Origin: Caldilineaceae bacterium
Lineage (GTDB): Bacteria; Chloroflexota; Anaerolineae; Caldilineales; Caldilineaceae
DNA: 64,000 nt
Assembly (NCBI GenBank): GCA_019637685.1
Contig: JAHBVF010000009.1
Location: forward strand, 1 to 64,000
Direction of reading: 5' to 3'
Shown here: piece by piece, positions 1-64,000 of the stretch
Numbering within the stretch: the first letter of the stretch is position 1
How the letters are laid out: every line of letters starts with the position of its first letter
Made by a program: the position numbers and the translations under genes
The notes under the pieces: model-generated
What the model saw: only the letters and a program-made list of their open reading frames with translations
Told to the model about the DNA's origin: nothing
The model's database searches: none

Positions 1-1482
1 TAGAGATTATGTCCATGTATTGGGAGAGTCCAAGATCGAAAAAATCCCCGTCAGGGGACTGTGACACAGTCACGGAATCATACTCCGGACTGGTGGCAAA
101 GCATCCAAGATCGAAAAAATCCCCGTCAGGGGACTGTGACTCATAGTAGTTATCGAACCGTCGTGTCTCATAGGTATCCAAGATCGAAAAAATCCCCGTC
201 AGGGGACTGTGACCTGTGTTGACCTCACAGATTTCCACGGTTCCGTTGAACTCCAAGATCGAAAAAATCCCCGTCAGGGGACTGTGACTACATCCACAGT
301 GAAACTTGAATCCCTCAGGAGCACCACCCAAGATCGAAAAAATCCCCGTCAGGGGACTGTGACGTAATACCGTAGTACTGAAACCAATTCCCCTCTTCTA
401 CCCCAAGATCGAAAAAATCCCCGTCAGGGGACTGTGACACAGCTCCATGTCCAGGTATCATTCGCCTTGCCCCCTCCCCAAGATCGAAAAAATCCCCGTC
501 AGGGGACTGTGACAAAGCGCCGTCCGTCCGTGCCGTTCATTCTTAGCGTTTCCCAAGATCGAAAAAATCCCCGTCAGGGGACTGTGACAAAGCGCCGTCC
601 GTCCGTGCCGTTCATTCTTAGCGTTTCCCAAGATCGAAAAAATCCCCGTCAGGGGACTGTGACCAAAATACGGCATTTTGTCCTCCTGCGCTTTCGCGCG
701 ACCCAAGATCGAAAAAATCCCCGTCAGGGGACTGTGACTCGCATCCACTCGATGTGGCTGAACTCAAACCGCATACCCAAGATCGAAAAAATCCCCGTCA
801 GGGGACTGTGACCTTCCTGCCCACCAACGACCACACGCAACCAGCGTGTCCCAAGATCGAAAAAATCCCCGTCAGGGGACTGTGACGCGGATCGCCGGAA
901 GGCGCTCCGCCATGTACACATGGCCCAAGATCGAAAAAATCCCCGTCAGGGGACTGTGACTGGGCCTTGGCCTGCTTCAAAATCTTGCCAAGCATCTCCC
1001 CAAGATCGAAAAAATCCCCGTCAGGGGACTGTGACCAGAACGGCGCGGGCTGGGATGCCGGCTCGGCCGGTCCCAAGATCGAAAAAATCCCCGTCAGGGG
1101 ACTGTGACGTCCTCTCAGACGATTGTGGGCGCATAGGGCCGTTTGCCCAAGATCGAAAAAATCCCCGTCAGGGGACTGTGACCTCGTACCCGCGGGAACG
1201 TCAAATTCGCCAATCTCGTTCCCAAGATCGAAAAAATCCCCGTCAGGGGACTGTGACAAGCATTCTCATGTAACTCGAGTTCATCACGTCTAAATCCCAA
1301 GATCGAAAAAATCCCCGTCAGGGGACTGTGACCGAATATATCGAGCTGTACGCCGGTCAAGGCATACAACCCAAGATCGAAAAAATCCCCGTCAGGGGAC
1401 TGTGACTTGGTGGCTAACCAATCCCCAACCAGCGTGACAGCCGCCCCCAAGATCGAAAAAACCCCCGTCAGGGGACTGTGAC
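1..1482 (+). CRISPR. CRISPR array, distal part, 20 repeats
   Basis: Twenty copies of a 36-bp repeat start at 30, 105, 178, 253, 328, 403, 478, 553, 628, 703, 777, 851, 925, 1000, 1073, 1147, 1222, 1297, 1371 and 1447. They are separated by 19 spacers of 37-40 bp; 1-29 is a partial spacer. The repeat begins CCAAGATCGAAAAAA, then a 5-bp stem TCCCC-GTCA-GGGGA, then CTGTGAC. If a Cas6-type enzyme cuts at the base of the stem, the 8-nt handle would be ACTGTGAC, which fits a class 1 array read on the + strand. The last repeat carries a T-to-C change in the stem, as expected at the trailer end, so the leader lies off the left edge. Spacers 7 (514-552) and 8 (589-627) are identical. No cas gene is in the window, so the subtype is not assigned. 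Confidence 0.98.
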
Positions 1483-1840
1483 TGTATTTCTTCAACTCCG
1501 GGATCATCTTCTCAACTGGACGCCCAAACTCGTCTATCAGCGCTATCGCTCTCGCTTTGGCATCGAGTCTTCCTATCGCATCTTGCACCGTGTTCGCATC
1601 AAGACTACTTCCCGCGACCCTGCCTTTCGCTTCTTTGCTTTAGGTTTTGCCTTGCTCCTGGTCAACCTCTGGGCTTTCCTGCGTTGGTCTGTCGCTCGTA
1701 TGCCTGGCCCTGGTCCGCATCGGGTGGACCCCTTGCATTTCCAGTTCCATACTTTCGTCTGCTTGCTCAGGCGTGTCATTGAACATCTCTACGGCGTTGT
1801 CATATACGTCCCTTTTCTTACACCTTTACCACAATCGTAA
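1483..1840 (+). pseudogene. 5'-truncated DDE transposase fragment (ISH3/IS4-like)
   Basis: This is the C-terminal part of a DDE transposase. The motif YQRYRSRFGIESSYR, which carries the catalytic Glu region, is followed by RIKTTSRDPAFRFFALGF, a hydrophobic helix LLVNLWAFLRW and a stop at 1838-1840. The N-terminal two thirds and the first catalytic Asp residues are missing. The open frame runs back into the last CRISPR repeat, so there is no true start. Recognisable transposase sequence begins near 1520; the roughly 38 bp after the last repeat (1483-1520) have spacer length and may be a remnant final spacer. An insertion or deletion therefore probably trimmed the trailer end of the array. Family assignment is from the YRxRFGIExSYR pattern. 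Confidence 0.8.
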
Positions 1841-2141
1841 ACTACTGAAATTTCACGTTTCTTGCACAAAAAATATAAATTTCACCGGTATGGTACTAAC
1901 GGAATTTTACGTGCAAACCGCCTAACCAGCTTTCCCCTCCGTCGTGGAGTGGGGTATAATGGCGGTCGGGATGAATATTCGGCACGAACAGCGTGGGCCA
2001 GGAAGTCTTACTGCCGAGCTGTGACAGACGCAGAGAAATCCGCAAGCAAGTTCTGTGTATATCGGCGTCATCAATAGCTGTATTGACTTTTTTGTAGTAG
2101 ACTCATTGGTGACTATTCTTCAAAATTCAGGAAAGCAATCA
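1841..2141. other. Intergenic region upstream of fabG
   Basis: About 300 bp without a convincing gene. It probably holds the end of the degenerate insertion sequence, with the 9-mer AAATTTCAC occurring twice (near 1848 and 1878). A good -10 hexamer TATAAT lies at 1955-1960 (context GGGGTATAATGG), but no matching -35 box sits at the right distance. Confidence 0.4.
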
Positions 2142-2888
2142 ATGGATTTTTCCGGCAAAGTAGTGCTCGTTACGGGTAGCAGCAGCGGCATTGGCGCGGC
2201 CATTGCCAAAGAGTTTGCGGCCCAGGGCGCGGCAGTTGGTATTAACTATCGCAGCAACCCGGACGGAGCAAACAGTGTGGCCGCAGAGATTCAGGCAGCA
2301 GGCGGCACCTGCGGCGTGTTTCAGGGGGATGTGAGCGACTTTGACGGTGCCGCGGCACTGGTGAAAAGTGTGGAAGCCGAACTTGGACCGCTTGACGTGC
2401 TGGTCAACAATGCGGGCACCACGCGGGACACACTGCTCCTGACAATGAAAAAAGATGCCTGGGATACGGTCATCCAGACCAATTTGAACAGTGTCTTTAA
2501 TGTGACCAAAGCCGCGCTGCGCGGGATGGTACGCCGCCGGGGTGGACGCATTATCAATATTACCAGTGTGGTGGGGCTGGCCGGGCAGGCAGGCCAGGCC
2601 AATTATGCGGCCAGCAAAGCGGGTATTATTGGCTTTACCAAAAGCTTGGCACGGGAAGTGGGCAGCCGCAATATAACGGTCAATGCCGTGGCCCCGGGCT
2701 TTATCCCGACAGCCCTGACCGATGTGCTGACCGACGAGCAGAAAGCAGCCACCATTGCCCAAACGCCGGTGGGTCGTCTGGGCGAGCCGCAAGAAGTGGC
2801 CTGGGCGGTAACTTTCCTCGCCAGCGAGCGAGCCGGATTTATCACTGGACAGGTACTGTCGGTTGACGGTGGCCTGGTTATGATGTAG
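2142..2888 (+). CDS. fabG: 3-oxoacyl-ACP reductase, SDR family
   Basis: Classical short-chain dehydrogenase of 248 residues, close in size to FabG, which reduces 3-oxoacyl-ACP with NADPH in fatty-acid elongation in the cytoplasm. The cofactor motif TGSSSGIG lies at about 11-18, NNAG at about 89-92, and the catalytic Ser, Tyr and Lys at about 142, 155 and 159 (NITS, then YAASK). The C-terminal SVDGGLVMM end is typical. ATG 2142 is chosen because the N-terminal MDFSGKVVLVTG aligns with the family; an in-frame ATG at 2055 would add 29 unrelated residues. It lies 25 bp ahead of nusB on the same strand. A role in another SDR pathway cannot be excluded, but sequence and length favour FabG. Confidence 0.85.
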   Translation: MDFSGKVVLVTGSSSGIGAAIAKEFAAQGAAVGINYRSNPDGANSVAAEIQAAGGTCGVFQGDVSDFDGAAALVKSVEAELGPLDVLVNNAGTTRDTLLLTMKKDAWDTVIQTNLNSVFNVTKAALRGMVRRRGGRIINITSVVGLAGQAGQANYAASKAGIIGFTKSLAREVGSRNITVNAVAPGFIPTALTDVLTDEQKAATIAQTPVGRLGEPQEVAWAVTFLASERAGFITGQVLSVDGGLVMM

Positions 2889-2913
2889 GCTTTGGCCTGG
2901 AGCAGAAAACCCA

Positions 2914-3459
2914 ATGGCTGGCAATGTGTACAAGCCTTCCCGAACCACAAAACCGAAACCTGAAACCGATGATTTCGAGACCGGTCAGTTTGACAGCGCG
3001 TTGAAGGAAGACGGCACACGCAAAAGTGGCTATTCTCAACAGATCGAGCAGAGGCGCAAGGCCCGGCGGGCTGCGTTGCAGGCGCTCTATGAGATAGACA
3101 CAACCAGCCACAAGCCAGGGAATGTGTTGGAAGCCCGCCAAGCCACAAGCCGCTTGGAGCAGGAAGGATTGGCCTTTCTGCGTTGGATTATCAGCGGTGT
3201 GGTGGCCCACCGGGATGATATGGATCAGTTGATCGCCCGCTATGCGCCCGAGTGGCCCATCGACCAGTTGGCGGTAATCGACCGCAATATCCTGCGCATG
3301 TCCATCTTTGAATTGTTGAATCCCGATTCTGACGCGCCTTCTAAAGTAGTGGTCAACGAAGCGGTGGAACTGGCCAAAATTTTTGGCAGCGACAGCAGCC
3401 CCCGCTTCATCAACGGTGTGCTGGGGACCGCGCTGAAGGAGATGGCGGCCACGCCGTAG
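2914..3459 (+). CDS. nusB: Transcription antitermination factor NusB
   Basis: NusB binds boxA RNA with NusE (ribosomal protein S10) and supports antitermination on rRNA operons. The protein has 181 residues. The all-helical NusB domain begins near residue 46 (RRKARRAALQALYEID) and ends with the characteristic VDRNILRMSIFELL-like segment (here VIDRNILRMSIFELL), VVVNEAVELAKIFGS and RFINGVLG. The first 45 residues are a polar extension not found in the usual 130-150-residue family members. The start ATG has a GGAG 11 bp upstream, inside the short fabG-nusB gap, so the two genes are probably cotranscribed. Confidence 0.92.
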   Translation: MAGNVYKPSRTTKPKPETDDFETGQFDSALKEDGTRKSGYSQQIEQRRKARRAALQALYEIDTTSHKPGNVLEARQATSRLEQEGLAFLRWIISGVVAHRDDMDQLIARYAPEWPIDQLAVIDRNILRMSIFELLNPDSDAPSKVVVNEAVELAKIFGSDSSPRFINGVLGTALKEMAATP

Positions 3460-3517
3460 ATTCCAAACTCACACAGCGCCCGTCCTTTGCCCTACTTACC
3501 CTAGATGATAGATACCT

Positions 3518-4279
3518 ATGGACAGCTTTTTTGGTATTGGCCCGCTTGAACTGATATTCATCCTCATCTTCGCGCTGATTTTCCTTGGCCCGGAGCGGTT
3601 GCCGGGCGCGGTGCGCCAGATCGTCAGCCTTGTTCGCCAGATACAGAACCTCTCCAGCACCCTCAGCCAACAGTTGGGCGACGAACTCGGCGACATTCGC
3701 GAGCTGGACCCGCGCTATCAACTGCAACAGATGCTGGACGAGCCGGACGAAAAGGAAAAAGAAGCGGCCAAAAAGGCAGAAGAAAAGAAGGAAGCCGCCG
3801 CTAAAAAAGCCGAGGAACAGCGCAAAGCTGACGAGAAAAAGAAGGCAGAAGCGAAGAAAAAAGCAGAAGAGGAAAAAAAGAGAGCAGAAGAGGCAGCCAA
3901 AACAACGGAACCCCAGACAAGCGATGTACCGTCAGGAGATACGGATAGCCCTGGGGAGGATGCCCAGCCAAGCGCCGACCCAGAGAGTTCATCCGCAGCA
4001 GTCCCGGCCCCGGCGGCCACTGTCACACAGCCCCGCGACGACGAACAGACCTCGCCCGCGTCCGCGCCCTTTGTCCGACAAAAGGCCGACGCCAAAGCCA
4101 AAGAAGAGGCGCGGGCGGCTGCTAATTCACTGATTCCCAAAGCAACCGAAAACTCCATTGCGCCCCCCCAGCAGAAGACTGAGACACCAGTGAACGGAAC
4201 TGGTGATGAATCGGCCCCCCCCACAGAGACATCTGCACAAGAGAACGAAAGCGCGATTGCTACAGAGGAGCAGGCATGA
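3518..4279 (+). CDS. tatB: Sec-independent translocase protein TatA/TatB-like
   Basis: Single-span Tat component. Residues 1-30 show the hallmark short transmembrane helix followed by LGPERLPGAVRQ, with an acidic residue (GPLELI) in the helix start as in TatB, then an amphipathic helix to about residue 65. The remainder is unusual: a Lys/Ala/Glu-rich probable coiled coil (about 80-130) and then a Pro/Thr/Ser/Glu-rich tail, for 253 residues in all, longer than most TatA (60-90) or TatB (100-180). The stop overlaps the tatC start by an ATGA overlap, so the two are translationally coupled. TatA or TatB cannot be separated by sequence alone; LGPERLP favours TatB. Confidence 0.85.
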   Translation: MDSFFGIGPLELIFILIFALIFLGPERLPGAVRQIVSLVRQIQNLSSTLSQQLGDELGDIRELDPRYQLQQMLDEPDEKEKEAAKKAEEKKEAAAKKAEEQRKADEKKKAEAKKKAEEEKKRAEEAAKTTEPQTSDVPSGDTDSPGEDAQPSADPESSSAAVPAPAATVTQPRDDEQTSPASAPFVRQKADAKAKEEARAAANSLIPKATENSIAPPQQKTETPVNGTGDESAPPTETSAQENESAIATEEQA

Positions 4280-5058
4280 GTCAGGCCATCGCACCCATCC
4301 CAGAAGACTTGGATAACAGCCGCATGGGGCTGCTGGATCATCTGTCCGAATTACGAGATCGGCTGATCTGGATTGTTGCCGCGCTGGCCATTGGAACAAT
4401 GGTCAGCTTTCTCTTTGTCACACCACTGCTGCAATTTATTACCGCGCCTGTGGGCACAAAACTGCAAGCCCTGGGGCCGACAGATACCATCGGCATCTTT
4501 TTCAAAGTGGGTTTTGCTGCCGGTGCGGTCTTTGCCATGCCCGTGCTGGTCTACCAGATTGTCGCCTTTATTGCGCCTGGCCTCTACCCCCACGAAAAAC
4601 GCACCCTTCTGATTTTGATGCCCGGCATTATGCTCCTCTTCTTTATCGGCGCATCCTTCGCCTATTTCATTATGCTGCCCGTGGCCGTGGGATTTTTGCA
4701 GAATTTTCTGGGCACAGTCATCAATCAGGAATGGACGATTGACAAGTATATTGGCTTTGTCACCCGCATCGTCTTCTGGATCGGCGTCTTTTTCGAGACG
4801 CCGCTGGTGATTGCCTTTATGGCCCGCATCGGGCTGGTCAGTGGCCCTCAACTGCTCAACTACTGGCGACAGGCGATTGTGATTGTATCGGTGGTGGCGG
4901 CGATGATCACGCCTACCGTCGATCCGGTCAATATGGCGATTGTGATGCTGCCTCTGATTCTGCTCTTCTTTATGGGTGTGGGGCTGGCCTACATTCTCTA
5001 CAAACCCCGTGCCCCGCGCAGTCTGGACGAGATGGACTGGGGCGGAGATGACGACTGA
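4276..5058 (+). CDS. tatC: Twin-arginine translocase subunit TatC
   Basis: Polytopic Tat receptor subunit (260 residues) that binds twin-arginine signal peptides with TatB. It starts with the conserved cytoplasmic segment MGLLDHLSELRDRL near residue 17, has about six hydrophobic helices, and shows the family PVLVYQIVAFIAPGLYPHEKR segment (about 94-115) and the late AAMITPTVDP loop. The ATG overlaps the preceding tat stop codon, and its own stop overlaps the next gene by 11 nt, indicating one transcription unit. Confidence 0.95.
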   Translation: MSQAIAPIPEDLDNSRMGLLDHLSELRDRLIWIVAALAIGTMVSFLFVTPLLQFITAPVGTKLQALGPTDTIGIFFKVGFAAGAVFAMPVLVYQIVAFIAPGLYPHEKRTLLILMPGIMLLFFIGASFAYFIMLPVAVGFLQNFLGTVINQEWTIDKYIGFVTRIVFWIGVFFETPLVIAFMARIGLVSGPQLLNYWRQAIVIVSVVAAMITPTVDPVNMAIVMLPLILLFFMGVGLAYILYKPRAPRSLDEMDWGGDDD

Positions 5059-6088
5059 TCGGGCGGAGCTGATTGCCCGAAAAACTGAGGTGATTGCAGA
5101 GCTGGTCGGCACTCGTCGCAGCCTGGACGCGGCCCGGCAGGCTGCCGACAGGGGGGCGAACGCCGACCGGCTCTCCTTTTTACAGGCAGAAGTGGCTCGA
5201 TTGCAGGCAGAGGAGCAGCGATTGCGGCTCGCCATCGATCGTGCGCCTGTATTCACCGCCCCCGTACAGAAAGAAATGCCCGTGCAGGAAAGTTTCGACG
5301 TATTCATCACCGCTGGCTATGACCCGGACAAGGCCGATCCCCTGCTGGCCGCGGCCGGCGTAGACCACAAATCGCTCGTCCCTGTGGCGGGCAAACCGAT
5401 GATCTGGCATGTGGTGCGGGCTTTTGTTGAGAGCCGGCGGGCAGGCGAAATTGTCATTGTCGGGCTGGGGCCGGAGCACGGGCTGGACTTTGGCGTGCCC
5501 GTGCATTATGTGCCCAACCAGCCCAGCCTGTGGGCCAGCCAGAACGCGGGTGTGCGCCGTCTGCGGGAATTGAACGGCGAGGACCGGCTGATTGTGGGCA
5601 CGACCGCTGACATTCCCCTGCTAACCAGCGAGATTGTGCGCTGGTTCATCGACCAAAGCCAGCCCTACGACCGGGAATTATACTGGGGGATTGTGCCAGA
5701 GGATGTGATGATGACCGGCTTCCCCAACAGCAAACGCAGCTATCTGCCCCTGCGCGAAGGGCGTTTTTGCAGCGGTGATCTCTATTTGGGACGGCTATCC
5801 ACGGCAGAGCAGATTCAGGAGAAGATGCGGGGCTTTATTGAGAATCGCAAGAGTGTTGTACGTCAGTTGCTTCTGCTGGGGCCAGGCGTCATTCTGCGTT
5901 TCCTCTTCCGCCGTCTTGCCATCGACGATCTGCTCGGTGTGGTGCAGCGGGCTTTTGGCATTACAGGCAAGCCGGTCATTCTGCCTTTTGCCGAAGCGGG
6001 GATGGATGTGGATAAACCGTTCCAGTGGGAGCAGGTGAAGGACTATCTGGTCCGTCATCCCGAACATCCGGCGAATCGGGATAGTTGA
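5048..6088 (+). CDS. Nucleotidyltransferase-like protein with N-terminal coiled coil
   Basis: 346 residues. Residues 1-75 are a charged heptad-rich coiled coil. From about 80 on the sequence resembles the NTP-transferase (MobA/GlmU-like) Rossmann fold: FDVFITAGYDPDKADPLL, then KSLVPVAGKPMIWHVV (the KPM motif of the nucleotide site), then DRLIVGTTADIPLLTSE with the Asp expected to bind metal and nucleotide. The C-terminal third has a hydrophobic stretch (VVRQLLLLGPGVILRFLF). The ATG at 5048 lies inside the end of tatC (11-nt overlap), so it belongs to the tat operon. Substrate unknown; similar genes in Chloroflexota are annotated only as nucleotidyltransferase family. Confidence 0.7.
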   Translation: MTTDRAELIARKTEVIAELVGTRRSLDAARQAADRGANADRLSFLQAEVARLQAEEQRLRLAIDRAPVFTAPVQKEMPVQESFDVFITAGYDPDKADPLLAAAGVDHKSLVPVAGKPMIWHVVRAFVESRRAGEIVIVGLGPEHGLDFGVPVHYVPNQPSLWASQNAGVRRLRELNGEDRLIVGTTADIPLLTSEIVRWFIDQSQPYDRELYWGIVPEDVMMTGFPNSKRSYLPLREGRFCSGDLYLGRLSTAEQIQEKMRGFIENRKSVVRQLLLLGPGVILRFLFRRLAIDDLLGVVQRAFGITGKPVILPFAEAGMDVDKPFQWEQVKDYLVRHPEHPANRDS

Positions 6089-6095
6089 TAAGGTG

Positions 6096-6143
6096 ATTGG
6101 TTGATTAGATGCGGTCGATCACCCAATAAACTAATCAACCAAT
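6096..6143. repeat. Inverted repeat built from TGATTGG-type heptamers
   Basis: ATTGGTTGATTAG (6096-6108) pairs perfectly with CTAATCAACCAAT (6131-6143) around a 22-nt loop. The same short-word family recurs at 9956-9980 and 46672-46702. It lies between the nucleotidyltransferase-like gene and the PAP2 gene and has no T tract. Confidence 0.7.
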
Positions 6144-6170
6144 AAACCAATCCCAACCCTGGAGTGTATC

Positions 6171-6755
6171 GTGTCACCCCTCTTTTCTTCCCTCTTTTCT
6201 TTCCTCACCTCCTTCCTCTCCCCCCTCGACGAATCCATCAGCGCCCACATCGCTCTGGACGAATCCCAGCGCAATTGGCGCAACCCCCTCTTTTGGCTGG
6301 CAAATGTGGGCGCGCACCTGGGCGACAGTCTGCTGTGGGCGGGGATTACCGCGCTGCTGTGGCGAAAGGCTGGAGACGATCCGGCGCGCAAGCGTCTGCT
6401 GTCGGGCTGGATGGCGGCCTTTGCCGGCGCGGTCTTTGTCACGCTGGCGATCAAACGCGTCTTTCGCCGTCCCCGCCCCGGCACGGGACAGATGCTCTAT
6501 GGCCCCGGCGCGGATCAGCACAGCTTCCCCAGCGGCCACGGCGCGCGGGTGGGGGTCATCCTCGTCTGGGCCGAAGCGCTGTGGCCCGGCGCTGGCTGGC
6601 TGGCCCCACTCATTGGCCTGTGGATCGGCTGGGCGCGGGTGGCCATGGGTATTCATTACGCGGGGGATGTGCTGGCCGGGGTGGCGCTGGGCTGGGGTGT
6701 GGGGCGTCTGGCGCAAAAGGGCGTGTGGGGTGATCGACGGAGGACGGACGAGTAA
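6171..6755 (+). CDS. PAP2 family membrane phosphatase
   Basis: Membrane phosphatase of the type 2 phosphatidic-acid phosphatase / undecaprenyl-diphosphatase (BacA-independent) superfamily, 194 residues. All three signature blocks are present: KRVFRRPRPG (about 95-104), FPSGHGA (about 121-127) and ARVAMGIHYAGDV (about 155-167), which supply the Lys/Arg, the first His and the Arg-His pair of the active site. Several hydrophobic helices surround them. The start is GTG 6171, with GGAG six bases upstream. It most likely dephosphorylates a lipid phosphate such as phosphatidic acid or undecaprenyl diphosphate; the substrate cannot be read from sequence. Confidence 0.88.
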   Translation: MSPLFSSLFSFLTSFLSPLDESISAHIALDESQRNWRNPLFWLANVGAHLGDSLLWAGITALLWRKAGDDPARKRLLSGWMAAFAGAVFVTLAIKRVFRRPRPGTGQMLYGPGADQHSFPSGHGARVGVILVWAEALWPGAGWLAPLIGLWIGWARVAMGIHYAGDVLAGVALGWGVGRLAQKGVWGDRRRTDE

Positions 6756-6845
6756 GACGAGTCGGCGGCGGGAAGATTTTGCTTTGAATCTGTCTATCTG
6801 CTCGGATTGCCAGCGCTGGGATGGGTGAAGCACGTGGACATTAAG

Positions 6846-6902
6846 AAACGGATCGGGTAACGTCCAGCCTGCCTGATTGGTCCGACGTTACCCGATCCGT
6901 TT
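6846..6902 (+). terminator. Rho-independent terminator after the PAP2 gene
   Basis: A perfect 19-bp stem (6846-6864 with 6884-6902), 19-nt loop, with the stem ending in TTTT. It lies about 90 bp after the PAP2 stop and probably ends the tat/PAP2 transcription unit. Confidence 0.8.
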
Positions 6903-6943
6903 TGCTACGCTGTTTCAATCTGTGAAAATATGTAGTGAGCGGA

Positions 6944-7049
6944 CTGATAGTGAAAGAAGCTGGACGCTGATAAACGCAGAGGAACGCAGATTTTTGCTCT
7001 GGATCAGCGTCCCATTTTCTGTTCCATCATCAACCTGAACAGCACACAA
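6944..7049. repeat. Dispersed self-complementary repeat, family A, copy 1
   Basis: About 105 bp whose halves pair: GGACGCTGAT (6962-6971) with ATCAGCGTCC (7002-7011), extended outward with mismatches. A close copy lies at 13228-13352, and shorter related pieces at 7297-7325 and 32909-32975. No coding capacity. Confidence 0.7.
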
Positions 7050-7112
7050 TCCGTGAAAATCTGTGCTATCTGTGGATGATTCTCATCGTCAACGGCGTCA
7101 ACCGGCTATGTC

Positions 7113-7289
7113 GCCTGATCGTGACTATTCAGGCCAGCGCCGGTTGAGCAGGCCACAGCAGTTTGTGGCCGTGTCGAAACTCAGCGGGTAGACCCGCAAA
7201 CTGGTTTCGATACGCCTGGAAACAGCCCCAGGCTACTCAACCGACGTTTGCTAACCGGCTGGCTTATGGCTGAATAGTCACGCCTGATC
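7113..7289. mobile_element. MITE-like element with 8-bp target-site duplication
   Basis: A 161-bp element (7121-7281) with 12-bp perfect terminal inverted repeats, GTGACTATTCAG at the left and CTGAATAGTCAC at the right. The homology extends inward with gaps (CCGGTTGAG / TAGCAAACG side). It is flanked on both sides by the direct repeat GCCTGATC (7113-7120 and 7282-7289), the expected mark of transposition. The interior has several small hairpins, for example GGCCAC...GTGGCC and GCGGGT-AG-ACCCGC. It encodes no protein, so a transposase elsewhere in the genome must have mobilised it. Confidence 0.85.
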
Positions 7290-7355
7290 TGAAAATAGCC
7301 ACGGATGAACGCTGACCTGAAATCGCTCCACTTCCCCGCGGACATAGCGTTGCTG

Positions 7356-9083
7356 CTACCCCGCCTGCTTGGCCTTTTCCTCTTCCACCAGCACCCGGCG
7401 CAGGATTTTGCCCACCTGACTCTTGGGCAATTCGCTGCGGAAGTCCACAAAGACGGGCACTTTATAGGGAGCCAGGTTCTCTTTGCAGAAGGTGCGGATT
7501 TCATCCACCGAACTGCTCTGCCCTTCTTTCAGGACGACATAGGCTTTGACCGTCTCGCCCCGCTTGGAATCGGGGATACCGGCCACCACCGCCTCCTGCA
7601 CCTTCGGGTGCATATAGAGCACTTCCTCCACCTCGCGGGGAACAATATTGTAACCGCTGGCGATGATCAAATCCTTCTTGCGGTCCACAATATAGAAGCA
7701 GCCGTCCTCGTCCATTTTGGCAATGTCGCCGGTGTGGAACCAGCCGTCTTTATCGATGACTTTGTCGGTTTCATCCTGGCGCTGCCAATAGCCCGCCATC
7801 ACCTGGGGGCCTTTGATGACCAGTTCCCCTTCCCCGCCCGGCTCCACCAGATCGTAGCCGCCATCCTCCCGCTGGTCCAGGGCGACAATCGCTACCTGTG
7901 TGGAGGAGACAGGCACGCCAATCGAACCGGCTTTGCGGATGCCGTTGACCGGGTTGGCGCAGGCCACAGGCGATGTTTCGGTCAGGCCGTAGCCCTCGAT
8001 CAGCTTGCCGCCGGTAATCTCCTCGAAGCGGCGCTGCACCTCCACCGGCAGGGACATCCCGCCGGACATACACGCCTTCACCGAGCGCAGGTTGAACTCC
8101 GACACCTTCGGGTGGTTGATAATGGCGGTGTACATTGTGGGGATGCCGGGGTAGAGGGAGACCTTCTCCCGGTGGATAATCTCCAGCACCAGTTCCGTGC
8201 GCCGGGGGTCCGGGGTGACGATCAGTTCGCTGCCACTGTAGATGGTAAAGAGCATCGCGACTGTCATCCCATAGACGTGGAAAAAAGGGATCGCGCCCAG
8301 CGTCTTCTCGCCGCCGTATTCCAGACCGGGCAGCCAGGCGGCCAGTTGCAGCACATTGTTGATCAGATTGGCGTGGGTGAGCATAGCCGCTTTGGGAACG
8401 CCGGTTGTGCCGCCCGTATATTGCAGCAATACCACATCATCCGGTTTGGCGCTGATGGACGGGGCTTTGGCCGGGCTGGTGGCCAGCAGGTCTGTGTAGC
8501 GAAAGATGCCGGGCTCGTCAGCCACATCCACCATCAGCCCGCCGGCCCGCACTTGCTTCTCCACCAGAGATTTGAAGGGAAAGCCCAGAGAATCAGGCAC
8601 ATCGGTAATAATCACCCGTTTCACAGGCGTTTTGTCCTTCACCGATTCCAGACGGCTGTAGAGGCTGCTGAGCATCAGCACCGTCTCCGCTCCGCTGTCC
8701 TGCAACTGATGCTCGATCTCCCGGGATGTATACGTGGGGTTTGTGTTCACAACCACACAGCCCGCCTTCAGAATACCGTAGAATGCGACCACCTGCTGGG
8801 GGATGTTGGGCAACATCACCGAGACCCGAGCGCCCGGTTTCACCCCCATATTTTGCAGAGCCGCGGCAAAACGATCTGTGGCCTCCACCAGTTCGCGGTA
8901 GGTCATTTTGGACTGAATGGCGATGCCCAGCGGGAGATAGCGGAGCAGCATTCGCACGGCTATTTTGTTGGGATATTTGGCCGCGGCCGCGTCCAGCGTC
9001 TGGTGGATAAGCTGGCCCTGATAGTCGACTTCCTTCGGCACGCCCGTCTCGTAATTCTTTGTCCAAAGCTTTGCATCATACAT
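7356..9083 (-). CDS. fadD: Long-chain fatty-acid--CoA ligase
   Basis: Adenylate-forming enzyme of 575 residues that activates fatty acids to acyl-CoA through an acyl-AMP. The AMP-binding P-loop YTGGTTGVPKAAMLTH lies at about 222-237, the A5 motif EGYGLTETSP near 340, the A7/A8 region GWFHTGDIAKMDEDGCFYIVDRKKDLIIASGYNI near 430-465, and the A10 Lys in PKSQVGKILRR near the C-terminus. ATG 9083 is preceded by GGAG ten bases upstream. It is transcribed away from the CoA-binding gene that follows on the other strand. Chain-length preference is not readable. Confidence 0.92.
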   Translation of the reverse strand: MYDAKLWTKNYETGVPKEVDYQGQLIHQTLDAAAAKYPNKIAVRMLLRYLPLGIAIQSKMTYRELVEATDRFAAALQNMGVKPGARVSVMLPNIPQQVVAFYGILKAGCVVVNTNPTYTSREIEHQLQDSGAETVLMLSSLYSRLESVKDKTPVKRVIITDVPDSLGFPFKSLVEKQVRAGGLMVDVADEPGIFRYTDLLATSPAKAPSISAKPDDVVLLQYTGGTTGVPKAAMLTHANLINNVLQLAAWLPGLEYGGEKTLGAIPFFHVYGMTVAMLFTIYSGSELIVTPDPRRTELVLEIIHREKVSLYPGIPTMYTAIINHPKVSEFNLRSVKACMSGGMSLPVEVQRRFEEITGGKLIEGYGLTETSPVACANPVNGIRKAGSIGVPVSSTQVAIVALDQREDGGYDLVEPGGEGELVIKGPQVMAGYWQRQDETDKVIDKDGWFHTGDIAKMDEDGCFYIVDRKKDLIIASGYNIVPREVEEVLYMHPKVQEAVVAGIPDSKRGETVKAYVVLKEGQSSSVDEIRTFCKENLAPYKVPVFVDFRSELPKSQVGKILRRVLVEEEKAKQAG

Positions 9084-9521
9084 AAATGGCTTCTCCTTGA
9101 CAGTAGGGGAATGGCGGGCGGCTTGGCTCGGCCCGATTCGTCAAATGAATTGCTCGATAGGACAGGGCAGCCGCTGGGGCAAACGGCTGGCGTGAGGTTA
9201 GTAGAAAGTATAGCGCAGGGCCATTCGTTTGGGAAGTCGCTATCTATCCAGCCACACAACCCATTCTGCGCCGCGCAAAAAAAGAGCGGAGTGTGGGTAC
9301 ACAGTAGATGTACAATAGAGACCGAATGTTGTGGCAGAGTTCCTGATGGGAAAGCACGAATCTTTGACATCTTCGATCCGGGGACAGTATACTTCCAGTT
9401 CAGGTTATCAATCCAAAAACCACAAAGGCACCAAAACACAAAGAAGAAAGTCAAATCACTGCTTTTCCTTTGTGTCTTCGTGGCTTTGTGGTTCGATATT
9501 GACTATCGAGACAAAAGCACA
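9084..9521. other. Divergent intergenic region with a dispersed inverted repeat
   Basis: About 440 bp between the divergent ligase and CoA-binding genes. It contains a long imperfect inverted repeat at 9418-9493: AACCACAAAGGCACC at the left pairs with the GGCTTTGTGGTT side at the right, with a short A+T loop. This CACAAAG family (family B) has a second copy at 42156-42226. A TACAAT box near 9311 could be a -10 element. Confidence 0.6.
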
Positions 9522-9929
9522 ATGCCAAATCTGATTCGTAAATATGCCAACGAGCCGGTGTGGGCCGTGGTGGGGGCCAGCAACAATCCCCGCAAATATG
9601 GCAACCGCATCTACAAAACCTTGCGCACAGCAGGCTATACTGTCTATGCGGTTAACAACCGGGAGAGTGATGTGGAAGGCGACCCGGCCTACGCATCCCT
9701 GCTGGACCTGCCCCAGCCACCCACTGTGGTGGATATGGTAATTCCCCCCTATTTGGCGCTGGAAGTGGTGCAGCAGGCCAAGGAAGCCGGGGCCAAAGCC
9801 GTCTGGTTTCAGCCCGGCGCGGAGGATGCCGAGGCTATCCGCTGGGCCAAAGCCAATGGAATGGATGTGGTGGAGGACTGTATTCTTGTGCAGCACGTGC
9901 AAAACCCAAAAGGCGAAATACCGGAGTGA
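9522..9929 (+). CDS. CoA-binding domain protein (CoA_binding_2)
   Basis: 135-residue single-domain Rossmann-fold protein of the YccU/CoA_binding_2 type. VWAVVGASNNPRKYGNRIYKTL (about 10-31) forms the nucleotide-binding turn, followed by GYTVYAVNN, a PPTVVDMVIPP strand-turn, KAVWFQPGAEDAEAI and the terminal VVEDCILVQHV segment. Members resemble the CoA-binding domain of succinyl-CoA synthetase; their cellular role is not established. The start ATG 9522 is the only Met that fits the domain start; the much longer upstream open frame is antisense to the ligase gene and is not believed. Neighbouring osmC and thioredoxin genes suggest a redox-related setting. Confidence 0.85.
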   Translation: MPNLIRKYANEPVWAVVGASNNPRKYGNRIYKTLRTAGYTVYAVNNRESDVEGDPAYASLLDLPQPPTVVDMVIPPYLALEVVQQAKEAGAKAVWFQPGAEDAEAIRWAKANGMDVVEDCILVQHVQNPKGEIPE

Positions 9930-9990
9930 TGAGATCGCAGAATGAGTTTGTCAGTCAACTACTGACCCAATAACCCAATCGAGGTTTCCC

Positions 9991-10392
9991 ATGTCCAAAG
10001 CCCGTGTGAAGTGGATCGAAGGCAAGACCTTTCTCGGCATCGACGCCAACGGCAAGTCCGCGGTGATGAGCGGCCCGGACGGTCCCGGCGTCAGCCCTAT
10101 GCAGATGCTCCTGCTGGGGCTGGGCGGCTGCTCGCTGATCGATGTGGTGGTTATTCTGGAGAAGCAGCGCCAGCCCTTCGCCGGTGTAGAAGTAGAGATG
10201 GACGGCGTGCGCGCCGAGGAAGCCCAGCGCCCGTGGAAAGACATTCACATGCACTTTATCGTCACCGGCGCGGGGGTGGACGAAGCCAAAGTCGAACGGG
10301 CCATCGCACTGAGTGTGGAGAAGTATTGCGGCGCGTATGCCACGCTCTCCGGTGTGGCGACGATTACCCACGATTTTGAGGTGCGGGAATAG
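9991..10392 (+). CDS. OsmC family peroxidase-like protein
   Basis: 133 residues, the usual OsmC/YhfA size. OsmC proteins reduce organic hydroperoxides by two conserved cysteines. Both are here: Cys in LGLGGCSLIDVV (about 46) and Cys in VEKYCGAYATLSG (about 113). The pattern of the first, GGCSLID, and the short length fit the YhfA branch, whose function is less certain than that of Ohr. Start ATG with GAGG seven bases upstream. It is followed after 62 bp by a thioredoxin gene, a plausible electron donor. Confidence 0.88.
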   Translation: MSKARVKWIEGKTFLGIDANGKSAVMSGPDGPGVSPMQMLLLGLGGCSLIDVVVILEKQRQPFAGVEVEMDGVRAEEAQRPWKDIHMHFIVTGAGVDEAKVERAIALSVEKYCGAYATLSGVATITHDFEVRE

Positions 10393-10454
10393 ACAGCGGA
10401 TGACCGACTGCGGACGACCGACCGCTGACGGCAGAACGTACAGGCAAAACGGCA

Positions 10455-10868
10455 ATGTTAGATAGATTTCTTCAAATAGCAGGACTCAAAGCAAAAAAAA
10501 CACCCCGCCCCGCGACCTCCCAACCGGCGGTTGCCAAAGCGCGGCCGGTCCACGTGACCGACGCTGACTTTGACGAGCGCATTCTGGGCAGCGAGCAACT
10601 GGCTGTCGTCGATTTCTGGGCGGACTGGTGTGGCCCCTGCCATCAAATGTCGCCCCACATCGGCTTTCTGGCCGAGGAGTACGCGAGCCGGATTGTCGTC
10701 GCCAAACTGGACGTAGACGAGAACCCTACCATCCCCGCTCGCTACAACATTCTGGGCATCCCCACTGTCATCTTTTTCCGCAACGGGGAAGCAGTGGACC
10801 GCCACACAGGGGTGTTGACCATTGACGGACTGAGCGAGCGGGTGGAGAAATTATTGCGTGCTGCGTAA
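10455..10868 (+). CDS. trxA: Thioredoxin
   Basis: 137 residues. Residues about 35-137 form a thioredoxin fold with the active site FWADWCGPCHQM (Cys 59 and Cys 62), LDVDENPTIPARYNILGIPTVIFF with the cis-Pro before the Thr, and a C-terminal helix. The first 33 residues are a basic, Pro/Ala-rich extension not normally found in thioredoxin 1. It reduces protein disulfides and could serve the OsmC protein upstream. The stop codon lies inside a 20-bp inverted repeat that starts at 10857. Confidence 0.92.
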   Translation: MLDRFLQIAGLKAKKTPRPATSQPAVAKARPVHVTDADFDERILGSEQLAVVDFWADWCGPCHQMSPHIGFLAEEYASRIVVAKLDVDENPTIPARYNILGIPTVIFFRNGEAVDRHTGVLTIDGLSERVEKLLRAA

Positions 10869-10925
10869 TGCGTATTTTGTATCGGGCAGAGAAATCTCAA
10901 GACGGAATACGCAGTACGCAGTACG
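10857..10925. repeat. Inverted repeat of TACGCAGTACGCA type overlapping the thioredoxin stop
   Basis: CGTGCTGCGTAATGCGTATT (10857-10876) pairs with the 20-mer at 10906-10925 at 18 of 20 positions, with a 29-nt loop. The left arm contains the last codons and stop of the thioredoxin gene. No T tract follows. It may act as a 3' stabilising or weak termination structure. Confidence 0.7.
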
Positions 10926-10996
10926 GGGGTCGAACGAGCCGAAATTTCAACTTCTCAATTACGTCCAAACGGGCAAACTTTTACGGAGTATTTTCC

Positions 10997-12775
10997 ATGC
11001 GAATGTCAAAATTGTTTTTCCAGACCCTGCGGGAAGTGCCCGCGGATGCCGATGTCACCAGCCATCAGTTGATGCTGCGCGCCGGGCTGGTGCGCCAGGT
11101 GGCCGCGGGCATCTTCGACTTCCTGCCCCTGGGCCTGCGCGTCAAACACAAAATTGAACAGATTCTGCGCGAGGAGATGGACGCCATCGGCGGCCAGGAA
11201 GTCTCTCTGCCTGTCGTCCAGCCCGCGGAGCTTTGGCAGCGCACAGGCCGCTGGCAGGCGATTGGGGACGATCTGGCCCGGCTGAAGGACCGCAACGGGC
11301 GGGATATGGTCCTGGGCATGACCCACGAGGAGGTCATCACCGAAATGGCCGGCGGCGTCATCAACAGCTACCGCCAACTGCCCCAGATGCTCTATCAGAT
11401 TCAGACCAAATTCCGGGACGAACCCCGGCCCCGGGGCGGGCTGATCCGGGTGCGGGAGTTTACGATGAAGGACGCCTACTCCTTCCACACGGACTTCGCC
11501 GATCTGGACGCCTACTATCCCGATGTCTACCAGGCCTATTTCAATATTTTCCGTCGGGCTGGGTTGCAAGTGATAGCGGTGGAGAGCGATACCGGAATGA
11601 TGGGCGGCACAATGGCCCACGAATTTATGGCCCTGACTCCCATCGGTGAGGATACTCTGCTGCTCTGCGACGCCTGCCACTACGCGGCCAACCGGCAGAT
11701 CGCCACTTTTGTCAAAGAGGCCGCACCCGCCGAAGATGCCTTGGCTCTGGAAGAGGTGGAGACACCCGGCGTCAACACCATCGCAGCCCTGGCCGAATTT
11801 CTGGGTGTGCCCGAAAGCCGCACAGCCAAAGCCATCTTCCAGGTGGCCGAAGTGGACGGCGAGGACGGCAAGAGCCGGGAGCAGTTCGTCTTTGTGGTTG
11901 TGCGCGGGGATATGGAACTGAACGAGACAAAGCTGACAAACGCCATCGGCGCACGCCGCCTGCGCCCGGCCACGGTGGATGAAATCAAAGCCATCGGCGC
12001 GGAAGCGGGCTATGGCTCGCCCGTGGGTATCGACCGGGCCAAAGTGCTGCTGGTGGTGGACGATCTGATTCCCCAGAGCAGCAATCTGGTGGCCGGAGCC
12101 AACAAAGAGGGCTGGCACTACAAGAACGTCAACCACGGGCGGGACTACAGCGCCGATCTGGTGTTGGATGTAGTGGCCGCCGCGGAAGGCCACGGCTGCC
12201 CGGTCTGCGGCGAAGCCCTGACCGCCGTGCGCGGGGTGGAGGTGGGCAATATCTTCAAGCTGGGCACGAAATACAGTGAGGCTATGGATGCGGTCTATCT
12301 GGACGAGAAAGGCGAGAGCCACGCGTTGGTCATGGGCTGCTACGGCATCGGTTCTGGGCGGCTGATCGCCAGTGTCATCGAAATCAGCAACGACGAGAGC
12401 GGCATCATCTGGCCGGTGTCGATAGCCCCCTACGAGGTCCATCTGGTCAGTCTGGCGACACACAAGCAGCCGGAGATTGTGGCGAAGGTGGAGGAGGTCT
12501 ACGCCGCGCTGCAGAGGGTGGGCATCGAAGTCCTCTACGATGACCGGGACGAGCGCGCGGGCGTCAAGTTCAACGACGCCGACCTGCTGGGCCTGCCCCT
12601 GCGCCTGACAATGGGCAAGCGGGGCGTGGAGAACGGCATTGTGGAGATGAAAAACCGGCGCACGGGCGAAGGCAGCGAAGTGGCCCTGGACGCAGTAGTT
12701 GCAGGTGTGCGCGCGGCACTGGATGCCGAAAAGTCATTGATCGCAGCGACAGTTGTCCCAGAGAAAATGGCCTGA
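10997..12775 (+). CDS. proS: Proline--tRNA ligase
   Basis: Class II aminoacyl-tRNA synthetase of 592 residues that charges tRNA-Pro. It is the bacterial-type enzyme with an inserted editing domain. Motif 1 region is near residues 40-75, motif 2 (TKFRDEPRPRGGLIRVREFTMKDAYSFH) near 137-164, the editing INS domain about 230-385 (NTIAALAEFLGV...KTAKAIFQ-like, AIGARRLRPATVDEI), and motif 3 (CYGIGSGRLIASVIE) near 450. The anticodon-binding domain (APYEVHLV...) ends the protein. ATG 10997 is chosen because the family begins MRxSKLFxxTLREVP; the open frame upstream runs through a repeat. A strong terminator follows. Confidence 0.96.
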   Translation: MRMSKLFFQTLREVPADADVTSHQLMLRAGLVRQVAAGIFDFLPLGLRVKHKIEQILREEMDAIGGQEVSLPVVQPAELWQRTGRWQAIGDDLARLKDRNGRDMVLGMTHEEVITEMAGGVINSYRQLPQMLYQIQTKFRDEPRPRGGLIRVREFTMKDAYSFHTDFADLDAYYPDVYQAYFNIFRRAGLQVIAVESDTGMMGGTMAHEFMALTPIGEDTLLLCDACHYAANRQIATFVKEAAPAEDALALEEVETPGVNTIAALAEFLGVPESRTAKAIFQVAEVDGEDGKSREQFVFVVVRGDMELNETKLTNAIGARRLRPATVDEIKAIGAEAGYGSPVGIDRAKVLLVVDDLIPQSSNLVAGANKEGWHYKNVNHGRDYSADLVLDVVAAAEGHGCPVCGEALTAVRGVEVGNIFKLGTKYSEAMDAVYLDEKGESHALVMGCYGIGSGRLIASVIEISNDESGIIWPVSIAPYEVHLVSLATHKQPEIVAKVEEVYAALQRVGIEVLYDDRDERAGVKFNDADLLGLPLRLTMGKRGVENGIVEMKNRRTGEGSEVALDAVVAGVRAALDAEKSLIAATVVPEKMA

Positions 12776-12849
12776 TCCCGGCCCGGCTTTGGCGGTTAAC
12801 AACCCACGGCCGCGTGGGAGAGTGACTCTCGCCGCAGATTTGGCGTTCT

Positions 12850-12879
12850 GGCCGTGGATGCGACAGCGCATCCACGGCC
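12850..12879 (+). terminator. Rho-independent terminator of proS
   Basis: A perfect 13-bp GC-rich stem (12850-12862 with 12867-12879), 4-nt loop ACAG, followed by CTTTTTG. It lies 75 bp after the proS stop. Confidence 0.93.
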
Positions 12880-12885
12880 CTTTTT

Positions 12886-13589
12886 GATTGGCGAGCACCG
12901 CTGGTATCGCCTGCTGCGCGCCCAGCAAAGAGCCGCGGGCAGTGGCCCAACCATCCCCAGTCTTTTTGTTGGTTCGGTGCATCGACAGCAGCGGACAAAG
13001 TCAAACAAGCGCGTCACATCCGCAAATAAGAATTCTTCCTGGGTGAATGGGGTGACAGGTTCCTCGATCATTCACCCCGCGTGCCAACGCTGGGTGTCAC
13101 AGCGGAACCCAGTCATAACGCTAGATTTGTCATCCTTCCTGCGTATTCTTTTTGGCCCGGCTCTGTCAATATAACAGGACGATACATGGCTGGTTGTACT
13201 GGATGAACGAGATTGTGTAGCGATCAGGTTGATAGTGAAAGGAGCTGGACGCTGATAAACGCGGAGGAACGAAGATTTTTTCTCTGGATCAGCGTCTATC
13301 TGCGTGAATCAGCGTCCCATTTTTTGTTCCATCATCAGTCTGATCAGCACAGAAAGAACGAGATTGTCTACGGTTGCCACAAGTGCTTGTGGGCAGATAA
13401 ACACCCCGCATGCCATCGCCGGCAAAGAGAAATTCAAAATACAAGTGGGCGCGCGAGGTGCTGATTCCGGGAATCGACCCGATGATCGATCTGCATTGTC
13501 CCCCGTTTCGGTCAACTTTGACGCGGGAATATTTGTTTGCTACGCTACGTAAGCTTTGCTGTTGTCCATCCCTGAAGGAGTTCAACAAA
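12886..13589. other. Gene-free region with a dispersed repeat and a hairpin
   Basis: About 700 bp with no convincing gene. It holds a 9-bp hairpin GGGTGAATG / CATTCACCC (13041-13049 with 13079-13087). The final 150 bp probably carry the promoter of the MalT-like gene, but no clear -35/-10 pair was found. Confidence 0.5.
13228..13352. repeat. Dispersed self-complementary repeat, family A, copy 2
   Basis: Closely matches 6944-7049, including GGACGCTGATAAACGC and TCAGCGTCCCATTTT, with an extra insertion (TATCTGCGTGAATCAGCG) in the right arm. The inner arms pair as in copy 1. Confidence 0.7.
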
Positions 13590-16334
13590 ATGCTCGGACA
13601 AATCTTGCAGACAAAACTCTATCGTCCGCGGCCACGCCCAAACACCGTTGCGCGGCAGCGGTTGCATCGACGGCTGGACGAAGGGCTGTCTTTAGGCCGC
13701 AAATTGACCCTCGTGGCCGCCGCGGCCGGCTATGGAAAAACGACACTTGTGAGCGACTGGCTGGCTGAGCAGGAGCGCCCGGTAGCCTGGCTCTCCTTGG
13801 ATATGGCGGACAATGACCCCGTACGCTTTCTCGCCCATGTTATTGCCGCTTTGCAGACCATCGACGCCGATTTCGGTATCGACTTGATGGTCCTGTTGGA
13901 AGTATCAAAACCACTTGTCCCCGGCATCGTCGTGCCGGTGCTGCTCAACGAAATAATTGGGCAACTGCCACAGTTTATATTGGTGTTGGACGATTACTAC
14001 TTGATCGAGACTCCCTCTGTTTACGAGATTATGACGCTCCTGATTGAGCAAATGCCCCCGGCCATGCATCTGATTCTGATCACCCGCGTCGATCCGCCCT
14101 TGCCGCTGGCCAGGTTGCGGGCGAATGGACAGTTGACCGAAGTCCGGGCCAGAGAACTCTATTTTACACAGGAGGAGACGGCCAGCTTTCTCAACGAATG
14201 TATGGGGCTTGACCTGACGAAAAATGATGTAGCTGTCCTGGAAAACCGTACGGAGGGATGGATTGCCGGCCTACAGTTGGCAGCCCTCTCGCTGCGTGGA
14301 GCAACGAATATAGGCGAGTTCATCGAAAGTTTTGCAGGCAACAATCGATATGTACACGACTATTTGCTGGAAGAGGTCTTGGCCCAACAGCCCAAAGCCG
14401 TGCAGGACTTTCTGATCCAGACTTCGATTTTGGAACGTTTGAATGGTTCTCTCTGTAATGCCGTCACCGGCCAATCAGATGGGCAAATCGTGCTGGAACG
14501 CCTGGACACAGCCAATCTCTTTGTGATACCCCTGGACAACCAGCGCAATTGGTATAGGTATCATCAGCTTTTCATGGACATATTGCGCATCCGACTACAG
14601 GCCGATTGGCCCGATAAAGTCGACGAAATGCACGTGCGCGCCAGCAAATGGTATGAAGCGCATCACTTCACAGCCGAGGCCATCCAACACGCGCTCGCGG
14701 CGCGGGCGTGGGATCGGGCGGCCGATTTGATGGAGCGGGCCGTGCCCAGGCTAGGCAGAACCAAAGGGGATATTTCTCCGCTGCTTGCCTGGTGCCAACA
14801 GTTGCCGGAGGAAATCGTCGCGTCCCGTCCTGTTTTGGCCGTCTACTACACCTGGCTGCTAACGGATACAGCCCAATTGGAGGCTGCCGAGCACTGGCTC
14901 CATCGGCTTGAATCAGGTTCGGTCGCTGATCTTGAGAAGTTCGGGAGCATCTCAGCCACTATTCGCTCCCAGATTGCACTTATCCGGGGGCATGGCGCAG
15001 ATGCAGTGGCCCAGGCCGAACAAGCTTTGGCCCGTATGCCCGCGGATGAACAGACCTTCTGGCGGGAAATGGCTGTACTCAGTCTTATGTCGGGCGCGCT
15101 CTCGCTGGGCGATCTGCAGCGCGCCGAAGATGCCGCGAGGACATTGCCGTCTCTGGATACACGGCCCACCGCGACCCATCTGTTTGCCGCCAGCTTAAGC
15201 GGGATCATACAGGTTGTTCGGGGCGAGTACCACGCGGCTGCCCGGCACTTTCGCCACATCCTGGATCACGCCGTGTTGGGTGAGCGGGGTAGCCGCCGCC
15301 CATCTCCTCTTCACCCGATGGCAGGCTTGGCGCAGATCGGGCTTGGCCAGGTGCTTCTGGCCTGGAATCTGGTGGAAGAGGCGGCCCCGCTGATAGAGTC
15401 TGGTCTGCGCCTGGGCGAACAGACCCAGAACACCACGACGCTCACCCATGCATACGAGGCACTGCTTGACCTGCGCTGGACCCAAACTGATCTGCCGGGC
15501 TTTGATGAGGCGCTACAACGGACGGGTGACTGGGAAGAGACGCTGAAGACAGGCGGTATCTGGCTAGCCAATGTAGTCACCGCTTATCGCAGATGCTTTG
15601 AAGCCGTCGCCGGCAAAATGGATGGACTGACCATCTGGCTGGCCTCCTTCCGGGTGCAACGGACTGCTTCGGTCGACCTGGCGCGGACAGAACTGTCCTA
15701 TGCGGAAATGTTCATGGATTTGGCCTTTGCGCGGGGGCTGCTGGCGTGGGGAGAATCCAGCGGCGATCCTATCCTATTGGACGAATCAGCCACGGTCTTA
15801 CGCAATCTGGTCGCCAACAGCAGAAGTCAAACACTCTTCACGATCCAACTGCGCGCTCAACTCTATTTGGCCCTGGTCCTTCGGGCGTTGGGGCAGTTGG
15901 ACGAGGGCATTTTGGCTATGGAGCGGGCTGTTGACCTGGCAAGCCCGGCCGCGGCCCTTCGCCCTTTCCTGGACGAAGGCGGGGCCGCGTGCCATCTGTT
16001 GAGGACTCTGAGCGATCGTCCACACCCGCCTGCGTTCACCCGTGTTTTGGTGGATGCTTTTGCCGAGACCGCGGCCCCCATCCCGGCCGTGCCAGCATCC
16101 CCAACAGGCCAGGACACACAGCAGGCCAACCAGCAGCTTCTGGATCCCCTGACCGAGCGAGAATTGGACGTGTTGCAGCACATCGCAAAGGGCTTGACCA
16201 ACAAAGAGATCGCGGATCACCTGTATGTCACCGAGGGCACGGTCAAGTCACATGCCAAACATATCTACAGCAAGTTGGGTGTGGGCAACCGCACCGAAGC
16301 TGCTGCCCGCGCCCGAGAACTACACCTCGTCTGA
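13590..16334 (+). CDS. MalT-like ATP-dependent LuxR family transcriptional regulator
   Basis: 914-residue STAND-type regulator. A Walker A motif AAGYGKTT lies near 45-52 and a Walker B region FILVLDDYY near 130; the NB-ARC-like module extends to about 330 (YRYHQLFMDILR). A long helical TPR-like sensor region spans about 340-830, and a LuxR-type HTH near 848-910 (LTERELDVLQHIAKGLTNKEIADHLYVTEGTVKSHAKHIYSKLGV) binds DNA. Such proteins bind ATP and a small ligand, then activate transcription. ATG 13590 is preferred: AAGGAG lies nine bases upstream, and upstream in-frame residues do not fit the family. It lies next to the lipoprotein and CPBP genes, possible targets; the ligand is unknown. Confidence 0.92.
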   Translation: MLGQILQTKLYRPRPRPNTVARQRLHRRLDEGLSLGRKLTLVAAAAGYGKTTLVSDWLAEQERPVAWLSLDMADNDPVRFLAHVIAALQTIDADFGIDLMVLLEVSKPLVPGIVVPVLLNEIIGQLPQFILVLDDYYLIETPSVYEIMTLLIEQMPPAMHLILITRVDPPLPLARLRANGQLTEVRARELYFTQEETASFLNECMGLDLTKNDVAVLENRTEGWIAGLQLAALSLRGATNIGEFIESFAGNNRYVHDYLLEEVLAQQPKAVQDFLIQTSILERLNGSLCNAVTGQSDGQIVLERLDTANLFVIPLDNQRNWYRYHQLFMDILRIRLQADWPDKVDEMHVRASKWYEAHHFTAEAIQHALAARAWDRAADLMERAVPRLGRTKGDISPLLAWCQQLPEEIVASRPVLAVYYTWLLTDTAQLEAAEHWLHRLESGSVADLEKFGSISATIRSQIALIRGHGADAVAQAEQALARMPADEQTFWREMAVLSLMSGALSLGDLQRAEDAARTLPSLDTRPTATHLFAASLSGIIQVVRGEYHAAARHFRHILDHAVLGERGSRRPSPLHPMAGLAQIGLGQVLLAWNLVEEAAPLIESGLRLGEQTQNTTTLTHAYEALLDLRWTQTDLPGFDEALQRTGDWEETLKTGGIWLANVVTAYRRCFEAVAGKMDGLTIWLASFRVQRTASVDLARTELSYAEMFMDLAFARGLLAWGESSGDPILLDESATVLRNLVANSRSQTLFTIQLRAQLYLALVLRALGQLDEGILAMERAVDLASPAAALRPFLDEGGAACHLLRTLSDRPHPPAFTRVLVDAFAETAAPIPAVPASPTGQDTQQANQQLLDPLTERELDVLQHIAKGLTNKEIADHLYVTEGTVKSHAKHIYSKLGVGNRTEAAARARELHLV

Positions 16335-16623
16335 CAATTATCCATCCCCCGCACTCGTCACACAATTTCTGCACAGAAATACCCGCCTGGCGCGCGTCGC
16401 ACCTGGGCAGTTACCTGCCTTCGTTCTTTTGTGCCCTTCTCCGCCTCTCCCTCTTTCGGGGGAGAAAGACGATCCTCCCCGAATTTCTCTCTATTTGGGC
16501 ATGAAATGCCTCGCCCTATCGAGTACGCTGGTTCTGCACATCTGATGCGCTGATCGATTGGCTGCAGCCTGCGCATGATGCGTTTTTTGTTCAATCAAGT
16601 TGGTACAACCAGAGAGGAACCCA
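16335..16623. promoter_or_regulatory. Leader region of the lipoprotein gene with a shared 16-mer
   Basis: 289 bp without a gene. The 16-mer CCTCTTTCGGGGGAGA at 16450-16465 recurs exactly at 18957-18972, ahead of the next small gene, and both are followed by a GAT..TCCCC tract and a TATTTGGG word. The role is unknown; it may be a shared regulatory or repeat element. Confidence 0.35.
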
Positions 16624-17682
16624 ATGAAACAGGTACTACAAGACTCAAAGACAGCCACGTCAACCGTCACATTCTGGGGATTGGTCTGTGTGATCGCCGC
16701 CGCGCTGATTATCACCAGCGGCTGTGTCCCGCTGCGCGCAGTGAGCGAGCCTCTGTCCACTGGAATGCAGGCCGTCCAGCTGCCTGGCCAGGCCCAGGCC
16801 TATATCGATATGAGCCGGAAGTCTCTGTCAAAACAGTTGCACATTGACATCAGCCAGATTGATCTTGTCAGTGTCACCGAACCCGCCCAGGAAGAGGGTA
16901 TCTATGTTGTTGAGCTGGCAGTCGACGGCCAGACATACCAGTATCACGGCCAGAATCAGCAAGCCACGCTGGTGTCCAAACCTTTATCCCCAGCGACCAG
17001 CACGACCTCATCGGTCGATGGCGGTATGCCACAGGTGACGCTTGACCTGGGGAACGATGTGGCGACTGCCGTCACACAGCGGACGATTCCGGCTGTGGAG
17101 GCAACTGACCAAACGCCATACTGGGCATTGCTGCCCCAACACGTCGAGGTGGCATTCACCGACTATGCCCAGCCGAACTCTGTGCAGATGCCCAATATCT
17201 ATGTCTATCCTGTGGCCGAACTCAGGGAGATGAACCAGACGGGCGCGGACCAGGTGGACCAACTGACGGAGTTGCTGAACACGAAGCCGGATTTGGCGAA
17301 GCTCAAGCCGCTGCCCTTCCTGCCTCTTTTCAACGCCCAGTCCATGTTCAACGTCCAGGCGCAGTACATGGACTTTGCCAACGGCAGCGGCATTCGGTAT
17401 CTGACCCAGTTTGGCCAGGCTGCCGGTCCAGTCACCAACGAGGAGATGTTCTATACATTCCAGGGCTTGACCGACGATGGCGCTTATTATGTGGCCGCCG
17501 TTCTCCCGATTGCCCAGTCGGATCTGCCTGCTGACACGACCAGTGCTGATACCCGCTTTGCGGATGGCTTCGAGGCCTACATTCAAGGCGTGACGGAGGG
17601 GCTGGCAGCCGCAGCGCCCAATAGCTTTGCCCCCAAACTCGAAACCCTGGACGCCATGATCCGTAGCATCGCGGTCCGCTAA
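16624..17682 (+). CDS. Predicted lipoprotein of unknown function
   Basis: 352 residues. The N-terminus has a hydrophobic helix ending ALIITSGC, a lipobox with the Cys near residue 35, so export and lipidation are predicted. The mature part is acidic and shows no recognised domain. One region (about 45-115) has a SRKSLSKQLHIDISQIDLVSVTEP...VVELAVDGQTYQY pattern like small PepSY-like folds, but this is weak. ATG 16624 has AGAGAGG upstream and gives a compact signal peptide. It is followed by a hairpin and the CPBP gene on the same strand, so both may be controlled by the MalT-like regulator just upstream. Confidence 0.6.
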   Translation: MKQVLQDSKTATSTVTFWGLVCVIAAALIITSGCVPLRAVSEPLSTGMQAVQLPGQAQAYIDMSRKSLSKQLHIDISQIDLVSVTEPAQEEGIYVVELAVDGQTYQYHGQNQQATLVSKPLSPATSTTSSVDGGMPQVTLDLGNDVATAVTQRTIPAVEATDQTPYWALLPQHVEVAFTDYAQPNSVQMPNIYVYPVAELREMNQTGADQVDQLTELLNTKPDLAKLKPLPFLPLFNAQSMFNVQAQYMDFANGSGIRYLTQFGQAAGPVTNEEMFYTFQGLTDDGAYYVAAVLPIAQSDLPADTTSADTRFADGFEAYIQGVTEGLAAAAPNSFAPKLETLDAMIRSIAVR

Positions 17683-17696
17683 AAATCATGTTCGCT

Positions 17697-17723
17697 GATG
17701 GGTCGGCAACCAGCCGACCCATC
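17697..17723 (+). other. Intergenic hairpin between lipoprotein and CPBP genes
   Basis: GATGGGTCGGC (17697-17707) pairs perfectly with GCCGACCCATC (17713-17723), 5-nt loop. No T tract follows; the ribosome site of the next gene lies 10 bp beyond. It may be an mRNA-processing, attenuating or stabilising structure. Confidence 0.6.
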
Positions 17724-17746
17724 CGTCTATGGAAGGAGTCCTCACC

Positions 17747-18931
17747 GTGAACCTTGTACCATCCGCGCTCTACATCTCTGTGGGTATTCTGGCCTACTTG
17801 CTTGTGGCGCTGGCCGCGACCGGCCTCGTCAGAAAAACCGGCGGCAATCTCAGTGAGATGGCTGGGCGCACATCCTCCAGTTCGTTGCTGATCGGTGGCG
17901 CGGCCAATGTGGTTGTCCTGGCGATCGTTCTGCTGCTGATTGCCTATCTGGACAGGTTGTCCTTCACCGCTCTGGGACTCACCCTTTCTGGGCATGACAG
18001 CTTCTTTGTCCTGATTGCTGCCGTCGCCACCCCCCTGTTGGCTATGGGTTTCGCCAGATGGCGGCAGCGAGGCCAGCCGCCCAAGGCCGCAAATCCGCCG
18101 TCCGCAAAGGCCAGGGGAAGCGGTCAATTGATCGTTGGCGCATTGGTTTTGCTCGTCGTTGCCGTTCAGGAAGAGGTGCTTTACCGAGGGTACATCACAT
18201 TGAATCTGGCCCAACTCAGCGTAGGCTGGATTCTCGTTGTCAGCACTGGCATCTTTGTCGTCATTCACTTCTTCACCAATCGTGTCGGCCTGTACCAGAT
18301 CGTCAGTTGGACGGCCTCGGGGCTGGTGCTGGCCGCGGCCTACTTGGCCTCTGGGTCAATTTGGGTGCCCATCCTTCTGCATCTGGCAACGGACCTGACC
18401 AACGTGCTGGTTTTCGACATCACCGGGCAGCAAACTGCCCCAGGGGAGGGTACGAGAATATCGGGGCGAGATCGGGCCGTTTTCCGAGTCGTATACGGTG
18501 TGCTGATTCTGTTGTTGCTGACCGCTGTCTATCCCGCGATCCGTACGCCTACTTTTTTTGGCAACAGATCCTGGGCGTCTGAAGTGGGTCAACCGTCTGT
18601 CCCTGTCGGCAATTTGAGCGTCACGGGGGTGCAGATCAGCCGCGCACAGGTGCAGGTGAGCGGACAGACCACACTCCCCCAAGGAGTCTGCATCCGCACC
18701 CAACTGGCTGTTGATGATCGACTCGCGCCCTGGTGGCCTTCAGACCGATGCGCCAATACAAGTGCAGGCCGATGGGAACTCGTTGTTGATCTGGGGCAAG
18801 GGGATGCACCGGCGGAGTTTGACAGGGATCGAACGTATGCTGTCCGCGCCCTGGCCGACGGTGAGCCTGGGGTTGAGTCGCAGCCCTTTGTCTTCGATGT
18901 GGCTGGCCCGCCGCCACCCACGCCAGAGTGA
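17747..18931 (+). CDS. CPBP family intramembrane metalloprotease
   Basis: 394 residues. CPBP (Abi/CAAX) proteins are multi-span proteases or peptidase-like proteins. The catalytic blocks are visible: QEEVLYRGYI near 145-155 with the Glu-Glu and Arg, VVIHFFTN near 180, and HLATDLTNV near 210, set within about seven hydrophobic helices. After residue 265 an extra C-terminal part of about 130 residues, one membrane helix then a probable exported beta domain with two Cys pairs, is unusual for the family. GTG 17747 is preferred to ATG 17729 because the sequence at the ATG (GGAAGGAG) is the ribosome-binding site for the GTG. Substrate unknown. Confidence 0.82.
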   Translation: MNLVPSALYISVGILAYLLVALAATGLVRKTGGNLSEMAGRTSSSSLLIGGAANVVVLAIVLLLIAYLDRLSFTALGLTLSGHDSFFVLIAAVATPLLAMGFARWRQRGQPPKAANPPSAKARGSGQLIVGALVLLVVAVQEEVLYRGYITLNLAQLSVGWILVVSTGIFVVIHFFTNRVGLYQIVSWTASGLVLAAAYLASGSIWVPILLHLATDLTNVLVFDITGQQTAPGEGTRISGRDRAVFRVVYGVLILLLLTAVYPAIRTPTFFGNRSWASEVGQPSVPVGNLSVTGVQISRAQVQVSGQTTLPQGVCIRTQLAVDDRLAPWWPSDRCANTSAGRWELVVDLGQGDAPAEFDRDRTYAVRALADGEPGVESQPFVFDVAGPPPPTPE

Positions 18932-19099
18932 TCCTGCCCGCCAACTCCCTCGTCTGCCTCTTTCGGGGGAGATGCATCTCCCCCCAGAAAATTCCCCCCA
19001 TAGAGGGACGACAGTGCCCCGTCCGCTTGCTATATTTGGGACACAGCCACCCGACATCCTCAGCAAGAGCGTCGGGCTATCAAAAGGGAGGGAACTGAT

Positions 19100-19282
19100 A
19101 TGAATACCGTCTACATGGAATACAAGATTCAGAAGATGCGACATGAAGAGTTCATTGAGTTGGCCGAGCGAGAGATGTTGGCCAAAGCGCTGAAGCCGAA
19201 AAGCCAGAGCTTTTTCCACAAGATTCTGGCCAGCGTCGGGATCAAAAACGGGTCTAGCAGCCTGTCGGAGAGAGATGTGTGA
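19100..19282 (+). pseudogene. Small gene interrupted by an insertion sequence
   Basis: A small reading frame with a good ribosome site (GGGAGGG) begins at 19100: basic, helical, rich in Lys/Glu (MEYKIQKMRHEEFIELAERE). The IS1182-type element inserted after residue 52, so the present product has eight foreign residues (ending SERDV). If the IS and one CTAG copy are removed, the frame continues through 20819-20861 for 15 more residues and stops at TGA 20862-20864, giving a 67-residue protein. No function is recognised; the upstream leader shares a 16-mer with that of the lipoprotein gene. Confidence 0.6.
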
Positions 19283-20814
19283 GAGCCTCAAAAATGAGGC
19301 GGAAGTGGCAAAAGAGGCTGAAAAAGGGCCTCAAAAAGGGAGAAAGCGTGTAATTGACTGGAAAGAGGTAGCGTACTCCTATCAGCAGGCGCGGCGAAGC
19401 GAAGTGCCTATTGAGGCATAAGCAGATGAAGACGTTTGAGATTGAAAGCCAGACAGACCAGCGACCATTCGCCAGCAGCAGGCAGCAAGCCGCGTAGGGA
19501 GAATTGACGGAAACCCAAGACCTCTTTGATGATACCAATTACAGGTTCAACGGTAGATTTGCGCAAAGCATAGATGGCATGACCAATTTCGGTACGCAGT
19601 TTGTAAGCCATTTTTTCAGTGGGAGAAGCATCAGCCGACGGAGGGGTGGGGGCACCTGCGAGCAGGCTGGCCACATCCCGCTGATGAGAATCACGTCCGA
19701 TGGCGATGTAAGGGTCAATGTTGCGCTCTTCCAGGAAGCGGATGTTGGCCTCGCTAAAGAAGCCCGTGTCCAGTGCAGCCGCTTGGGGATGGCCCAGTTT
19801 GGGTGAAAGTGCATTCACAGTCGGTTTGACTTCCTGCTTGTCGTTGGGATGGTTGGATAGGGATGTGGCGACGATAAGCATACTGTTCTGGGTGACAGCC
19901 GCCTGCACATTGTAATGTTGGTCAAATCCTTCATCCGTGCTGTTCTTCATGATGCGGGAATCGGGATCGGTGAAGTTGTATTGGTCCTGGTCTCGGGGGC
20001 CAGGTGTAGGCGCTTTGGGTTCACGGCCACCGGATTTGCGCTTGGTTTTGCGAGCCTTTTCTTCTCGCTTGCGCATTTTGGCCTCATATTCCGCCAGTTC
20101 GTTGGCATAGCGCTGCCTGGCTCTCTCTTGCAACACGCTTTTGGCCTTGCTCAGGTTTTCTAAATGTGTCTGACGCAGGGCAATCTCGTCCTGGATAACC
20201 AAGTTTTCCGGCAAGTTCACTTCGCCTTGGTCAGCACCTTCGGCCAAATCGAACAACTGGGCCACCTGCTCACGCAGTTTTTCTTCCAGTTCGAGTAGTC
20301 GTTTATGGCTGACCGCATGACTCTTGGACGCATCCGCATGGATTTTGCTGCCATCTATGCTCAGGTTGCCCATCTTCAGTACACCGGCTGCTTGTGCCAG
20401 CAGCAATACTTGCACAAACAATTCCTGGATTTCCGGCAGAAAGTTCTTGCGAAAAGTGGCTATCGTATCATGATCCGGATGCAGCCCACCCGCCACATAC
20501 CGAAATGGGATACTTTCCTGGATGGCTCCTTCTATTTTGCGCGAACTGAAGATGCCCGTCGCATACCCATAGAACAACAGCCCCAACAACACTTCCGGGG
20601 CCAGGGGTTTACCACCCCTTTCTCCATATTTGGCATAAATATTACTTACATCCAGCTGGCTGACTATCGCTACCACAAACCGGGCCAGATGTCCCGTCGG
20701 CAACGCATCCCCCAACCGGATTGTCTCGTTCAATGTCGCTTCGTAATTTGGACTCGTGAATTGTCTGCTCATCCCATCAGTTTACCATTGGTCTCTTGTC
20801 TCTCCGACAAGCTG
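19258..20814 (-). mobile_element. Intact IS1182-type insertion sequence
   Basis: 1557-bp element. The terminal inverted repeats are CAGCCTGTCGGAGAGA at the left and TCTCTCCGACAAGCTG at the right (one mismatch). It is flanked by CTAG on both sides (19254-19257 and 20815-20818), a 4-bp target duplication. It contains one complete transposase gene, so it may be active, and it splits a small gene that reads through the target site. Confidence 0.92.
19408..20772 (-). CDS. tnp: IS1182 family transposase
   Basis: 454 residues, full length. N-terminal domain LARFVVAIVSQLDVSNIYAKYGERGGKPLAPEVLLGLLFYGYATG, then the DDE catalytic blocks: LSIDGSKIHADASKS (first Asp, near 130-145), ALDTGFFSEANIRFLEE (second Asp, near 340) and KSTVEPVIGIIKEVLGFRQFSLRG (Glu, near 415). 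A charged coiled region with TPGPRDQDQYNFTDPDSRIMKNSTDEGFDQHYNVQ in the middle is typical of the family. It cuts and pastes the element by DDE chemistry. No frameshift or stop was seen. Confidence 0.95.
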   Translation of the reverse strand: MSRQFTSPNYEATLNETIRLGDALPTGHLARFVVAIVSQLDVSNIYAKYGERGGKPLAPEVLLGLLFYGYATGIFSSRKIEGAIQESIPFRYVAGGLHPDHDTIATFRKNFLPEIQELFVQVLLLAQAAGVLKMGNLSIDGSKIHADASKSHAVSHKRLLELEEKLREQVAQLFDLAEGADQGEVNLPENLVIQDEIALRQTHLENLSKAKSVLQERARQRYANELAEYEAKMRKREEKARKTKRKSGGREPKAPTPGPRDQDQYNFTDPDSRIMKNSTDEGFDQHYNVQAAVTQNSMLIVATSLSNHPNDKQEVKPTVNALSPKLGHPQAAALDTGFFSEANIRFLEERNIDPYIAIGRDSHQRDVASLLAGAPTPPSADASPTEKMAYKLRTEIGHAIYALRKSTVEPVIGIIKEVLGFRQFSLRGLLPAAGEWSLVCLAFNLKRLHLLMPQ

Positions 20815-20873
20815 CTAGGACACAGCCAGACTTTTCGCCGAGGGTGCTCAGAAACGCGGCATGACCACCTGAT

Positions 20874-20914
20874 CTGGACAATCGCCCCAACCGTCTGTTG
20901 GGGCGACTGTCCAG
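20874..20914 (+). other. Hairpin upstream of alpha/beta hydrolase gene
   Basis: CTGGACAATCGCCCCAAC (20874-20891) pairs with 20897-20914 over 18 positions with one mismatch, 5-nt loop. It lies immediately after the stop of the IS-split small gene and 48 bp before the next start; no T tract follows. Confidence 0.6.
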
Positions 20915-20961
20915 CAACGGGATACGTTCGGTGCAGCATGGGTATTGATTGAGAGGAAAAG

Positions 20962-22044
20962 ATGAGTGAGATGGCTTTTGAAGACAGCACATTTGCCCAA
21001 CAGACTTCCATTTCTCAGAGGAAAGGGAGCAGTTTCCGGCGCGTACTGCGCTGGATGGGACGTAGCCTTTTGCTGCTCGCCGGTCTCTTCCTGCTGCTCT
21101 TTGTTTACAATCAGATTGCTTCTGTCTCGGCCGCCCGCCGCTTTCCGGCACCGGGTGAGATGGTTGATGTGGGCGGCCACGCGATGCATCTCACTTGCAT
21201 AGGCCAAGGATCGCCCACTGTCCTCGTCGAGGCTGGCAGCGGCAGTTGGTCGCTGGATTGGCGTTCGGTCCAGGAGCAGATGGCCGAAATCACTCGGGTA
21301 TGCACCTATGACCGTGCCGGCTATGGCTGGAGCGAGGCCGGCCCTCGACCGCGCACGGCCAAACAGATTGCGAATGAATTGCATGGATTGGTGACGAAGG
21401 CCGACATCGAACGGCCCTTTATCCTGCTGGCTCATTCGTTCGGTGGCCTGCCCGCCCGCGTCTACGCGGATGAATACACAGATGATCTCGCCGGTCTTGT
21501 GTTGCTGGACACGCGAACCGCGACATTCTCTGCAAACCGACCGGCCGAAATGGCTGCGGTTGAAGAAGCAATGCAGACACAGCAAGCGGTCTGGGGCAGC
21601 CTCCTGACTCAAACAGGGCTTATACGTTTGCTTGGCCCCATATTGGCGCCGCCCCCTGCCGGATTGCCGGAATCGCTCCATCCCATCTTCCGGGCACAAC
21701 TCAACCAGCCGAAATTTCTGCAAGCCGTCAGCGCGGAGGGGGCGATGCTGGCCCAATCAGAGCAACAGGCCAGCAAAACCGGGCCGATGGGAAACCTTCC
21801 CCTGGTCGTGGTCACCCATGATCCCCAACACATGCTGGAGATGCCTGGCTTGTCGGCCCAGGTCAACCAGGAAGCAGACATGGCATGGCAGGAAGCGCAA
21901 CGTCAACTGCTGTCGCTCTCCACAGACAGCAAACTTGTTGTGGCCAGCGGCTCAGGCCACAACATCTATCTCGAACGTCCAGCGTTGCTCGCTGAGATCA
22001 TCTATAATCTTGTCGGGAGATTCCATTCCGGGCCTGCTTCCTGA
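20962..22044 (+). CDS. Membrane-anchored alpha/beta hydrolase
   Basis: 360 residues. Residues about 28-50 are a hydrophobic helix (RSLLLLAGLFLLLFVYNQI), an anchor or signal, followed by a lipase-like alpha/beta fold: VLVEAGSGSWSLDW (oxyanion region), TYDRAGYGWSEAG, LAHSFGGLPARVYA with the nucleophile Ser (about 156), then VASGSGHNIYLERP with the catalytic His near 334. The start has GAGAGGAAAAG upstream. It is a hydrolase of the haloperoxidase/lipase superfamily with unknown substrate. The insert near 200-270 differs from most family members. Confidence 0.85.
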   Translation: MSEMAFEDSTFAQQTSISQRKGSSFRRVLRWMGRSLLLLAGLFLLLFVYNQIASVSAARRFPAPGEMVDVGGHAMHLTCIGQGSPTVLVEAGSGSWSLDWRSVQEQMAEITRVCTYDRAGYGWSEAGPRPRTAKQIANELHGLVTKADIERPFILLAHSFGGLPARVYADEYTDDLAGLVLLDTRTATFSANRPAEMAAVEEAMQTQQAVWGSLLTQTGLIRLLGPILAPPPAGLPESLHPIFRAQLNQPKFLQAVSAEGAMLAQSEQQASKTGPMGNLPLVVVTHDPQHMLEMPGLSAQVNQEADMAWQEAQRQLLSLSTDSKLVVASGSGHNIYLERPALLAEIIYNLVGRFHSGPAS

Positions 22045-22069
22045 GCCGATTGTGATGGCATAGTTTTGT

Positions 22070-22333
22070 ATGACACATGCGCAGGGCCTATTGACCCAGA
22101 GGAGAAGTCACTTGGAATCCCACGCAGCGGGAGCGATCTATGAAATTCGGATTAGAGGTCATCTAAGCGAACAGTGGGCTATCGGGTTTGACAGCATGAC
22201 CGTTCACTACGATGGCGGCGAAACCGTGCTTGTCGGGCGGATGCCAGATCAAGCAGCGCTCTTCGGAATCCTAAATCAGATACGGGATATGAGCCTTCAT
22301 CTGGTGGCACTGAGAGAAGTAATATCGCCATAA
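22070..22333 (+). CDS. Small conserved hypothetical protein
   Basis: 87 residues. The core, IYEIRIRGHLSEQWAIGFDSMTVHYDGGETVLVGRMPDQAALFGILNQIRDMSLHLVAL, resembles a family of small proteins of about 60-70 residues common in Chloroflexota and Actinobacteria whose function is not known. ATG 22070 has no clear ribosome site; a TTG at 22112 preceded by GAGGAG would give a 73-residue protein starting ESHAAGAIYEI and may be the true start. It lies 25 bp after the hydrolase gene on the same strand. Confidence 0.6.
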   Translation: MTHAQGLLTQRRSHLESHAAGAIYEIRIRGHLSEQWAIGFDSMTVHYDGGETVLVGRMPDQAALFGILNQIRDMSLHLVALREVISP

Positions 22334-22885
22334 CTGTCAAATCCTGAAATATGTTAGCGGTCTCGACTTTGGCCAATATGTGAAGAGAGAGAAAGGGGGA
22401 GGCAGAGAGAAAACCGGGTAGAATGTTGGTGTCAAAGCCACATTCGAAAGGAAGAATCTCATGCCAAGCCCCTCATCCGATATTGTACAACTGCTGAGTG
22501 CGCTTGCAATAGCCGGTAGGGGTTCAGAGTTGACTGATGAGTCCTCTACAAAAAGGTCAATTTCTCCCGCGGAGACGCGGAGTCGCAGAGAATTTCAGGA
22601 GAGAATCCTTCTTTTTATCAGTGTCTATCAGTGGCTCAAAAGGCTTTTTGCAGTAGAGTCACTGATGAATTTCTGGCGCAATATCTGATAGCGACAAATC
22701 AGAATCTTCAGCACGAGGCAGTGTCGTCTCTGTAGGTTTTGAGATTGCCGACGTACATACCCATCAGTCATTTTTCGCCATTACCCAAAAAATTGTTGTG
22801 CTAGACCTGCCAGATTTCGGAAACCTGGCAGGTCTAGCGCCGCGGGGCACTTGCAACCTTTTCGTGCCTGTGGTCAAATAGACGT
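22334..22885. other. Intergenic region with repeat fragments
   Basis: About 550 bp without a secure gene. A 75-codon open frame at 22461-22688 has AAGGAAG upstream, but its middle is repeat sequence (CGCGGAGACGCGGAGTCGCAGAGAA, 22568-22592), so it is probably not a real gene. A palindromic repeat lies at 22800-22838, just before the xseA leader. Confidence 0.5.
22800..22838. repeat. Palindromic repeat, ACCTGCCAG family, copy 1
   Basis: GCTAGACCTGCCAG (22800-22813) pairs perfectly with CTGGCAGGTCTAGC (22825-22838); an inner TTTC/GAAA extends the stem. A second copy of the same core lies inside a coding region at 32259-32292. Confidence 0.8.
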
Positions 22886-24097
22886 ATGAACCCAATCACT
22901 ATTTCTGCCGTCACAACCCATATTGTCAATCTTTTTGAAGGCGACGAACGCCTGCGGGATGTCTGGCTGCTGGGCGAGGTGAGCAACTGGAAGAAAGCGG
23001 CCAGCGGCCACATCTATTTCAGCCTGAAGGATGCCGGGGCCAGTCTGAGCGGGGTGATGTGGAAGGGCAATGCCTTCCGCCACACCTGGCTGCCCAGAGA
23101 AGGGGATCAGGTGATGGCCCACGGCTATGTGGGCGTCTACCCGGAGCGGGGCAGCTATCAGTTCTACGCCGACGAAATCCGACCCGCGGGGCGGGGCCAG
23201 CTCTATGCCCAGTTCGAGGCGTTGAAGGGGAAACTCGCGGCCGAAGGACTCTTTGACGCTGAGAGCAAACGGCCCATTCCAGCCCAGGCCCGGCGTTTGG
23301 GCGTTGTCACCAGCCCCGGCGCGGCCGCGCTGCGGGATGTGCTGCGGGTGCTCTCCCAGCGCTGGCCGCTGGTCGAGGTGATTCTCTTTCCCACGCTGGT
23401 CCAGGGCAACGACGCGCCGGGCCAGATTGTGGCCGCGCTGGAAGCTGCCAGCCGTTTTGGCAACACCGGCAGCCTCTTCGACGGCGAGCCGCTGGATACG
23501 ATTCTGCTGGTGCGGGGCGGCGGCAGCATCGAGGACCTGTGGGCCTTCAACGACGAGGGCGTGGCGCGAGCCGTGGCAGCCAGCCGCGTGCCCGTCATCG
23601 TCGGTGTGGGCCACGAGACAGACTTTACAATTGTGGATTTTGTGGCGGACCTGCGCGCGCCCACCCCTTCCGCGGCCGCGGCCGCGGCTGTGCCCGACCG
23701 CTGGGAAATGATCGAACAGTTGCAGGCTGTCCAGTTCGGACTGGTGCAGCGGGCCGATGTGGAGATCAACCGGGCGTGGGAACGGCTGGAGACACTCCGA
23801 TCCCGCCTGCACCGGGCCTCGCCCCAGCGCCAGATCGACCTGGCCCGTCAGCGGCTGGTGGAGCGGGAGGAGCGGCTGCACGGGCAGATGGCCCAACGCT
23901 TGACCGCCCTGAAAGAACGGCTGGCTTTTGGGCAAGTGCGGCTGGAAAGCCTGAACCCCACGGCTGTGCTGGGCCGGGGCTACAGTATTGTGCAAAATGT
24001 GGATGGGGCAGTGGTCACCGGGCCAGCGGGCGCGGCTGTGGGTGATTCTCTGCGCGTGCGCGGCGCGGGCGGGGAATACAACGTGCGCCGGGAGTAG
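22886..24097 (+). CDS. xseA: Exodeoxyribonuclease VII large subunit
   Basis: 403 residues, typical of XseA. The N-terminal OB-fold ([46 protein letters not shown]) binds DNA, followed by the catalytic region ([82 protein letters not shown]), and a C-terminal coiled coil with ...[14 protein letters not shown]. With XseB it degrades single-stranded DNA in repair. No xseB gene is directly adjacent. The TIR gene begins 35 bp after the stop on the same strand, so the two may be cotranscribed. Confidence 0.95.
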
Positions 24098-24132
24098 CGC
24101 CAGGAATAGTGTGCGTGGTGAAGGGCAAGACG

Positions 24133-25794
24133 ATGGCTGAAGAACAGAAAGTGCGCTACGACGCCGATGCTGTGTTTATCAGCTATAGCCCGGAGGACAT
24201 CGACTGGGCAGAGGACGAGCTACGCCCGCGTTTGGAAGCATCGGGCGTCAAAGTCATCACCGGCGAAAATCTGACCGGCGGCGTAACCGTCTCCCTGAAC
24301 CGGGAACGGGCCATTGCCGACACCCGCCGCACGATTGTTGTGCTGTCGCCCGAATGGGTGGCCAATAGTTGGAACAGCTTCGAAGCGGATATGCTGCTCC
24401 ATCTGGACCCCGCTGCTGTCAAACGCAAATTGCTGCCTGTTCTCCTGCGCAAAACCGAAATCCCCCCTCGTATCGCCCGCCTGACTATCCGTGACTTGAC
24501 CGACAAAAAGCGCTACGCATCCCGGCTGGCCCAACTGATCCGGGATGTGGAAGATGCCGTGCCATTGCCGCCGCCAGACGCCTTTCCCAACCGCTGGGAA
24601 TGGTATTGGCGGCAGGCTCGTCGGCGGGGGGTGACGGCAAAACGGGGCGCAGCCGTCGCGATTGGCTTTCTGCTCCTGCTGCTCATCGCCGCTCAAATTT
24701 GGCCCTTTCAGCCCAGGGAGGTCTGGCTGGAACAGGAAAGTGTGCCCGGCCTGGCAGTACTTCACAACACCGGCGAAATGCTGGTGGCCGGTGCGCGGCA
24801 CGGCGGGGATGACTGCCCGACAGGCGATGTCTACCGGGGGCTGGCCTTCCGTCCCTTGCAGCCGGAAAGCCGTTGGCAGCCCAGCCGCGTGCCCGACGAT
24901 CTGCTCTGTGTGCGAGCGCTGGGCAGCCTGACCAATATTGTAGATATTGGTTCCCACCGGGATGAACCGTCGGTTGTCTACGCGCTCACAGCCCAAAAGG
25001 GAATCGCTGTCAGTCTGGACGGCGGTGTTTCGTATCAGCTTTTCAGCGCCGCGGACAGAGAGCTTGCGGGCAACAACGAGCCGGAATTTCTGGCCGTAGG
25101 AGGCAGCGCAGAATCGCCTGTTCTCTGGGTGGCCGGGAGAAACGAAGGGCTGTGGCGGGTGAACGGAACTCACTGGCAAGCGGTCGGTGGAGACGACGCC
25201 TGCCCCCTGCCTGCGGGGGCCGCGGTGGATTCGTTGCTCGTCGATGGCGGGAGGCTGCTGGCCGGGACTGTGCGCCAAGGGTTGTGGCTGATTGAGGGGG
25301 CACGCTGCACACGAGTGGATGCAGCAGACACGGGCGACCGCTGGGAGTACGACCAGTTGGCCGTGGCTTCGGAGAGCCAGAATCGCTATGTGGCGGTGGT
25401 TCGCGACAGGGAAGAAGAGGCACAATTCCGGCTGGTGGTGCTCTGCCCGCTGACCAATGACTGCGAGACGCTGCCCTGGCCCCACAGCCAGCCCCTGTGG
25501 CAAGACAACAGCCCGGTGGAAAGTCTGCTGGTTCGGCCCGAACCAGCCGGGCAGGTCACGTGGGTGTTGGCGGACCAGCAAGGGCGTGTGGTGACGGGTG
25601 ATCTCAACGGCATTACCAAACGCTACCCGCGCATCACCCGCTGTCTGCTCACCTGTGCAATGGGGCTGGCCTGGCTGCCAGATGGGGCGCTTTATCTGCT
25701 GGCTGATCCCCGCTCTCTGCGCACCCGGCAATTGACTGAAGGCCGCTTTTACACCTACGAACGAGGAGACTGGTACCGCCGCATCTGGCCCTGA
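24133..25794 (+). CDS. TIR domain--transmembrane--beta-propeller-like protein
   Basis: 553 residues in three parts. Residues 10-140 form a TIR domain of the bacterial TIR-2 type: ADAVFISYSPEDIDWAE, ADTRRTIVVLSPEWVANSWNSFEADMLLHL. The Glu of the active TIR NADase motif (W-x-x-x-E; E84) is present. A single transmembrane helix lies at about 173-190, preceded by Arg-rich residues, predicting cytoplasmic TIR and an exported C-terminal part. Residues 195-553 show repeated sheet-like units with GLW and LDGGVSYQLF segments, probably a beta propeller. The start ATG 24133 matches the MAEE start of the next large gene. TIR proteins consume NAD in immunity or signal; the role here is inferred only. It lies between xseA and the peptidase gene. 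Confidence 0.75.
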   Translation: MAEEQKVRYDADAVFISYSPEDIDWAEDELRPRLEASGVKVITGENLTGGVTVSLNRERAIADTRRTIVVLSPEWVANSWNSFEADMLLHLDPAAVKRKLLPVLLRKTEIPPRIARLTIRDLTDKKRYASRLAQLIRDVEDAVPLPPPDAFPNRWEWYWRQARRRGVTAKRGAAVAIGFLLLLLIAAQIWPFQPREVWLEQESVPGLAVLHNTGEMLVAGARHGGDDCPTGDVYRGLAFRPLQPESRWQPSRVPDDLLCVRALGSLTNIVDIGSHRDEPSVVYALTAQKGIAVSLDGGVSYQLFSAADRELAGNNEPEFLAVGGSAESPVLWVAGRNEGLWRVNGTHWQAVGGDDACPLPAGAAVDSLLVDGGRLLAGTVRQGLWLIEGARCTRVDAADTGDRWEYDQLAVASESQNRYVAVVRDREEEAQFRLVVLCPLTNDCETLPWPHSQPLWQDNSPVESLLVRPEPAGQVTWVLADQQGRVVTGDLNGITKRYPRITRCLLTCAMGLAWLPDGALYLLADPRSLRTRQLTEGRFYTYERGDWYRRIWP

Positions 25795-25807
25795 TCTGAC
25801 AGTGGCC

Positions 25808-25846
25808 GCTGACCCAAATCGCTGACCCAAATCGCTGACAATAGTC
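25808..25846. repeat. Tandem 13-mer repeat between TIR and peptidase genes
   Basis: GCTGACCCAAATC occurs twice in tandem (25808-25833), followed by a third imperfect copy GCTGACAATAGTC to 25846. It resembles the short GACCGCGG-type intergenic repeats seen elsewhere in the window. Confidence 0.6.
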
Positions 25847-25867
25847 GCCGACGACCGCTGATAGGAC

Positions 25868-25900
25868 GGGAATCTCTGCGCGAAGTGCGCAGAGATTCCC
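25868..25900 (+). other. Perfect hairpin in the leader of the peptidase gene
   Basis: GGGAATCTCTGCGC (25868-25881) pairs with 25887-25900, 5-nt loop, 14-bp perfect stem. No T tract follows. It is 25 bp ahead of the peptidase start and could limit or stabilise the transcript. Confidence 0.65.
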
Positions 25901-25925
25901 TGGAGTTTGAGAAAGGAGCCGCCCC

Positions 25926-28900
25926 ATGGCTGAGGAATTGGACGCGCTGGCAGCTATTGGCCCACTCACAGGCCAGATTCGACTGGGGGAATCCCTGCCT
26001 TCGGGCGCTCGCATTCGTCTGCGCAGCCGTGTGACCGGCCAGCCTTTGCCCGACAGCAGCGCTGAAATCGGGCCGAATGGACTTTTCCGTCTGGAGTATG
26101 ACGAGGCTTTTGATCGGGATAGTGTGGTGGTGGAAGTGGTGGATCGGCTGGGCAATCTCTTGGCCGACGCAGCCGCCTTCCCCCACAACAACCCGGACCA
26201 GCCATACATTTTCACAGTGGATGGCCTGCGCCCCATCGAAAAAGGCGAAGGATACGAAATCCCGACCACACCCCCCCACGCCGAAGTCTACTGGCGCACA
26301 AAATTCCCGCTGCCACACGAACAGTTGACCCGGTCCCAGGACGCGCTGGAACGGCTGCGCACTGTCTGGGACAGCGACAACCGGGGCGATGCAATGGACG
26401 GAAGGGTGGCTTATCCCTGGCAATTGCAGATCAACCCAACCACCAGTCTTCCCACAGTTGTCCGCGCCCAGTTGCCCATCCGTCTGCCCCCCACAGGCGC
26501 TGTCGAAGCAGTGCGAGAGAACCTCTCGCAAGGCGATTTGTCCCAGGCGATCTTTGGCATTGATCTGGGCGCTCGCTTTGATGAGACCTTTCGCGCCCAG
26601 GTCCCCGTTCATCTGGCGTCGGGCAGCGAAGGCAGAGGATTGGAGCAGAACAGCCACCTGATCTGGCGGCAAATCTATTCCGGCCCGGATGGCACACTCT
26701 ATCCTGTGCTGGGCGGTGGCTTTCGGGTGCATGGCCGCACCAATGCAGTGGATGTGGCTATCACCAACAGCTTCTATCCTCTCACAGAAGTCACACTGGA
26801 CCTGCACGTCAAACTGACCGATGAGGAAATTCTGGAGCAGGCATTGGCCGCGCTCCTGGCTATGCCGGAAATTGAGGACAGAGCGTCGATCCTCACCGAA
26901 CTGTGGAGACGCGTCCAGCCGCGGCAGGGGCCTTTGGCATTCCTCAACCGCCTGCGTCCCCTGTTGCACTGGTTGGGGCTGGCCCGGAGCCGCCAGGTCC
27001 CGGTGCAGGTGATGCGGGACAAATACTATTTGCCCACTGGGCGCGATTTGCCCAACGGCGAAGGGGACGAAGCCTATTCGCTGGCAATCATCCCCGTGGC
27101 TGGGCAATACCATCTGGCGGCCCGGGTGCGCCTGATGAAGGAGGGATGGGATGTCTGGTATGTGGATGTGGATGTGCAGTCGGGGGTTGTGGTAGGCAGG
27201 CCCTGGCAACCCACCAGCCACGCCCCCTTCTACGCCACATCTCAGAACGCGGCAGAAGGCCCCCCGCCTCAGGGAGATTTCCCGATCAACGCCTTCGGGT
27301 TTCCCGCCGAACCTGCCCCCCCTTTGCTGGACCTGCCCGCGGCTGGCGCTGTGGACGACAGAGAACGTGCCACAGTCGCCGTCCATAGCCAGCGATTGTA
27401 TGATCATTTGTGCCACACCTGTGGTGCGAAAGCAGAGTTGGAGGCTCACGTCCAGGCGGGCTATCGTATAAAAGTCGTGTTGGAGGCAGAAGGCCGTACC
27501 CAGTTCAACTATGCCCACTTTCTCCCTTCCAAAGAAGTCCGCTTTCAGCAGGGCAGCGACGTGGGCATTCTGCTCGACATAGCGGGCAATCAGCGGCATC
27601 TCTTCCACCCGGCGCGGGACCCGGAAGTGATTATGCACGAGATGACCCACGCATTCTTCTGGCTGATTAACCGGGATCCGTGGGAAGAGCAGAATGTGGT
27701 CAGCCCCTTTGGACGAGCGCTGCACGAAGGCTACGCCATCTATCTGGCCCGGTCGGTGGCAGCCGGCGACGACGCGGCAGAAAACGACAAACCCTGGGCA
27801 CGGGGTATGTACAGGGAAGAATGGGGTGACCGCTGGCGACTGTTGCGCAGCCAACGAAAAGCGGGCGCGGATTTTCTGCGTATGCCCAATCAATACCCGG
27901 GCCACCGCTTTGCTCTGGGTTTTGAGAACATTGAACTGGAGGATTACGACATCGGAATGATTTGGGCCAGAGCGCTGTGGGATTTGCGTCAATTGCTTGG
28001 CCCGGCAGAGACAGACTTTCTGGTTGTTCAGGGCTATCCCTATCTGCACGGTTCTATTGCCAATTTTGAAACAGCCGCGCAAGGGCTGATTGAGGCCGAT
28101 ATCCGGGGCGAGCAGTTCAATGCGGAAGCCGCGGTAAAGCCAATTTTCAGCACCCGGGGGCTGATGAGCAGCACAGGCACCTTTGGCTTTGCCCAGAGTG
28201 GAGGGGGCGCGTTGATCGCGGCCACGGATCTGGGCATCCAACTGCGGACGGCAGGTGGTTGGGTTGCCGACACAACGCCAGGCATCGACGCAATTGCCGG
28301 GGTGGCCTCACTGGCCGCGGGTGATGGTCGTCTCTATGTCGTGGCTGTGCCTCCCCGTGCCGCCCAAATCACCAGCCTGCCCCCGTGGCGAACGGGTCTT
28401 TATCAGCGAGAGAACAATCAGTGGACTGAAATCGGCGCGCCAGACCACACGGCTCTTGGGGTCTATGCCTTGCCCACCGCCAGTGGAAACCGGCTATTTA
28501 TTGCGACAACCGGAGGCGTTTATTGGATTGAGAATGGCAGTCCCGCACGTCTGGGCAACACCCAGGATGAGCATCCCGTCCACGATCTGCTGGTCTGGAA
28601 CGGACCGGGAAGTCCATCGCGCCTGTTGATGGCCGCGCGTTCGGACAAGGTGGCTGCTGTCGATTTGGACAGTGTGCCGCCGGGAAATCCCGGTGCGGCT
28701 GTCTGGAACTCCCTGCCTGTGGGCGATCAACTGCGTGTCGCGGCCTTGGCCGTGCGCCAAAAAAGTATAGCTGGGGCTGTCGCAGAGGAGGAACTCTATG
28801 TCGGCACAGTGGATGGGGGAATCTGGCGTTATGGAGCAAACGACGAGTTTCACCCCACCAATCTGACGGCTCAACCCGACGCGGCGATATTGGCACTCAC

Positions 28901-29408
28901 CGCCCGCGAGGCGCGGCTGGTCTGGTCTACACCAGAGGGAGTGGGGTGGAGCACTGACGGAGAGACAGCCATGCGCCTGGCCTTGCCTTGCCCATCCGCA
29001 CTGGTGGTCAGTCTCCATCTGCAGGCAGATGGCATTCTTTTCGCCGGAACATTCGCGCACGGCATCTGGCGGGTGAATCTCAACGAGGCGGTTCCCGCGT
29101 GGCACGCGGAGCGGCTCCCGGCGTCCCAGGCCCAGCAGCAGATTCCCCCATCAGAGCAGAAGCTGCTCAGCTACTTTCACGCCCAGCCCAGCCCCACCGC
29201 ACAATTGGTGATACAGGGCGATGTGGCTGTTCGTCGGGTGTCGCAGCCGGGCTTTCCTCTGGCCCTGCGCCAGCCCGATGCCAACCAGCAATATGTGATT
29301 GAGCAGGGCTGGGTGATTCTGCTGGTCAGCAATCCCACGGCCACGCCTCTGCGTGTAACCGCTGCCGCGGATGACAACGGCAACATCCGGGTGACAGCGA
29401 CTGTGTGA
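25926..29408 (+). CDS. Large HExxH metallopeptidase with C-terminal beta propeller
   Basis: 1160 residues, no signal peptide. The N-terminus (about 15-80) looks like an Ig-like domain (GQIRLGESLPSGARIRLRSRVTG). A middle region of mixed sheets (about 100-560) leads to a gluzincin active site: EVIMHEMTHAFFWL with zinc ligands His 572 and His 576 and catalytic Glu 573, and a third ligand in ALHEGYAIYLA (Glu 601), as in thermolysin/fungalysin-like peptidases. From about 750 on, repeated segments (ATTGGVYWIENG, VGTVDGGIWRYGAN, AGTFAHGIWRVN) suggest a propeller resembling the one in the TIR gene. ATG 25926 has AAAGGAG. No signal peptide, so it may act in the cytoplasm, unusual for this fold. It follows the TIR gene on the same strand. 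Confidence 0.75.
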   Translation: MAEELDALAAIGPLTGQIRLGESLPSGARIRLRSRVTGQPLPDSSAEIGPNGLFRLEYDEAFDRDSVVVEVVDRLGNLLADAAAFPHNNPDQPYIFTVDGLRPIEKGEGYEIPTTPPHAEVYWRTKFPLPHEQLTRSQDALERLRTVWDSDNRGDAMDGRVAYPWQLQINPTTSLPTVVRAQLPIRLPPTGAVEAVRENLSQGDLSQAIFGIDLGARFDETFRAQVPVHLASGSEGRGLEQNSHLIWRQIYSGPDGTLYPVLGGGFRVHGRTNAVDVAITNSFYPLTEVTLDLHVKLTDEEILEQALAALLAMPEIEDRASILTELWRRVQPRQGPLAFLNRLRPLLHWLGLARSRQVPVQVMRDKYYLPTGRDLPNGEGDEAYSLAIIPVAGQYHLAARVRLMKEGWDVWYVDVDVQSGVVVGRPWQPTSHAPFYATSQNAAEGPPPQGDFPINAFGFPAEPAPPLLDLPAAGAVDDRERATVAVHSQRLYDHLCHTCGAKAELEAHVQAGYRIKVVLEAEGRTQFNYAHFLPSKEVRFQQGSDVGILLDIAGNQRHLFHPARDPEVIMHEMTHAFFWLINRDPWEEQNVVSPFGRALHEGYAIYLARSVAAGDDAAENDKPWARGMYREEWGDRWRLLRSQRKAGADFLRMPNQYPGHRFALGFENIELEDYDIGMIWARALWDLRQLLGPAETDFLVVQGYPYLHGSIANFETAAQGLIEADIRGEQFNAEAAVKPIFSTRGLMSSTGTFGFAQSGGGALIAATDLGIQLRTAGGWVADTTPGIDAIAGVASLAAGDGRLYVVAVPPRAAQITSLPPWRTGLYQRENNQWTEIGAPDHTALGVYALPTASGNRLFIATTGGVYWIENGSPARLGNTQDEHPVHDLLVWNGPGSPSRLLMAARSDKVAAVDLDSVPPGNPGAAVWNSLPVGDQLRVAALAVRQKSIAGAVAEEELYVGTVDGGIWRYGANDEFHPTNLTAQPDAAILALTAREARLVWSTPEGVGWSTDGETAMRLALPCPSALVVSLHLQADGILFAGTFAHGIWRVNLNEAVPAWHAERLPASQAQQQIPPSEQKLLSYFHAQPSPTAQLVIQGDVAVRRVSQPGFPLALRQPDANQQYVIEQGWVILLVSNPTATPLRVTAAADDNGNIRVTATV

Positions 29409-29445
29409 TGCAGCGTTTGATGAGACCTAAGGAGAAGATGGCGCG

Positions 29446-30447
29446 ATGAAACGACTTCTGATGGCCGCGGCCGTGGCTGTTCAAATGGCACTTTTTCTAC
29501 TGCTGAGCGTGGAACCCGGGCTGGCGGGCAGCGATTGTGCCACGACCCATCGGGTGCTGTCAGGCGAAACCCTGTCCGGGATTGCAGCCCAATACGGCGT
29601 AACGATCCCGGACCTGGCGGAGCGCAACGGCATTGCCAATCCCAATCTGATTCGGGTCGGCCAGGAATTGTGCGTGCCGATCCCTGTGCTGCCCGCCAAC
29701 AAGACCGCCGCGGCCCAGGCTGGCATCAATTTAGTGGCCGAATTCCGTCTGACAGACGAGACACCCGCGGCAGAGCCGTCGAACGAGTGGCTGCTTATGC
29801 ACGCCCAGCCATTGGGCCTGCGTTATCCAATGGCGCTGGTGCCTGGCACAAAAGAGGATGTGCCTCTCTCCATCTTGCAGACTGGCCTCCAAGTGCGCGA
29901 CAGCAGCGCGGCAGGTACGCCGGTCCTGTGGCTGATCCCGAATGTCCCCAACCTGACAGATCGGCTCTCCCCCACCTATACCCTGGCATTGATTGGCAAT
30001 CCAGCGCCTTTGCTGGCTCTGCAATTTGGCCTGACACCCACACAGACAATCACCGACCTGCTGACGGTCAGCGATCACACAGGGGGCGGCTTTGGCAGCA
30101 GCGGCTGCCGGGTTATTCGGAATCCGGTTTCTGTGCTGGGGCGATCTTCCGCGGCTGAGGTGCAGATGCGGGTAGAATTGGGCGCGGGCAGCGGCGCGTA
30201 CATTGGCTATACAGTAACCGATCTGGCCTATTGGTCCAGCCCGGTAACCTTGCACGCCTGTGATGTGGATGTGGCACTGGCACTTCAGGCGGGTCAAGCG
30301 AGCGATGGCTACCAATTGCTGCTTGCCATGCCCCGTTCCACAGGCGGCCCGACGGTGGGCGAAGGCGTCGACGCGGATTGTGATGATTGGGAAGGCATTG
30401 GCGGCCTTTTTACGATTCTGCGGGTAATTTGGGGATGCCCTGAGTAA
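29446..30447 (+). CDS. Secreted LysM domain protein
   Basis: 333 residues. Signal peptide at 1-27 (MKRLLMAAAVAVQMALFLLLSVEPGLAG). One LysM domain at about 34-78 (THRVLSGETLSGIAAQYGVTIPDLAERNGIANPNLIRVGQELCVPI) is predicted to bind peptidoglycan or a related glycan. The rest (about 95-333) contains a segment LQVRDSSAAGTPVLWLI, resembling SH3-like sheets, and a conserved-Cys pair region near the C-terminus; no catalytic domain is recognised. It starts 37 bp after the peptidase gene with AAGGAG upstream, so the TIR, peptidase and LysM genes may form a transcription unit. Confidence 0.78.
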   Translation: MKRLLMAAAVAVQMALFLLLSVEPGLAGSDCATTHRVLSGETLSGIAAQYGVTIPDLAERNGIANPNLIRVGQELCVPIPVLPANKTAAAQAGINLVAEFRLTDETPAAEPSNEWLLMHAQPLGLRYPMALVPGTKEDVPLSILQTGLQVRDSSAAGTPVLWLIPNVPNLTDRLSPTYTLALIGNPAPLLALQFGLTPTQTITDLLTVSDHTGGGFGSSGCRVIRNPVSVLGRSSAAEVQMRVELGAGSGAYIGYTVTDLAYWSSPVTLHACDVDVALALQAGQASDGYQLLLAMPRSTGGPTVGEGVDADCDDWEGIGGLFTILRVIWGCPE

Positions 30448-30576
30448 GCCAGAAGGCGAATGTCGGGCGAGCACCTGTCCATCTGCCGGTTTCCCTGAAA
30501 TGCAAAACCGCATTAGAATAGTGGGGCGTGTGCAGATTATTTCTGTCCTTCTTACACCCATAGGAGCACCCCCCCC

Positions 30577-31965
30577 ATGTCCACACCCATCCGCATTAGT
30601 GTTATTGGCGCAGGCAGCGCTCAGTTTTCGCTTGGCCTGGTCAAGGATATCTGCCTCACCGCGTCCCTTTCCGGCAGCCTCATCAACTTTATGGACATCA
30701 ATCCAGAGCGTCTGGATATGATCCACAAATTGGGCCAGCGCTATGCCAAAGAACTGGGCACAGACCTGCGTTTTGAATCCACCACCGATCTGCGGGAGAG
30801 CCTGCAGGACGCTGATTTTGTCATCAATACTGCTTCGGCCAGCCCCCACGGCAAACAGGCCGACAGCCGGGAAGTGGCCGCCCAATATGGCTATTATCAC
30901 GGCGGCGGCGTTGGCACGGGCGGCTTTGCCAACCTGGACCTGATGTTGGGCGTGGCCCGCACAATGGAGGAAATCTGCCCGGACGCCTGGCTGATTCAAT
31001 CGGGCAATCCGGTCTATCAGGGCTGTACACTGATGACGAGGGAGACAAGCATCAAAGTCTGCGGCCTGTGCCACGGCCACTACGGCGTCTATGGCATTGC
31101 CCGGGTGCTGGGGCTGACCGACGAGAGCAAAATCACCTGGCAGGCGCCGGGACTGAACCACAACATCTGGCTCACCCATTTCTTCTACGACGGCCAGGAA
31201 GCCTATCCGCTGCTGGACGAGTGGATTGAGAGAGAGGGCGAGAAATACTGGAACAACCACATCGCCGAGCGCACCCACGACATTCAGATGAGCCGGGGCA
31301 CAATTCATCAGTATCGGATGTTCGGCCTGATGCCCATCGGCGACACACCCCGGCAGGTCGGTTGGTGGTATCACACAGATATCGAGACAAAAATGCACTG
31401 GTTCGGCCAGCCCTGGGGCGGCCCGGACACCCATCTGGCCCGGCCTCTCTTTGTGAAGAATCTGGAAAAACGCATCGAAGAGATGACCCGCCTGGCCAAC
31501 GATCCCAAAGCCAGTCTGGTGGAATCTTTGGGCGGCGAGAAGACCCGCGAGCAGCAGGTCCCCATCATCGACGGGCTGGTCAACGACAACGAAGGCCAGT
31601 TCCAGGTGAATGTGCCCAACTACGGCGCGCTGGCCGGCGTGCCCGATGATGTGGTGGTGGAAGTGCCCGCGGTTGTCAACAAAAAGGGCATCCAGCCCCT
31701 GCGGGTGGAACCCCTGCCCGAAAAAATTATGTACACCCAAATCCTGCCCGAATGGCTGGAAATGGAGCGCAATCTGCTGGCCTATCACACGGGCGACCGC
31801 TCGCTCCTGCTCTGGGAAGCGCTGCAGGCAGGCCAGACCAACTCCTACGATCAGGCCGTGGCCGCTTTTGAGGGCCTGATGGGGATGGCAGGCAATGAGA
31901 CGTCCAACGACTACTATCAGTGGGAGACGGGCCAGGAAATGCTCTTGGAAAAGGTCAAAAAGTAG
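30577..31965 (+). CDS. Glycoside hydrolase family 4 (alpha-galacturonidase/alpha-galactosidase-like)
   Basis: 462 residues. GH4 enzymes use NAD and a divalent metal for redox-type hydrolysis of alpha- or beta-glycosides, often uronides. Here the Rossmann start ISVIGAGSAQFSLGLVKDI (6-24) is followed by MDINPERLDMI, QSGNPVYQG, and the metal-binding GLCHGHYGVYG (Cys-His). The His-Gly-His variant resembles the galacturonidase (LplD-like) branch more than MelA (CHSVQ). It starts with AGGAG ten bases upstream of ATG. Context with uxaC and a fructuronate-reductase-like gene supports release of a uronic acid. The substrate is inference. Confidence 0.8.
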   Translation: MSTPIRISVIGAGSAQFSLGLVKDICLTASLSGSLINFMDINPERLDMIHKLGQRYAKELGTDLRFESTTDLRESLQDADFVINTASASPHGKQADSREVAAQYGYYHGGGVGTGGFANLDLMLGVARTMEEICPDAWLIQSGNPVYQGCTLMTRETSIKVCGLCHGHYGVYGIARVLGLTDESKITWQAPGLNHNIWLTHFFYDGQEAYPLLDEWIEREGEKYWNNHIAERTHDIQMSRGTIHQYRMFGLMPIGDTPRQVGWWYHTDIETKMHWFGQPWGGPDTHLARPLFVKNLEKRIEEMTRLANDPKASLVESLGGEKTREQQVPIIDGLVNDNEGQFQVNVPNYGALAGVPDDVVVEVPAVVNKKGIQPLRVEPLPEKIMYTQILPEWLEMERNLLAYHTGDRSLLLWEALQAGQTNSYDQAVAAFEGLMGMAGNETSNDYYQWETGQEMLLEKVKK

Positions 31966-32071
31966 GCAAAGGCGGCGGGGCAGGGAGTGACGGACAGCTA
32001 TCGTCCCCCTGCCTCGCCATCAACTATGGACAGGGATATGGACAGAGAATTGCGGAAAGAGGCGGACAGAA

Positions 32072-32902
32072 ATGGATGATTTTGCAGCTATCCCCGTGGG
32101 CCACATCGACGACGCACACTCAATGGAGCGGGTGATTGTCGCGCTGCGGGAACTCCACGGCCCGTCCTACGACTTCGCCCTGCGTCGCTGGCACGGAATG
32201 ATTGCCTTCGGTTCGTCGCCGGGACGGACGCGCTACTTCTTTGTGGTGAAAGCGGACCAGACCTGCCAGGTTTGGGGAAACCTGGCAGGTCTTCCCAGCC
32301 CACTCTGGCCGGGGGACGTTTTCTGTGTCAACGCAGGCGACGAACCGATTCGGGTAGAGGGGGATGGGGTGGCTTTTGAGGTGACGACGGAAGCCACAGA
32401 CTATCCCGCGCCCCGGATTGTCCACCTGCGGGATTTGACCGACAAACCCGGCGGCTGCGCGGCCTATTCCGGCGCGTTTCGCCGCGAAGCCCTGCCCCCG
32501 GCGCGTCCTGCGCCGGGTTCTGCGGACCAGCGGGGCATCAACCGGGTCAACGAACACACGCTGGACATGCGCTTCGACCGCGACCCGCCGCCCATTCGCC
32601 ATTGCCACGGGCCGGTAGAGATCGGCGGGGGCAAGCAGATCAATCACTCGGAGACAGCGATTCTACTGCCCCGTTCTGCCTACGGCCTGCCCCAAGTGGA
32701 CGGGACGGACGAGGGCCATATTGTCATCTATCCCCGGCCCCTGGAAGCGCCGGGAGAACAGATAACGATTCCCGTACGTCCTGGCTCGGTGATCGTCACC
32801 CCGGCCGGCAGCGAGCAGGTGATGGGCCACGCCTTTGAAAATGCCTTTGCCATGCTGATTGCTATCCCCGGCTTCGTAGCGCCCTATCACCTGTTGACCT
32901 GA
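32072..32902 (+). CDS. Cupin-like protein of unknown function
   Basis: 276 residues, containing two sheet-like cupin halves. A His-rich C-terminal half, IRHCHGPVEIGGGKQINHSETAILL, resembles the metal-binding cupin motif, and VRPGSVIVTPAGSEQVMGHAF fits the second cupin block. Residues 63-74 (QTCQVWGNLAGL) are encoded by a palindromic repeat (32259-32292), which may be an acquired insertion. A ribosome site GAGGCGG lies upstream of ATG 32072. It follows the GH4 gene on the same strand and might be a sugar or uronate isomerase or binding protein; function unproven. Confidence 0.55.
   Translation: MDDFAAIPVGHIDDAHSMERVIVALRELHGPSYDFALRRWHGMIAFGSSPGRTRYFFVVKADQTCQVWGNLAGLPSPLWPGDVFCVNAGDEPIRVEGDGVAFEVTTEATDYPAPRIVHLRDLTDKPGGCAAYSGAFRREALPPARPAPGSADQRGINRVNEHTLDMRFDRDPPPIRHCHGPVEIGGGKQINHSETAILLPRSAYGLPQVDGTDEGHIVIYPRPLEAPGEQITIPVRPGSVIVTPAGSEQVMGHAFENAFAMLIAIPGFVAPYHLLT
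32259..32292. repeat. Palindromic repeat, ACCTGCCAG family, copy 2, inside coding sequence
   Basis: A perfect 15-bp stem (32259-32273 with 32278-32292), loop GGGG. The core AGACCTGCCAGGTTT matches the intergenic copy at 22800-22838. It sits inside the cupin-like gene in an open frame and would form a stable hairpin in the mRNA. Confidence 0.85.
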
Positions 32903-32904
32903 AA

Positions 32905-32988
32905 ATAGCTACTGATGAACGCGGATAAACGCAGACAGAATCCGCGGAATCTGCCTCATCAGCGTTCTCTTATCTGAGGATTTCCCCA
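32905..32988. repeat. Short dispersed inverted repeat before the permease gene
   Basis: GAACGCTGATGAGGCAGATTCCGCGGAAT-like arms pair around TCCGCGGA: TGATGAACGCGG with the GAGAACGCTGATGAG side. It belongs to the GACGCTGATAAACGC repeat family A (6944, 13228). Confidence 0.6.
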
Positions 32989-35835
32989 GTGCTTTTTTTC
33001 TCCCGTTTTTTTGTCCGCCCGTTGCGCATCTTTGGCGGGTTGGCCGTTCTCACCCTAAAACGATTGCGCAGCCAGCCGGGGTTGGCCCTGCTTTCGCTTT
33101 TGCAGATTGTCCTTTCCGTGGGTCTGCTGACCAGCGCAGGCTTCTTTGCCCAGGCCGTAGACCGGGTGATCCTTCAGCAGGAATTGGACCGACTGAGCAG
33201 CGTGACCAATCGCCCCCCCTTTTCCACGCGGGTCTACTTCTTCCCCTCCTCCCGCAAACCCATGGACGTGGCTTCTGCCGAGGCCGCGGGGCGCAGTATT
33301 GCAGGCACTCTCTCCGCGGAGATCGGCCTGCCCATCGCCCAGGCCATCACCCAATTGGAGAGCGGCAATATGATGCTTATGCCGCCGCCCAATGACATCC
33401 GCTACAACAGCGACAGTTCGTTTCTGGCGACCACCAATCTGGTCTATATCCAGAACGTAGGCCCCCAGTTGAATATCCTGGCCGGCGACCCGCTGGACGA
33501 CGACGGGCACTCGGAGGCAGATGCGCTGGATGTGTGGATGCACCAGACAATGGCAGCCCATCTGGGTTTGGGCGTGGGTGAATCTTTTACGATTGCCCCC
33601 ACTGTCAACCAGCCGCCAACGCTCATTCGCGTGCGGGGGGTGTGGCAGGCCGCAGACCCCGACGCGCCTTTCTGGTTTCGCAACCCGGACACAGCCTTGA
33701 AAGATGTGCTGCTGGTCCGCCGCCTGGACTACACAGAACGGATACAGCCGCTGATCAGCGGCAGCTCGCGCTTTGCCAGTTGGCAGATATCCCTGGACGA
33801 CAGCCGTCTGGACCCGGCCTCTGCCCGCGCCTATGCCGAGGGCTTCGAGCGGGGGATGGCCGTCGTCAATAAATATGTGCCGGGGGCCAATCTGGACGTG
33901 TCCGCGCTGGATTCTCTGAAGGAGTTTGTCGGGCGCAAGACCGCACTGACTGTTCTGCTTCTGGGGTTCAATATCCCCGCGCTGGGCTTTCTCTTTTATT
34001 TCCTGATTCTAATCTCGGCCATCATTGCCCGCTCGCAACAGCGGGAGACATCGCTGATGGTAAGCCGCGGGGCACGGGTGGCCGATATACTGAGTCTGGT
34101 CGCCGTGGAGGAGTTCCTGCTTTTTGTGGTGGGAACGCCCTTGGGCATGGCCTGGGGGATGGCCCTGGCACTGGGCATGGGCTATACCGACAGCTTTCTC
34201 ACCTTCACCCAACGCCCGCTTCTGCCCGTCTCATTACAGGGCATCAACTATTCGCTCATCGGTGTGGCGCTGGCTGTTTCGTTGGTGGCCCGGCTGCTGC
34301 CCGCCTTCCGCTCCACCCGCAAAAGCATTGTGGACTACGAATCCAGCTATGGCCGCCCCCAGGAGTCCCCCCTCTGGCGGCGGGCCTATCTGGACTTTCT
34401 ACTGATTGTGCCCACGGCCTATGCCTATCAGCAGTTGGGCAACCGGGGGGCCTTGGCCCTGCTGGTCCAGGACAACACAGACGAACTTTTCCAGGACCCG
34501 CTGCTTCTGCTCGTGCCCGCGCTCTTCATCTTCACTGCTTCCCTGCTGGTCATGCGTCTCTTCCCCCTGCTGATGAATCTGCTCGACGCGCTTGCCAGCA
34601 GCCTGCCCTGGACAGCCCCCCATCTGGCCCTGCGCCAGTTGGGCCGCCACAGCCATAGCTATCTCAATCCATTGCTGCTGGTCGTCATCTGCCTGGGGCT
34701 GGGCATCTACGCGCATTCCATGGCCGCCAGTCTGGATCAGTGGCTCATCGACCGGGTCTACTATCAGGTGGGCGCGGACATTGCATTTACGCCCTACAAT
34801 GAGAGTGCCGAAGGGGGGCTGGGCGGCGAGTGGATCCCCCAGATTTCGGCCTTCGCCGAGCTGCCCGGGGTGGAGAAAGCCACACGGGTCGGTGACTACA
34901 AAGCGCGCAATGGGATTCCCGGCAGCCCCAGCCGCGCGATCCGTTTCCTGGCTGTGGACCGGGCCGAATTCGCGTCGACGGCCTGGTTTCGCCCGGATTT
35001 TGCCGGGGAGTCGCTGGGCAGCCTGATGAACCGTCTGGCAACCTCTGGGGACAGTATTCTCGTCTCCGAGCAATTCCTGGCCGACAACCTGCTGAAAATC
35101 GGGGATGTGATCCCCCTGTGGGTCACACTGGACGCGGGCATTCGGGTGCAGTCTGGATTTACGGTTGTGGGGGTATATCATCTCTTCCCTACCACCGAAG
35201 AAGAGGAGAATGCGGTCATCGGCAACCTGGACTATCTGTCGCTGCTGGGCGGGGCCGTCTTCCCCCACAACATCTGGCTGCGTACAAGCGGAGATGTGGA
35301 CAGCAAAGAGCTTATGCGTTCTATGCAGCAGATAGGCATTGATGCGCCCAATTGGAAGGAGAGCCGGGCTATCATTGCCGCGGAGAAGGCCAAGACCGAA
35401 CGGATCGGCATTTTTGGAACCCTCACCGTTGGCTTTCTGGCCGCGGCATTGATGGCATTGCTGGCCCTGCTGGTCCACAGCTACGCCTCCCTGCAAGAGC
35501 GGCTCTTTCAATTTGGGGTACTGCGGGCCATCGGTGCTCTGCGCCAGCAACTGGTGGCCCAGCTATCCATCGAATACAGTCTGCTCGTCCTCTACGGAAC
35601 CGTGGCCGGATCGCTCATCGGTGCCTACACATCCGAGCTGTTCACACCCTTTTTCCGTTCCGCGTCCCAATCCAAAGTGATGCTGCCACCCCTGCGCCCC
35701 ATCATCGCCCAGGACGAAATCTTCCGTCTCACGCTCATCTTTGCCGTCGTTATCATTCTGGTGGAGCTGCTTGCCACAGCCCAGGCCATGCAGCGGCGGC
35801 TGTTCGAGATTATGCGTATGGGACATCAGGGGTAA
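32989..35835 (+). CDS. FtsX/MacB-type ABC transporter permease
   Basis: 948 residues. An N-terminal membrane helix near 10-45 (FGGLAVLTLKRLRSQPGLALLSLLQIVLSVGLLTSAGFF), a large extracytoplasmic region, then a cluster of helices (about 320-420) with the FtsX-like pattern, a second extracytoplasmic part and a final helix group (about 800-900) ending LLATAQAMQRRLFEIMRMG. The repeated FtsX modules (about 250-420 and 790-940) indicate a fused two-module permease. Start GTG 32989 with TGAGGA upstream. No ATPase gene is adjacent on either side, so the partner subunit is elsewhere. Likely a lipid or macrolide-like substrate exporter, or mechanotransmission; not determined. Confidence 0.82.
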   Translation: MLFFSRFFVRPLRIFGGLAVLTLKRLRSQPGLALLSLLQIVLSVGLLTSAGFFAQAVDRVILQQELDRLSSVTNRPPFSTRVYFFPSSRKPMDVASAEAAGRSIAGTLSAEIGLPIAQAITQLESGNMMLMPPPNDIRYNSDSSFLATTNLVYIQNVGPQLNILAGDPLDDDGHSEADALDVWMHQTMAAHLGLGVGESFTIAPTVNQPPTLIRVRGVWQAADPDAPFWFRNPDTALKDVLLVRRLDYTERIQPLISGSSRFASWQISLDDSRLDPASARAYAEGFERGMAVVNKYVPGANLDVSALDSLKEFVGRKTALTVLLLGFNIPALGFLFYFLILISAIIARSQQRETSLMVSRGARVADILSLVAVEEFLLFVVGTPLGMAWGMALALGMGYTDSFLTFTQRPLLPVSLQGINYSLIGVALAVSLVARLLPAFRSTRKSIVDYESSYGRPQESPLWRRAYLDFLLIVPTAYAYQQLGNRGALALLVQDNTDELFQDPLLLLVPALFIFTASLLVMRLFPLLMNLLDALASSLPWTAPHLALRQLGRHSHSYLNPLLLVVICLGLGIYAHSMAASLDQWLIDRVYYQVGADIAFTPYNESAEGGLGGEWIPQISAFAELPGVEKATRVGDYKARNGIPGSPSRAIRFLAVDRAEFASTAWFRPDFAGESLGSLMNRLATSGDSILVSEQFLADNLLKIGDVIPLWVTLDAGIRVQSGFTVVGVYHLFPTTEEEENAVIGNLDYLSLLGGAVFPHNIWLRTSGDVDSKELMRSMQQIGIDAPNWKESRAIIAAEKAKTERIGIFGTLTVGFLAAALMALLALLVHSYASLQERLFQFGVLRAIGALRQQLVAQLSIEYSLLVLYGTVAGSLIGAYTSELFTPFFRSASQSKVMLPPLRPIIAQDEIFRLTLIFAVVIILVELLATAQAMQRRLFEIMRMGHQG

Positions 35836-35900
35836 GAGGGGACGGGAATGCCGACCCCAATCCTTCTATCCTTCTATCTTTCTATCCAAAGGAGAAGCCC

Positions 35901-36206
35901 ATGCCTTTCCACAATCTGCCCACCAAAGGCATCCCCGGCAATCTGATCGAAGACGGATTGGATGGGGAGCCGGTTCATCTGCACATCTCAAGCGTTGGCC
36001 CCGGCCAGCGCTCCCACCCGCCTCACCAGCACGGGGGGTGGGAAGCCTTCTATCTCTTTGAGGGGGAAGGCACACTGGAAATCGAGGACGAACGCCAGAT
36101 CATCCGCGCTGGCGAGTCGATTGTCTTCGACCCCCGACGAATGCACGGACTGGTGAATGCAGGAGCAGGGGAGATGAAATATATGGTTGTGTTGACGAAA
36201 GAGTGA
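35901..36206 (+). CDS. Small cupin domain protein
   Basis: 101 residues, a single-domain cupin. HISSVGPGQRSHPPHQHGGWEAFYLFEGEGTLEIEDE is the classic cupin 1 block (His, His, Glu as metal ligands), followed by the second block RAGESIVFDPRRMHGLVNAG with a His. Such proteins bind sugars or act as isomerases or dioxygenases; the substrate is unknown. GGAG seven bases upstream of ATG 35901. It follows the permease by about 65 bp and is followed by a bidirectional terminator. Confidence 0.85.
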   Translation: MPFHNLPTKGIPGNLIEDGLDGEPVHLHISSVGPGQRSHPPHQHGGWEAFYLFEGEGTLEIEDERQIIRAGESIVFDPRRMHGLVNAGAGEMKYMVVLTKE

Positions 36207-36226
36207 GCCAGCACATCAGAGAAGAG

Positions 36227-36259
36227 AGAAGGCCGACTTTTCAAAAAAGTCGGCCTTCT
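36227..36259 (+). terminator. Bidirectional terminator between convergent genes
   Basis: AGAAGGCCGACTTTT (36227-36241) pairs with AAAAGTCGGCCTTCT (36245-36259), loop CAA. It sits between the convergent cupin (+) and laminin-B (-) genes; the A/T ends of the stem serve both strands. Confidence 0.9.
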
Positions 36260-36291
36260 GATTTATTGATTCAGCCAGGAGGAGGTATTTT

Positions 36292-37530
36292 CTAACGCGC
36301 CGTCACGGGCAGGAATATCTCGCCCCGCAGTGCGCCGAACAGGGCAAACTCTGTCAGGTGGTCCAGGGTGGCGGTGAGCAGACCGCTGGCCGGGTCGTAG
36401 GCGGTGGGGATGGATTCCCAGACGCCTTTGTCCTCGTCCCAATAGGCCAGATGGGGGCGGAAGATGTGGACCTCCTGCTGCTCCACCCTGGCCGTAGAAA
36501 GGGTGAGGGTGAAAGGCTGGAGAAATTGATGCACCTGTCCACCGCCGCTGGTATACGCGTCGATGAAGAAGCTGTTGCCCATCTGCCCCATCCCCGCTGG
36601 CCCGGCGTGGCCTGCGCTCACGCCGCTACGCAGATAAAGGGTTTCGCTCACCGCGCCGCCGGGAAAGTCCACCAGCAGGGAGAGATCGCCCACGACCAGT
36701 TGGGTCTGCAACCCGCTTAACACATCCACCCGGGGCTGCTTGGCCTCTCCGCCCAGCACAACATTGTCCAGAAACCCCTCGTCCCATCCATTTTCAAACT
36801 CGCCGCGGATGCGCAGATTGCGCACATCCTGCAAGACCGCCTGGATGTCCTCGGCGCTGGCCCGCACCCCCACCGCGGTGGAGATGGGTTCTGCCACACC
36901 GATCTTCATCCAGCCCGCGTCTGCGCTCAACGGAATCGAATATTCGGTCCACCGCTTGCGAGGGTTGAAGGCAGTGTTGTAGATAAGGGCGCTGCTGCCA
37001 CCGCTGATGATCACATCTGGCCCGCTGAATTGGCTGTTCATCTCCGCGTCCTGGCGCAGATCAAAGCTCAGGGTTCGGGAATAGGCAGCAGAGATATCGC
37101 CCAGGAATTTGGGCGGAGCCTCCCAATACCAGGTGCCGCCTTCCACATCGTCCGTGGCCCGCAGATGGCCGCCGGGATGACCGGCCTGGGGCAACCAGGC
37201 GGGCACACCCGATCCGGCCTGCACGTCCCCATCCACCCGCCAGCCCTCTCGGCCTGTGTCAAAATAGCTGGCAGCCACCGGTTCGGTCTGGGCCACGGGG
37301 GGAACAGAATCATCGCTTGGGCTGGCTGGCTGATTGTATGGCTGGCTGATTGGCTGGCTGGCAGCATTTGGCAACGGGGAATTGACGGCGGCGGCTTGGG
37401 CTGGTCCCAGCGAGGCAAGCAGCCCAACCGCCAGTGCCAGACTGACCAGCAGAGTGGATGCCAGCCAGCGCAGGTTGTGGCCGCGCCACGGGAATGAACG
37501 GGCCTGGGGGGATGTGGGGGATTTCATCAT
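36292..37530 (-). CDS. Secreted laminin-B-like domain protein with C-terminal FLP tail
   Basis: 412 residues. A signal peptide (about 1-46, ending GPAQA) precedes a Ser/Pro-rich linker, then a laminin-B-like domain (about 80-265: FDTGREGWRVDGDVQAG...HLRATDDVEGGTWYWEAPPKFLGDISAAYSRTLSFDLRQ...NLRIRGEFENGWDEGFLDNVVL), which is a carbohydrate-binding or structural sheet, and a C-terminal domain with repeated TLTLSTAR/ATLDHLTEFALF segments. It ends GEIFLPVTAR, a short tail shared in type with other secreted proteins here. ATG 37530 is preceded by GGAG. It is probably surface-exposed; role unknown. It lies next to the WSGG subtilase. Confidence 0.72.
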   Translation of the reverse strand: MMKSPTSPQARSFPWRGHNLRWLASTLLVSLALAVGLLASLGPAQAAAVNSPLPNAASQPISQPYNQPASPSDDSVPPVAQTEPVAASYFDTGREGWRVDGDVQAGSGVPAWLPQAGHPGGHLRATDDVEGGTWYWEAPPKFLGDISAAYSRTLSFDLRQDAEMNSQFSGPDVIISGGSSALIYNTAFNPRKRWTEYSIPLSADAGWMKIGVAEPISTAVGVRASAEDIQAVLQDVRNLRIRGEFENGWDEGFLDNVVLGGEAKQPRVDVLSGLQTQLVVGDLSLLVDFPGGAVSETLYLRSGVSAGHAGPAGMGQMGNSFFIDAYTSGGGQVHQFLQPFTLTLSTARVEQQEVHIFRPHLAYWDEDKGVWESIPTAYDPASGLLTATLDHLTEFALFGALRGEIFLPVTAR

Positions 37531-37727
37531 TTGCTCCTTTGACATTTGAATAAAGAATTCGCAACGGGCCGACCGTCGGCTTTGGATTGTTGTGTGTCGA
37601 CAAAAAGAGTGTAAACCAAACGCGCGGCCAATACATCCTGCAAAAGTAGGTTGTCCACGGGGTGCAAAAGTAGGCACGCTGCCCACCCGCCAGAATCCCA
37701 GGCAAATAAAACCCCAGATCAATAAAA
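37531..37727. other. Intergenic region upstream of the laminin-B gene
   Basis: About 200 bp with an exact repeat of GTGCAAAAGTAGG type (GCAAAAGTAGG occurs at about 37640 and 37664) and nothing that looks like a gene. It probably holds the promoter of the 36292 gene. Confidence 0.4.
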
Positions 37728-37772
37728 AAGCGTGACAGGGAGGATATTCCTGCAATCCTCCCTGTCACGCTT
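37728..37772 (-). terminator. Rho-independent terminator of the WSGG subtilase gene
   Basis: AAGCGTGACAGGGAGGAT (37728-37745) pairs perfectly with 37755-37772 over 18 bp; on the minus strand the stem is followed by TTTTTTATTG. It lies 52 bp beyond the stop of the subtilase gene. Confidence 0.9.
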
Positions 37773-37824
37773 CTCTCTATAACACCAGACAGCGGCTGGC
37801 GATTCGTCTATTGTCCCAACAATT

Positions 37825-40800
37825 CTACTTGCCGCTGCCAATCGAGGGCAGGAAGATGCGGTTCATCTGCTCTGGCACAACGCCATCCGCGCCGGCATCC
37901 GTGTCGAACACTGCCACAGTCACGCTGTTGCTGCCAAACTGGCCCTGCGGCCCATCTGTGCGCGTTGGGCTGGGCAGATAGCTGGTAATGGCTGTTCCGT
38001 TGCTGTCGCCGTCCGGGTCACTGTTGGCCGCCGCATCATACCTGTAGCCAGCCAGGGCCACGTCCTGCACAGTCAGCGTCATCCGATCCACTTTCTTGGA
38101 CTGTTGCGCCGATGTAACGATCAAACAGGCACCGTTCTCATTCGTCGTACAGTGTGCAGTGCCACTCACCCGATTGTTCGGGTCATCAATATCAACTGTC
38201 ACCTGTGCGCCGGGCTGCCTGTGGCCTGATGCGTCGGAAATTTCCACAACGAAGGCTCCACTCCACTTTTTACTGCTTTCCCAGTAGCTCAGGTTGTCCA
38301 AATCGCTCACATGCAGGACGCCTGTTTCGTTGTCGTTCGTTGTTTGCTCCGGGGTGGGTTCCGCCGTTGCCACCGGTTCGGGCACAGGTGTGCTGCTTGC
38401 CGGCGGGCTGGATGGGCTTTCTGACTCTTGCCCGGTCTCATAGGCGTCGGCGTCGTCCACCCATTTGCTGGCCCCCAGCGATGCACTGCCGGTTGAGCCA
38501 CTCCAGGTGGGCAGGCCGCCGCTCCACGTGGGGACCCGCCCGGCCCAGGCCATTCCGCCGGACCAGAGAGGCATCCCGCCGCTCCACAGGGCTAAACCAC
38601 CGCTCCAGGTGGGCAATCGCCCGCTCCACAGCGCCAGCCCGCCGGACCAGGTGGGCAGACCACCGGCCCAGTTCAAACTGCCGGACCAGGTGGGCAATCC
38701 TTCGGCCCAGGTGCCTGTGTTGCCAGACCACAGAGGCATGCCGCCGCTCCACAGGGCCATACCACCACTCCACGTGGGCAGGCCGCCGCTCCAGGTGGGC
38801 AGGCCCGCGCCCAGAGAAATACCACCCGCCCAATGCACGCCGCTGTCTAAGGTTACTTCTCCACCGCTCCAGGTGGGTAGCCGGTTGCTGATTGTCTCGG
38901 CGTCCAGCCACATGCCGCTCTGGGCATCCGCCATGCCCAGGCCATAGACCTGACCGTCTGCGTCGGCCATATAATAGAGAATACTCTCGCCGTCGTCGCT
39001 GAGCAGTTTGGCCGCTGGTCCCTGATAGTGGCCGGCCAATTCTTCGGGCGAGCCGTAGCCGTGGCTCAGGTCCCAGTGGATGTCCATTCCCTGGTTGGCC
39101 GCGGCGTCTGCCGGGAAATCGGCCAGGACAGCCGCGGGCGCCCAAATGCGTCCCATGCCCTGCTGCATCAGATTGTAGATGGGCGTGGCTTCTTCTGTCA
39201 CCGCGGGCAGGGCCGAACTCATCAACCGGTATTTGACCTGATCCGGTGTCAGGTTGGGATTGGCCTGCAACATCAGAGCCACCACACCAGAGGTCACGGC
39301 GGTTGCCATACTTGTGCCGTTCATACGGAAGAGACTGATATTGGTCGAATAGTCAGGATGTTCCTGCACCAGTTGCGCGCTTTTTGAATTGTTCGCGTGA
39401 TCGTTGTACATAAAGGAAACGATCTGGCTGCCTGGGGCCAGGACATCCGGCTTCAGGAAACCGTCGAAAGTGGGGCCGGCCGCGGACCAGCGGGGCAGCA
39501 GATCGCCTGTCCAGTAGCCCGGTGTGCGCTGACTGTCCACCGCGCCCACTGTAATCACATAGGGATTGTTGCCGGGCACGGTCACGCTCTCGGCCAGGGG
39601 ACCCACATTGCCCGCCGCGGCCACAACTGTAATCCCCGCGGCCCAGGCTTCCATTACCGCCCGGTTGAGCGGGTCTACAAAGTAGGGGGTGGTCGGGTGG
39701 GCGCTCATACTCATATTGAGCACCCGAATGCCGAAATAGTCCTTGTGCTGAACCACATACTGGATGCCCTGGATGGCGTCAGCGTAGGTTCCGTTGCCGT
39801 GGCCGTCCAACACCCGCACGCTCAGAATTTTGGCGTCGGGCGCTACGCCCAGATAAACGCCCGTGCCAAAGTCGGTCATATTGTTCCAGATGGCCCCGGC
39901 CACGTGGGTTCCGTGTCCATAGCTGTCTTTGCTGTCTTCGGAACCTGTAAAGCAGTGATTTTCGTATTGCAGACCAGACGTATAGGTCGATTTGTTCTTC
40001 TGGTAGGTGTCACACTGGCGTTCAACAAAATCGGCCTGGCCCAAAAAGAGCTTCTGCACCTGCTGGCTCATCTCGTGTTTGACCTGATCGTCAAAGTAGA
40101 CACCCGAATCGAGGACGGCAATGGCAACGCCCCGGCCAGTAACTTCGTCGTCTCCGGTGTGTAGCACATCAGCACCGATATCGATGCCAAAGGGATTGGC
40201 CAGGTCCCATACCTTCTTCTCATTGATGTCTTTCACATCCGGGCGGCCATTCCACTCTTTGGGCAGTTTTCCCAGTGAGCTAACGCTGTTGCCGTTGGGC
40301 AGAAAGATTGTGCCCCCCGCGGTGGTCAGTGCTGAACGGGTCACGGGTGGAAAGCCGGAAAAGTGTGTCACCACACGGCCGTCAGCGGCCAGAACGGCTA
40401 CTTCGCCCAGCAGATCGCCCACATAGACATTGCCGTTGGCCTCTACCGCGGGCAGAGCCACAATATCGCCCTCTGCCGTGTATTCCCAATCCACTGCACC
40501 ATTGGCCGCGTTCAGTGCATAGAGTTCCTTTTCCTTCTTGGCTACATAGACCCGGCTGCCATCGGCAGAAAGCACCGGGCCAGTCTCCAGATTCCCAGGC
40601 GTACGGAACTCGAAACGGCGGGAGCCATCGGCGTTGATAGCGATCAGGCGGTCAGGCGCCACCGAGACAAAGAGCGTACCATCCGCGTCCACCACGGGTG
40701 TGCCGCGCAGATCGCCGGGCAGGTTGTATTGAAAACGTTGGCTGCCGGTGCTGTTCAGGCCATAGACCCGTTGTTTGCCAATCGCATAGACTGTGCCATT

Positions 40801-41775
40801 GCTCGCGACAAGCGGGGCAGAGGCCAACAGTTGTTCTTGCCCCGCATTGAAACTCCATTTGAGGGTTCCATTGCTGTTGAAAGCGTCGATCTGTCTCTGA
40901 TTGTTTTTCGAGTCGCCCGTATAGGCCAGATAGACCGTGCCGTCAGCACCCACAACCGGCGCACCGATGACGGCATCTGCTTTTACGCCCGCCAGGCTGG
41001 TGTCCCAGCGCAACTGCCCTGTGTCTGCGTGATAGGCGTGCAGCCGCCGCTTTCCGACCACTACATAGACCGTGCCACCGGCGATGGCTGCGCCTGTGCC
41101 ATACTCTTCATTGCCGTTGATCCGACTGTCCCAGCGCGGGGTGCCGCTGCTGTCAAAAGCAAACAGATTTCTGCCCGCACTGACAATGACCAGTCCGGCT
41201 CCGGCAGACAACCCGGTGGGAGCACTATTGCCGATTCCCAGTACTGTGTGGCGCACCATCTCCGTGCCATCTGCACCAAAGAAGACCAGCGAGCCGTTGT
41301 TGCCCAGGGCCGCGGCCCCACCGGTGTCCAGCGCCACCAAACCGACCAGTCCAGTCCCACCCACGGCCTGACTGGGACGGCGTACCAATTTCCTGCTCAC
41401 ATAGCCGTCCCAGCCATCGGTGGCGGGCTGGGGGGCCTGGGCGCTGCCCACCGAGCTATTGGCCACCACCGAACGGATGCCGGAAGTGTTTGCCAGTCTG
41501 CTCAGGGCCGCGGCGGGAATGCTGGCCGCTACCGCGTCCACCAGCCAGAGATCGGCCGTCACAGAACCCCCCGCGGCCTCTACGGCTGTAGCCGCGGCCT
41601 GGCTGTCCCCCGCGGTCACAATTACCGACAGGGCGGGCGTATCTTCCGCCAGCAGGGCTGCTTCCACATAGGCCGGTGCGCTCGTAGCGGTTCCCACGGC
41701 TGGTGCGGCCTGGGGAATGCCCAGCAGTGCGGCGGTCAAGAAAAATGCCAGAAGTGTATGGATCGAAAAACCCAT
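37825..41775 (-). CDS. Secreted subtilase with N-terminal PQQ-like propeller and WSGG repeats
   Basis: 1316 residues. A signal peptide (1-26) is followed by a propeptide-like part, then a PQQ-type propeller (about 130-470: repeated DTGQLRWDTSLAG, GTLKWSFNAG, VDWEYTAEG), and an S8 peptidase domain with the triad Asp in AIAVLDSGVY (about 554), His in YGHGTHVAGAI (about 623) and Ser in NGTSMATAVTSG (about 820). Residues about 965-1100 hold 17 imperfect heptads of LPTWSGG/MPLWSGG type. After a Pro/Thr-rich linker a C-terminal sheet domain (about 1170-1300) ends RIFLPSIGSGK. Start ATG with GAGG. It is exported; the WSGG stretch may be a wall- or membrane-binding or fibre-forming region. A propeller placed before the catalytic domain is unusual. 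Confidence 0.85.
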   Translation of the reverse strand: MGFSIHTLLAFFLTAALLGIPQAAPAVGTATSAPAYVEAALLAEDTPALSVIVTAGDSQAAATAVEAAGGSVTADLWLVDAVAASIPAAALSRLANTSGIRSVVANSSVGSAQAPQPATDGWDGYVSRKLVRRPSQAVGGTGLVGLVALDTGGAAALGNNGSLVFFGADGTEMVRHTVLGIGNSAPTGLSAGAGLVIVSAGRNLFAFDSSGTPRWDSRINGNEEYGTGAAIAGGTVYVVVGKRRLHAYHADTGQLRWDTSLAGVKADAVIGAPVVGADGTVYLAYTGDSKNNQRQIDAFNSNGTLKWSFNAGQEQLLASAPLVASNGTVYAIGKQRVYGLNSTGSQRFQYNLPGDLRGTPVVDADGTLFVSVAPDRLIAINADGSRRFEFRTPGNLETGPVLSADGSRVYVAKKEKELYALNAANGAVDWEYTAEGDIVALPAVEANGNVYVGDLLGEVAVLAADGRVVTHFSGFPPVTRSALTTAGGTIFLPNGNSVSSLGKLPKEWNGRPDVKDINEKKVWDLANPFGIDIGADVLHTGDDEVTGRGVAIAVLDSGVYFDDQVKHEMSQQVQKLFLGQADFVERQCDTYQKNKSTYTSGLQYENHCFTGSEDSKDSYGHGTHVAGAIWNNMTDFGTGVYLGVAPDAKILSVRVLDGHGNGTYADAIQGIQYVVQHKDYFGIRVLNMSMSAHPTTPYFVDPLNRAVMEAWAAGITVVAAAGNVGPLAESVTVPGNNPYVITVGAVDSQRTPGYWTGDLLPRWSAAGPTFDGFLKPDVLAPGSQIVSFMYNDHANNSKSAQLVQEHPDYSTNISLFRMNGTSMATAVTSGVVALMLQANPNLTPDQVKYRLMSSALPAVTEEATPIYNLMQQGMGRIWAPAAVLADFPADAAANQGMDIHWDLSHGYGSPEELAGHYQGPAAKLLSDDGESILYYMADADGQVYGLGMADAQSGMWLDAETISNRLPTWSGGEVTLDSGVHWAGGISLGAGLPTWSGGLPTWSGGMALWSGGMPLWSGNTGTWAEGLPTWSGSLNWAGGLPTWSGGLALWSGRLPTWSGGLALWSGGMPLWSGGMAWAGRVPTWSGGLPTWSGSTGSASLGASKWVDDADAYETGQESESPSSPPASSTPVPEPVATAEPTPEQTTNDNETGVLHVSDLDNLSYWESSKKWSGAFVVEISDASGHRQPGAQVTVDIDDPNNRVSGTAHCTTNENGACLIVTSAQQSKKVDRMTLTVQDVALAGYRYDAAANSDPDGDSNGTAITSYLPSPTRTDGPQGQFGSNSVTVAVFDTDAGADGVVPEQMNRIFLPSIGSGK
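38488..38880 (-). repeat. WSGG heptad repeat array in the subtilase
   Basis: About 17 copies of a 21-bp unit coding [LMV]-[PA]-[TL]-W-[SA]-G-[GSNR], several with synonymous or small variants (MALWSGG, MPLWSG, LALWSGG, NWAGG). The regular 21-bp spacing and the Trp at the same place in each copy suggest expansion by duplication and a repeated aromatic-Gly fold. Confidence 0.92.
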
Positions 41776-42048
41776 TGATTGCCTCGCTTTACCCTATGTA
41801 TTGAAGGGGATGTGCCTATTCATAGTAGTCCTGCCAATCGTGTGATTTGGCTATAAGTACCTTAACTATACGTGGTTCTGCAGAGAAAAACCCTAGTACT
41901 GTAGTCCAGTTTGGTAGGTCAACTATCGTTATCTACCCTAAAAGCAAACATCCGGAGGGTAGGGAAAGGGCAGAAAAGATAGAAATACGCGGCGATTGTC
42001 CAAAATCTGTCGGAAAGGTGGAATCCAAACTCATCCATCGATTTTTAA

Positions 42049-42098
42049 CAGAACAAGAGAGGGATCGGCAGCTAAGCTCCGATCCCTCTCTTGTTCTG
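42049..42098. terminator. Long hairpin, possible terminator
   Basis: CAGAACAAGAGAGGGATCGG (42049-42068) pairs perfectly with 42079-42098; the 10-nt loop can pair further. No clear T tract on the plus strand; on the minus strand TTAAAAATC follows, so its terminator strength is uncertain. Confidence 0.5.
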
Positions 42099-42155
42099 GT
42101 TACACGTACCGATATGAGCAGGAAGCGTCCCTAAGGCTCCTGAAAACAAAGAATG

Positions 42156-42226
42156 ATCCACGGAGCCACACGAAGTTGCACGAAGAGTAGAGGGAAACTT
42201 CGTGTTCCTTTGTGTGCTTCGTGGAT
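42156..42226. repeat. CACAAAG/CACGAAG inverted repeat, family B, copy 2
   Basis: ATCCACGGAGCCACACGAAG and following (42156-42185) pairs with the CTTCGTG...CTTCGTGGAT arm (42198-42226) with a few mismatches. The same word family forms 9418-9493. It lies just past the end of the SDR gene. Confidence 0.65.
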
Positions 42227-42281
42227 AGTTTTTTCTTGGAAGCGCCTAAGTCCGCGGCCTGGTCCTTTTGTACTACTTGCG

Positions 42282-43103
42282 CTATACCCCGCTAAAAGCG
42301 GAAAAGCCCCCGTCCACTGGCACGACAATACCTGTGACAAAAAGGGCGCTGTCGCTGGCCAGCCAGACAGCCGCGCCGATCAGTTCCTCTGGCTCGCCAA
42401 AGCGGGCCATGGGTGTGTGATCCACAATCGTCTTGCCCCGGGGGCTGGGCGTGCCGTCGTCATTGAGCAGGAAGCCCCGGTTCTGGTCGCCGATGAAGAA
42501 GCCGGGCGCAATCGCATTGACCCGCAGCCCTTCGCCGTATTTTTGGGCAAAATCCACAGCCAGCCAGCGGGTGAAGATATCGATGGCCGATTTGGCCGCG
42601 CTGTAGCCCAGCACGCGGGTCAGGGCGCGCTGGGAAGCCATAGAAGAAATGTTGATAATCGAACCGCTCTTCTGTTCCATCATCACTTCGCCAAAGATCT
42701 GCGTGGGCAGCACCGAGCCATTGAAATTGAGCGCCATCACCTGATTCACGGCTGACTCCGGCATATTGAAAAAGGTCACATCCCCCACAATTGTTGAGCC
42801 GGGGATATTGCCCCCCGCGCCGTTGACCAGAATGTCGATACGACCCCATTTGTCCATCAGCGTCTGGCGAGCTGTTCGCAACGCCTCTTTATTGAGAACA
42901 TCCGCGGGCAGTCCGATGGCAGTGCCGCCGTCCGCGACGATTTCAGCGGCCACGTCATCGGCCACATCGCCCCGCCGGCCCAGAATGCCGACATGCGCGC
43001 CGGCGGCGGCCAACCCCCGGGCAATTGCCCCACCCAGCACGCCTGTACCGCCGGTGACGACCGCGACTTTGCCTTGCAGCGAAAAGAGAGATTGAAGATT
43101 CAC
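42282..43103 (-). CDS. SDR oxidoreductase, fructuronate/mannonate oxidoreductase-like
   Basis: 273 residues. An SDR with VTGGTGVLGGAIARGLAAAG (cofactor loop), ILVNGAGGN, SIINISSMAS with the Ser, and GYSAAKSAID with Tyr and Lys. The N-terminal MNLQSLFSLQGKVAVVTG and the GFFIGDQNRGFLLNDDGTPSPRGKTIVDHTPM segment fit the D-mannonate oxidoreductase (fructuronate reductase) SDR branch. It would reduce D-fructuronate to D-mannonate. It is divergent from uxaC, the isomerase that makes fructuronate from glucuronate, which supports this assignment. GGAG ten bases upstream of ATG. Confidence 0.78.
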   Translation of the reverse strand: MNLQSLFSLQGKVAVVTGGTGVLGGAIARGLAAAGAHVGILGRRGDVADDVAAEIVADGGTAIGLPADVLNKEALRTARQTLMDKWGRIDILVNGAGGNIPGSTIVGDVTFFNMPESAVNQVMALNFNGSVLPTQIFGEVMMEQKSGSIINISSMASQRALTRVLGYSAAKSAIDIFTRWLAVDFAQKYGEGLRVNAIAPGFFIGDQNRGFLLNDDGTPSPRGKTIVDHTPMARFGEPEELIGAAVWLASDSALFVTGIVVPVDGGFSAFSGV

Positions 43104-43142
43104 GAAATGCTCCTGTGGGGTGGTGAGTTGATGAAAAATGAG

Positions 43143-43148
43143 TATAAT
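43143..43148 (+). promoter_or_regulatory. Candidate -10 box of uxaC
   Basis: TATAAT at 43143-43148, 61 bp upstream of the GTG start chosen for uxaC. No good -35 was seen at 17 bp. The initiation site would fall near 43155, which favours the start at 43209 over ATG 43173. Confidence 0.4.
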
Positions 43149-43208
43149 AGGATTGTACTACCCTAGGCGGAGATGTCAATCTCTGTTCGCCCCACGAAAG
43201 GAAATGCC

Positions 43209-44636
43209 GTGACCCACACCACCTCTCACGCACCCAACCGGCAGGATCGCTACTTTAGCGCGGAGCCGGGCCAGCGGGCGGTTGCCCGCCAGTTGTTCCA
43301 ACAGGTGGGCAGCCTGCCCCTCATCTGTCCCCACGGCCACGTGGACCCGCACCTCTTCGCGGACCCGGAGTACCGCTTCAGTTCGCCCACAGAGATGTTT
43401 CTAATTCCCGATCACTACATCTTCCGGATGCTCTATTCCCAGGGCATTTCGATGGAGTCCGTCGCCATTTCCCCGCGAGACGGCGGGCCAGTCGAGACGG
43501 ATCACCGCAAGGCCTGGCAGATTTTTGCCGAGAATTTCCACCTCTTCCGGGCCACGCCCACAGGGATATGGCTGGTGGATGAACTGCACGATCTGTTCGG
43601 CATCACCGAAAAGCTGAATGGCAAAAGCAGCCAGGCCATCTACGACGCCATCGACGCCGCGCTACGCACACCCGAATTCAGCCCCCGGCGGATGTTCGAG
43701 CGCTTCAATGTGGAAGCCCTGACCACCACCGACCCGGCCACTTCTACCCTGGCCGATCACAAGGCCATCCGGGAATCGGACTGGTCCGCGCGCATTCTGC
43801 CCACCTTCCGCCCGGACGCGGTGGTGAATCTGGATATGGACGGCTGGCGGCAAGAGATCGAACGGCTGAGCGAGGTTTCCGGCGTGGATGTGCGGGACTA
43901 TTCGTCCTATATTCAGGCGTTGGAACAGCGGCGGGCGTTCTTCAAAGAAATGGGGGCCACGGCCACAGATCACGCGGCGCTGACCGCCCACACGGAGATT
44001 CTGAACAGCCGGGAGGCCGAGGCGATCTTCCAACGGGCGCTGGCGGGCAAGGCAGATGGCGAAGACGCCCGTCGCTTCACCGGCCATATGCTGGTGGAGA
44101 TGGCCCGCATGTCCTCCGAAGACGGGCTGGTAATGCAGCTGCACATTGGCTCCTATCGCAACCACAACCCGGCCATCTACGAGCGCTTTGGGCGGGATAT
44201 GGGCGCTGACATCCCCATTGCCGCCGAATTCACCCGCAATCTCAAGCCCCTGCTGGATCGCTTTGGCAACGCGGCCAATCTGACGCTGATTCTCTTCAAT
44301 CTGGACGAGACGACCTATGGGCGGGAGCTGGCGCCCCTGGCCGGTCACTACCCGGCCCTGCGCCTGGGACCGCCCTGGTGGTACTTCGACAGCATCAACG
44401 GAATTCGCCACTTCTTTGACGCTGTGGTGGAGACCGCGGGGATTTACAACACAGTGGGCTTCAACGACGACACCCGGGCCTTTCCTTCCATCCCCACCCG
44501 CCACGAACTCTGGCGGCGGGTGGCCTGCGATTGGGTGGCCGGTCTGGTGGTCCAGGGCATTGTGGACGAGGAAGACGCGTCCGAAATGGCCCACGATTTG
44601 GCCTACGGGCTGGCGAAGAAGGCGTACCGCCTGTAG
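43209..44636 (+). CDS. uxaC: Glucuronate isomerase
   Basis: 475 residues, first enzyme of hexuronate degradation, converting D-glucuronate to D-fructuronate (and galacturonate to tagaturonate). An amidohydrolase-like fold with PLICPHGHVDPHLFADPEYRF (HxH metal site), PDHYIFRMLYSQG, EALTTTDPATSTLADH, MQLHIGSYRNHNP, and RLGPPWWYFDSINGIRHFFDAVVE; the final GFNDDTRAFPSIPTRHELWRR is typical. GTG 43209 is chosen because AAAGGAA precedes it; ATG 43173 lacks a proper ribosome site, and the difference is 12 residues. Divergent from the fructuronate-reductase-like SDR, so the two form a pathway pair. Confidence 0.92.
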   Translation: MTHTTSHAPNRQDRYFSAEPGQRAVARQLFQQVGSLPLICPHGHVDPHLFADPEYRFSSPTEMFLIPDHYIFRMLYSQGISMESVAISPRDGGPVETDHRKAWQIFAENFHLFRATPTGIWLVDELHDLFGITEKLNGKSSQAIYDAIDAALRTPEFSPRRMFERFNVEALTTTDPATSTLADHKAIRESDWSARILPTFRPDAVVNLDMDGWRQEIERLSEVSGVDVRDYSSYIQALEQRRAFFKEMGATATDHAALTAHTEILNSREAEAIFQRALAGKADGEDARRFTGHMLVEMARMSSEDGLVMQLHIGSYRNHNPAIYERFGRDMGADIPIAAEFTRNLKPLLDRFGNAANLTLILFNLDETTYGRELAPLAGHYPALRLGPPWWYFDSINGIRHFFDAVVETAGIYNTVGFNDDTRAFPSIPTRHELWRRVACDWVAGLVVQGIVDEEDASEMAHDLAYGLAKKAYRL

Positions 44637-44642
44637 ACGGCA

Positions 44643-44695
44643 GACCGCGGATGGCGGACTGCTGGATTTCTGTCAGCGATCCGCCATCCGCGGTC
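44643..44695. terminator. Bidirectional hairpin between convergent genes (GACCGCGG family)
   Basis: GACCGCGGATGGCGGA (44643-44658) pairs perfectly with 44680-44695. It lies between the convergent uxaC and isomerase genes. It belongs to the GACCGCGG repeat family also seen at 10392-10440, 48345-48415 and 54926-55016. No strong T tract. Confidence 0.6.
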
Positions 44696-44700
44696 CGCGG

Positions 44701-45471
44701 TCAGCCGTCCCCACTCAGCCATCCCCGCAGCGTTGTTGCATCGGCCAAAAACTGGGCCGGGTCGTCGTTGCGCACAAATTCGAGCAGCACGTAGCGTTCC
44801 CCGCCCAATGCGTCGATGCGGGCCAGATATTCTTTCCACGCATTTGTATAGTCGGCCAGGGGCAGGCGGATCGTCTGTCCCTCTTCCATCCGCCAGGAAA
44901 AAGCGTGGATGTGGCTGAGCCAGGGCGCGATCGTGTCGATCCCGGCCCGGTTTTCCTCGACAGTCGCGCCTTTGGGCGGCTGCCAGAGGGAGCGGAGCGT
45001 GGGTCTGTCCACCGCTTCCAGCAGACGGCGGGCTGATTCCGCGCTGTCAGTGAGGGTGTTGCCGTGGAATTCGTAGGCGATGGCGATCCCTTCTGTCGCG
45101 GCCAGATCGACGATGCGTTGGCTGTCCGCTATCACTGCATTCCAATAGGCCGCGTCCGCCTCTGCCGACCCTACTTTGCCCGCCCACACACGAATCGCCG
45201 GCGTCCCCAGCGTGACAGCGCTCACCAAAACGTCCGAAAACGGCACGTCTGCCCGGTGGCCCACCCGATAGTAGGAACCGTAGGTGGGCATAGCCAGCCC
45301 CGCGTCGGCTGTCATCTGCGCGACCTCCTGGGCTTTTGCCACATCCCCGTGGGGCGCGTGGACATCCCCGCCCCACTCGATGGCGTCCAACCCGGCCTGT
45401 ACGATCAGATCGACAACCTGTCGGGGAGAGAGCTTGCGAAAAGTGATTGAAACCAGTCCAGAATGAATCAT
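44701..45471 (-). CDS. Sugar phosphate isomerase/epimerase (TIM barrel)
   Basis: 256 residues of the xylose-isomerase-like/AP-endonuclease-2 TIM-barrel family. Typical start SGLVSITFRKLSPRQVVDLIVQAGLDAIEWGGDVHAP, then IAIAYEFHGNTLTDS with an expected metal-binding Glu, and a late HIHAFSW and VLLEFVRNDDPAQF (Glu). Function is not fixed: candidates are a uronate- or keto-sugar epimerase, in keeping with the uxaC/SDR pair next door. ATG 45471 is preceded by AGGAGGAAT-type ribosome site. Two palindromes separate it from the M20 gene upstream. Confidence 0.78.
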   Translation of the reverse strand: MIHSGLVSITFRKLSPRQVVDLIVQAGLDAIEWGGDVHAPHGDVAKAQEVAQMTADAGLAMPTYGSYYRVGHRADVPFSDVLVSAVTLGTPAIRVWAGKVGSAEADAAYWNAVIADSQRIVDLAATEGIAIAYEFHGNTLTDSAESARRLLEAVDRPTLRSLWQPPKGATVEENRAGIDTIAPWLSHIHAFSWRMEEGQTIRLPLADYTNAWKEYLARIDALGGERYVLLEFVRNDDPAQFLADATTLRGWLSGDG

Positions 45472-45486
45472 TTATTCCTCCTGTAC

Positions 45487-45528
45487 CGCAAACTGTTAGT
45501 TTGCGCCGACTGCGGGCTAACAGCCCGC
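45487..45528. repeat. Two adjacent perfect palindromes
   Basis: CGCAAACTGTTAGTTTGCG (45487-45505) and GCGGGCTAACAGCCCGC (45512-45528) are each self-complementary. They sit between the M20 stop and the isomerase start on the minus strand; possible attenuators or repeat units. Confidence 0.7.
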
Positions 45529-45529
45529 G

Positions 45530-46702
45530 TTACGATAGTAGTTCCGCTGCGATGGCCGCGTAGCCCTGGGCCGCGGCCAGCAGTTCGTGGAGTTGCAGCT
45601 TTTCGTTGATGACGTGGGCGTCCCGCTCTGCGCCGGGGCCGAAGCCGAGGGTGGGAATCCCCGCCACGCCCGCGCTCCAGGCCGCGTTTGTGCAGAAGCG
45701 ATAGGCTCCGGTTTCGGCTTCGATGCCGCTGTTGTGCAGGGCGTTGAGGCTGCTCTGAATAAAAGGATCGTCTTCGCTGAGTTCCCAGGCCGGAAAGAAT
45801 TTTTCCTGCACAAATTTGTAGCCCGTGTGGCTGCTGTATTCGCCCACGCCGATGGTGGCGTGGAGGCTGATGTCGGCCAGTTCGCCGCGCCCAGTGATGA
45901 CCGACAGCACATCCTCCGCGCTTTCGCCGGGGAGCAACCGACGGTCGTAGGTGGCCCGGCAGATGCTGGGGATGACCGAATGGCCCGGATAGGGGTCGGA
46001 GATAATATCGGTCAGGGCGAGGATGGCTGGCCCCATCAGCGGGTGGCTGGGCAATTGGATGGACTCCACCGCGGCGATGACCCGCAGCATATCCAGCACC
46101 GCGTTGCGGCCCAGATGGGGCGCGGAGGAGTGAGAGGGCCGCCCAATTGTCTCCAGATGGATTTCGGCCCGCCCCCGCCCGCCCCGGGCCAGTTGCAGTT
46201 CGGTGGCCTCGCCGATGACAACAAAATCCGCGCCGGTCTGTTCGACGACCTTCGCCAGCGCCACCCCTTCCAGCACTTCTTCCAGCACCGACGCGCTGAC
46301 GACGACCCGGCCTGCCAGGCGGCTGCGATCCAGCCCGGCGATGCCGTGGACCATCGCGGCGAGCGCGCCTTTCATATCCGCGCTGCCCCGCCCGTGCAAC
46401 GCGCCGTCGGCCACATCGCCGCTGTGAGAGTCCCGTTCCCAGGGCACGCCGGGGGAAACGCCCACTGTATCTGTGTGCGCATCAAAAAGAACCGTCGGGC
46501 CGGGGCTGATTCCTTCGACAACGCCGATAACATTGCCACACTCGTCACTCCACACCCGGTCGAAGCCCAGGCTGCGCATCTCCTCCTCCACTCGCCGGGC
46601 AACCGCGCCCTCCTGCCCGCTCAGGCTGGGAATACGCACGAGGTTTTGGGTGAATGAAATAAGTTTATCGTTGTTAATTGGGTGATTGGGTGATTGGTTC
46701 AT
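45530..46702 (-). CDS. M20 family metallohydrolase (ArgE/DapE/YgeY type)
   Basis: 390 residues. Zinc peptidase/deacylase with VLFDAHTDTVGV (His-x-Asp), GRGSADMKGALAAMV (bridging Asp), VLEEVLEGV (catalytic Glu, metal-binding Glu), GRPSHSSAPHLGRN and GFGPGAERDAHVINE (His). The closest recognised group is the YgeY/ArgE-like hydrolases, whose substrate is uncertain. The first 13 residues (MNQSPNHPINNDK) are encoded by a TGATTGG-type tandem repeat; no better start is available downstream before Met 45. It is upstream of the isomerase on the same strand. Confidence 0.82.
   Translation of the reverse strand: MNQSPNHPINNDKLISFTQNLVRIPSLSGQEGAVARRVEEEMRSLGFDRVWSDECGNVIGVVEGISPGPTVLFDAHTDTVGVSPGVPWERDSHSGDVADGALHGRGSADMKGALAAMVHGIAGLDRSRLAGRVVVSASVLEEVLEGVALAKVVEQTGADFVVIGEATELQLARGGRGRAEIHLETIGRPSHSSAPHLGRNAVLDMLRVIAAVESIQLPSHPLMGPAILALTDIISDPYPGHSVIPSICRATYDRRLLPGESAEDVLSVITGRGELADISLHATIGVGEYSSHTGYKFVQEKFFPAWELSEDDPFIQSSLNALHNSGIEAETGAYRFCTNAAWSAGVAGIPTLGFGPGAERDAHVINEKLQLHELLAAAQGYAAIAAELLS
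46672..46702. repeat. TGATTGG heptamer repeats overlapping the M20 start
   Basis: GTTAATTGGGTGATTGGGTGATTGGTTCATTGG-type tandem words (46672-46702) encode the first residues of the M20 protein when read from the minus strand. The same word family occurs at 6096-6143 and 9956-9980. Confidence 0.75.
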
Positions 46703-46726
46703 TGGCTCTTCCCATATGTGAATTTT

Positions 46727-46870
46727 GTAGGTTGGGTGAATAGCGTAAGGTCAACAGTGAATACCCTGCCAGCACCTCAGCCATTCACCCAACAGGCCCG
46801 ACGGCGTTGGGTTTTCGCCGCACCCGGGGCTGGGTTTTCGGTGATCTTCGGCGGCGAGAACCCAACCTAC
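46727..46870. repeat. Intergenic inverted-repeat element (TAGGTTGGGT family)
   Basis: GTAGGTTGGGT (46727-46737) pairs with ACCCAACCTAC (46860-46870); inner pairs TTGGGTGAAT/ATTCACCCAA and TTGGGTTTTCGCCGC/GGCGGCGAGAACCCAA nest inside. About 145 bp with no coding capacity, between the M20 and ceramidase-like genes. Confidence 0.7.
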
Positions 46871-46881
46871 GGCTACCGCTA

Positions 46882-48318
46882 TTACATCTGGGCGATCTGG
46901 TCAGCGATGGCGTCAATCAGACTTTCCAGACAGCCCGGCGCCAGAATCGACGGCTCCTCCTGATAGAGACCCAGCCCGTAACGGTCTTTGGGCAGCAGAT
47001 AGGCCACGTGCATATCTCCGGCAAGGGGCGAGACGAAAATTGTCTCGTCGGGGAAACGACGGCGCAGTTCCGTTTGGAGCAGACTGTAGGGTTCGCCGCC
47101 ACAGGTCACCCACAGGGCGTCGCCCAGACGATAGACGGAACAGTGGACCGGAACCAGCCCACCCGCGGGAATGTGGTGCAGACGACCCAGCCAGCGCCGG
47201 GCGCGCTCGGCCCTGGCCCTGGCATCCCTGGCCTCCGTCTCTTGGCCGGCGTCGATGGCCTCCTGCCAGCGGGTCTCCCACTCCTCCAAATCCGCGCTGA
47301 GGGTGTCGGGGTTGGGTCTGGCATTGGCCGGCAGAGGCACGGCCAATGCCCCGCCACTGAACCGGCTGCTTTCGGCCACGCGAGGATCGTCCTGGGGGAC
47401 GAAAGCCCACGCGCCCAGTGTGGCCCCGGAGACAACCGGCCCACTGTAGGCGAAGTCCGCGGCGGGCGGTCCCAGGCGGGAAAGGGTGGAGAGCGCGGCG
47501 TAGGCCACCTCGCGGCCATTGCTATCGGCCACGGCTGTGTCGCCGACAAAACCGTTTGTGGGTCCCAATTCCCCACACGCGCCCAGCAGAAAGAAGCAGG
47601 CCGCGCCGGTGGCTTCTTCCACCGTTTCCCGCAGGCTGCCCACATAATCCGGGCTGATCAGTTGATTGTCCCAGGCCAGCGTCGTCGGATGGCAGGCGTA
47701 GTTGACGAGGGTCGCCAGCACTTTCCCGTCAACATCCGTCACCCGCCCAACCAGCAGTGTATCGTCGGCAGGGGTGGAACGGTTGTAGCCGCAGACAAAA
47801 ATCCCGGCGGCGTCATCCCAGCAGTCCCGGTTGGCGGCCATCCCACAACGCCCGGCTGCGTAGGAAATCACCGCGTCCTGCGTGTTTTCCACTGCCTCCC
47901 GGCTGATGCGGGCGACGGCTGCATTCAGGTCGGCCAGATAGCCGGGGATGAGATCGCCGCCGGGCAGGGGGACCCGATCCGGTGTCATCATTCCCGCGGA
48001 GTGGGTGTGGGAGAAGGTGACGACGACATTTTCCAGGGGGATGCCGCTGGCGTCAGCGGCTGCCTGCACCAGCGCGTCCAGTTCGTTTTTGCCCAGCCCC
48101 ACCAGATCGATGAGCAGGCGCAGCAACCCGGGCCCATCCCCGGCGAGCGGTTGCAGGACCAGCGCGTCGGCGAAGAGGGGGCGGTGAACACCCGCGGCCC
48201 GGTCGTGGCTGGCCGCGCCCCACATCCGGTGATAGATGCCAACCGGTTGGGTGATGTCGGCCCGGGCCGCGCCAAAGCGCAGGCGGGAGGTGGGGGTTTT
48301 GCGGGTGGTTGTGGTCAT
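46882..48318 (-). CDS. Neutral/alkaline ceramidase-like protein
   Basis: 478 residues. The N-terminal half matches the zinc domain of neutral ceramidases: FGAARADITQPVGIYHRMWG, VTFSHTHSAGMM (His-x-His zinc site), VNYACHPTTLAWDNQLISPDYVG, and FLLGACGELGPTNGF. The C-terminal part has a Rossmann/sheet region (YRLGDALWVTCGGEPYSLLQTELRRRFPDETIFVSPLAGDMHVAYLL). No signal peptide is visible, although neutral ceramidases are often secreted. It may hydrolyse an amide-linked lipid or another substrate; the fold assignment is reasonable but the function is not certain. Weak ribosome site at ATG 48318. Confidence 0.75.
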   Translation of the reverse strand: MTTTTRKTPTSRLRFGAARADITQPVGIYHRMWGAASHDRAAGVHRPLFADALVLQPLAGDGPGLLRLLIDLVGLGKNELDALVQAAADASGIPLENVVVTFSHTHSAGMMTPDRVPLPGGDLIPGYLADLNAAVARISREAVENTQDAVISYAAGRCGMAANRDCWDDAAGIFVCGYNRSTPADDTLLVGRVTDVDGKVLATLVNYACHPTTLAWDNQLISPDYVGSLRETVEEATGAACFFLLGACGELGPTNGFVGDTAVADSNGREVAYAALSTLSRLGPPAADFAYSGPVVSGATLGAWAFVPQDDPRVAESSRFSGGALAVPLPANARPNPDTLSADLEEWETRWQEAIDAGQETEARDARARAERARRWLGRLHHIPAGGLVPVHCSVYRLGDALWVTCGGEPYSLLQTELRRRFPDETIFVSPLAGDMHVAYLLPKDRYGLGLYQEEPSILAPGCLESLIDAIADQIAQM

Positions 48319-48344
48319 TGGGCGGGTTTCCTGACAGATGTGTT

Positions 48345-48415
48345 ATGACGACAGACGGCGGACGATAGGCGAACTATTGTCGAATTGATTCGTCTGTCGT
48401 CTATCGTCTGGCGTC
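48345..48415. repeat. GACGACAGACGG inverted repeat
   Basis: The 26-bp arms at 48345-48370 and 48390-48415 are similar inverted sequences (GACGACAGACG / CGTCTGTCGTC). This element lies between the VOC stop and the ceramidase-like start and overlaps the last bases of the VOC gene. Confidence 0.6.
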
Positions 48416-49262
48416 ACGAAAGTATCTCCCGCAGCAGCGCGTTCCCTGGCACGGCGGGGTAGAACTCAAATTCCCAGTAGTGATTTTCCGGGTCGAAGCC
48501 GTAGAAGAATTCCAGTTGCCCGGCCACGTCTTCCACATCCAGCGTCTGCAAACGGAAGGCCGGGATGGACTGCAAATGGCCGCGCCAGGCGACGAAGTCA
48601 TCAGTGATCAGTCCGACAGTGACCAGCTTTTGCGGCGTGTAGTCGTGCATCCCACGGCCTGCCTGCACAGGGCCGATGAAACTGGTACTGCCCGCGGTAT
48701 AGACCTTCGCCCAGCCCTGGTCCACCAGCAATTCCAGCCCCAACTGTTCGGCCAAAAAGTGCTGGGCCGCGGCCATTTCTTTGTAATAGAGCCAGAGAAC
48801 GGTTGCCGAAAGGGGCAATCTGTCCGGCGTGGCGGTGGGCAGCGGGCCGATCTGCGCCAGCAGAGGCAGCAGACGCTCATTTTCCGGGTGGGGATTGAAA
48901 CGTTCAAATTCGAGGAAATAGCCCTCCGGATCGAGGGCCACAAAACCTTCGTGGGCTTTCGTCCTGTCCGATTTCAGCGGGTGGCGGATGGGGACATTCT
49001 GGCTCTGCAAATAGGTGTACCACCCCTCCACCTCTTCAGTACAGAAGGCCAGTGCAACAGCTTTTGGCTCGTCGGGACTGTGCAGGCTGTGGGCGATGTC
49101 CATCAGCGTGAGGAAGGAAGCAGGCGCTGTGCGCAGGGTGCGGGCAATCCCAAAATCGGCCATCAGTTCCAGGCCCAGCGTTTCCGTGTAAAAGTGGGTG
49201 GCCGCGTCCAGGTCGGCGTAGTAGAAAAAGGGGTTGCTCGCCAGCAGAGAGTGAATGGGCAT
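48414..49262 (-). CDS. VOC superfamily protein with two glyoxalase-like domains
   Basis: 282 residues with two vicinal-oxygen-chelate units: residues 1-125 (NPFFYYADLDAATHFYTETLGLELMADFGIARTL... GFVALDPEGYFLEFERFN) and 145-280 (VLWLYYKEMAAAQHFLAEQLGLELLVDQGWAKVY... FYGFDPENHYWEFEFYPAVPG). The last Glu-x-Glu residues in each half resemble metal ligands. Such proteins act as glyoxalases, dioxygenases or resistance proteins; the substrate is unknown. A weak ribosome site precedes ATG 49262. Confidence 0.75.
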   Translation of the reverse strand: MPIHSLLASNPFFYYADLDAATHFYTETLGLELMADFGIARTLRTAPASFLTLMDIAHSLHSPDEPKAVALAFCTEEVEGWYTYLQSQNVPIRHPLKSDRTKAHEGFVALDPEGYFLEFERFNPHPENERLLPLLAQIGPLPTATPDRLPLSATVLWLYYKEMAAAQHFLAEQLGLELLVDQGWAKVYTAGSTSFIGPVQAGRGMHDYTPQKLVTVGLITDDFVAWRGHLQSIPAFRLQTLDVEDVAGQLEFFYGFDPENHYWEFEFYPAVPGNALLREILS

Positions 49263-49296
49263 GGGAAGTCCGATAGAGGAACGGGAAGCGGAGACA

Positions 49297-49355
49297 AAAC
49301 AGGGGGGATGGGGCTGCGGTGAAGATATGACGCCGCAGCCCCATCCCCCCTGTTT
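49297..49355 (-). terminator. Strong rho-independent terminator of the LysM surface gene
   Basis: A perfect 23-bp stem (49297-49319 with 49333-49355), 13-nt loop. On the minus strand TTTTGTC follows. It lies immediately after the stop of the 49361 gene and separates it from the VOC gene. Confidence 0.92.
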
Positions 49356-49360
49356 ATTCC

Positions 49361-52300
49361 TTATTCCGCGGGTACAAAACAGACCTGTTGGGCGGCCAGG
49401 GCCGGGTGGTCATAGCCGTACTGATCCGTCACCTGCCACATTTCTGCATTGCCTGTGACAAGTTTGGTTACGCTCTCACAAGCTGCTGCAACATCGCCAT
49501 CAGCCACAAAAGCGTCCAGCCACTGGGTGGCAGCTTCGCTGTAGTTGCTGTCGGGCTGGCCTGCCACCAGCCCCGCCAGTGTGATCTGGGCCGCGTCCAC
49601 ATCGCCCCCCAATGCCTGGGCCTGGATCAACCGGAAGGAGGCCAGCCCCTGCAGGCGAGCCAACTCTTGGGCCGCGTCCAAACCGAAGAGACTGCACGCC
49701 TGCAAAGAGGGCTGTTCCAGGCTGTTTCGATAGAGCGTTATGGCTGGCCCATAGCCCAGCACATCCGACGCCTGCAGGGCCACATCCGCCTCCACCAGGC
49801 GCAGCCCCAGACAGTCGTTGCCGTCGGCGTTGCGATCATACTGCCAGGAAATACGGCGGAAGGGCGCGGCACCGATGCTCTGCCAGATTTCCGTGTGGGG
49901 CACGGCCAGCCCGCCGCCTGCGGTGCCGCTGACACCCCCCACCAGCCGAATCTGGCGGCCCTTGCCCGGCATACCTCTTGTCACCGGTTCAATGGTAACT
50001 TTGCCGCTGGCCAAAGCCGCGCCGGGCAGCACAGCCTGGGCGTATTCGCCGCTTTCCTTGTCCCAGGTCAGCCCCAGCAGACTGGTCACACAGAAAGTAG
50101 AACAACTTTCCACCTGCCAGATCAGATCAGGCATGCGGTCGCCGTTGGCGTTGCCCCAGAAAAGCGGTGTTGGCTGGCCGAAGATTTCCGGGGAAAGGGC
50201 CAGATCAAATCCGCCCTCTTCATTGCCGTGGAAGAGCAAGAACGCTCCGTCCGCGCCGCCCGGTCCATAGCCCACATCGCTGATAATTGTGGGGAAGATG
50301 AGCAGGTCTTTCCGTTTATCGTTGTTGAGATCAAAGAGTATCAGCCCGCCGCGCTCGTCGGTCAGAGCGTCACAGGAACGCAGCCACGCATCGATCACTG
50401 GTTGGCTACCGCCGGTGGCCTCCAGCACGTCGGTCAGGGTTTCCTGATATTCGGTGATACCCGCGGGACACCCAGGCAGATCGTCCAGAGAAATATCTGG
50501 CGCGGCCGTGCTCTCGGTATTCGTAGCGGTTTTCGTAGCAGTGGGCGTAGTGTCTGTGCTGGCAGTCGGTTTGGGGGACGGTTCCAATTCAGGCACAGCC
50601 ACATCCAGAATCGGGCACACGTCGTCGGCAGTAAAGGTGGGATTGGCATAGCCGTAGTCAGCCAGCACCTCCACCGCGGCCGGATTATCTGTGACGAAAT
50701 TGGTCACCAGCACGCAGGCTTGCAAGGGATCACCCGAAGCCACATAACTTTCCAGCCAAAGGTTACCCACCTCTGCATAGGGCTGGGCAGGATAGCTGTC
50801 GGCCAACTGGTCAATGAGGGCCTGGGCTGTCTCCATATCTCCTGCGTAGCCCGCAATTTGGGCCAGCCGGAAGAAAGCGAAGGAACGCAGTTCGTCCAGT
50901 TCGTTGGTATGGGTCCAGCAGGCGTTGTAGTCCTTTTCAAAAATTGCCTTTGAAAAGAGGGATTCGGCCAGCTCAAAGTCCAGATCGACGGCGAAAGCCC
51001 GGTTGGCATCCAAAATCAGGTGATAGAGACAGGCACTTTCGCCGTAGCTCTCCGACACAAGGCTGTAGGGCGCGCCATCGATGCTGGCCCAGACTTCGGT
51101 CCGATCCCGCTGGGGACCCGCGCCCACGCTGCCGTAGGTTCCGCCGCTGAGTGTCAGTTCGGCACCGCTGCCGGTTTCATCCACATCAGCAATGGATATA
51201 TCTGCCGAGGCCATTGTGATGGTTCCATCGGTCCAATCCTGCCAGCTGTTCCCGTCCCAACTGCGTACGTAAATTGTGTCGAAGCAGGTGCTGGCCCCAC
51301 AGGTGGTGTCCTGCCAAATTACATCTGTTGCCCCATCGCCATTGACATCTTCCGTGGCGAGCAACTTCACGCTGCCGGCTGCACCGGCCACGTATTCGGT
51401 CGCATAGCCGCCGCCATCCACTCCATTGGCAATCAGCAGATCGCCCTGGCCCGCGCCCGCTGTGGCGCTCTCGCCGGCCAGCGTATAGACGAGCACCAGA
51501 TCAGCCAGCCCGTCCCCGGTAAAATCACCCACCACCGGGCCATCGCTGGTGAAGCCACAGCCAGCCAGGAAAGAGTCCAGCAGTGTGCCCGTTCCGTCGT
51601 CTTGACTCAGCACATCCAGCAGCGGAGTGGACGCAATCGCCAAATCCACCGGGCAAGCAGGCAACACGGAATTGGGGTCGTGGGTGGGCGTGGCTGTGGG
51701 CTGGGTTGTGGGGGTATCCGTGGGCAGGGCTGTGGGTGTATCCGTTGCTGTCGGCGTGTCCGTGGGCAGCGGTGTGGCTGTGGCCGTCGGTGTCTCTGTG
51801 GGCGCAGGTGTGGCCGTATGGGTCGGGTTTGGTGTCGGCGTTGGGGTCGGCGTCGATGTTGGCGTCAGCGTTGGCGTGGCTGTCGCGGTGGGTGTGTCCG
51901 TGGGCACGGGTGTGCCGGTAGGCGTCGCCGTGGCCGTAGGCGTCGCCGTGGCTGTCGGGCGGCTCTGGGCCGGGCCAGGGATCAGCAACCGATCCCCCAC
52001 GTAGAGCACCAGGTCTGAGCGCACATAACGGGGATTGGCCGCTTGCAGCAGAGAGGTGGGAATGTCAAAACGGTCGGCGATGATTGTCCAGCCATCTCCG
52101 GCCTGCACAGTATAGAACTGCTCCTCCGCCACCGGTGCTGTGGGGATTTGCAGTTTCTCCCCCACAATTAGCCAGCCGCTAGGCCGCACAGCCTGGGGAT
52201 TGGCCGCCCGCAATTCTTCCACAGACAGGCCTACCCGTTTGGCGACGACAGTCCAATTGTCGCCAACCTGCACGGTGTAGGTATAGCTGCCTTCCTGGGC

Positions 52301-52405
52301 GGCCGCGGGCAGAGCCAACAGCAGTGCCAGAATGGCTACAGTCAACCAAAGCGATAAGCGAATTAAAAAGCCGCGTACTTGTAGTGGGGAGAAAGACAGA
52401 TTCAT
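49361..52405 (-). CDS. Large LysM and TP-rich surface protein with duplicated module
   Basis: 1014 residues. A signal peptide (about 1-37, ending ALPAAAQ) is followed by two LysM domains (about 43-88 and 97-145), a low-complexity TP-rich stalk (about 152-245), and then two related ~300-residue modules. Each module opens with a Cys-Pro segment (CPVDLA / CPAGIT), contains FG-GAP-like [14 protein letters not shown] / [14 protein letters not shown] segments and helical TPR-like repeats, and ends YGY...VC. Start ATG 52405 has GGAG; an in-frame ATG eight codons upstream lacks one. Probably binds peptidoglycan and projects its modules outward; role unknown. Confidence 0.82.
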
Positions 52406-52475
52406 GGGGCGCTCCAAGGTTGCAACCAAAGGATGGACTATCTGGCGTAGTATACTGCCAGTTGAGAATTCTTAC

Positions 52476-52501
52476 AACCGGACGGGAAGCTTTGTCCGGT
52501 T
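52476..52501. other. Small hairpin in divergent promoter region
   Basis: AACCGGAC (52476-52483) pairs with GTCCGGTT (52494-52501). It is in the 160-bp divergent gap between the surface-protein gene and the TrmA-like gene; a TATACT at about 52452 may be a -10. Confidence 0.4.
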
Positions 52502-52567
52502 TGCCCATTCCCAGTGGCAAGGATACAATCGATGAATCGTGTGTATCCAATCATTGAATGATTTGCC

Positions 52568-54124
52568 ATGCCCCAGCCCATCGAACTGATTCTCACTTCT
52601 GTCGCGCCGGGCGGTGAGGCCGCGGGTACACTGCCCGGCGATACGCGCCTCGTTCTGGTGGCCGATGCCATCCCCGGCGAGCGGGTGCGGGTGGAGATTA
52701 CGGATGAGAGCGAAGAAGGGCAACGCGCGCGCCTGCTGGAAGTGTTGGAAGCCAGCCCGGATCGGGTGACGCCGCCTTGCCCCTACTTTGGCCCCCCCAC
52801 GCCGGTGAAACTGCCCGATGGATCGATTCTCAATCCCGACAGCGCGCGCCGCTGCGCGGGCTGTGCCTGGCAACACATCGCCTACGAACGGCAATTGGCC
52901 CTGAAACGAGAGATTGTCATCCGGCAATTGGATCGACAATTGGACCGTCTGGGGCAGGTGGCCGGGGACGATCTGGTGGAAGATGCCATCGCGCTGGGGG
53001 ACCCGGCCAGCACGGACGACGACGCGGTGCTGACCTTTGGCTATTGCACGGAGATGGAGTTTGGCCTGAGCGAAAGCGGGCGGCTCTCCCTGCCCGATCG
53101 CAGCGGCGGTCTGCTGGCAGTGGACGAGTGTCTGCTCCACCAGTCCCAACTGGCCCACCTTTTCGCGGCCTTCGCTGTGGATGGGGAGACGGGCGCGGCC
53201 CTGGCCGCGGAGCTAAGCGGCGTCTCGCTGGCTGTGGGCGGCACAGGCGACAAACTGTCTGCGGGGCACGGCGGCGCGCTGGTGCTGGAAAGCCGCCGGG
53301 GCGACGCGCCCGAATTGGACCTGGACCTGCCGGTGAATGTCTTCCTGCGCCGCCCGGCCAATGATGTGGCCCAGGCGGACCTGCTGGTGGGGGAGTGGAC
53401 CCACCGGGCCGCGGCAGGGGCCACGACCCTGGCCGTCTACCCAACCCTGGGCGACCGCCGCTTGTCCTGGCCCCACGTCCTGGGCAACGAGGCCATCCCC
53501 CTCATCGCGGCGGGCCTGCTGGCGGTGCAGCCTTTTGAATATCTGCTCGATGTGTGGGCGGGCTATGGCGTCAACGCGCTGGCGCTGTCCGAAGAGGCAG
53601 CGACGATCGTTGCGGTGGAGGAAGACCCCCTGGCCGGGGCCGCGTTACAGTCCAATCTGGCTGGGGTAGACAGTGTGGATTTTCTGGGCGGTGCGCCGGA
53701 TCGGGTGCTGAAAGAGATGACACGCGACAACTACCGGGTCCACGCCGCGCTGCTCACCCCGCCCGAAGTAGCGGACGCGCTGCCCCTCTTCACTCACCTG
53801 CTCAAACTGGGCGTCTCGCGGCTGGTGCTCATCACCGACGACAGCGCGGGGCTGGCCCAGTCTGTGGCTCCCATTCACGCCAGAGGCTACGCGTTAACCA
53901 CCATCCAGCCCGTTGATCTCCAACCCCAGCAGGAGAGCGTGACACTCATTGTCCGTTTCGACCGCCTGGCCGACGCCATCCCCGGCTACGTCCCGCCTGA
54001 ACCCCAATCCCGGCCACAATCACGACCAGCCCGACCACCGCGCTGGGAAGAATCGCCTCGTCGAGCCAGAAGTAGACGTAAATCAAAGACAAAAAAGGGG
54101 TCAGGTACAAAGCGTTCGAGATAA
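52568..54124 (+). CDS. TrmA/RlmD-like RNA methyltransferase homologue, apparently lacking catalytic motifs
   Basis: 518 residues. The N-terminus has a TRAM-like sheet (about 1-60) and the family iron-sulfur cysteines: Cys in PPCPYFG, RRCAGC and AVDECLLHQ, with AWQHIAYERQLALKREIV as in RumA-type enzymes. The methyltransferase part has LDVWAGYGVNALALSEEA in place of the DxxCGxG motif, LLTPPE in place of DPPR, and LVLITDDSAGLAQSV where TrmA-type enzymes have the catalytic SCNP. It keeps the late PVDLQPQQESVTLIV element. So the catalytic Cys and motif-IV Asp are missing. The last ~50 residues are very basic and overlap the end of the convergent EamA gene by 179 nt. It may be a non-catalytic RNA-binding protein. 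Confidence 0.72.
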   Translation: MPQPIELILTSVAPGGEAAGTLPGDTRLVLVADAIPGERVRVEITDESEEGQRARLLEVLEASPDRVTPPCPYFGPPTPVKLPDGSILNPDSARRCAGCAWQHIAYERQLALKREIVIRQLDRQLDRLGQVAGDDLVEDAIALGDPASTDDDAVLTFGYCTEMEFGLSESGRLSLPDRSGGLLAVDECLLHQSQLAHLFAAFAVDGETGAALAAELSGVSLAVGGTGDKLSAGHGGALVLESRRGDAPELDLDLPVNVFLRRPANDVAQADLLVGEWTHRAAAGATTLAVYPTLGDRRLSWPHVLGNEAIPLIAAGLLAVQPFEYLLDVWAGYGVNALALSEEAATIVAVEEDPLAGAALQSNLAGVDSVDFLGGAPDRVLKEMTRDNYRVHAALLTPPEVADALPLFTHLLKLGVSRLVLITDDSAGLAQSVAPIHARGYALTTIQPVDLQPQQESVTLIVRFDRLADAIPGYVPPEPQSRPQSRPARPPRWEESPRRARSRRKSKTKKGSGTKRSR

Positions 54125-54881
54125 CAAATGTATCGCCGTTTTCCAGCGCTTTGAACCAAAAAATGTAGCTGATGCCATTGACCAGCACGCCGTTGTAGAG
54201 CAACCAGGGCCAGACAGCGGCCGAGGGCGCAGAAACTCCATCCGTCAGCAGCACAGTTGCTGTCACCGCCAGCAGTGCAACGCCGAAGTAAACGGTCACA
54301 CTGACGGTCTGGTCAAAGCGGGCGCGCTTGCCCAGCACAGAAAAAAGGGCAAAGACAAAGGCCCCGGCTAGGGCCAACAGGTCCCCGCGCAGACTGGTGA
54401 AAGCAAAAGTGACGATTCGTCCTTGCGTCACAATGATCAGCACACCGAAAAAGCTGATCACAACGGCCAGGATTCTGCGCCCGGTCAGTTTCTCTCCCAA
54501 GAGCGGAACCGCCAGCAGAGAGACCAGAATCGGCCAGGTGTAGGCGAGGATAAATCCTTCTGCCGCGGTGGTCAGGGCAAAAGCGCCGTAGAGCAAAATA
54601 TAGTAGAGATAGGCCCCCAGAAAACCCAGCAGCCCGATCCACGCGTAGTCGACAGCCCTGTAGTGGGCCAGCAGGCGCGCCTTCCCCTGCACCACCAGCA
54701 CCCCGGCCATCACCCCAAACGAAAAGAGAGTGGACCAGAAGAGCATCTGCACATTTGTCATTTCGACGAGTATTATTTTGGATGCAACGGGGATCGATGC
54801 CCAGAGGAGAATGCAGAGGGCCAGGTTGAGGTAGGAGACGCGTTGGGGCGAGGGCATATCAATTGTGGGTGGTGCAAACAA
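53946..54881 (-). CDS. EamA/DMT superfamily transporter
   Basis: 311 residues with about ten hydrophobic helices and an internal duplication (residues about 15-150 and 160-300), as in EamA/RhaT-type exporters. The second half starts SLRGDLLALAGAFVFALFSVLGKRARF. Substrate unknown; relatives export amino acids or metabolites. The start is ATG 54881 or, eight codons later, 54857. Its 3' end overlaps the 3' end of the TrmA-like gene on the other strand. Confidence 0.85.
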   Translation of the reverse strand: MFAPPTIDMPSPQRVSYLNLALCILLWASIPVASKIILVEMTNVQMLFWSTLFSFGVMAGVLVVQGKARLLAHYRAVDYAWIGLLGFLGAYLYYILLYGAFALTTAAEGFILAYTWPILVSLLAVPLLGEKLTGRRILAVVISFFGVLIIVTQGRIVTFAFTSLRGDLLALAGAFVFALFSVLGKRARFDQTVSVTVYFGVALLAVTATVLLTDGVSAPSAAVWPWLLYNGVLVNGISYIFWFKALENGDTFVISNALYLTPFLSLIYVYFWLDEAILPSAVVGLVVIVAGIGVQAGRSRGWRRPGGRNGQ

Positions 54882-54925
54882 TGGAAGAGAAATATCCGCT
54901 GCCCAATTTCAGCTACCCAATTTCA

Positions 54926-55016
54926 GTAGACCACAGACCGCGGACAGAAACTGAGACAGTGCAGAATCAAGACTGTAAAATAGTCGATGATCGGCGGTCT
55001 GCGGTCTGCGGTCTAC
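54926..55016. repeat. GACCGCGG/GCGGTCTGCGGTC inverted repeat
   Basis: GTAGACCACAGACCGCGGAC (from 54926) pairs with the GCGGTCTGCGGTCTGCGGTCTAC arm (54993-55016) with a few mismatches. It lies between the EamA start and the end of the peroxiredoxin gene. Confidence 0.7.
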
Positions 55017-55024
55017 CAAAATCC

Positions 55025-55483
55025 TTACAACGCGGCCAGGGCAGCCTCTGGGCTGGCATCTGGCTTCACATTATAAGACGCGTCGAGGAGTATCCCCTTT
55101 TCGTCAATAACGAAGTGGCTGCGCACAATGCCCATATATTTCTTGCCGAAATTGGTCTTCTCCTGCCAGGTGCCATACGCCTCGGAGATCGCGTGGTCGG
55201 CATCCACCAGAAGGGTGAAGGGCAGGTCGTACTTTTCCCGAAATTTCTGGTGGCTCTCCTGCCCGTCTGGGCTGACGCCGAGAACGATAGCATTCTTTTC
55301 GGTGATCGCAGCATAGCTCTCGCGGAACCCGCGAGCCTGGATCGTTCAGCCAGGGGTGTCGTCTTTGGGATAAAAGTAGAGGACGACTCTCTGGCCCTGA
55401 TAGTCGGACAACTTTACCCGGTCGCCCGTGTCTGTGACCGCCTCAAAGTCGGGCGCGGCCACACCGCTGGTTAGCGCTGCCAT
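55025..55483 (-). CDS. bcp: Bcp-type peroxiredoxin with in-frame TGA (predicted selenoprotein)
   Basis: 152 residues if TGA at 55348-55346 is read as selenocysteine. The thioredoxin-fold peroxiredoxin reduces hydroperoxides; its active site in Bcp/PrxQ is TPGCT. Here the sequence is FYPKDDTPG-(TGA)-TIQARGFRESY, so the peroxidatic Cys codon is TGA at codon 46, exactly in frame. The usual resolving Cys five residues later is Arg (1-Cys type). The rest is intact (VLGVSPDGQESHQKFREKYDLPFTLLVDADHAISEAYGTW, GIVRSHFVIDEKG). A hairpin at 55319-55335 follows the TGA (10-nt gap), a plausible bacterial SECIS. AAGGAG precedes ATG 55483. The alternative is a nonsense mutation, but no other damage is seen. 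Confidence 0.85.
55319..55335 (-). promoter_or_regulatory. Candidate bacterial SECIS hairpin
   Basis: On the minus strand CTCGCGG (55335-55329), loop GTT, CCGCGAG (55325-55319) forms a 7-bp GC stem inside the coding sequence, 10 nt after the TGA codon. A G in the first loop position and a short distance to the TGA fit bacterial SECIS rules; a lower stem is weak. It would recruit SelB. Confidence 0.65.
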
Positions 55484-55667
55484 GCAAAACTCCTTGTGCT
55501 GATTGATTCAGATATACATATTTTATGTACCAGTTAATAGTATACCATCTCACGGCATCAAAGGAGATTTGTAGACAAACTGCGCAGGAATGATAATAGA
55601 CACCGACCGGTAGTTCAGGATATGCTTAGCCTCTCGTGAATATTTTGCTAGGAATGGAACCCTTTAT
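55484..55667. other. Divergent promoter region of bcp and the subtilase
   Basis: 184 bp, A+T richer than the surroundings, with candidate -10 words such as TATACA and TATACC near 55514 and 55543. No repeat family was recognised here. Confidence 0.4.
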
Positions 55668-57551
55668 ATGACTACTCAAATCTCCCGATTCCAGCGGCTG
55701 CTGCTCCTGGCATTGCCGCTGGTGCTGTTCGTGTGGTGGATGGGAACCCTGCCCAGCCAGGCCCAGGAAGAGACGCCTGTGACCACTGAATCACTGGCCG
55801 CGATTTCTCCTTCTCTGGCCCAGCAATTTTCTGAGACAGATGGGAAAGTCTCCTTTCTGGTGATTCTGGCCGAGCAGCCCGATCCGGAAGGCTATCTGGC
55901 CCGAATGGGCTTACGTTCTGCCAGCCGTATCTCCAAAGGCGAGGCTATCTACCGCTATTTGAGTGGGTTTGCCCGGGTTCGGCAAGCACCCCTGCGGGCC
56001 TGGTTGGACAAGCAGGGCGTTGCCTACCGTCCCTTTTATATTGTCAATGCCATGGAAGTGCAGGGGGAGGAATCGTTGGCCCAGGCCCTGCGCGCCAGAA
56101 CAGATGTGGGGCGGCTGGCATCCAATCCGGAGGTCGCACTCTCGGTTGTGGACACGCCGGAAGATGCGGCCGCGGCTGCCAATGTCGCGGCTGCCAATGC
56201 AGACATTAACAATCCCGACACGGCCAATCCCCCCCCCGACCCGCCCTATGGCATCCGCTATGCCAACGCGCCGGTGGTGTGGGCTATGGGCTACAGAGGA
56301 GAAGGGATTGTCCTTGCCAGCCAGGATACAGGTGTAGACTGGACCCATCCGGCCCTGCGCGATCAGTATCGGGGCTGGATTACGGCTACCCAGACAGTAA
56401 CCCATCCCTACAATTGGTATGACGCCTGGGGCACTGCCAGCCGCGGAAGCTGCGACCCGGACCCACAAGTGCCCTGCGATGACTACGGCCACGGAACCCA
56501 CACAGTGGGCACACTGGTGGGGGACGATCCCCGCAGCGGGCTGATCACCGGGATGGCCCCCGGTGCCCAGTGGATCGGTTGCCGAAATATGACCCAGGGC
56601 AACGGTACACCGGCCAGCTACATGAGCTGTTTCGAATTCTTTCTGGCTCCATTTCCCCAGGACGGCGACCCGCAAACCGACGGCGACCCGGCCAAAGCGC
56701 CCCACATCATCAACAATTCCTGGTATTGTCCTCCGGAAGAGGGGTGTGATTTTGCCTCCTTGCGCCAGGTGGTGCAGACGGTGCGGGCCGCGGGTCAGCT
56801 GATTGTCGTGTCAGCGGGTAACAACGGGCCAGGGTGCAGCACTGTGCGATATCCCATCTCCGCCTATCCAGAGGTGTTCAGCGTGGGCGCGCACAATGGC
56901 GCAGGCAACATCACCGGTTTTAGCAGCCGAGGGCCGGTCACTGCGGACAGCAGCGGGCGACTGAAACCAGAAATCAGCGCGGCCGGAGATGGAGTGCTCT
57001 CGACGATCATCGGCGGCGGCTATGGCAACAACAGCGGCACCAGTATGGCCTCGCCCCACGTGGCCGGCGCGGCCGCGCTTCTCTGGTCAGCCGCACCCCA
57101 TCTCATCGGCCAACTGGACGAGACCGAGCAGATTTTGATCAAAAGCGCGACGCCTGTGCTGCACAACGGCTGTGATGATGCACCAAACCCGGTTTCGCCC
57201 AACAATACCTATGGCTATGGGCGGCTGGACGCGGCCAATGCCGTGACAATGGCCCTGCACGCGGGCGCAATCACAGCAACTGTAACGGGGGTGAGTAGAG
57301 GGCAACAGGGGGTTACTGTTACACTGACGGATCAGCGGACAGGCGCTGTACGCACAGGGCAGAGCAACAACGAAGGGGAAGTTGTTTTCCCGCGCGTCTA
57401 CCTGGGCGATTACGTAGTCGCCGCGGAGAGAAACGGCATTGCAGCGACGGCCAACCTGGCCATCCGGCCCGACGAACAGAAACTGGTACGCCTGTCGCTG
57501 GTGACAATTCTCTACTTTCCACTGATTGTTGACCAGCCATTGCTGCCATAG
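55668..57551 (+). CDS. Secreted S8 subtilase
   Basis: 627 residues. A signal peptide (about 1-32, ending LPSQAQ) and an I9-like propeptide (about 58-155: VSFLVILAEQPDPEGYLARMGL..., VAYRPFYIVNAMEVQG) precede the peptidase domain with ASQDTGVDWTHP (Asp, about 220), YGHGTHTVGTLVG (His, about 276), HIINNSWYCPPEEGC (oxyanion Asn) and NNSGTSMASPHVAGAAALLWSA (Ser, about 457). A C-terminal sheet domain (about 540-610, carboxypeptidase-regulatory-like: GVSRGQQGVTVTLTDQRTGAVRTG) is followed by a short hydrophobic tail, ILYFPLIVDQPLLP. Several paired cysteines suggest disulfides. Exported peptidase of unknown substrate, with a tail of the same style as other secreted proteins here. Confidence 0.9.
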   Translation: MTTQISRFQRLLLLALPLVLFVWWMGTLPSQAQEETPVTTESLAAISPSLAQQFSETDGKVSFLVILAEQPDPEGYLARMGLRSASRISKGEAIYRYLSGFARVRQAPLRAWLDKQGVAYRPFYIVNAMEVQGEESLAQALRARTDVGRLASNPEVALSVVDTPEDAAAAANVAAANADINNPDTANPPPDPPYGIRYANAPVVWAMGYRGEGIVLASQDTGVDWTHPALRDQYRGWITATQTVTHPYNWYDAWGTASRGSCDPDPQVPCDDYGHGTHTVGTLVGDDPRSGLITGMAPGAQWIGCRNMTQGNGTPASYMSCFEFFLAPFPQDGDPQTDGDPAKAPHIINNSWYCPPEEGCDFASLRQVVQTVRAAGQLIVVSAGNNGPGCSTVRYPISAYPEVFSVGAHNGAGNITGFSSRGPVTADSSGRLKPEISAAGDGVLSTIIGGGYGNNSGTSMASPHVAGAAALLWSAAPHLIGQLDETEQILIKSATPVLHNGCDDAPNPVSPNNTYGYGRLDAANAVTMALHAGAITATVTGVSRGQQGVTVTLTDQRTGAVRTGQSNNEGEVVFPRVYLGDYVVAAERNGIAATANLAIRPDEQKLVRLSLVTILYFPLIVDQPLLP

Positions 57552-57581
57552 CCACGCGCCAGAGAGCATAGGCATTCACAA

Positions 57582-57632
57582 CGAAAATGGGAGGCAGATC
57601 ATTGATTCAGCCAAATCCGCCTCCCATTTTCG
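57582..57632 (+). terminator. Bidirectional terminator hairpin
   Basis: CGAAAATGGGAGGC (57582-57595) pairs with GCCTCCCATTTTCG (57619-57632), 23-nt loop. It lies between the convergent subtilase (+) and universal-stress-protein (-) genes; A/T-rich ends serve both directions. Confidence 0.75.
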
Positions 57633-57645
57633 CAACAGCCCTAGC

Positions 57646-58158
57646 CTATCGGACGAAGGGGCGCAGAAGCATCACAGGCACATTCACGCGATGGATCAGC
57701 GCTTCTGCCACATTGCCAAAGAGCACTTTGCCCAACCCGGAGCGCCCGTGGGTGGTCATTGCCACCAAATCCACTGGCGTCAGCGTGACAAAATTGATGA
57801 TCTCTTCGGCGGGATCGCCAAAAGTAACCTCGACTGTCACTTCGTAGCCCAGGGTTTCGAGACCGCGCACGGTGTCCGCCAACTCAGCCAACACCTCTGA
57901 CCGCTGGCTTTCCTGGATTTGGGTGGCATAGATGGGGTGACTGCCCCGGGTCGCGTCCTGGTGGGATGCGTAGATGGGCATATCGGCCCCAATTGTAACC
58001 GGCGATTGAGGGATCGCGACCAGACCGCGGCTATCTTTGCCAACGCGCAGGAGGATAAGCCGGTTCTCTCCGGGGGGCAGGAATTTCTGCACGGAGGCCA
58101 GAATACGTACACTGTAGTCAGAGCCATCCAGGGGAATGACAACAATATTTTTGGACAT
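57646..58158 (-). CDS. Universal stress protein (UspA family)
   Basis: 170 residues, a single UspA domain. It starts MSKNIVVIPLDGSDYSVRILASVQKFLPPGENRLILLRVG and ends with the ATP-binding-like TTHGRSGLGKVLFGNVAEALIHRVNVPVMLLRP (G-2x-G-9x-G-[ST]-type loop; here GRSGLGKVLFGNVAE). An insert around 60-80 is longer than in E. coli UspA. ATG 58158 fits the family start; the open frame upstream is not conserved. It probably binds ATP and responds to stress. Convergent with the subtilase gene across a terminator. Confidence 0.88.
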   Translation of the reverse strand: MSKNIVVIPLDGSDYSVRILASVQKFLPPGENRLILLRVGKDSRGLVAIPQSPVTIGADMPIYASHQDATRGSHPIYATQIQESQRSEVLAELADTVRGLETLGYEVTVEVTFGDPAEEIINFVTLTPVDLVAMTTHGRSGLGKVLFGNVAEALIHRVNVPVMLLRPFVR

Positions 58159-58473
58159 GGATATATTCTTCTTTCTGCGGCCAGTCTGGGCATGCCATAC
58201 CAGTGGCCCGCACGGTACTGCCGCCTTTCTCCCTCGTCGTTGAAGGAGTATCGCCGGGATTGTGTGCCTCTCCATTGAGACACGTGGGTATCGACGATAC
58301 CTACAGTATAGGGTATTCTTGCCCCTGTGTCGCTGGTCAAGAGGACGGTTTTGGCTCTCTACAAAGGCGCAACGCCCAACCCTACAGATAAATTTCGGGA
58401 TTTGACAGATGCCCCATACAGGTGTACAGTCAGGTGCTCAGAAACAATTGATGAATGATAGTTGGCCCACAGA
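58159..58473. other. Intergenic region
   Basis: About 315 bp between divergent genes. Nothing that looks like a gene was seen. A GGGTATTC/GTATAGGG-like A+T-richer stretch near 58300-58320 may hold promoters. Confidence 0.35.
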
Positions 58474-59142
58474 ATGAGATCAGTCGAACAGTTCAACCCA
58501 GACAACCCCGTCGTGATGGTTCCCGGCTATCGGGATGACGCGTCCGTATTCTCCCGCTTTGTCGGATTTTTGCGCGGGGAGCACTTTTGTACCTATCCGG
58601 TCTCTCTCTCCCCCAGCGATGGCCGGGTTTCTCTGGAGGTCCTGGCAGGTCAAATTGCAGCTTTTGTCGAAGCTGCCTTTCCCGTGGACCAGCCATTAGA
58701 TTTTGTGGGATTCAGTATGGGTGGTGTGGTGTTGCGCTATTATTTGCAACGATTGGGTGGGCTGGAAAGAACACAACGCTTTGTCACGCTGGGGACACCA
58801 CACCGGGGCACCTGGACAGCCTATGGCAGCAACCGCCCCGGCGTGCGGCAGATGCGTCCCGGCAGTGCCTTTTTGCAAGACCTGGCGACAGACGCACACC
58901 GGCTGGGGCACATCTGCTTTACCTCAATCTGGACACCCCTCGACCTGACGATCATCCCGGCGGCCAGTTCGGCTGTGGCAATGGCCCGGCACGAACGCGT
59001 ACCCATTTCCAATCACAGGGCACTGGTCACAAATGTGCGCTCGCTGGAAACCGTGGCCAGGGCGCTGCGTCTGCCTGTCAAGGCACTGCCTCCGGAGACA
59101 GCCACACCGCTGAATGCGAAACCTCTGGATTTGCTACACTGA
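58474..59142 (+). CDS. Lipase-like alpha/beta hydrolase
   Basis: 222 residues. PVVMVPGYRDDASVFSRFVGFL carries the oxyanion-hole region; DFVGFSMGGVVLRYYLQRLGG holds the nucleophile Ser in GFSMGG (about 82); FVTLGTPHRGTWTAY and LDLTIIPAASS with the likely Asp; and ISNHRALVTN with the His. The fold matches small triacylglycerol-lipase/PGAP1-like esterases; no signal peptide. The ATG at 58474 has a weak ribosome site; a TTG at 58462 would add four residues. Its end overlaps the end of the convergent cyclase gene by 9 nt. Substrate unknown. Confidence 0.75.
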   Translation: MRSVEQFNPDNPVVMVPGYRDDASVFSRFVGFLRGEHFCTYPVSLSPSDGRVSLEVLAGQIAAFVEAAFPVDQPLDFVGFSMGGVVLRYYLQRLGGLERTQRFVTLGTPHRGTWTAYGSNRPGVRQMRPGSAFLQDLATDAHRLGHICFTSIWTPLDLTIIPAASSAVAMARHERVPISNHRALVTNVRSLETVARALRLPVKALPPETATPLNAKPLDLLH

Positions 59143-60207
59143 CAGATGATGCAAACTATAGACGCCCACCGATGTTTGTCGGCCCTTGACAGTTTTCTGG
59201 CCCAAAGATTCCAGGGCAACAGATCCGGGCGGAAGCAGCAAAGATGTGGCCTCGCTGAGAATAATTGTGTCATCTTCCCCCAATTCCTGCAACCGTTTTG
59301 CCAAATTGACTGTATCACCAATGGCCGTGTAGTTCATCAGTTCGGGTGTGCCAATGTTGCCGACGACCGTCTCACCTGAGTGGATGCCCACCCGGACCCT
59401 CAGGGCTGGCTCGTGTTTGCTGGCCCAGTCCATCACACTCTCGCGGATGGCCGCGGCCGCGCGCACAGCCCGCAACGCGTGGTCTGGCTGGGCCACCGGG
59501 GCGTTGAAGACAGCCATCACGCCATCGCCCACGAATTTATCGACAGTGCCTTCCTCGGCCTGGATAGCGGCTGTCACCAGCGCCAGATGATCGTTGAGGA
59601 TATGCACCACCTGGTCCGGCTCCAGGCTGTGGGAAAGCGGGGTAAAGTCGCAAAAGTCCATAAAGAGTACAGTAGCGATCTGACGCTCGCCCCCCAGGCT
59701 GGGCAGTGTAGGACTGGAGAGCAATCTCTCCACTACCGGCGCGGCCATATAGCGGCCCAAAATCGTGCGGATTTTGTCGTGGGCCAGTTGTAGCTCCCGC
59801 TGAAGATGGAGGTTTTCCTGGCGCAGGCGGCTCTTTTCTAATGTCTGGCGGATGCGCACCCGTACATTTTTCAGTGTAAAGGGCTTGCTGACAAAATCAT
59901 CAGCGCCGTCCAGCATTGCCTGCACCACAAGATTTTCCGATGTCAGAGCGCTTGCCATAATAATTCCCGTCACCGGGTCGTGCTCCCGCACATGGCGCAA
60001 AACCGCCAATCCGTCCATCCGGGGCATCACCACATCCAGCAGGATCAGATCTGGCGCAAATTGGGAGACCATTTCCAGTGCCTCCACGCCGTCGCCAGCC
60101 AGGAGTATCTGATAGCTGTCTGCCTGCAATATCTTACGAATCAGATCGAGGGTGGCAAGCTCGTCGTCCACCAAAAGAATACACGGGTTTGTGCGTGGGC
60201 GGTTCAT
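59134..60207 (-). CDS. Response regulator--class III adenylate cyclase
   Basis: 357 residues. The N-terminal receiver (about 8-125) has the acidic pair LLVDDE (about 12-16), the phosphoacceptor Asp in LILLDVVMPRMDG (about 55) and Lys in VSKPF. A helical linker (about 125-165) leads to a class III cyclase domain: TVLFMDFCDFTPLS (metal Asp), GTVDKFVGDGVMAVFNAP (second metal Asp; Lys suited to ATP) and MNYTAIGDTVNLAKRLQ (Asn-Arg pair). It would make cAMP on phosphorylation. AAAGGAAG precedes ATG 60207; the longer open frame upstream lies outside the family. Divergent from the GAF gene, starts 36 bp apart, suggesting joint control. Confidence 0.9.
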   Translation of the reverse strand: MNRPRTNPCILLVDDELATLDLIRKILQADSYQILLAGDGVEALEMVSQFAPDLILLDVVMPRMDGLAVLRHVREHDPVTGIIMASALTSENLVVQAMLDGADDFVSKPFTLKNVRVRIRQTLEKSRLRQENLHLQRELQLAHDKIRTILGRYMAAPVVERLLSSPTLPSLGGERQIATVLFMDFCDFTPLSHSLEPDQVVHILNDHLALVTAAIQAEEGTVDKFVGDGVMAVFNAPVAQPDHALRAVRAAAAIRESVMDWASKHEPALRVRVGIHSGETVVGNIGTPELMNYTAIGDTVNLAKRLQELGEDDTIILSEATSLLLPPGSVALESLGQKTVKGRQTSVGVYSLHHLSV

Positions 60208-60243
60208 AGGAATCGCTTCCTTTGCAGAAAAGCTGGGCTGACT

Positions 60244-61449
60244 GTGGAACAATGGACATTGCTTTGGCTTATAACAGCCGTAATTCTGGGAGGATTCATC
60301 CTCTGGGTTCGACGCGAGCGCCGGGTATTTATCCGGCAGATCGCAGAACTGACGTCCGAGATAAATGACCTTCAGACCAAACAGAAGATCGACAATGAAA
60401 GACTGGTCTCTCTGTGCGACGTGGCCGGACAATTCGTTGGCGATTTTGGCTTGGAAGAAAGCCTGACCACCGGGCTGGAAGCCATTTGGCAACTACCCGC
60501 CATCGACGCGGTCGCGATTCTGCTGGGAGAGAATGAACTCGGCCCCTTCCACTACAAGGGCATCCGTGGCGTCGATAATCCGTTTGCGTTTATCGATCAG
60601 CAGTGCCCTCTGCCCTTGTGGGGTGTGCTGGCCCATGCACTGGTTCATCGGCCCAAACCGGGCGATCTGGACTGCCTCGCCATCAACGACATACGGGCGG
60701 AAGGCGTGCCCTTGCCCGAAGAGTTCCCGTGGCTGCCTCCCCAGGGAAGTCTGTTGGTCAATCCACTGCGCGGGCGGGGCAAAACCATCGGCGCAGTCAT
60801 TCTCTATTCTAAAAAAGAGAACGCATTCCAGGACCTGGGCCAGCGCCGTTTTCTGTTTTCTTTGGTGAGCTACGTCTCACGCGCGCTGCACGAAAGCCGC
60901 ACGTACGATCAGTCCATGCGCTGGGTGCGCCATCTGGTCAGTCTGCAATCCCTGACCCGAAGCCTGCATCGTGCGGATAGCCTGCGCACAGTGCAGGCGG
61001 CCCTGTGGGAAGAAGCGCGGGACCTGTTCGGGCCAATAGCCGTTCATTTCTACCTGCCAACCGACAAGCCAGCGCCCAGCGATCCGGCTGGCCTTACGCT
61101 TTTTGCCGGTCCTCACATCAGCCCACAGGAAGAAGCGTTCACCCGCTCACCCCATTTGCACCAGCTATTGGCCTGGGTGTTGGAAGCGGAGCAACCCCTT
61201 TTTGTGAAACCCCAGGCGTCATTTCTGCAGCCGGGCGACCTCTACTACCAGGAGAGCGGCCGGGGTGTGCTGGTCCCCATTCTGGAAACAGACGAACAGG
61301 CGGGGGGGGTACTCCTTTTTGCATTGCCAGAAGAAGCGCGCCCCTTCGACGAGAACGATCTGATCGTCATCCGCACCATTGCCAACAGCGCATCCGTTGT
61401 GATTGGCAGCCGGCGCTGGGGCGCCAGTCCCCAGTCTACTCCGGCGTGA
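60244..61449 (+). CDS. Membrane-anchored two-GAF sensor protein
   Basis: 401 residues if read from GTG 60244. A short membrane helix (about 5-23, WTLLWLITAVILGGFILWV) is followed by a coiled coil (about 28-55) and two GAF-like domains (about 55-215 with VAILLGENELGPFHYKGIRG...GSLLVNPLRGRGKTIGAVILYSKKENAF and about 225-390 with LYYQESGRGVLVPILETDEQAGGVLLFALPEEARPFDENDLIVIRTIANSAS). No kinase or output domain is present, so it may act through the divergent cyclase-response regulator. Upstream open sequence is antisense to that gene. It overlaps the SDR gene that follows by 14 nt. Confidence 0.7.
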   Translation: MEQWTLLWLITAVILGGFILWVRRERRVFIRQIAELTSEINDLQTKQKIDNERLVSLCDVAGQFVGDFGLEESLTTGLEAIWQLPAIDAVAILLGENELGPFHYKGIRGVDNPFAFIDQQCPLPLWGVLAHALVHRPKPGDLDCLAINDIRAEGVPLPEEFPWLPPQGSLLVNPLRGRGKTIGAVILYSKKENAFQDLGQRRFLFSLVSYVSRALHESRTYDQSMRWVRHLVSLQSLTRSLHRADSLRTVQAALWEEARDLFGPIAVHFYLPTDKPAPSDPAGLTLFAGPHISPQEEAFTRSPHLHQLLAWVLEAEQPLFVKPQASFLQPGDLYYQESGRGVLVPILETDEQAGGVLLFALPEEARPFDENDLIVIRTIANSASVVIGSRRWGASPQSTPA

Positions 61450-62209
61450 CGTAGGCGGCAGTAATTCCCCCGTCCACCGTAAAGGTGCTGCCTGTCACAA
61501 AAGAGGACTCGTCCGAGGCCAGGAAGAGGGCCGCACGGGCGATCTCTACGGCCTCGCCAAAACGCCCCACAGGAATATGCACCAGACGGCGCTGACGCTT
61601 CTCCTCGGTGTCCAGCACTTTCATCAGCAGTTCTGTACGCAAAGGGCCAGGGCAGATGGCGTTGGCTCGGATGTTCTCCCGCGCATGGATGATGGCGAGT
61701 TCTCTGGTCATGGAAAGCACGCCGCCTTTGCTGGCGGTATAGGCCAGTTGAGGGGTCGCCGCGCCCAACAGCGCGACAAAGGAAGCCACATTGATAATAG
61801 AACCGCCCCCGCTGCGACGCAGCGCGGGAATGCCGTGTTTGCAGCCGAGAAAAACACCTTTCAGATTGATGTTCATCGTCAGGTCCCAGATGCTCTCTGC
61901 GGTGTTCACAGCGTCGTCGTCCGCCGCGTGCATAATGCCTGCATTATTGAAGAGAACGTGCAGCGCCCCAAAGGTTTCCTCGGCAGCCGCCACCATTGCC
62001 CGGCATTCGTCATCCTTCGACACGTCTGCCTTGATAAAACGTGCGCGGCCACCGGCCGCGGCCACCCGTGCCACAGTTTCCTCGCCGCCGGCTTGATTGA
62101 CATCCACAACCACAACCGCCGCGCCTTCCTGCGCGAAGAGCAGGGCAGATTCCCGGCCAATGCCGCTTCCCGCGCCGGTGATCAGCGCGACTTTGCCTTC
62201 TAAACGCAT
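61436..62209 (-). CDS. SDR family oxidoreductase
   Basis: 257 residues. A classical SDR with VALITGAGSGIGRESALLFAQEG (cofactor), LFNNAGIM, SIINVASFVALLG (Ser) and LAYTASKGGVLSMTRELA (Tyr, Lys), ending TFTVDGGITAAYV. It resembles FabG/glucose-dehydrogenase-like SDRs; the substrate is unknown. ATG 62209 has GGAAAGGG upstream; the upstream open frame (to 62470) is not conserved. It is convergent with the GAF gene. Confidence 0.88.
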   Translation of the reverse strand: MRLEGKVALITGAGSGIGRESALLFAQEGAAVVVVDVNQAGGEETVARVAAAGGRARFIKADVSKDDECRAMVAAAEETFGALHVLFNNAGIMHAADDDAVNTAESIWDLTMNINLKGVFLGCKHGIPALRRSGGGSIINVASFVALLGAATPQLAYTASKGGVLSMTRELAIIHARENIRANAICPGPLRTELLMKVLDTEEKRQRRLVHIPVGRFGEAVEIARAALFLASDESSFVTGSTFTVDGGITAAYVTPE

Positions 62210-62299
62210 TGGATTGATCCCTTTCCGTATGCTTTGTAACTGTATGTTCTGTAGGGGAATATAAAGTTTGTGGTGATCTCGAACGGCCAAAGAAACAAA

Positions 62300-62322
62300 G
62301 GGCCTGCCTTGCTGGCAGGCCC
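62300..62322 (-). terminator. Rho-independent terminator of the L,D-transpeptidase gene
   Basis: GGGCCTGCC (62300-62308) pairs with GGCAGGCCC (62314-62322), 5-nt loop; on the minus strand the stem is followed by TTTGTTTCTTTGG. It lies just beyond the stop of the 62353 gene. Confidence 0.88.
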
Positions 62323-62352
62323 TCTTGGCATGTGCGAAGCAATTTTCTCGGC

Positions 62353-63459
62353 TTAGTAATGGACGTAGACTTCGGTTCCATAGTCGGCCCAGGAGTAGAG
62401 CATTTCGGCCTCGCCCGGCCGCATATTGACACAGCCGTGGCTCATTGGCGTGCCAAAGTTGTTGTGCCAATAGGCTCCGTGGATGGCATAGCCGCTGTAG
62501 AAATACATCACCCAGGGCACGCCAGGCAGATCGTAGCCGGGTCCTGTCATGCGCTGGCTGGAGTATTTGGTATTGATGGCGTAACGCCCTGTGACGGTGG
62601 GCGTGCGATAGGTTCCTGTGCTGACAGCTGTATACAATACGGGTACATCCCCCTGCCAGGCTGTCAATGTCTGATCACTCAGGTTGATTTCGATCCAACG
62701 AGTGCCATCGGCCGGGGCGGATCGCACCAGCGCCTCGGTTGTCGAAGGCTCCATCAGGCGCAGTTTCTGGCCCGCCCACACAAAGCCGGAATTGGGCAGA
62801 CCGTTGGCAACCATCAATTCCTGCAAACTGATTTTGTGATCCAGTGCAATCTGCTCTAGCGTGTCCTCGGCTTGCACAATGTAAATGGTGCTGGCAACCG
62901 CGGGTTTGTCCTGCTTCTCCGGCTGAATGGCATCCACCCGCGCGCTGACTCGCAGTTGCTGGCCCACCCAAATCAGATTGGCGTTTGTCAGGCCATTGAG
63001 CCGCAACACATCGCTCAGCCCCATGCCGTAATCTTTGGCAATCTGGGCCAGGGTGTCGCCGCGCTTCACAGTGAAATACCCACTGCCCCCAGGCAAAGCG
63101 CCGGGATCGGCTGCGGCCCGTTCGGTTGCGGCCGCGCTGCCAGGAATCACCAGCCGCTGCCCCACGTGAATAATATTGGGGTTGGCAATGCCGTTGTTCT
63201 GGGCCAGATCGTTCACCGAGACACTGTAGGCTTTGGCAATCGCGGCCAGGGAATCGCCCGCATGGACGACGTGAACATCATCCTCGGCATGGGCAACAGG
63301 CCCGACAGATAAAAAGGAGAGGAGCAGGACAAGGACCAGCCCGATTTGCAGGAACCCCCGACGGGTCCACTGGGGGTCTGTGGCTGGGAGAGGCAGGACT
63401 GGACCGGCTGGTAATGATTCATCGCGGAGGAGAGAAAGATTCGATGAGACAGTACTCAT
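62353..63459 (-). CDS. LysM L,D-transpeptidase
   Basis: 368 residues. A signal-anchor (about 34-56, [19 protein letters not shown]) precedes three LysM domains (about 62-107, 127-171, 191-236), which bind peptidoglycan. A C-terminal YkuD domain (about 250-368) has the active-site motif [21 protein letters not shown], with nucleophile Cys in SHGC. It would form 3-3 peptidoglycan cross-links. ATG 63459 has GAGG seven bases upstream. Confidence 0.93.
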
Positions 63460-63684
63460 GAAAACACCTCAATATTTATTGATATTCATTGGTGATTCCG
63501 ACAGATGGTAATTCTGGCAGACCTAACGTGGATTCGCGTAGTAGTGCCATCGATTATATCATATCAAAACGATTTGTAAACAGGGAAAATTGCTGCTTTT
63601 TTGTGCTCACCTGATCCGATGGCCGGTGTCGAAGGGACAAAAATAACGGGCAGCCAGAACAGGGCGGACAACAGGCTGGCGGAA
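63460..63684. other. Intergenic region
   Basis: 225 bp between the transpeptidase and the partial regulator on the same strand. A+T-rich in part (TATCATATCAAAAC), probably the promoter of the transpeptidase gene. No gene was seen. Confidence 0.35.
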
Positions 63685-64000
63685 TCAGCGTTTGATCAGA
63701 TTGTGCTCGATGGCAAATGCCACCGCTTCAGTGCGCCCGCTGGAATGGAGCTTGGAGAGTATATTGCTTACGTGGAATTTGACAGTCGAGCGGCTGACCA
63801 CCAGTCCCTCGGCAATCTCCACATTGTTCTGGCCCAGGCTCATCAACGCCAGTACTTCCCGTTCCCGCGCTGTGAGATCAGAGCCGAGTTTGGGCGGATT
63901 GGTAGCCGTATGGATCAGCGCCTGAGCGGCCTCGGGGGCCAGAGTGGAGCGGCCAGCATAGGCTTTGCGGATGGCGTCGGAAAGCTCAGCGGCAGAGACA
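63685..64000 (-). CDS. LuxR-type HTH regulator, C-terminal part (cut by window edge)
   Basis: The last about 105 codons of a NarL/LuxR-type response regulator; the start lies beyond 64000. The sequence ends in the HTH: LTAREREVLALMSLGQNNVEIAEGLVVSRSTVKFHVSNILSKLHSSGRTEAVAFAIEHNLIKR, preceded by AELSDAIRKAYAGRSTLAPEAAQALI, typical of the end of a receiver-linker region. The partner kinase is not in the window. Confidence 0.9.
   Translation of the reverse strand, partial: VSAAELSDAIRKAYAGRSTLAPEAAQALIHTATNPPKLGSDLTAREREVLALMSLGQNNVEIAEGLVVSRSTVKFHVSNILSKLHSSGRTEAVAFAIEHNLIKR

Follow-up and report, generated by a model that had tools for sequence, protein, structure and literature searches.

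A C-terminal tryptophan array appears to define a cross-phylum clade of subtilases genomically tied to signal-transduction genes

To judge from sequence and gene order, the subtilase encoded at positions 37825 to 41775 (minus strand) of a 64,000-nucleotide stretch of a Caldilineaceae contig (JAHBVF010000009.1; hereafter, the window) appears to belong to a cross-phylum clade of S8 peptidases that is defined by its tail and genomically tied to signal-transduction genes, a result that goes beyond the initial annotation of this gene. The hallmark of the clade, as read from its members, is a C-terminal aromatic array of Trp-centred units of 5–7 residues, flanked by a conserved linker on one side and by a WV-x-[DQE] cap strand on the other. 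We tentatively propose, as a plausible reading rather than a probable one, that these exported proteases form the extracytoplasmic input of signalling pathways, with the array as a putative docking or ligand segment.

The open reading frame encodes a protein of 1316 residues (table 1), which the initial annotation described as an exported subtilase with a propeller ahead of its catalytic domain; the Pfam matches and the hydrophobic N-terminus are consistent with this description. The Peptidase_S8 match is unambiguous (E 1.3e-50, 172.8 bits versus a cut-off of 21.8), and the S8 motifs are complete (DSGV at 556, GHGTHVAG at 620 and GTSMA at 820), so that the enzyme looks active by its motifs. 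Upstream, PQQ_2 matches in four stretches (E 1.8e-40), and the propeller is also present in two relatives (L086 and L095). The propeptide-like region carries a pattern common to the N-termini of short relatives (SVIVTA...GG.V...L.LIDAVGASIP...LA..P) and has no Pfam match. Near the other end, the weak Ig-like match (E 0.051) is stronger in L095 (E 2e-7), and the terminal [IV][FY]LPx[IV] motif is common to several open reading frames of the same genome, both tailed and untailed. Taken together, the propeller, the Ig-like domain and the LP tail suggest surface attachment.

Table 1. Features of the subtilase gene in the window (all on the minus strand; residues counted from the start of the translation).
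Feature	Positions	Strand	Residues	Basis or remark
Signal peptide	41698..41775	-	about 1-26	hydrophobic N-terminus of the translation, read by eye
Subtilase propeptide-like region	41437..41679	-	about 33-113	by comparison with short relatives only
PQQ_2/BamB-type beta-propeller	40276..41343	-	about 145-500	between propeptide and S8; PF13360, PF13570
Peptidase S8 catalytic domain	39184..40137	-	547-864	PF00082
Post-catalytic linker	38881..39168	-	870-965	motif QQGxGRIWAP..ANxGMDI..DL..HYxGP, found clade-wide
Trp array	38494..38880	-	966-1094	17 W[SA][GE]x units; period 7, some hexads in between
C-terminal cap motif KWVDDAD	38446..38469	-	1103-1110	counterpart TxWVxD / SINxWVEQE in alignments of relatives
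Ig-like (Big_1-type) domain, weak	38089..38247	-		PF02369
C-terminal [IV][FY]LPx[IV] motif	37828..37857	-		IFLPSIGSGK; recurs in other same-genome open reading frames

As in Thermococcus Tk-SP and Bacillus Vpr (MEROPS S8), which were the best Foldseek matches (E 2.7e-21 and 1e-20, respectively), the protein combines the D/H/S motifs of PF00082 with a signal peptide and a propeptide-like region; these matches cover the catalytic part, whereas the window protein adds a PQQ propeller before it and a Trp-periodic array after it. Identity with BamB was rejected (TIGR03300 scored 61.8 bits against a cut-off of 285.2), the propeller fold alone being in common. Among the PADLOC models, the S8 domain matched the generic subtilase PDLC03014 (E 7.8e-32) and IetS only at 4.2e-6; the protein has a hydrophobic N-terminal signal, and none of the Pfam-named genes nearby (36292-37755, 42282-43103 and 43173-44636) encodes an AAA ATPase. 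The NucA-peptidase conflict system, from an eLife 2020 paper with a single mention of S8, is a different system.

The tail begins irregularly and then follows a largely heptad spacing. Its Trp residues lie at positions 969, 982, 995, 1002, 1009, 1016, 1023, 1030, 1036, 1043, 1050, 1057, 1064, 1071, 1077, 1084 and 1091, that is, with a spacing of seven save for two intervals of 13 (7+6) and two of six; Trp-less spacer units stand between W969 and W995, and this start element is conserved in relatives. The count of about 17 repeats given by the initial annotation was thus right, while its strict pattern, [LMV][PA][TL]W[SA]G[GSNR], fits only 13 of them, the units varying from LPTWSGG to MALWSGG, LALWSGR and TGTWAEG. 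Ten W[SA]G-x4-W[SA]G pairs occur in the protein, against a maximum of zero in 1000 shuffles of it. The near-periodicity of the DNA at 21 bp was recovered in a looser form: Tandem Repeats Finder reported units of 21 and 42 bp with 66–76% match, and nucleotide identity between units averages 58%. Since the Ser residues of the WSG units use both AGY (nine) and TCN (four) codons, the array is old and kept at the protein level; these mixed codons and the low identity between units rule out fresh slippage as its source.

The recurrence of such tails in relatives proved to be strong. All subtilases with an intact Trp array fall in a single clade (110 of the 123 rows of the tree; SH-aLRT 93), with members in Chloroflexota, Acidobacteriota, Gammaproteobacteria and other groups, whereas the clearly tail-less S8 paralogues of the same genome form long branches outside it. 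The window protein lies inside this clade, and within a subclade of 31 rows, and displays its marks, namely the linker motif, the Trp array (of period 5–7 in the clade) and the WV cap. A catalytic-domain query from which the tail had been excluded retrieved 79 loci, and arrays are present in nearly all of them. Columns of the linker motif are invariant or nearly so (alignments A1, A3 and A4), and a W[VI]-type cap, predicted with low confidence as a short strand in the window protein, follows 64 of the 72 arrays scored. In a scan for W.GG heptads in 120 relatives, every dense W[SA]GG array retrieved lay on a contig with a located subtilase (the clusters of eight genomes, G101 and G118 excluded), the scattered single hits being due to chance or low complexity. 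We found no name for this clade and, searching the open literature by motif strings or keywords, no paper on its repeats.

Within the clade, the periodicity itself is kept (5, 6 or 7 residues), while motif and copy number turn over, from about 4 to 58 copies with Trp or Tyr as the aromatic residue. Variation in heptad number, as initially anticipated, is seen even between close relatives, where proteins with 94% identical catalytic domains carry 12 versus 23 tail Trp, although assembly of metagenome-derived genomes may collapse repeats. Mixed TCN and AGY codons in 38 of the 51 arrays with at least five Ser, and third codon positions that agree only at 64% between identical units, indicate that the repeat sequence is under selection at the protein level. 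Trp is not an absolute requirement, as one member (L084) is built of GVGYYYLGG units and is poor in Trp.

A signalling gene lies within 600 bp of the tailed subtilase in 63 of 79 assessable cases (16 are without), versus 18 of 297 background genes with one within 1.5 kb, the loci being phylogenetically non-independent. The classes counted were STAND-ATPase/TPR/cyclase, histidine kinase, HD-GYP, GGDEF/EAL and Reg_prop sensor. Whereas the phmmer queries for neighbours were drawn from a handful of the same loci, a Pfam scan restricted to the one gene nearest to each subtilase is free of that bias: at 76 loci it detected TPR_12 (28), AAA_16 (21), Guanylate_cyc (13) and HisKA (9), and more rarely Reg_prop (6), GGDEF (5) and EAL (4), against two TPR_12 and, among the families listed, none of the other six in 73 random genes. 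Twenty further loci of the phylum all contained a clade member, at least 16 of them with a signalling neighbour. This adjacency suggests that the enzyme helps cells to sense their surroundings. However, the neighbours of the STAND/TPR/cyclase class seem to be cytoplasmic, and many of them are convergent with the protease gene rather than operonic; adjacency is no proof of physical coupling, and the neighbours could merely regulate the protease or be co-regulated with it.

The histidine kinase, HD-GYP and GGDEF neighbours possess one common N-terminal module of six to seven transmembrane segments, the layout of MASE-type sensors, which likewise bear different outputs. An HMM built from the kinases retrieved two HD-GYP proteins (E values of 1e-32 and 1e-40) and also hit new ones, with E between 1e-11 and 1e-21. 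At locus L065, an internal module matches MASE9 (PF20972; E 3.6e-9), and the common module itself has no MASE9 match at E 0.001. Different outputs are here carried on one input module, next to one exported protein. In the literature searched, we found no paper on MASE9 ligands and no description of a MASE-type sensor paired with a subtilase.

In the mechanism that we infer, the multivalent Trp array would dock on the sensor or the envelope surface, or be presented to either of them; a readout of how active or how abundant the protease is on the outside would then reach the cell interior through histidine kinase, c-di-GMP and cyclic-nucleotide pathways. It is unlikely, though conceivable, that these are self-contained signalling proteases across phyla, each with its own tandem Trp-peptide array, released or tethered, as the ligand of adjacent sensors, including the MASE9-like module driving histidine kinase, HD-GYP or GGDEF outputs. 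The window gene itself adjoins Laminin_B-domain, SDR and UxaC genes and no signalling gene, nor has any tailed subtilase of its genome a signalling neighbour; a signalling role for this protein would therefore be inferred from family membership.

A possible but more doubtful reading is that the tail is a flexible, Trp/Gly/Tyr-rich sticker-and-spacer segment by which a degradative protease stays attached to the cell wall, the S-layer or the biofilm matrix, or self-assembles, the signalling neighbours controlling only protease expression or biofilm state. Array composition (22% G, 14% W, 11% each of S and A, with few charged residues), the lack of a confident fold, the differing copy number of close relatives and the CBM96, Ig-like, F5/8C or Reelin-type domains added in some members are all consistent with anchoring, as is the fit of adjoining c-di-GMP enzymes with biofilm control. 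However, cyclic-nucleotide, histidine kinase and c-di-GMP enzymes, several with one sensor module, exceed the needs of a surface protein, and position-specific irregularities (a unit lacking Trp midway through gammaproteobacterial arrays, a WAGG-x4-G start in the group of the window) suggest something beyond generic stickiness.

The stacked or fibrous fold first suggested for the repeats found no support in structure prediction. AlphaFold2 models of a period-7 and a period-6 array, from shallow, low-complexity alignments of 24 and 28 sequences, gave pLDDT of 20–35 with neither strands nor helices, leaving such a fold, or a beta-solenoid, unsupported. The array had no match in a PDB sequence search even at E 10, and the window tail matched no Pfam family at E 10, including Pentapeptide and choline/cell-wall- or other carbohydrate-binding repeats. 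We consider it quite unlikely that the array is a Trp-zipper-like beta-meander or solenoid binding carbohydrate or wall polymer, even though its units show an alternation between a short hydrophobic stretch and W plus a GG/DG/NG turn, and conserved linker and cap frame it. Where Trp has been lost, the distance remains close to a multiple of the period (all 29 cases in period-7 arrays and 52 of 65 in period-6 ones), which is also expected if Trp is simply lost by substitution, and a single fold would need to accept periods of 5, 6 and 7 in one clade. One period-5 array (L219) weakly resembles pentapeptide-repeat proteins (Pentapeptide_4, E 0.0023, below cut-off); the other five period-5 members scanned have no match, and the window array is of period 7/6.

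Least probable is a tandem precursor, cut by its own or another enzyme into short Trp peptides for an adjacent kinase, HD-GYP protein or, after import, TPR protein: units that are near-identical within an array and differ between lineages, a predicted accessibility and the pairing with receptors, TPR proteins included, would fit this reading. A precedent is RRNPPA signalling, in which extracellular proteases mature tandemly duplicated pheromone propeptides (secreted Phr) that Rap-type receptors then sense (PMC11343458). Here, by contrast, protease and repeats form one protein, the phyla, the receptors and the repeats themselves differ from those of RRNPPA systems, and peptide release would be hypothetical; no cleavage site was identified, the window units vary unlike a fixed pheromone, and array architecture is fixed in some orthologue sets.

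If the link between tailed proteases and signalling is borne out, an unannotated but large branch of the protease family that has been studied best would take part in bacterial sensing, and would provide a candidate ligand for membrane sensor modules whose signals we did not find described in the literature searched. In addition, the clade offers a natural series, in period, in aromatic residue and in copy number, for studying the action of a minimal aromatic repeat whose spacing is kept while its sequence is free.

The window subtilase belongs to a clade of S8 proteases that carry C-terminal periodic Trp arrays and are tied genomically to signalling genes. Its Peptidase_S8 domain (Pfam, E = 1.3e-50) spans residues 547–864, with the D, H and S catalytic motifs all intact, and is preceded by PQQ_2/BamB-type propeller repeats (Pfam, E = 1.8e-40), in agreement with the initial annotation, which had placed a propeller before the catalytic domain and about 17 Trp-Gly repeats after it. 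Indeed, the array comprises 17 Trp units (W969 to W1091), 13 of which match exactly the heptad pattern originally proposed; 10 period-7 W[SA]G pairs were counted in the protein versus none in 1000 shuffles of it. The Trp spacing is 7, except for two of 6 and two of 13 (7 + 6), the hexads being marked by three WAG units (VHWAGG, LNWAGG and MAWAGR). The repeat DNA, described earlier as near-periodic at 21 bp, does show periodicity, although a weak one, its units sharing 58% nucleotide identity. Within WSG, Ser is encoded by AGY nine times and by TCN four times, two codon families that are not interchangeable by single substitution; the array therefore appears to be ancient and maintained at protein level, not the product of a recent expansion.

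Features of the subtilase, its neighbour and other elements of the window
Feature	Position	Strand	Remarks
Subtilase ORF	37825-41775	minus	1316 aa
C-terminal LP motif, window subtilase	37828-37857		
Laminin_B-domain protein	36292-37755	minus	487 aa, exported-looking, domain E = 2e-17
C-terminal LP motif, Laminin_B-domain neighbour	36295-36318		IFLPVTAR
Second S8 subtilase	56298-57221	plus	645-aa ORF, without Trp tail
CRISPR-like array	29-1406		~37-bp direct repeat CCAAGATCGAAAAAATCCCCGTCAGGGGACTGTGAC, period ~75 bp
Short tandem DNA repeats	51684-51952		18-36 bp, GTGGGCGTAGCC..., GGTGTGGCCGTAGCC...; probably low-complexity coding sequence

In this genome and its relatives, several ORFs end in [VIL][FY]LPx[IVAM] plus 2–6 residues (also at L070, L072, L073, L075, L077 and others), and the form [FYW][LFIM]P lies near the C-terminus of 11 of 281 ORFs (392 kb) versus 1.8 expected from shuffles. 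This motif may act as a signal for sorting or processing specific to the lineage.

Among the approximately 22 subtilase loci of this 6.3-Mb genome, several have tails of varying period (GFTWSG, 6; SVNWN, 5; LPTWSGG and IPTWSGG, 7) and some have no Trp tail. Its relatives with named records belong to Chloroflexota, some of them to Caldilineaceae. An alignment stopping before the tail retrieved 79 loci from GTDB genomes, mostly MAG contigs, affiliated to Chloroflexota, Acidobacteriota, Gammaproteobacteria (Woeseia, Peristeroidobacter and Thalassotalea), Opitutales-labelled MAGs and one acidimicrobial MAG. Nearly all carry arrays (scored period 6 in 44, period 7 in 27 and period 5 in one), which bears out the recurrence in relatives at issue in the initial annotation. 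Their units are diverse (GYLWTD, AHLWPD, SYLWGD, GFDSWAD, GKSWGG), most Trp being replaced by Tyr in the GVGYYYLGG units of one locus (L084). A SEWAFLG/GEWAFLG-type Trp array at L060:2048-4351 (+) matches the Pfam ‘LED repeat’ below threshold (E = 3.2e-6). Searching open-access papers by keyword returned no prior report of the Trp tail.

In a tree of 123 catalytic domains, all intact-array members form one clade (110 rows, SH-aLRT 93), in which the tail-less label applies to rows with truncated ORFs and to the Tyr variant; the second window subtilase falls outside it, and several tail-less paralogues of the same genome sit on long branches, their exact position being uncertain. Period-5 members form a single group, and there are roughly a dozen switches between periods 6 and 7. 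As had been suspected, copy number differs among close relatives (e.g. 12 versus 23 tail Trp where the catalytic domains are 94% identical). Both Ser codon families are mixed in 38 of 51 Ser-rich arrays across the set, and third-position agreement between identical units averages 64%. A Trp-less mid-array unit in gammaproteobacterial arrays and a WAGG-x4-G element opening those of the window's group are conserved across deep divergence. Where an array lacks a Trp, the gap deviates from a multiple of the period by at most one residue in 29 of 29 cases for period 7 and 52 of 65 for period 6, a register that fits structural constraint or plain Trp substitution alike.

A signalling gene (STAND-ATPase/TPR/cyclase, histidine kinase, HD-GYP, GGDEF/EAL or Reg_prop sensor) lies within 600 bp of 63 tailed subtilases and is absent at 16 (phmmer, assessable flanks). 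None of the eight tail-less subtilases of the window's genome with complete flanks has one, and the sole ‘untailed’ row that does (L099_7317) is a fragment lying at the end of its contig; as background, 18 of 297 long genes have one within 1.5 kb. The window subtilase is flanked by the Laminin_B-domain gene (adjoining, same strand), an SDR and UxaC, with no signalling neighbour among the genes found beside it. Since a small number of tailed loci had supplied the phmmer queries, the test was repeated by Pfam, free of chosen queries. Among the families listed for the closest single neighbour at 76 loci were TPR_12 (28), AAA_16 (21), Guanylate_cyc (13), HisKA (9), HATPase_c (7), Reg_prop (6), GGDEF (5) and EAL (4). 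The control was 73 genes picked at random in the window's genome and in related Chloroflexota: TPR_12 occurred twice, and the 25 families listed include none of AAA_16, Guanylate_cyc, HisKA, Reg_prop, GGDEF or EAL; as both lists stop at 25 families, singletons could be missed in this control. All 20 further loci of the phylum, several from one genus, held a clade member, at least 16 with a signalling neighbour (kinases, HD-GYP, GGDEF/EAL or cyclase-AAA-TPR proteins). As the rows are phylogenetically related, p-values (e.g. 1e-39 for the neighbour count) overstate the evidence, and effect size and replication bear the argument. Neighbour class varies with lineage: beside tailed subtilases, Gammaproteobacteria and Acidobacteriota have Reg_prop periplasmic-propeller sensors, and Chloroflexota have histidine kinases, HD-GYP and cyclase-AAA-TPR proteins.

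One N-terminal 6–7 TM module is common to the neighbour kinases and to two of the three HD-GYPs tested, and at greater distance to the GGDEF proteins (L052, L087, L090, L099, L101, L107, L108, L051, L092 and other loci). With a kinase-built HMM, two HD-GYPs reach E = 1e-32 and 1e-40 and the others 1e-5 to 1e-9; in the replication set, the HMM also recovers four further HD-GYP neighbours (1e-11 to 1e-21). The module received no Pfam name at E 0.001; it is perhaps distantly related to MASE9, which is matched by an internal module of L065 (E = 3.6e-9).

Since one exported protein adjoins many output types, several on this common membrane module, an input-side role is favoured over ordinary local regulation. 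Alternatively, the array could be an anchoring tail beside regulatory neighbours, or a folded binding domain. The stacked fold suggested initially is unsupported, because AlphaFold2 shows no confident structure there and the window tail matches no Pfam family even at E 10. From residues 516–1110 of the window subtilase (24 sequences) and the hexad protein L146 (28 sequences), the catalytic domains were modelled confidently (top Foldseek ranks for the catalytic part: Tk-SP and Vpr) and the arrays without secondary structure (pLDDT ~20–35), a weak negative given few homologues and low-complexity sequence. The C-terminal WV cap is modelled as a short strand (pLDDT ~50–66), which might, at a guess, pair with the hairpin preceding the array, and one period-5 array gives a sub-threshold pentapeptide-repeat match (E = 0.0023). 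The array could also be a tandem peptide precursor, for which pheromone propeptides that are duplicated in tandem and undergo maturation by extracellular proteases set a real precedent (PMC11343458), but the units in the window vary, which weighs against a fixed signal peptide. Under the favoured input-side role, the tailed protease would act as the external component of a sensing pathway, with the aromatic array as its contact or ligand segment.
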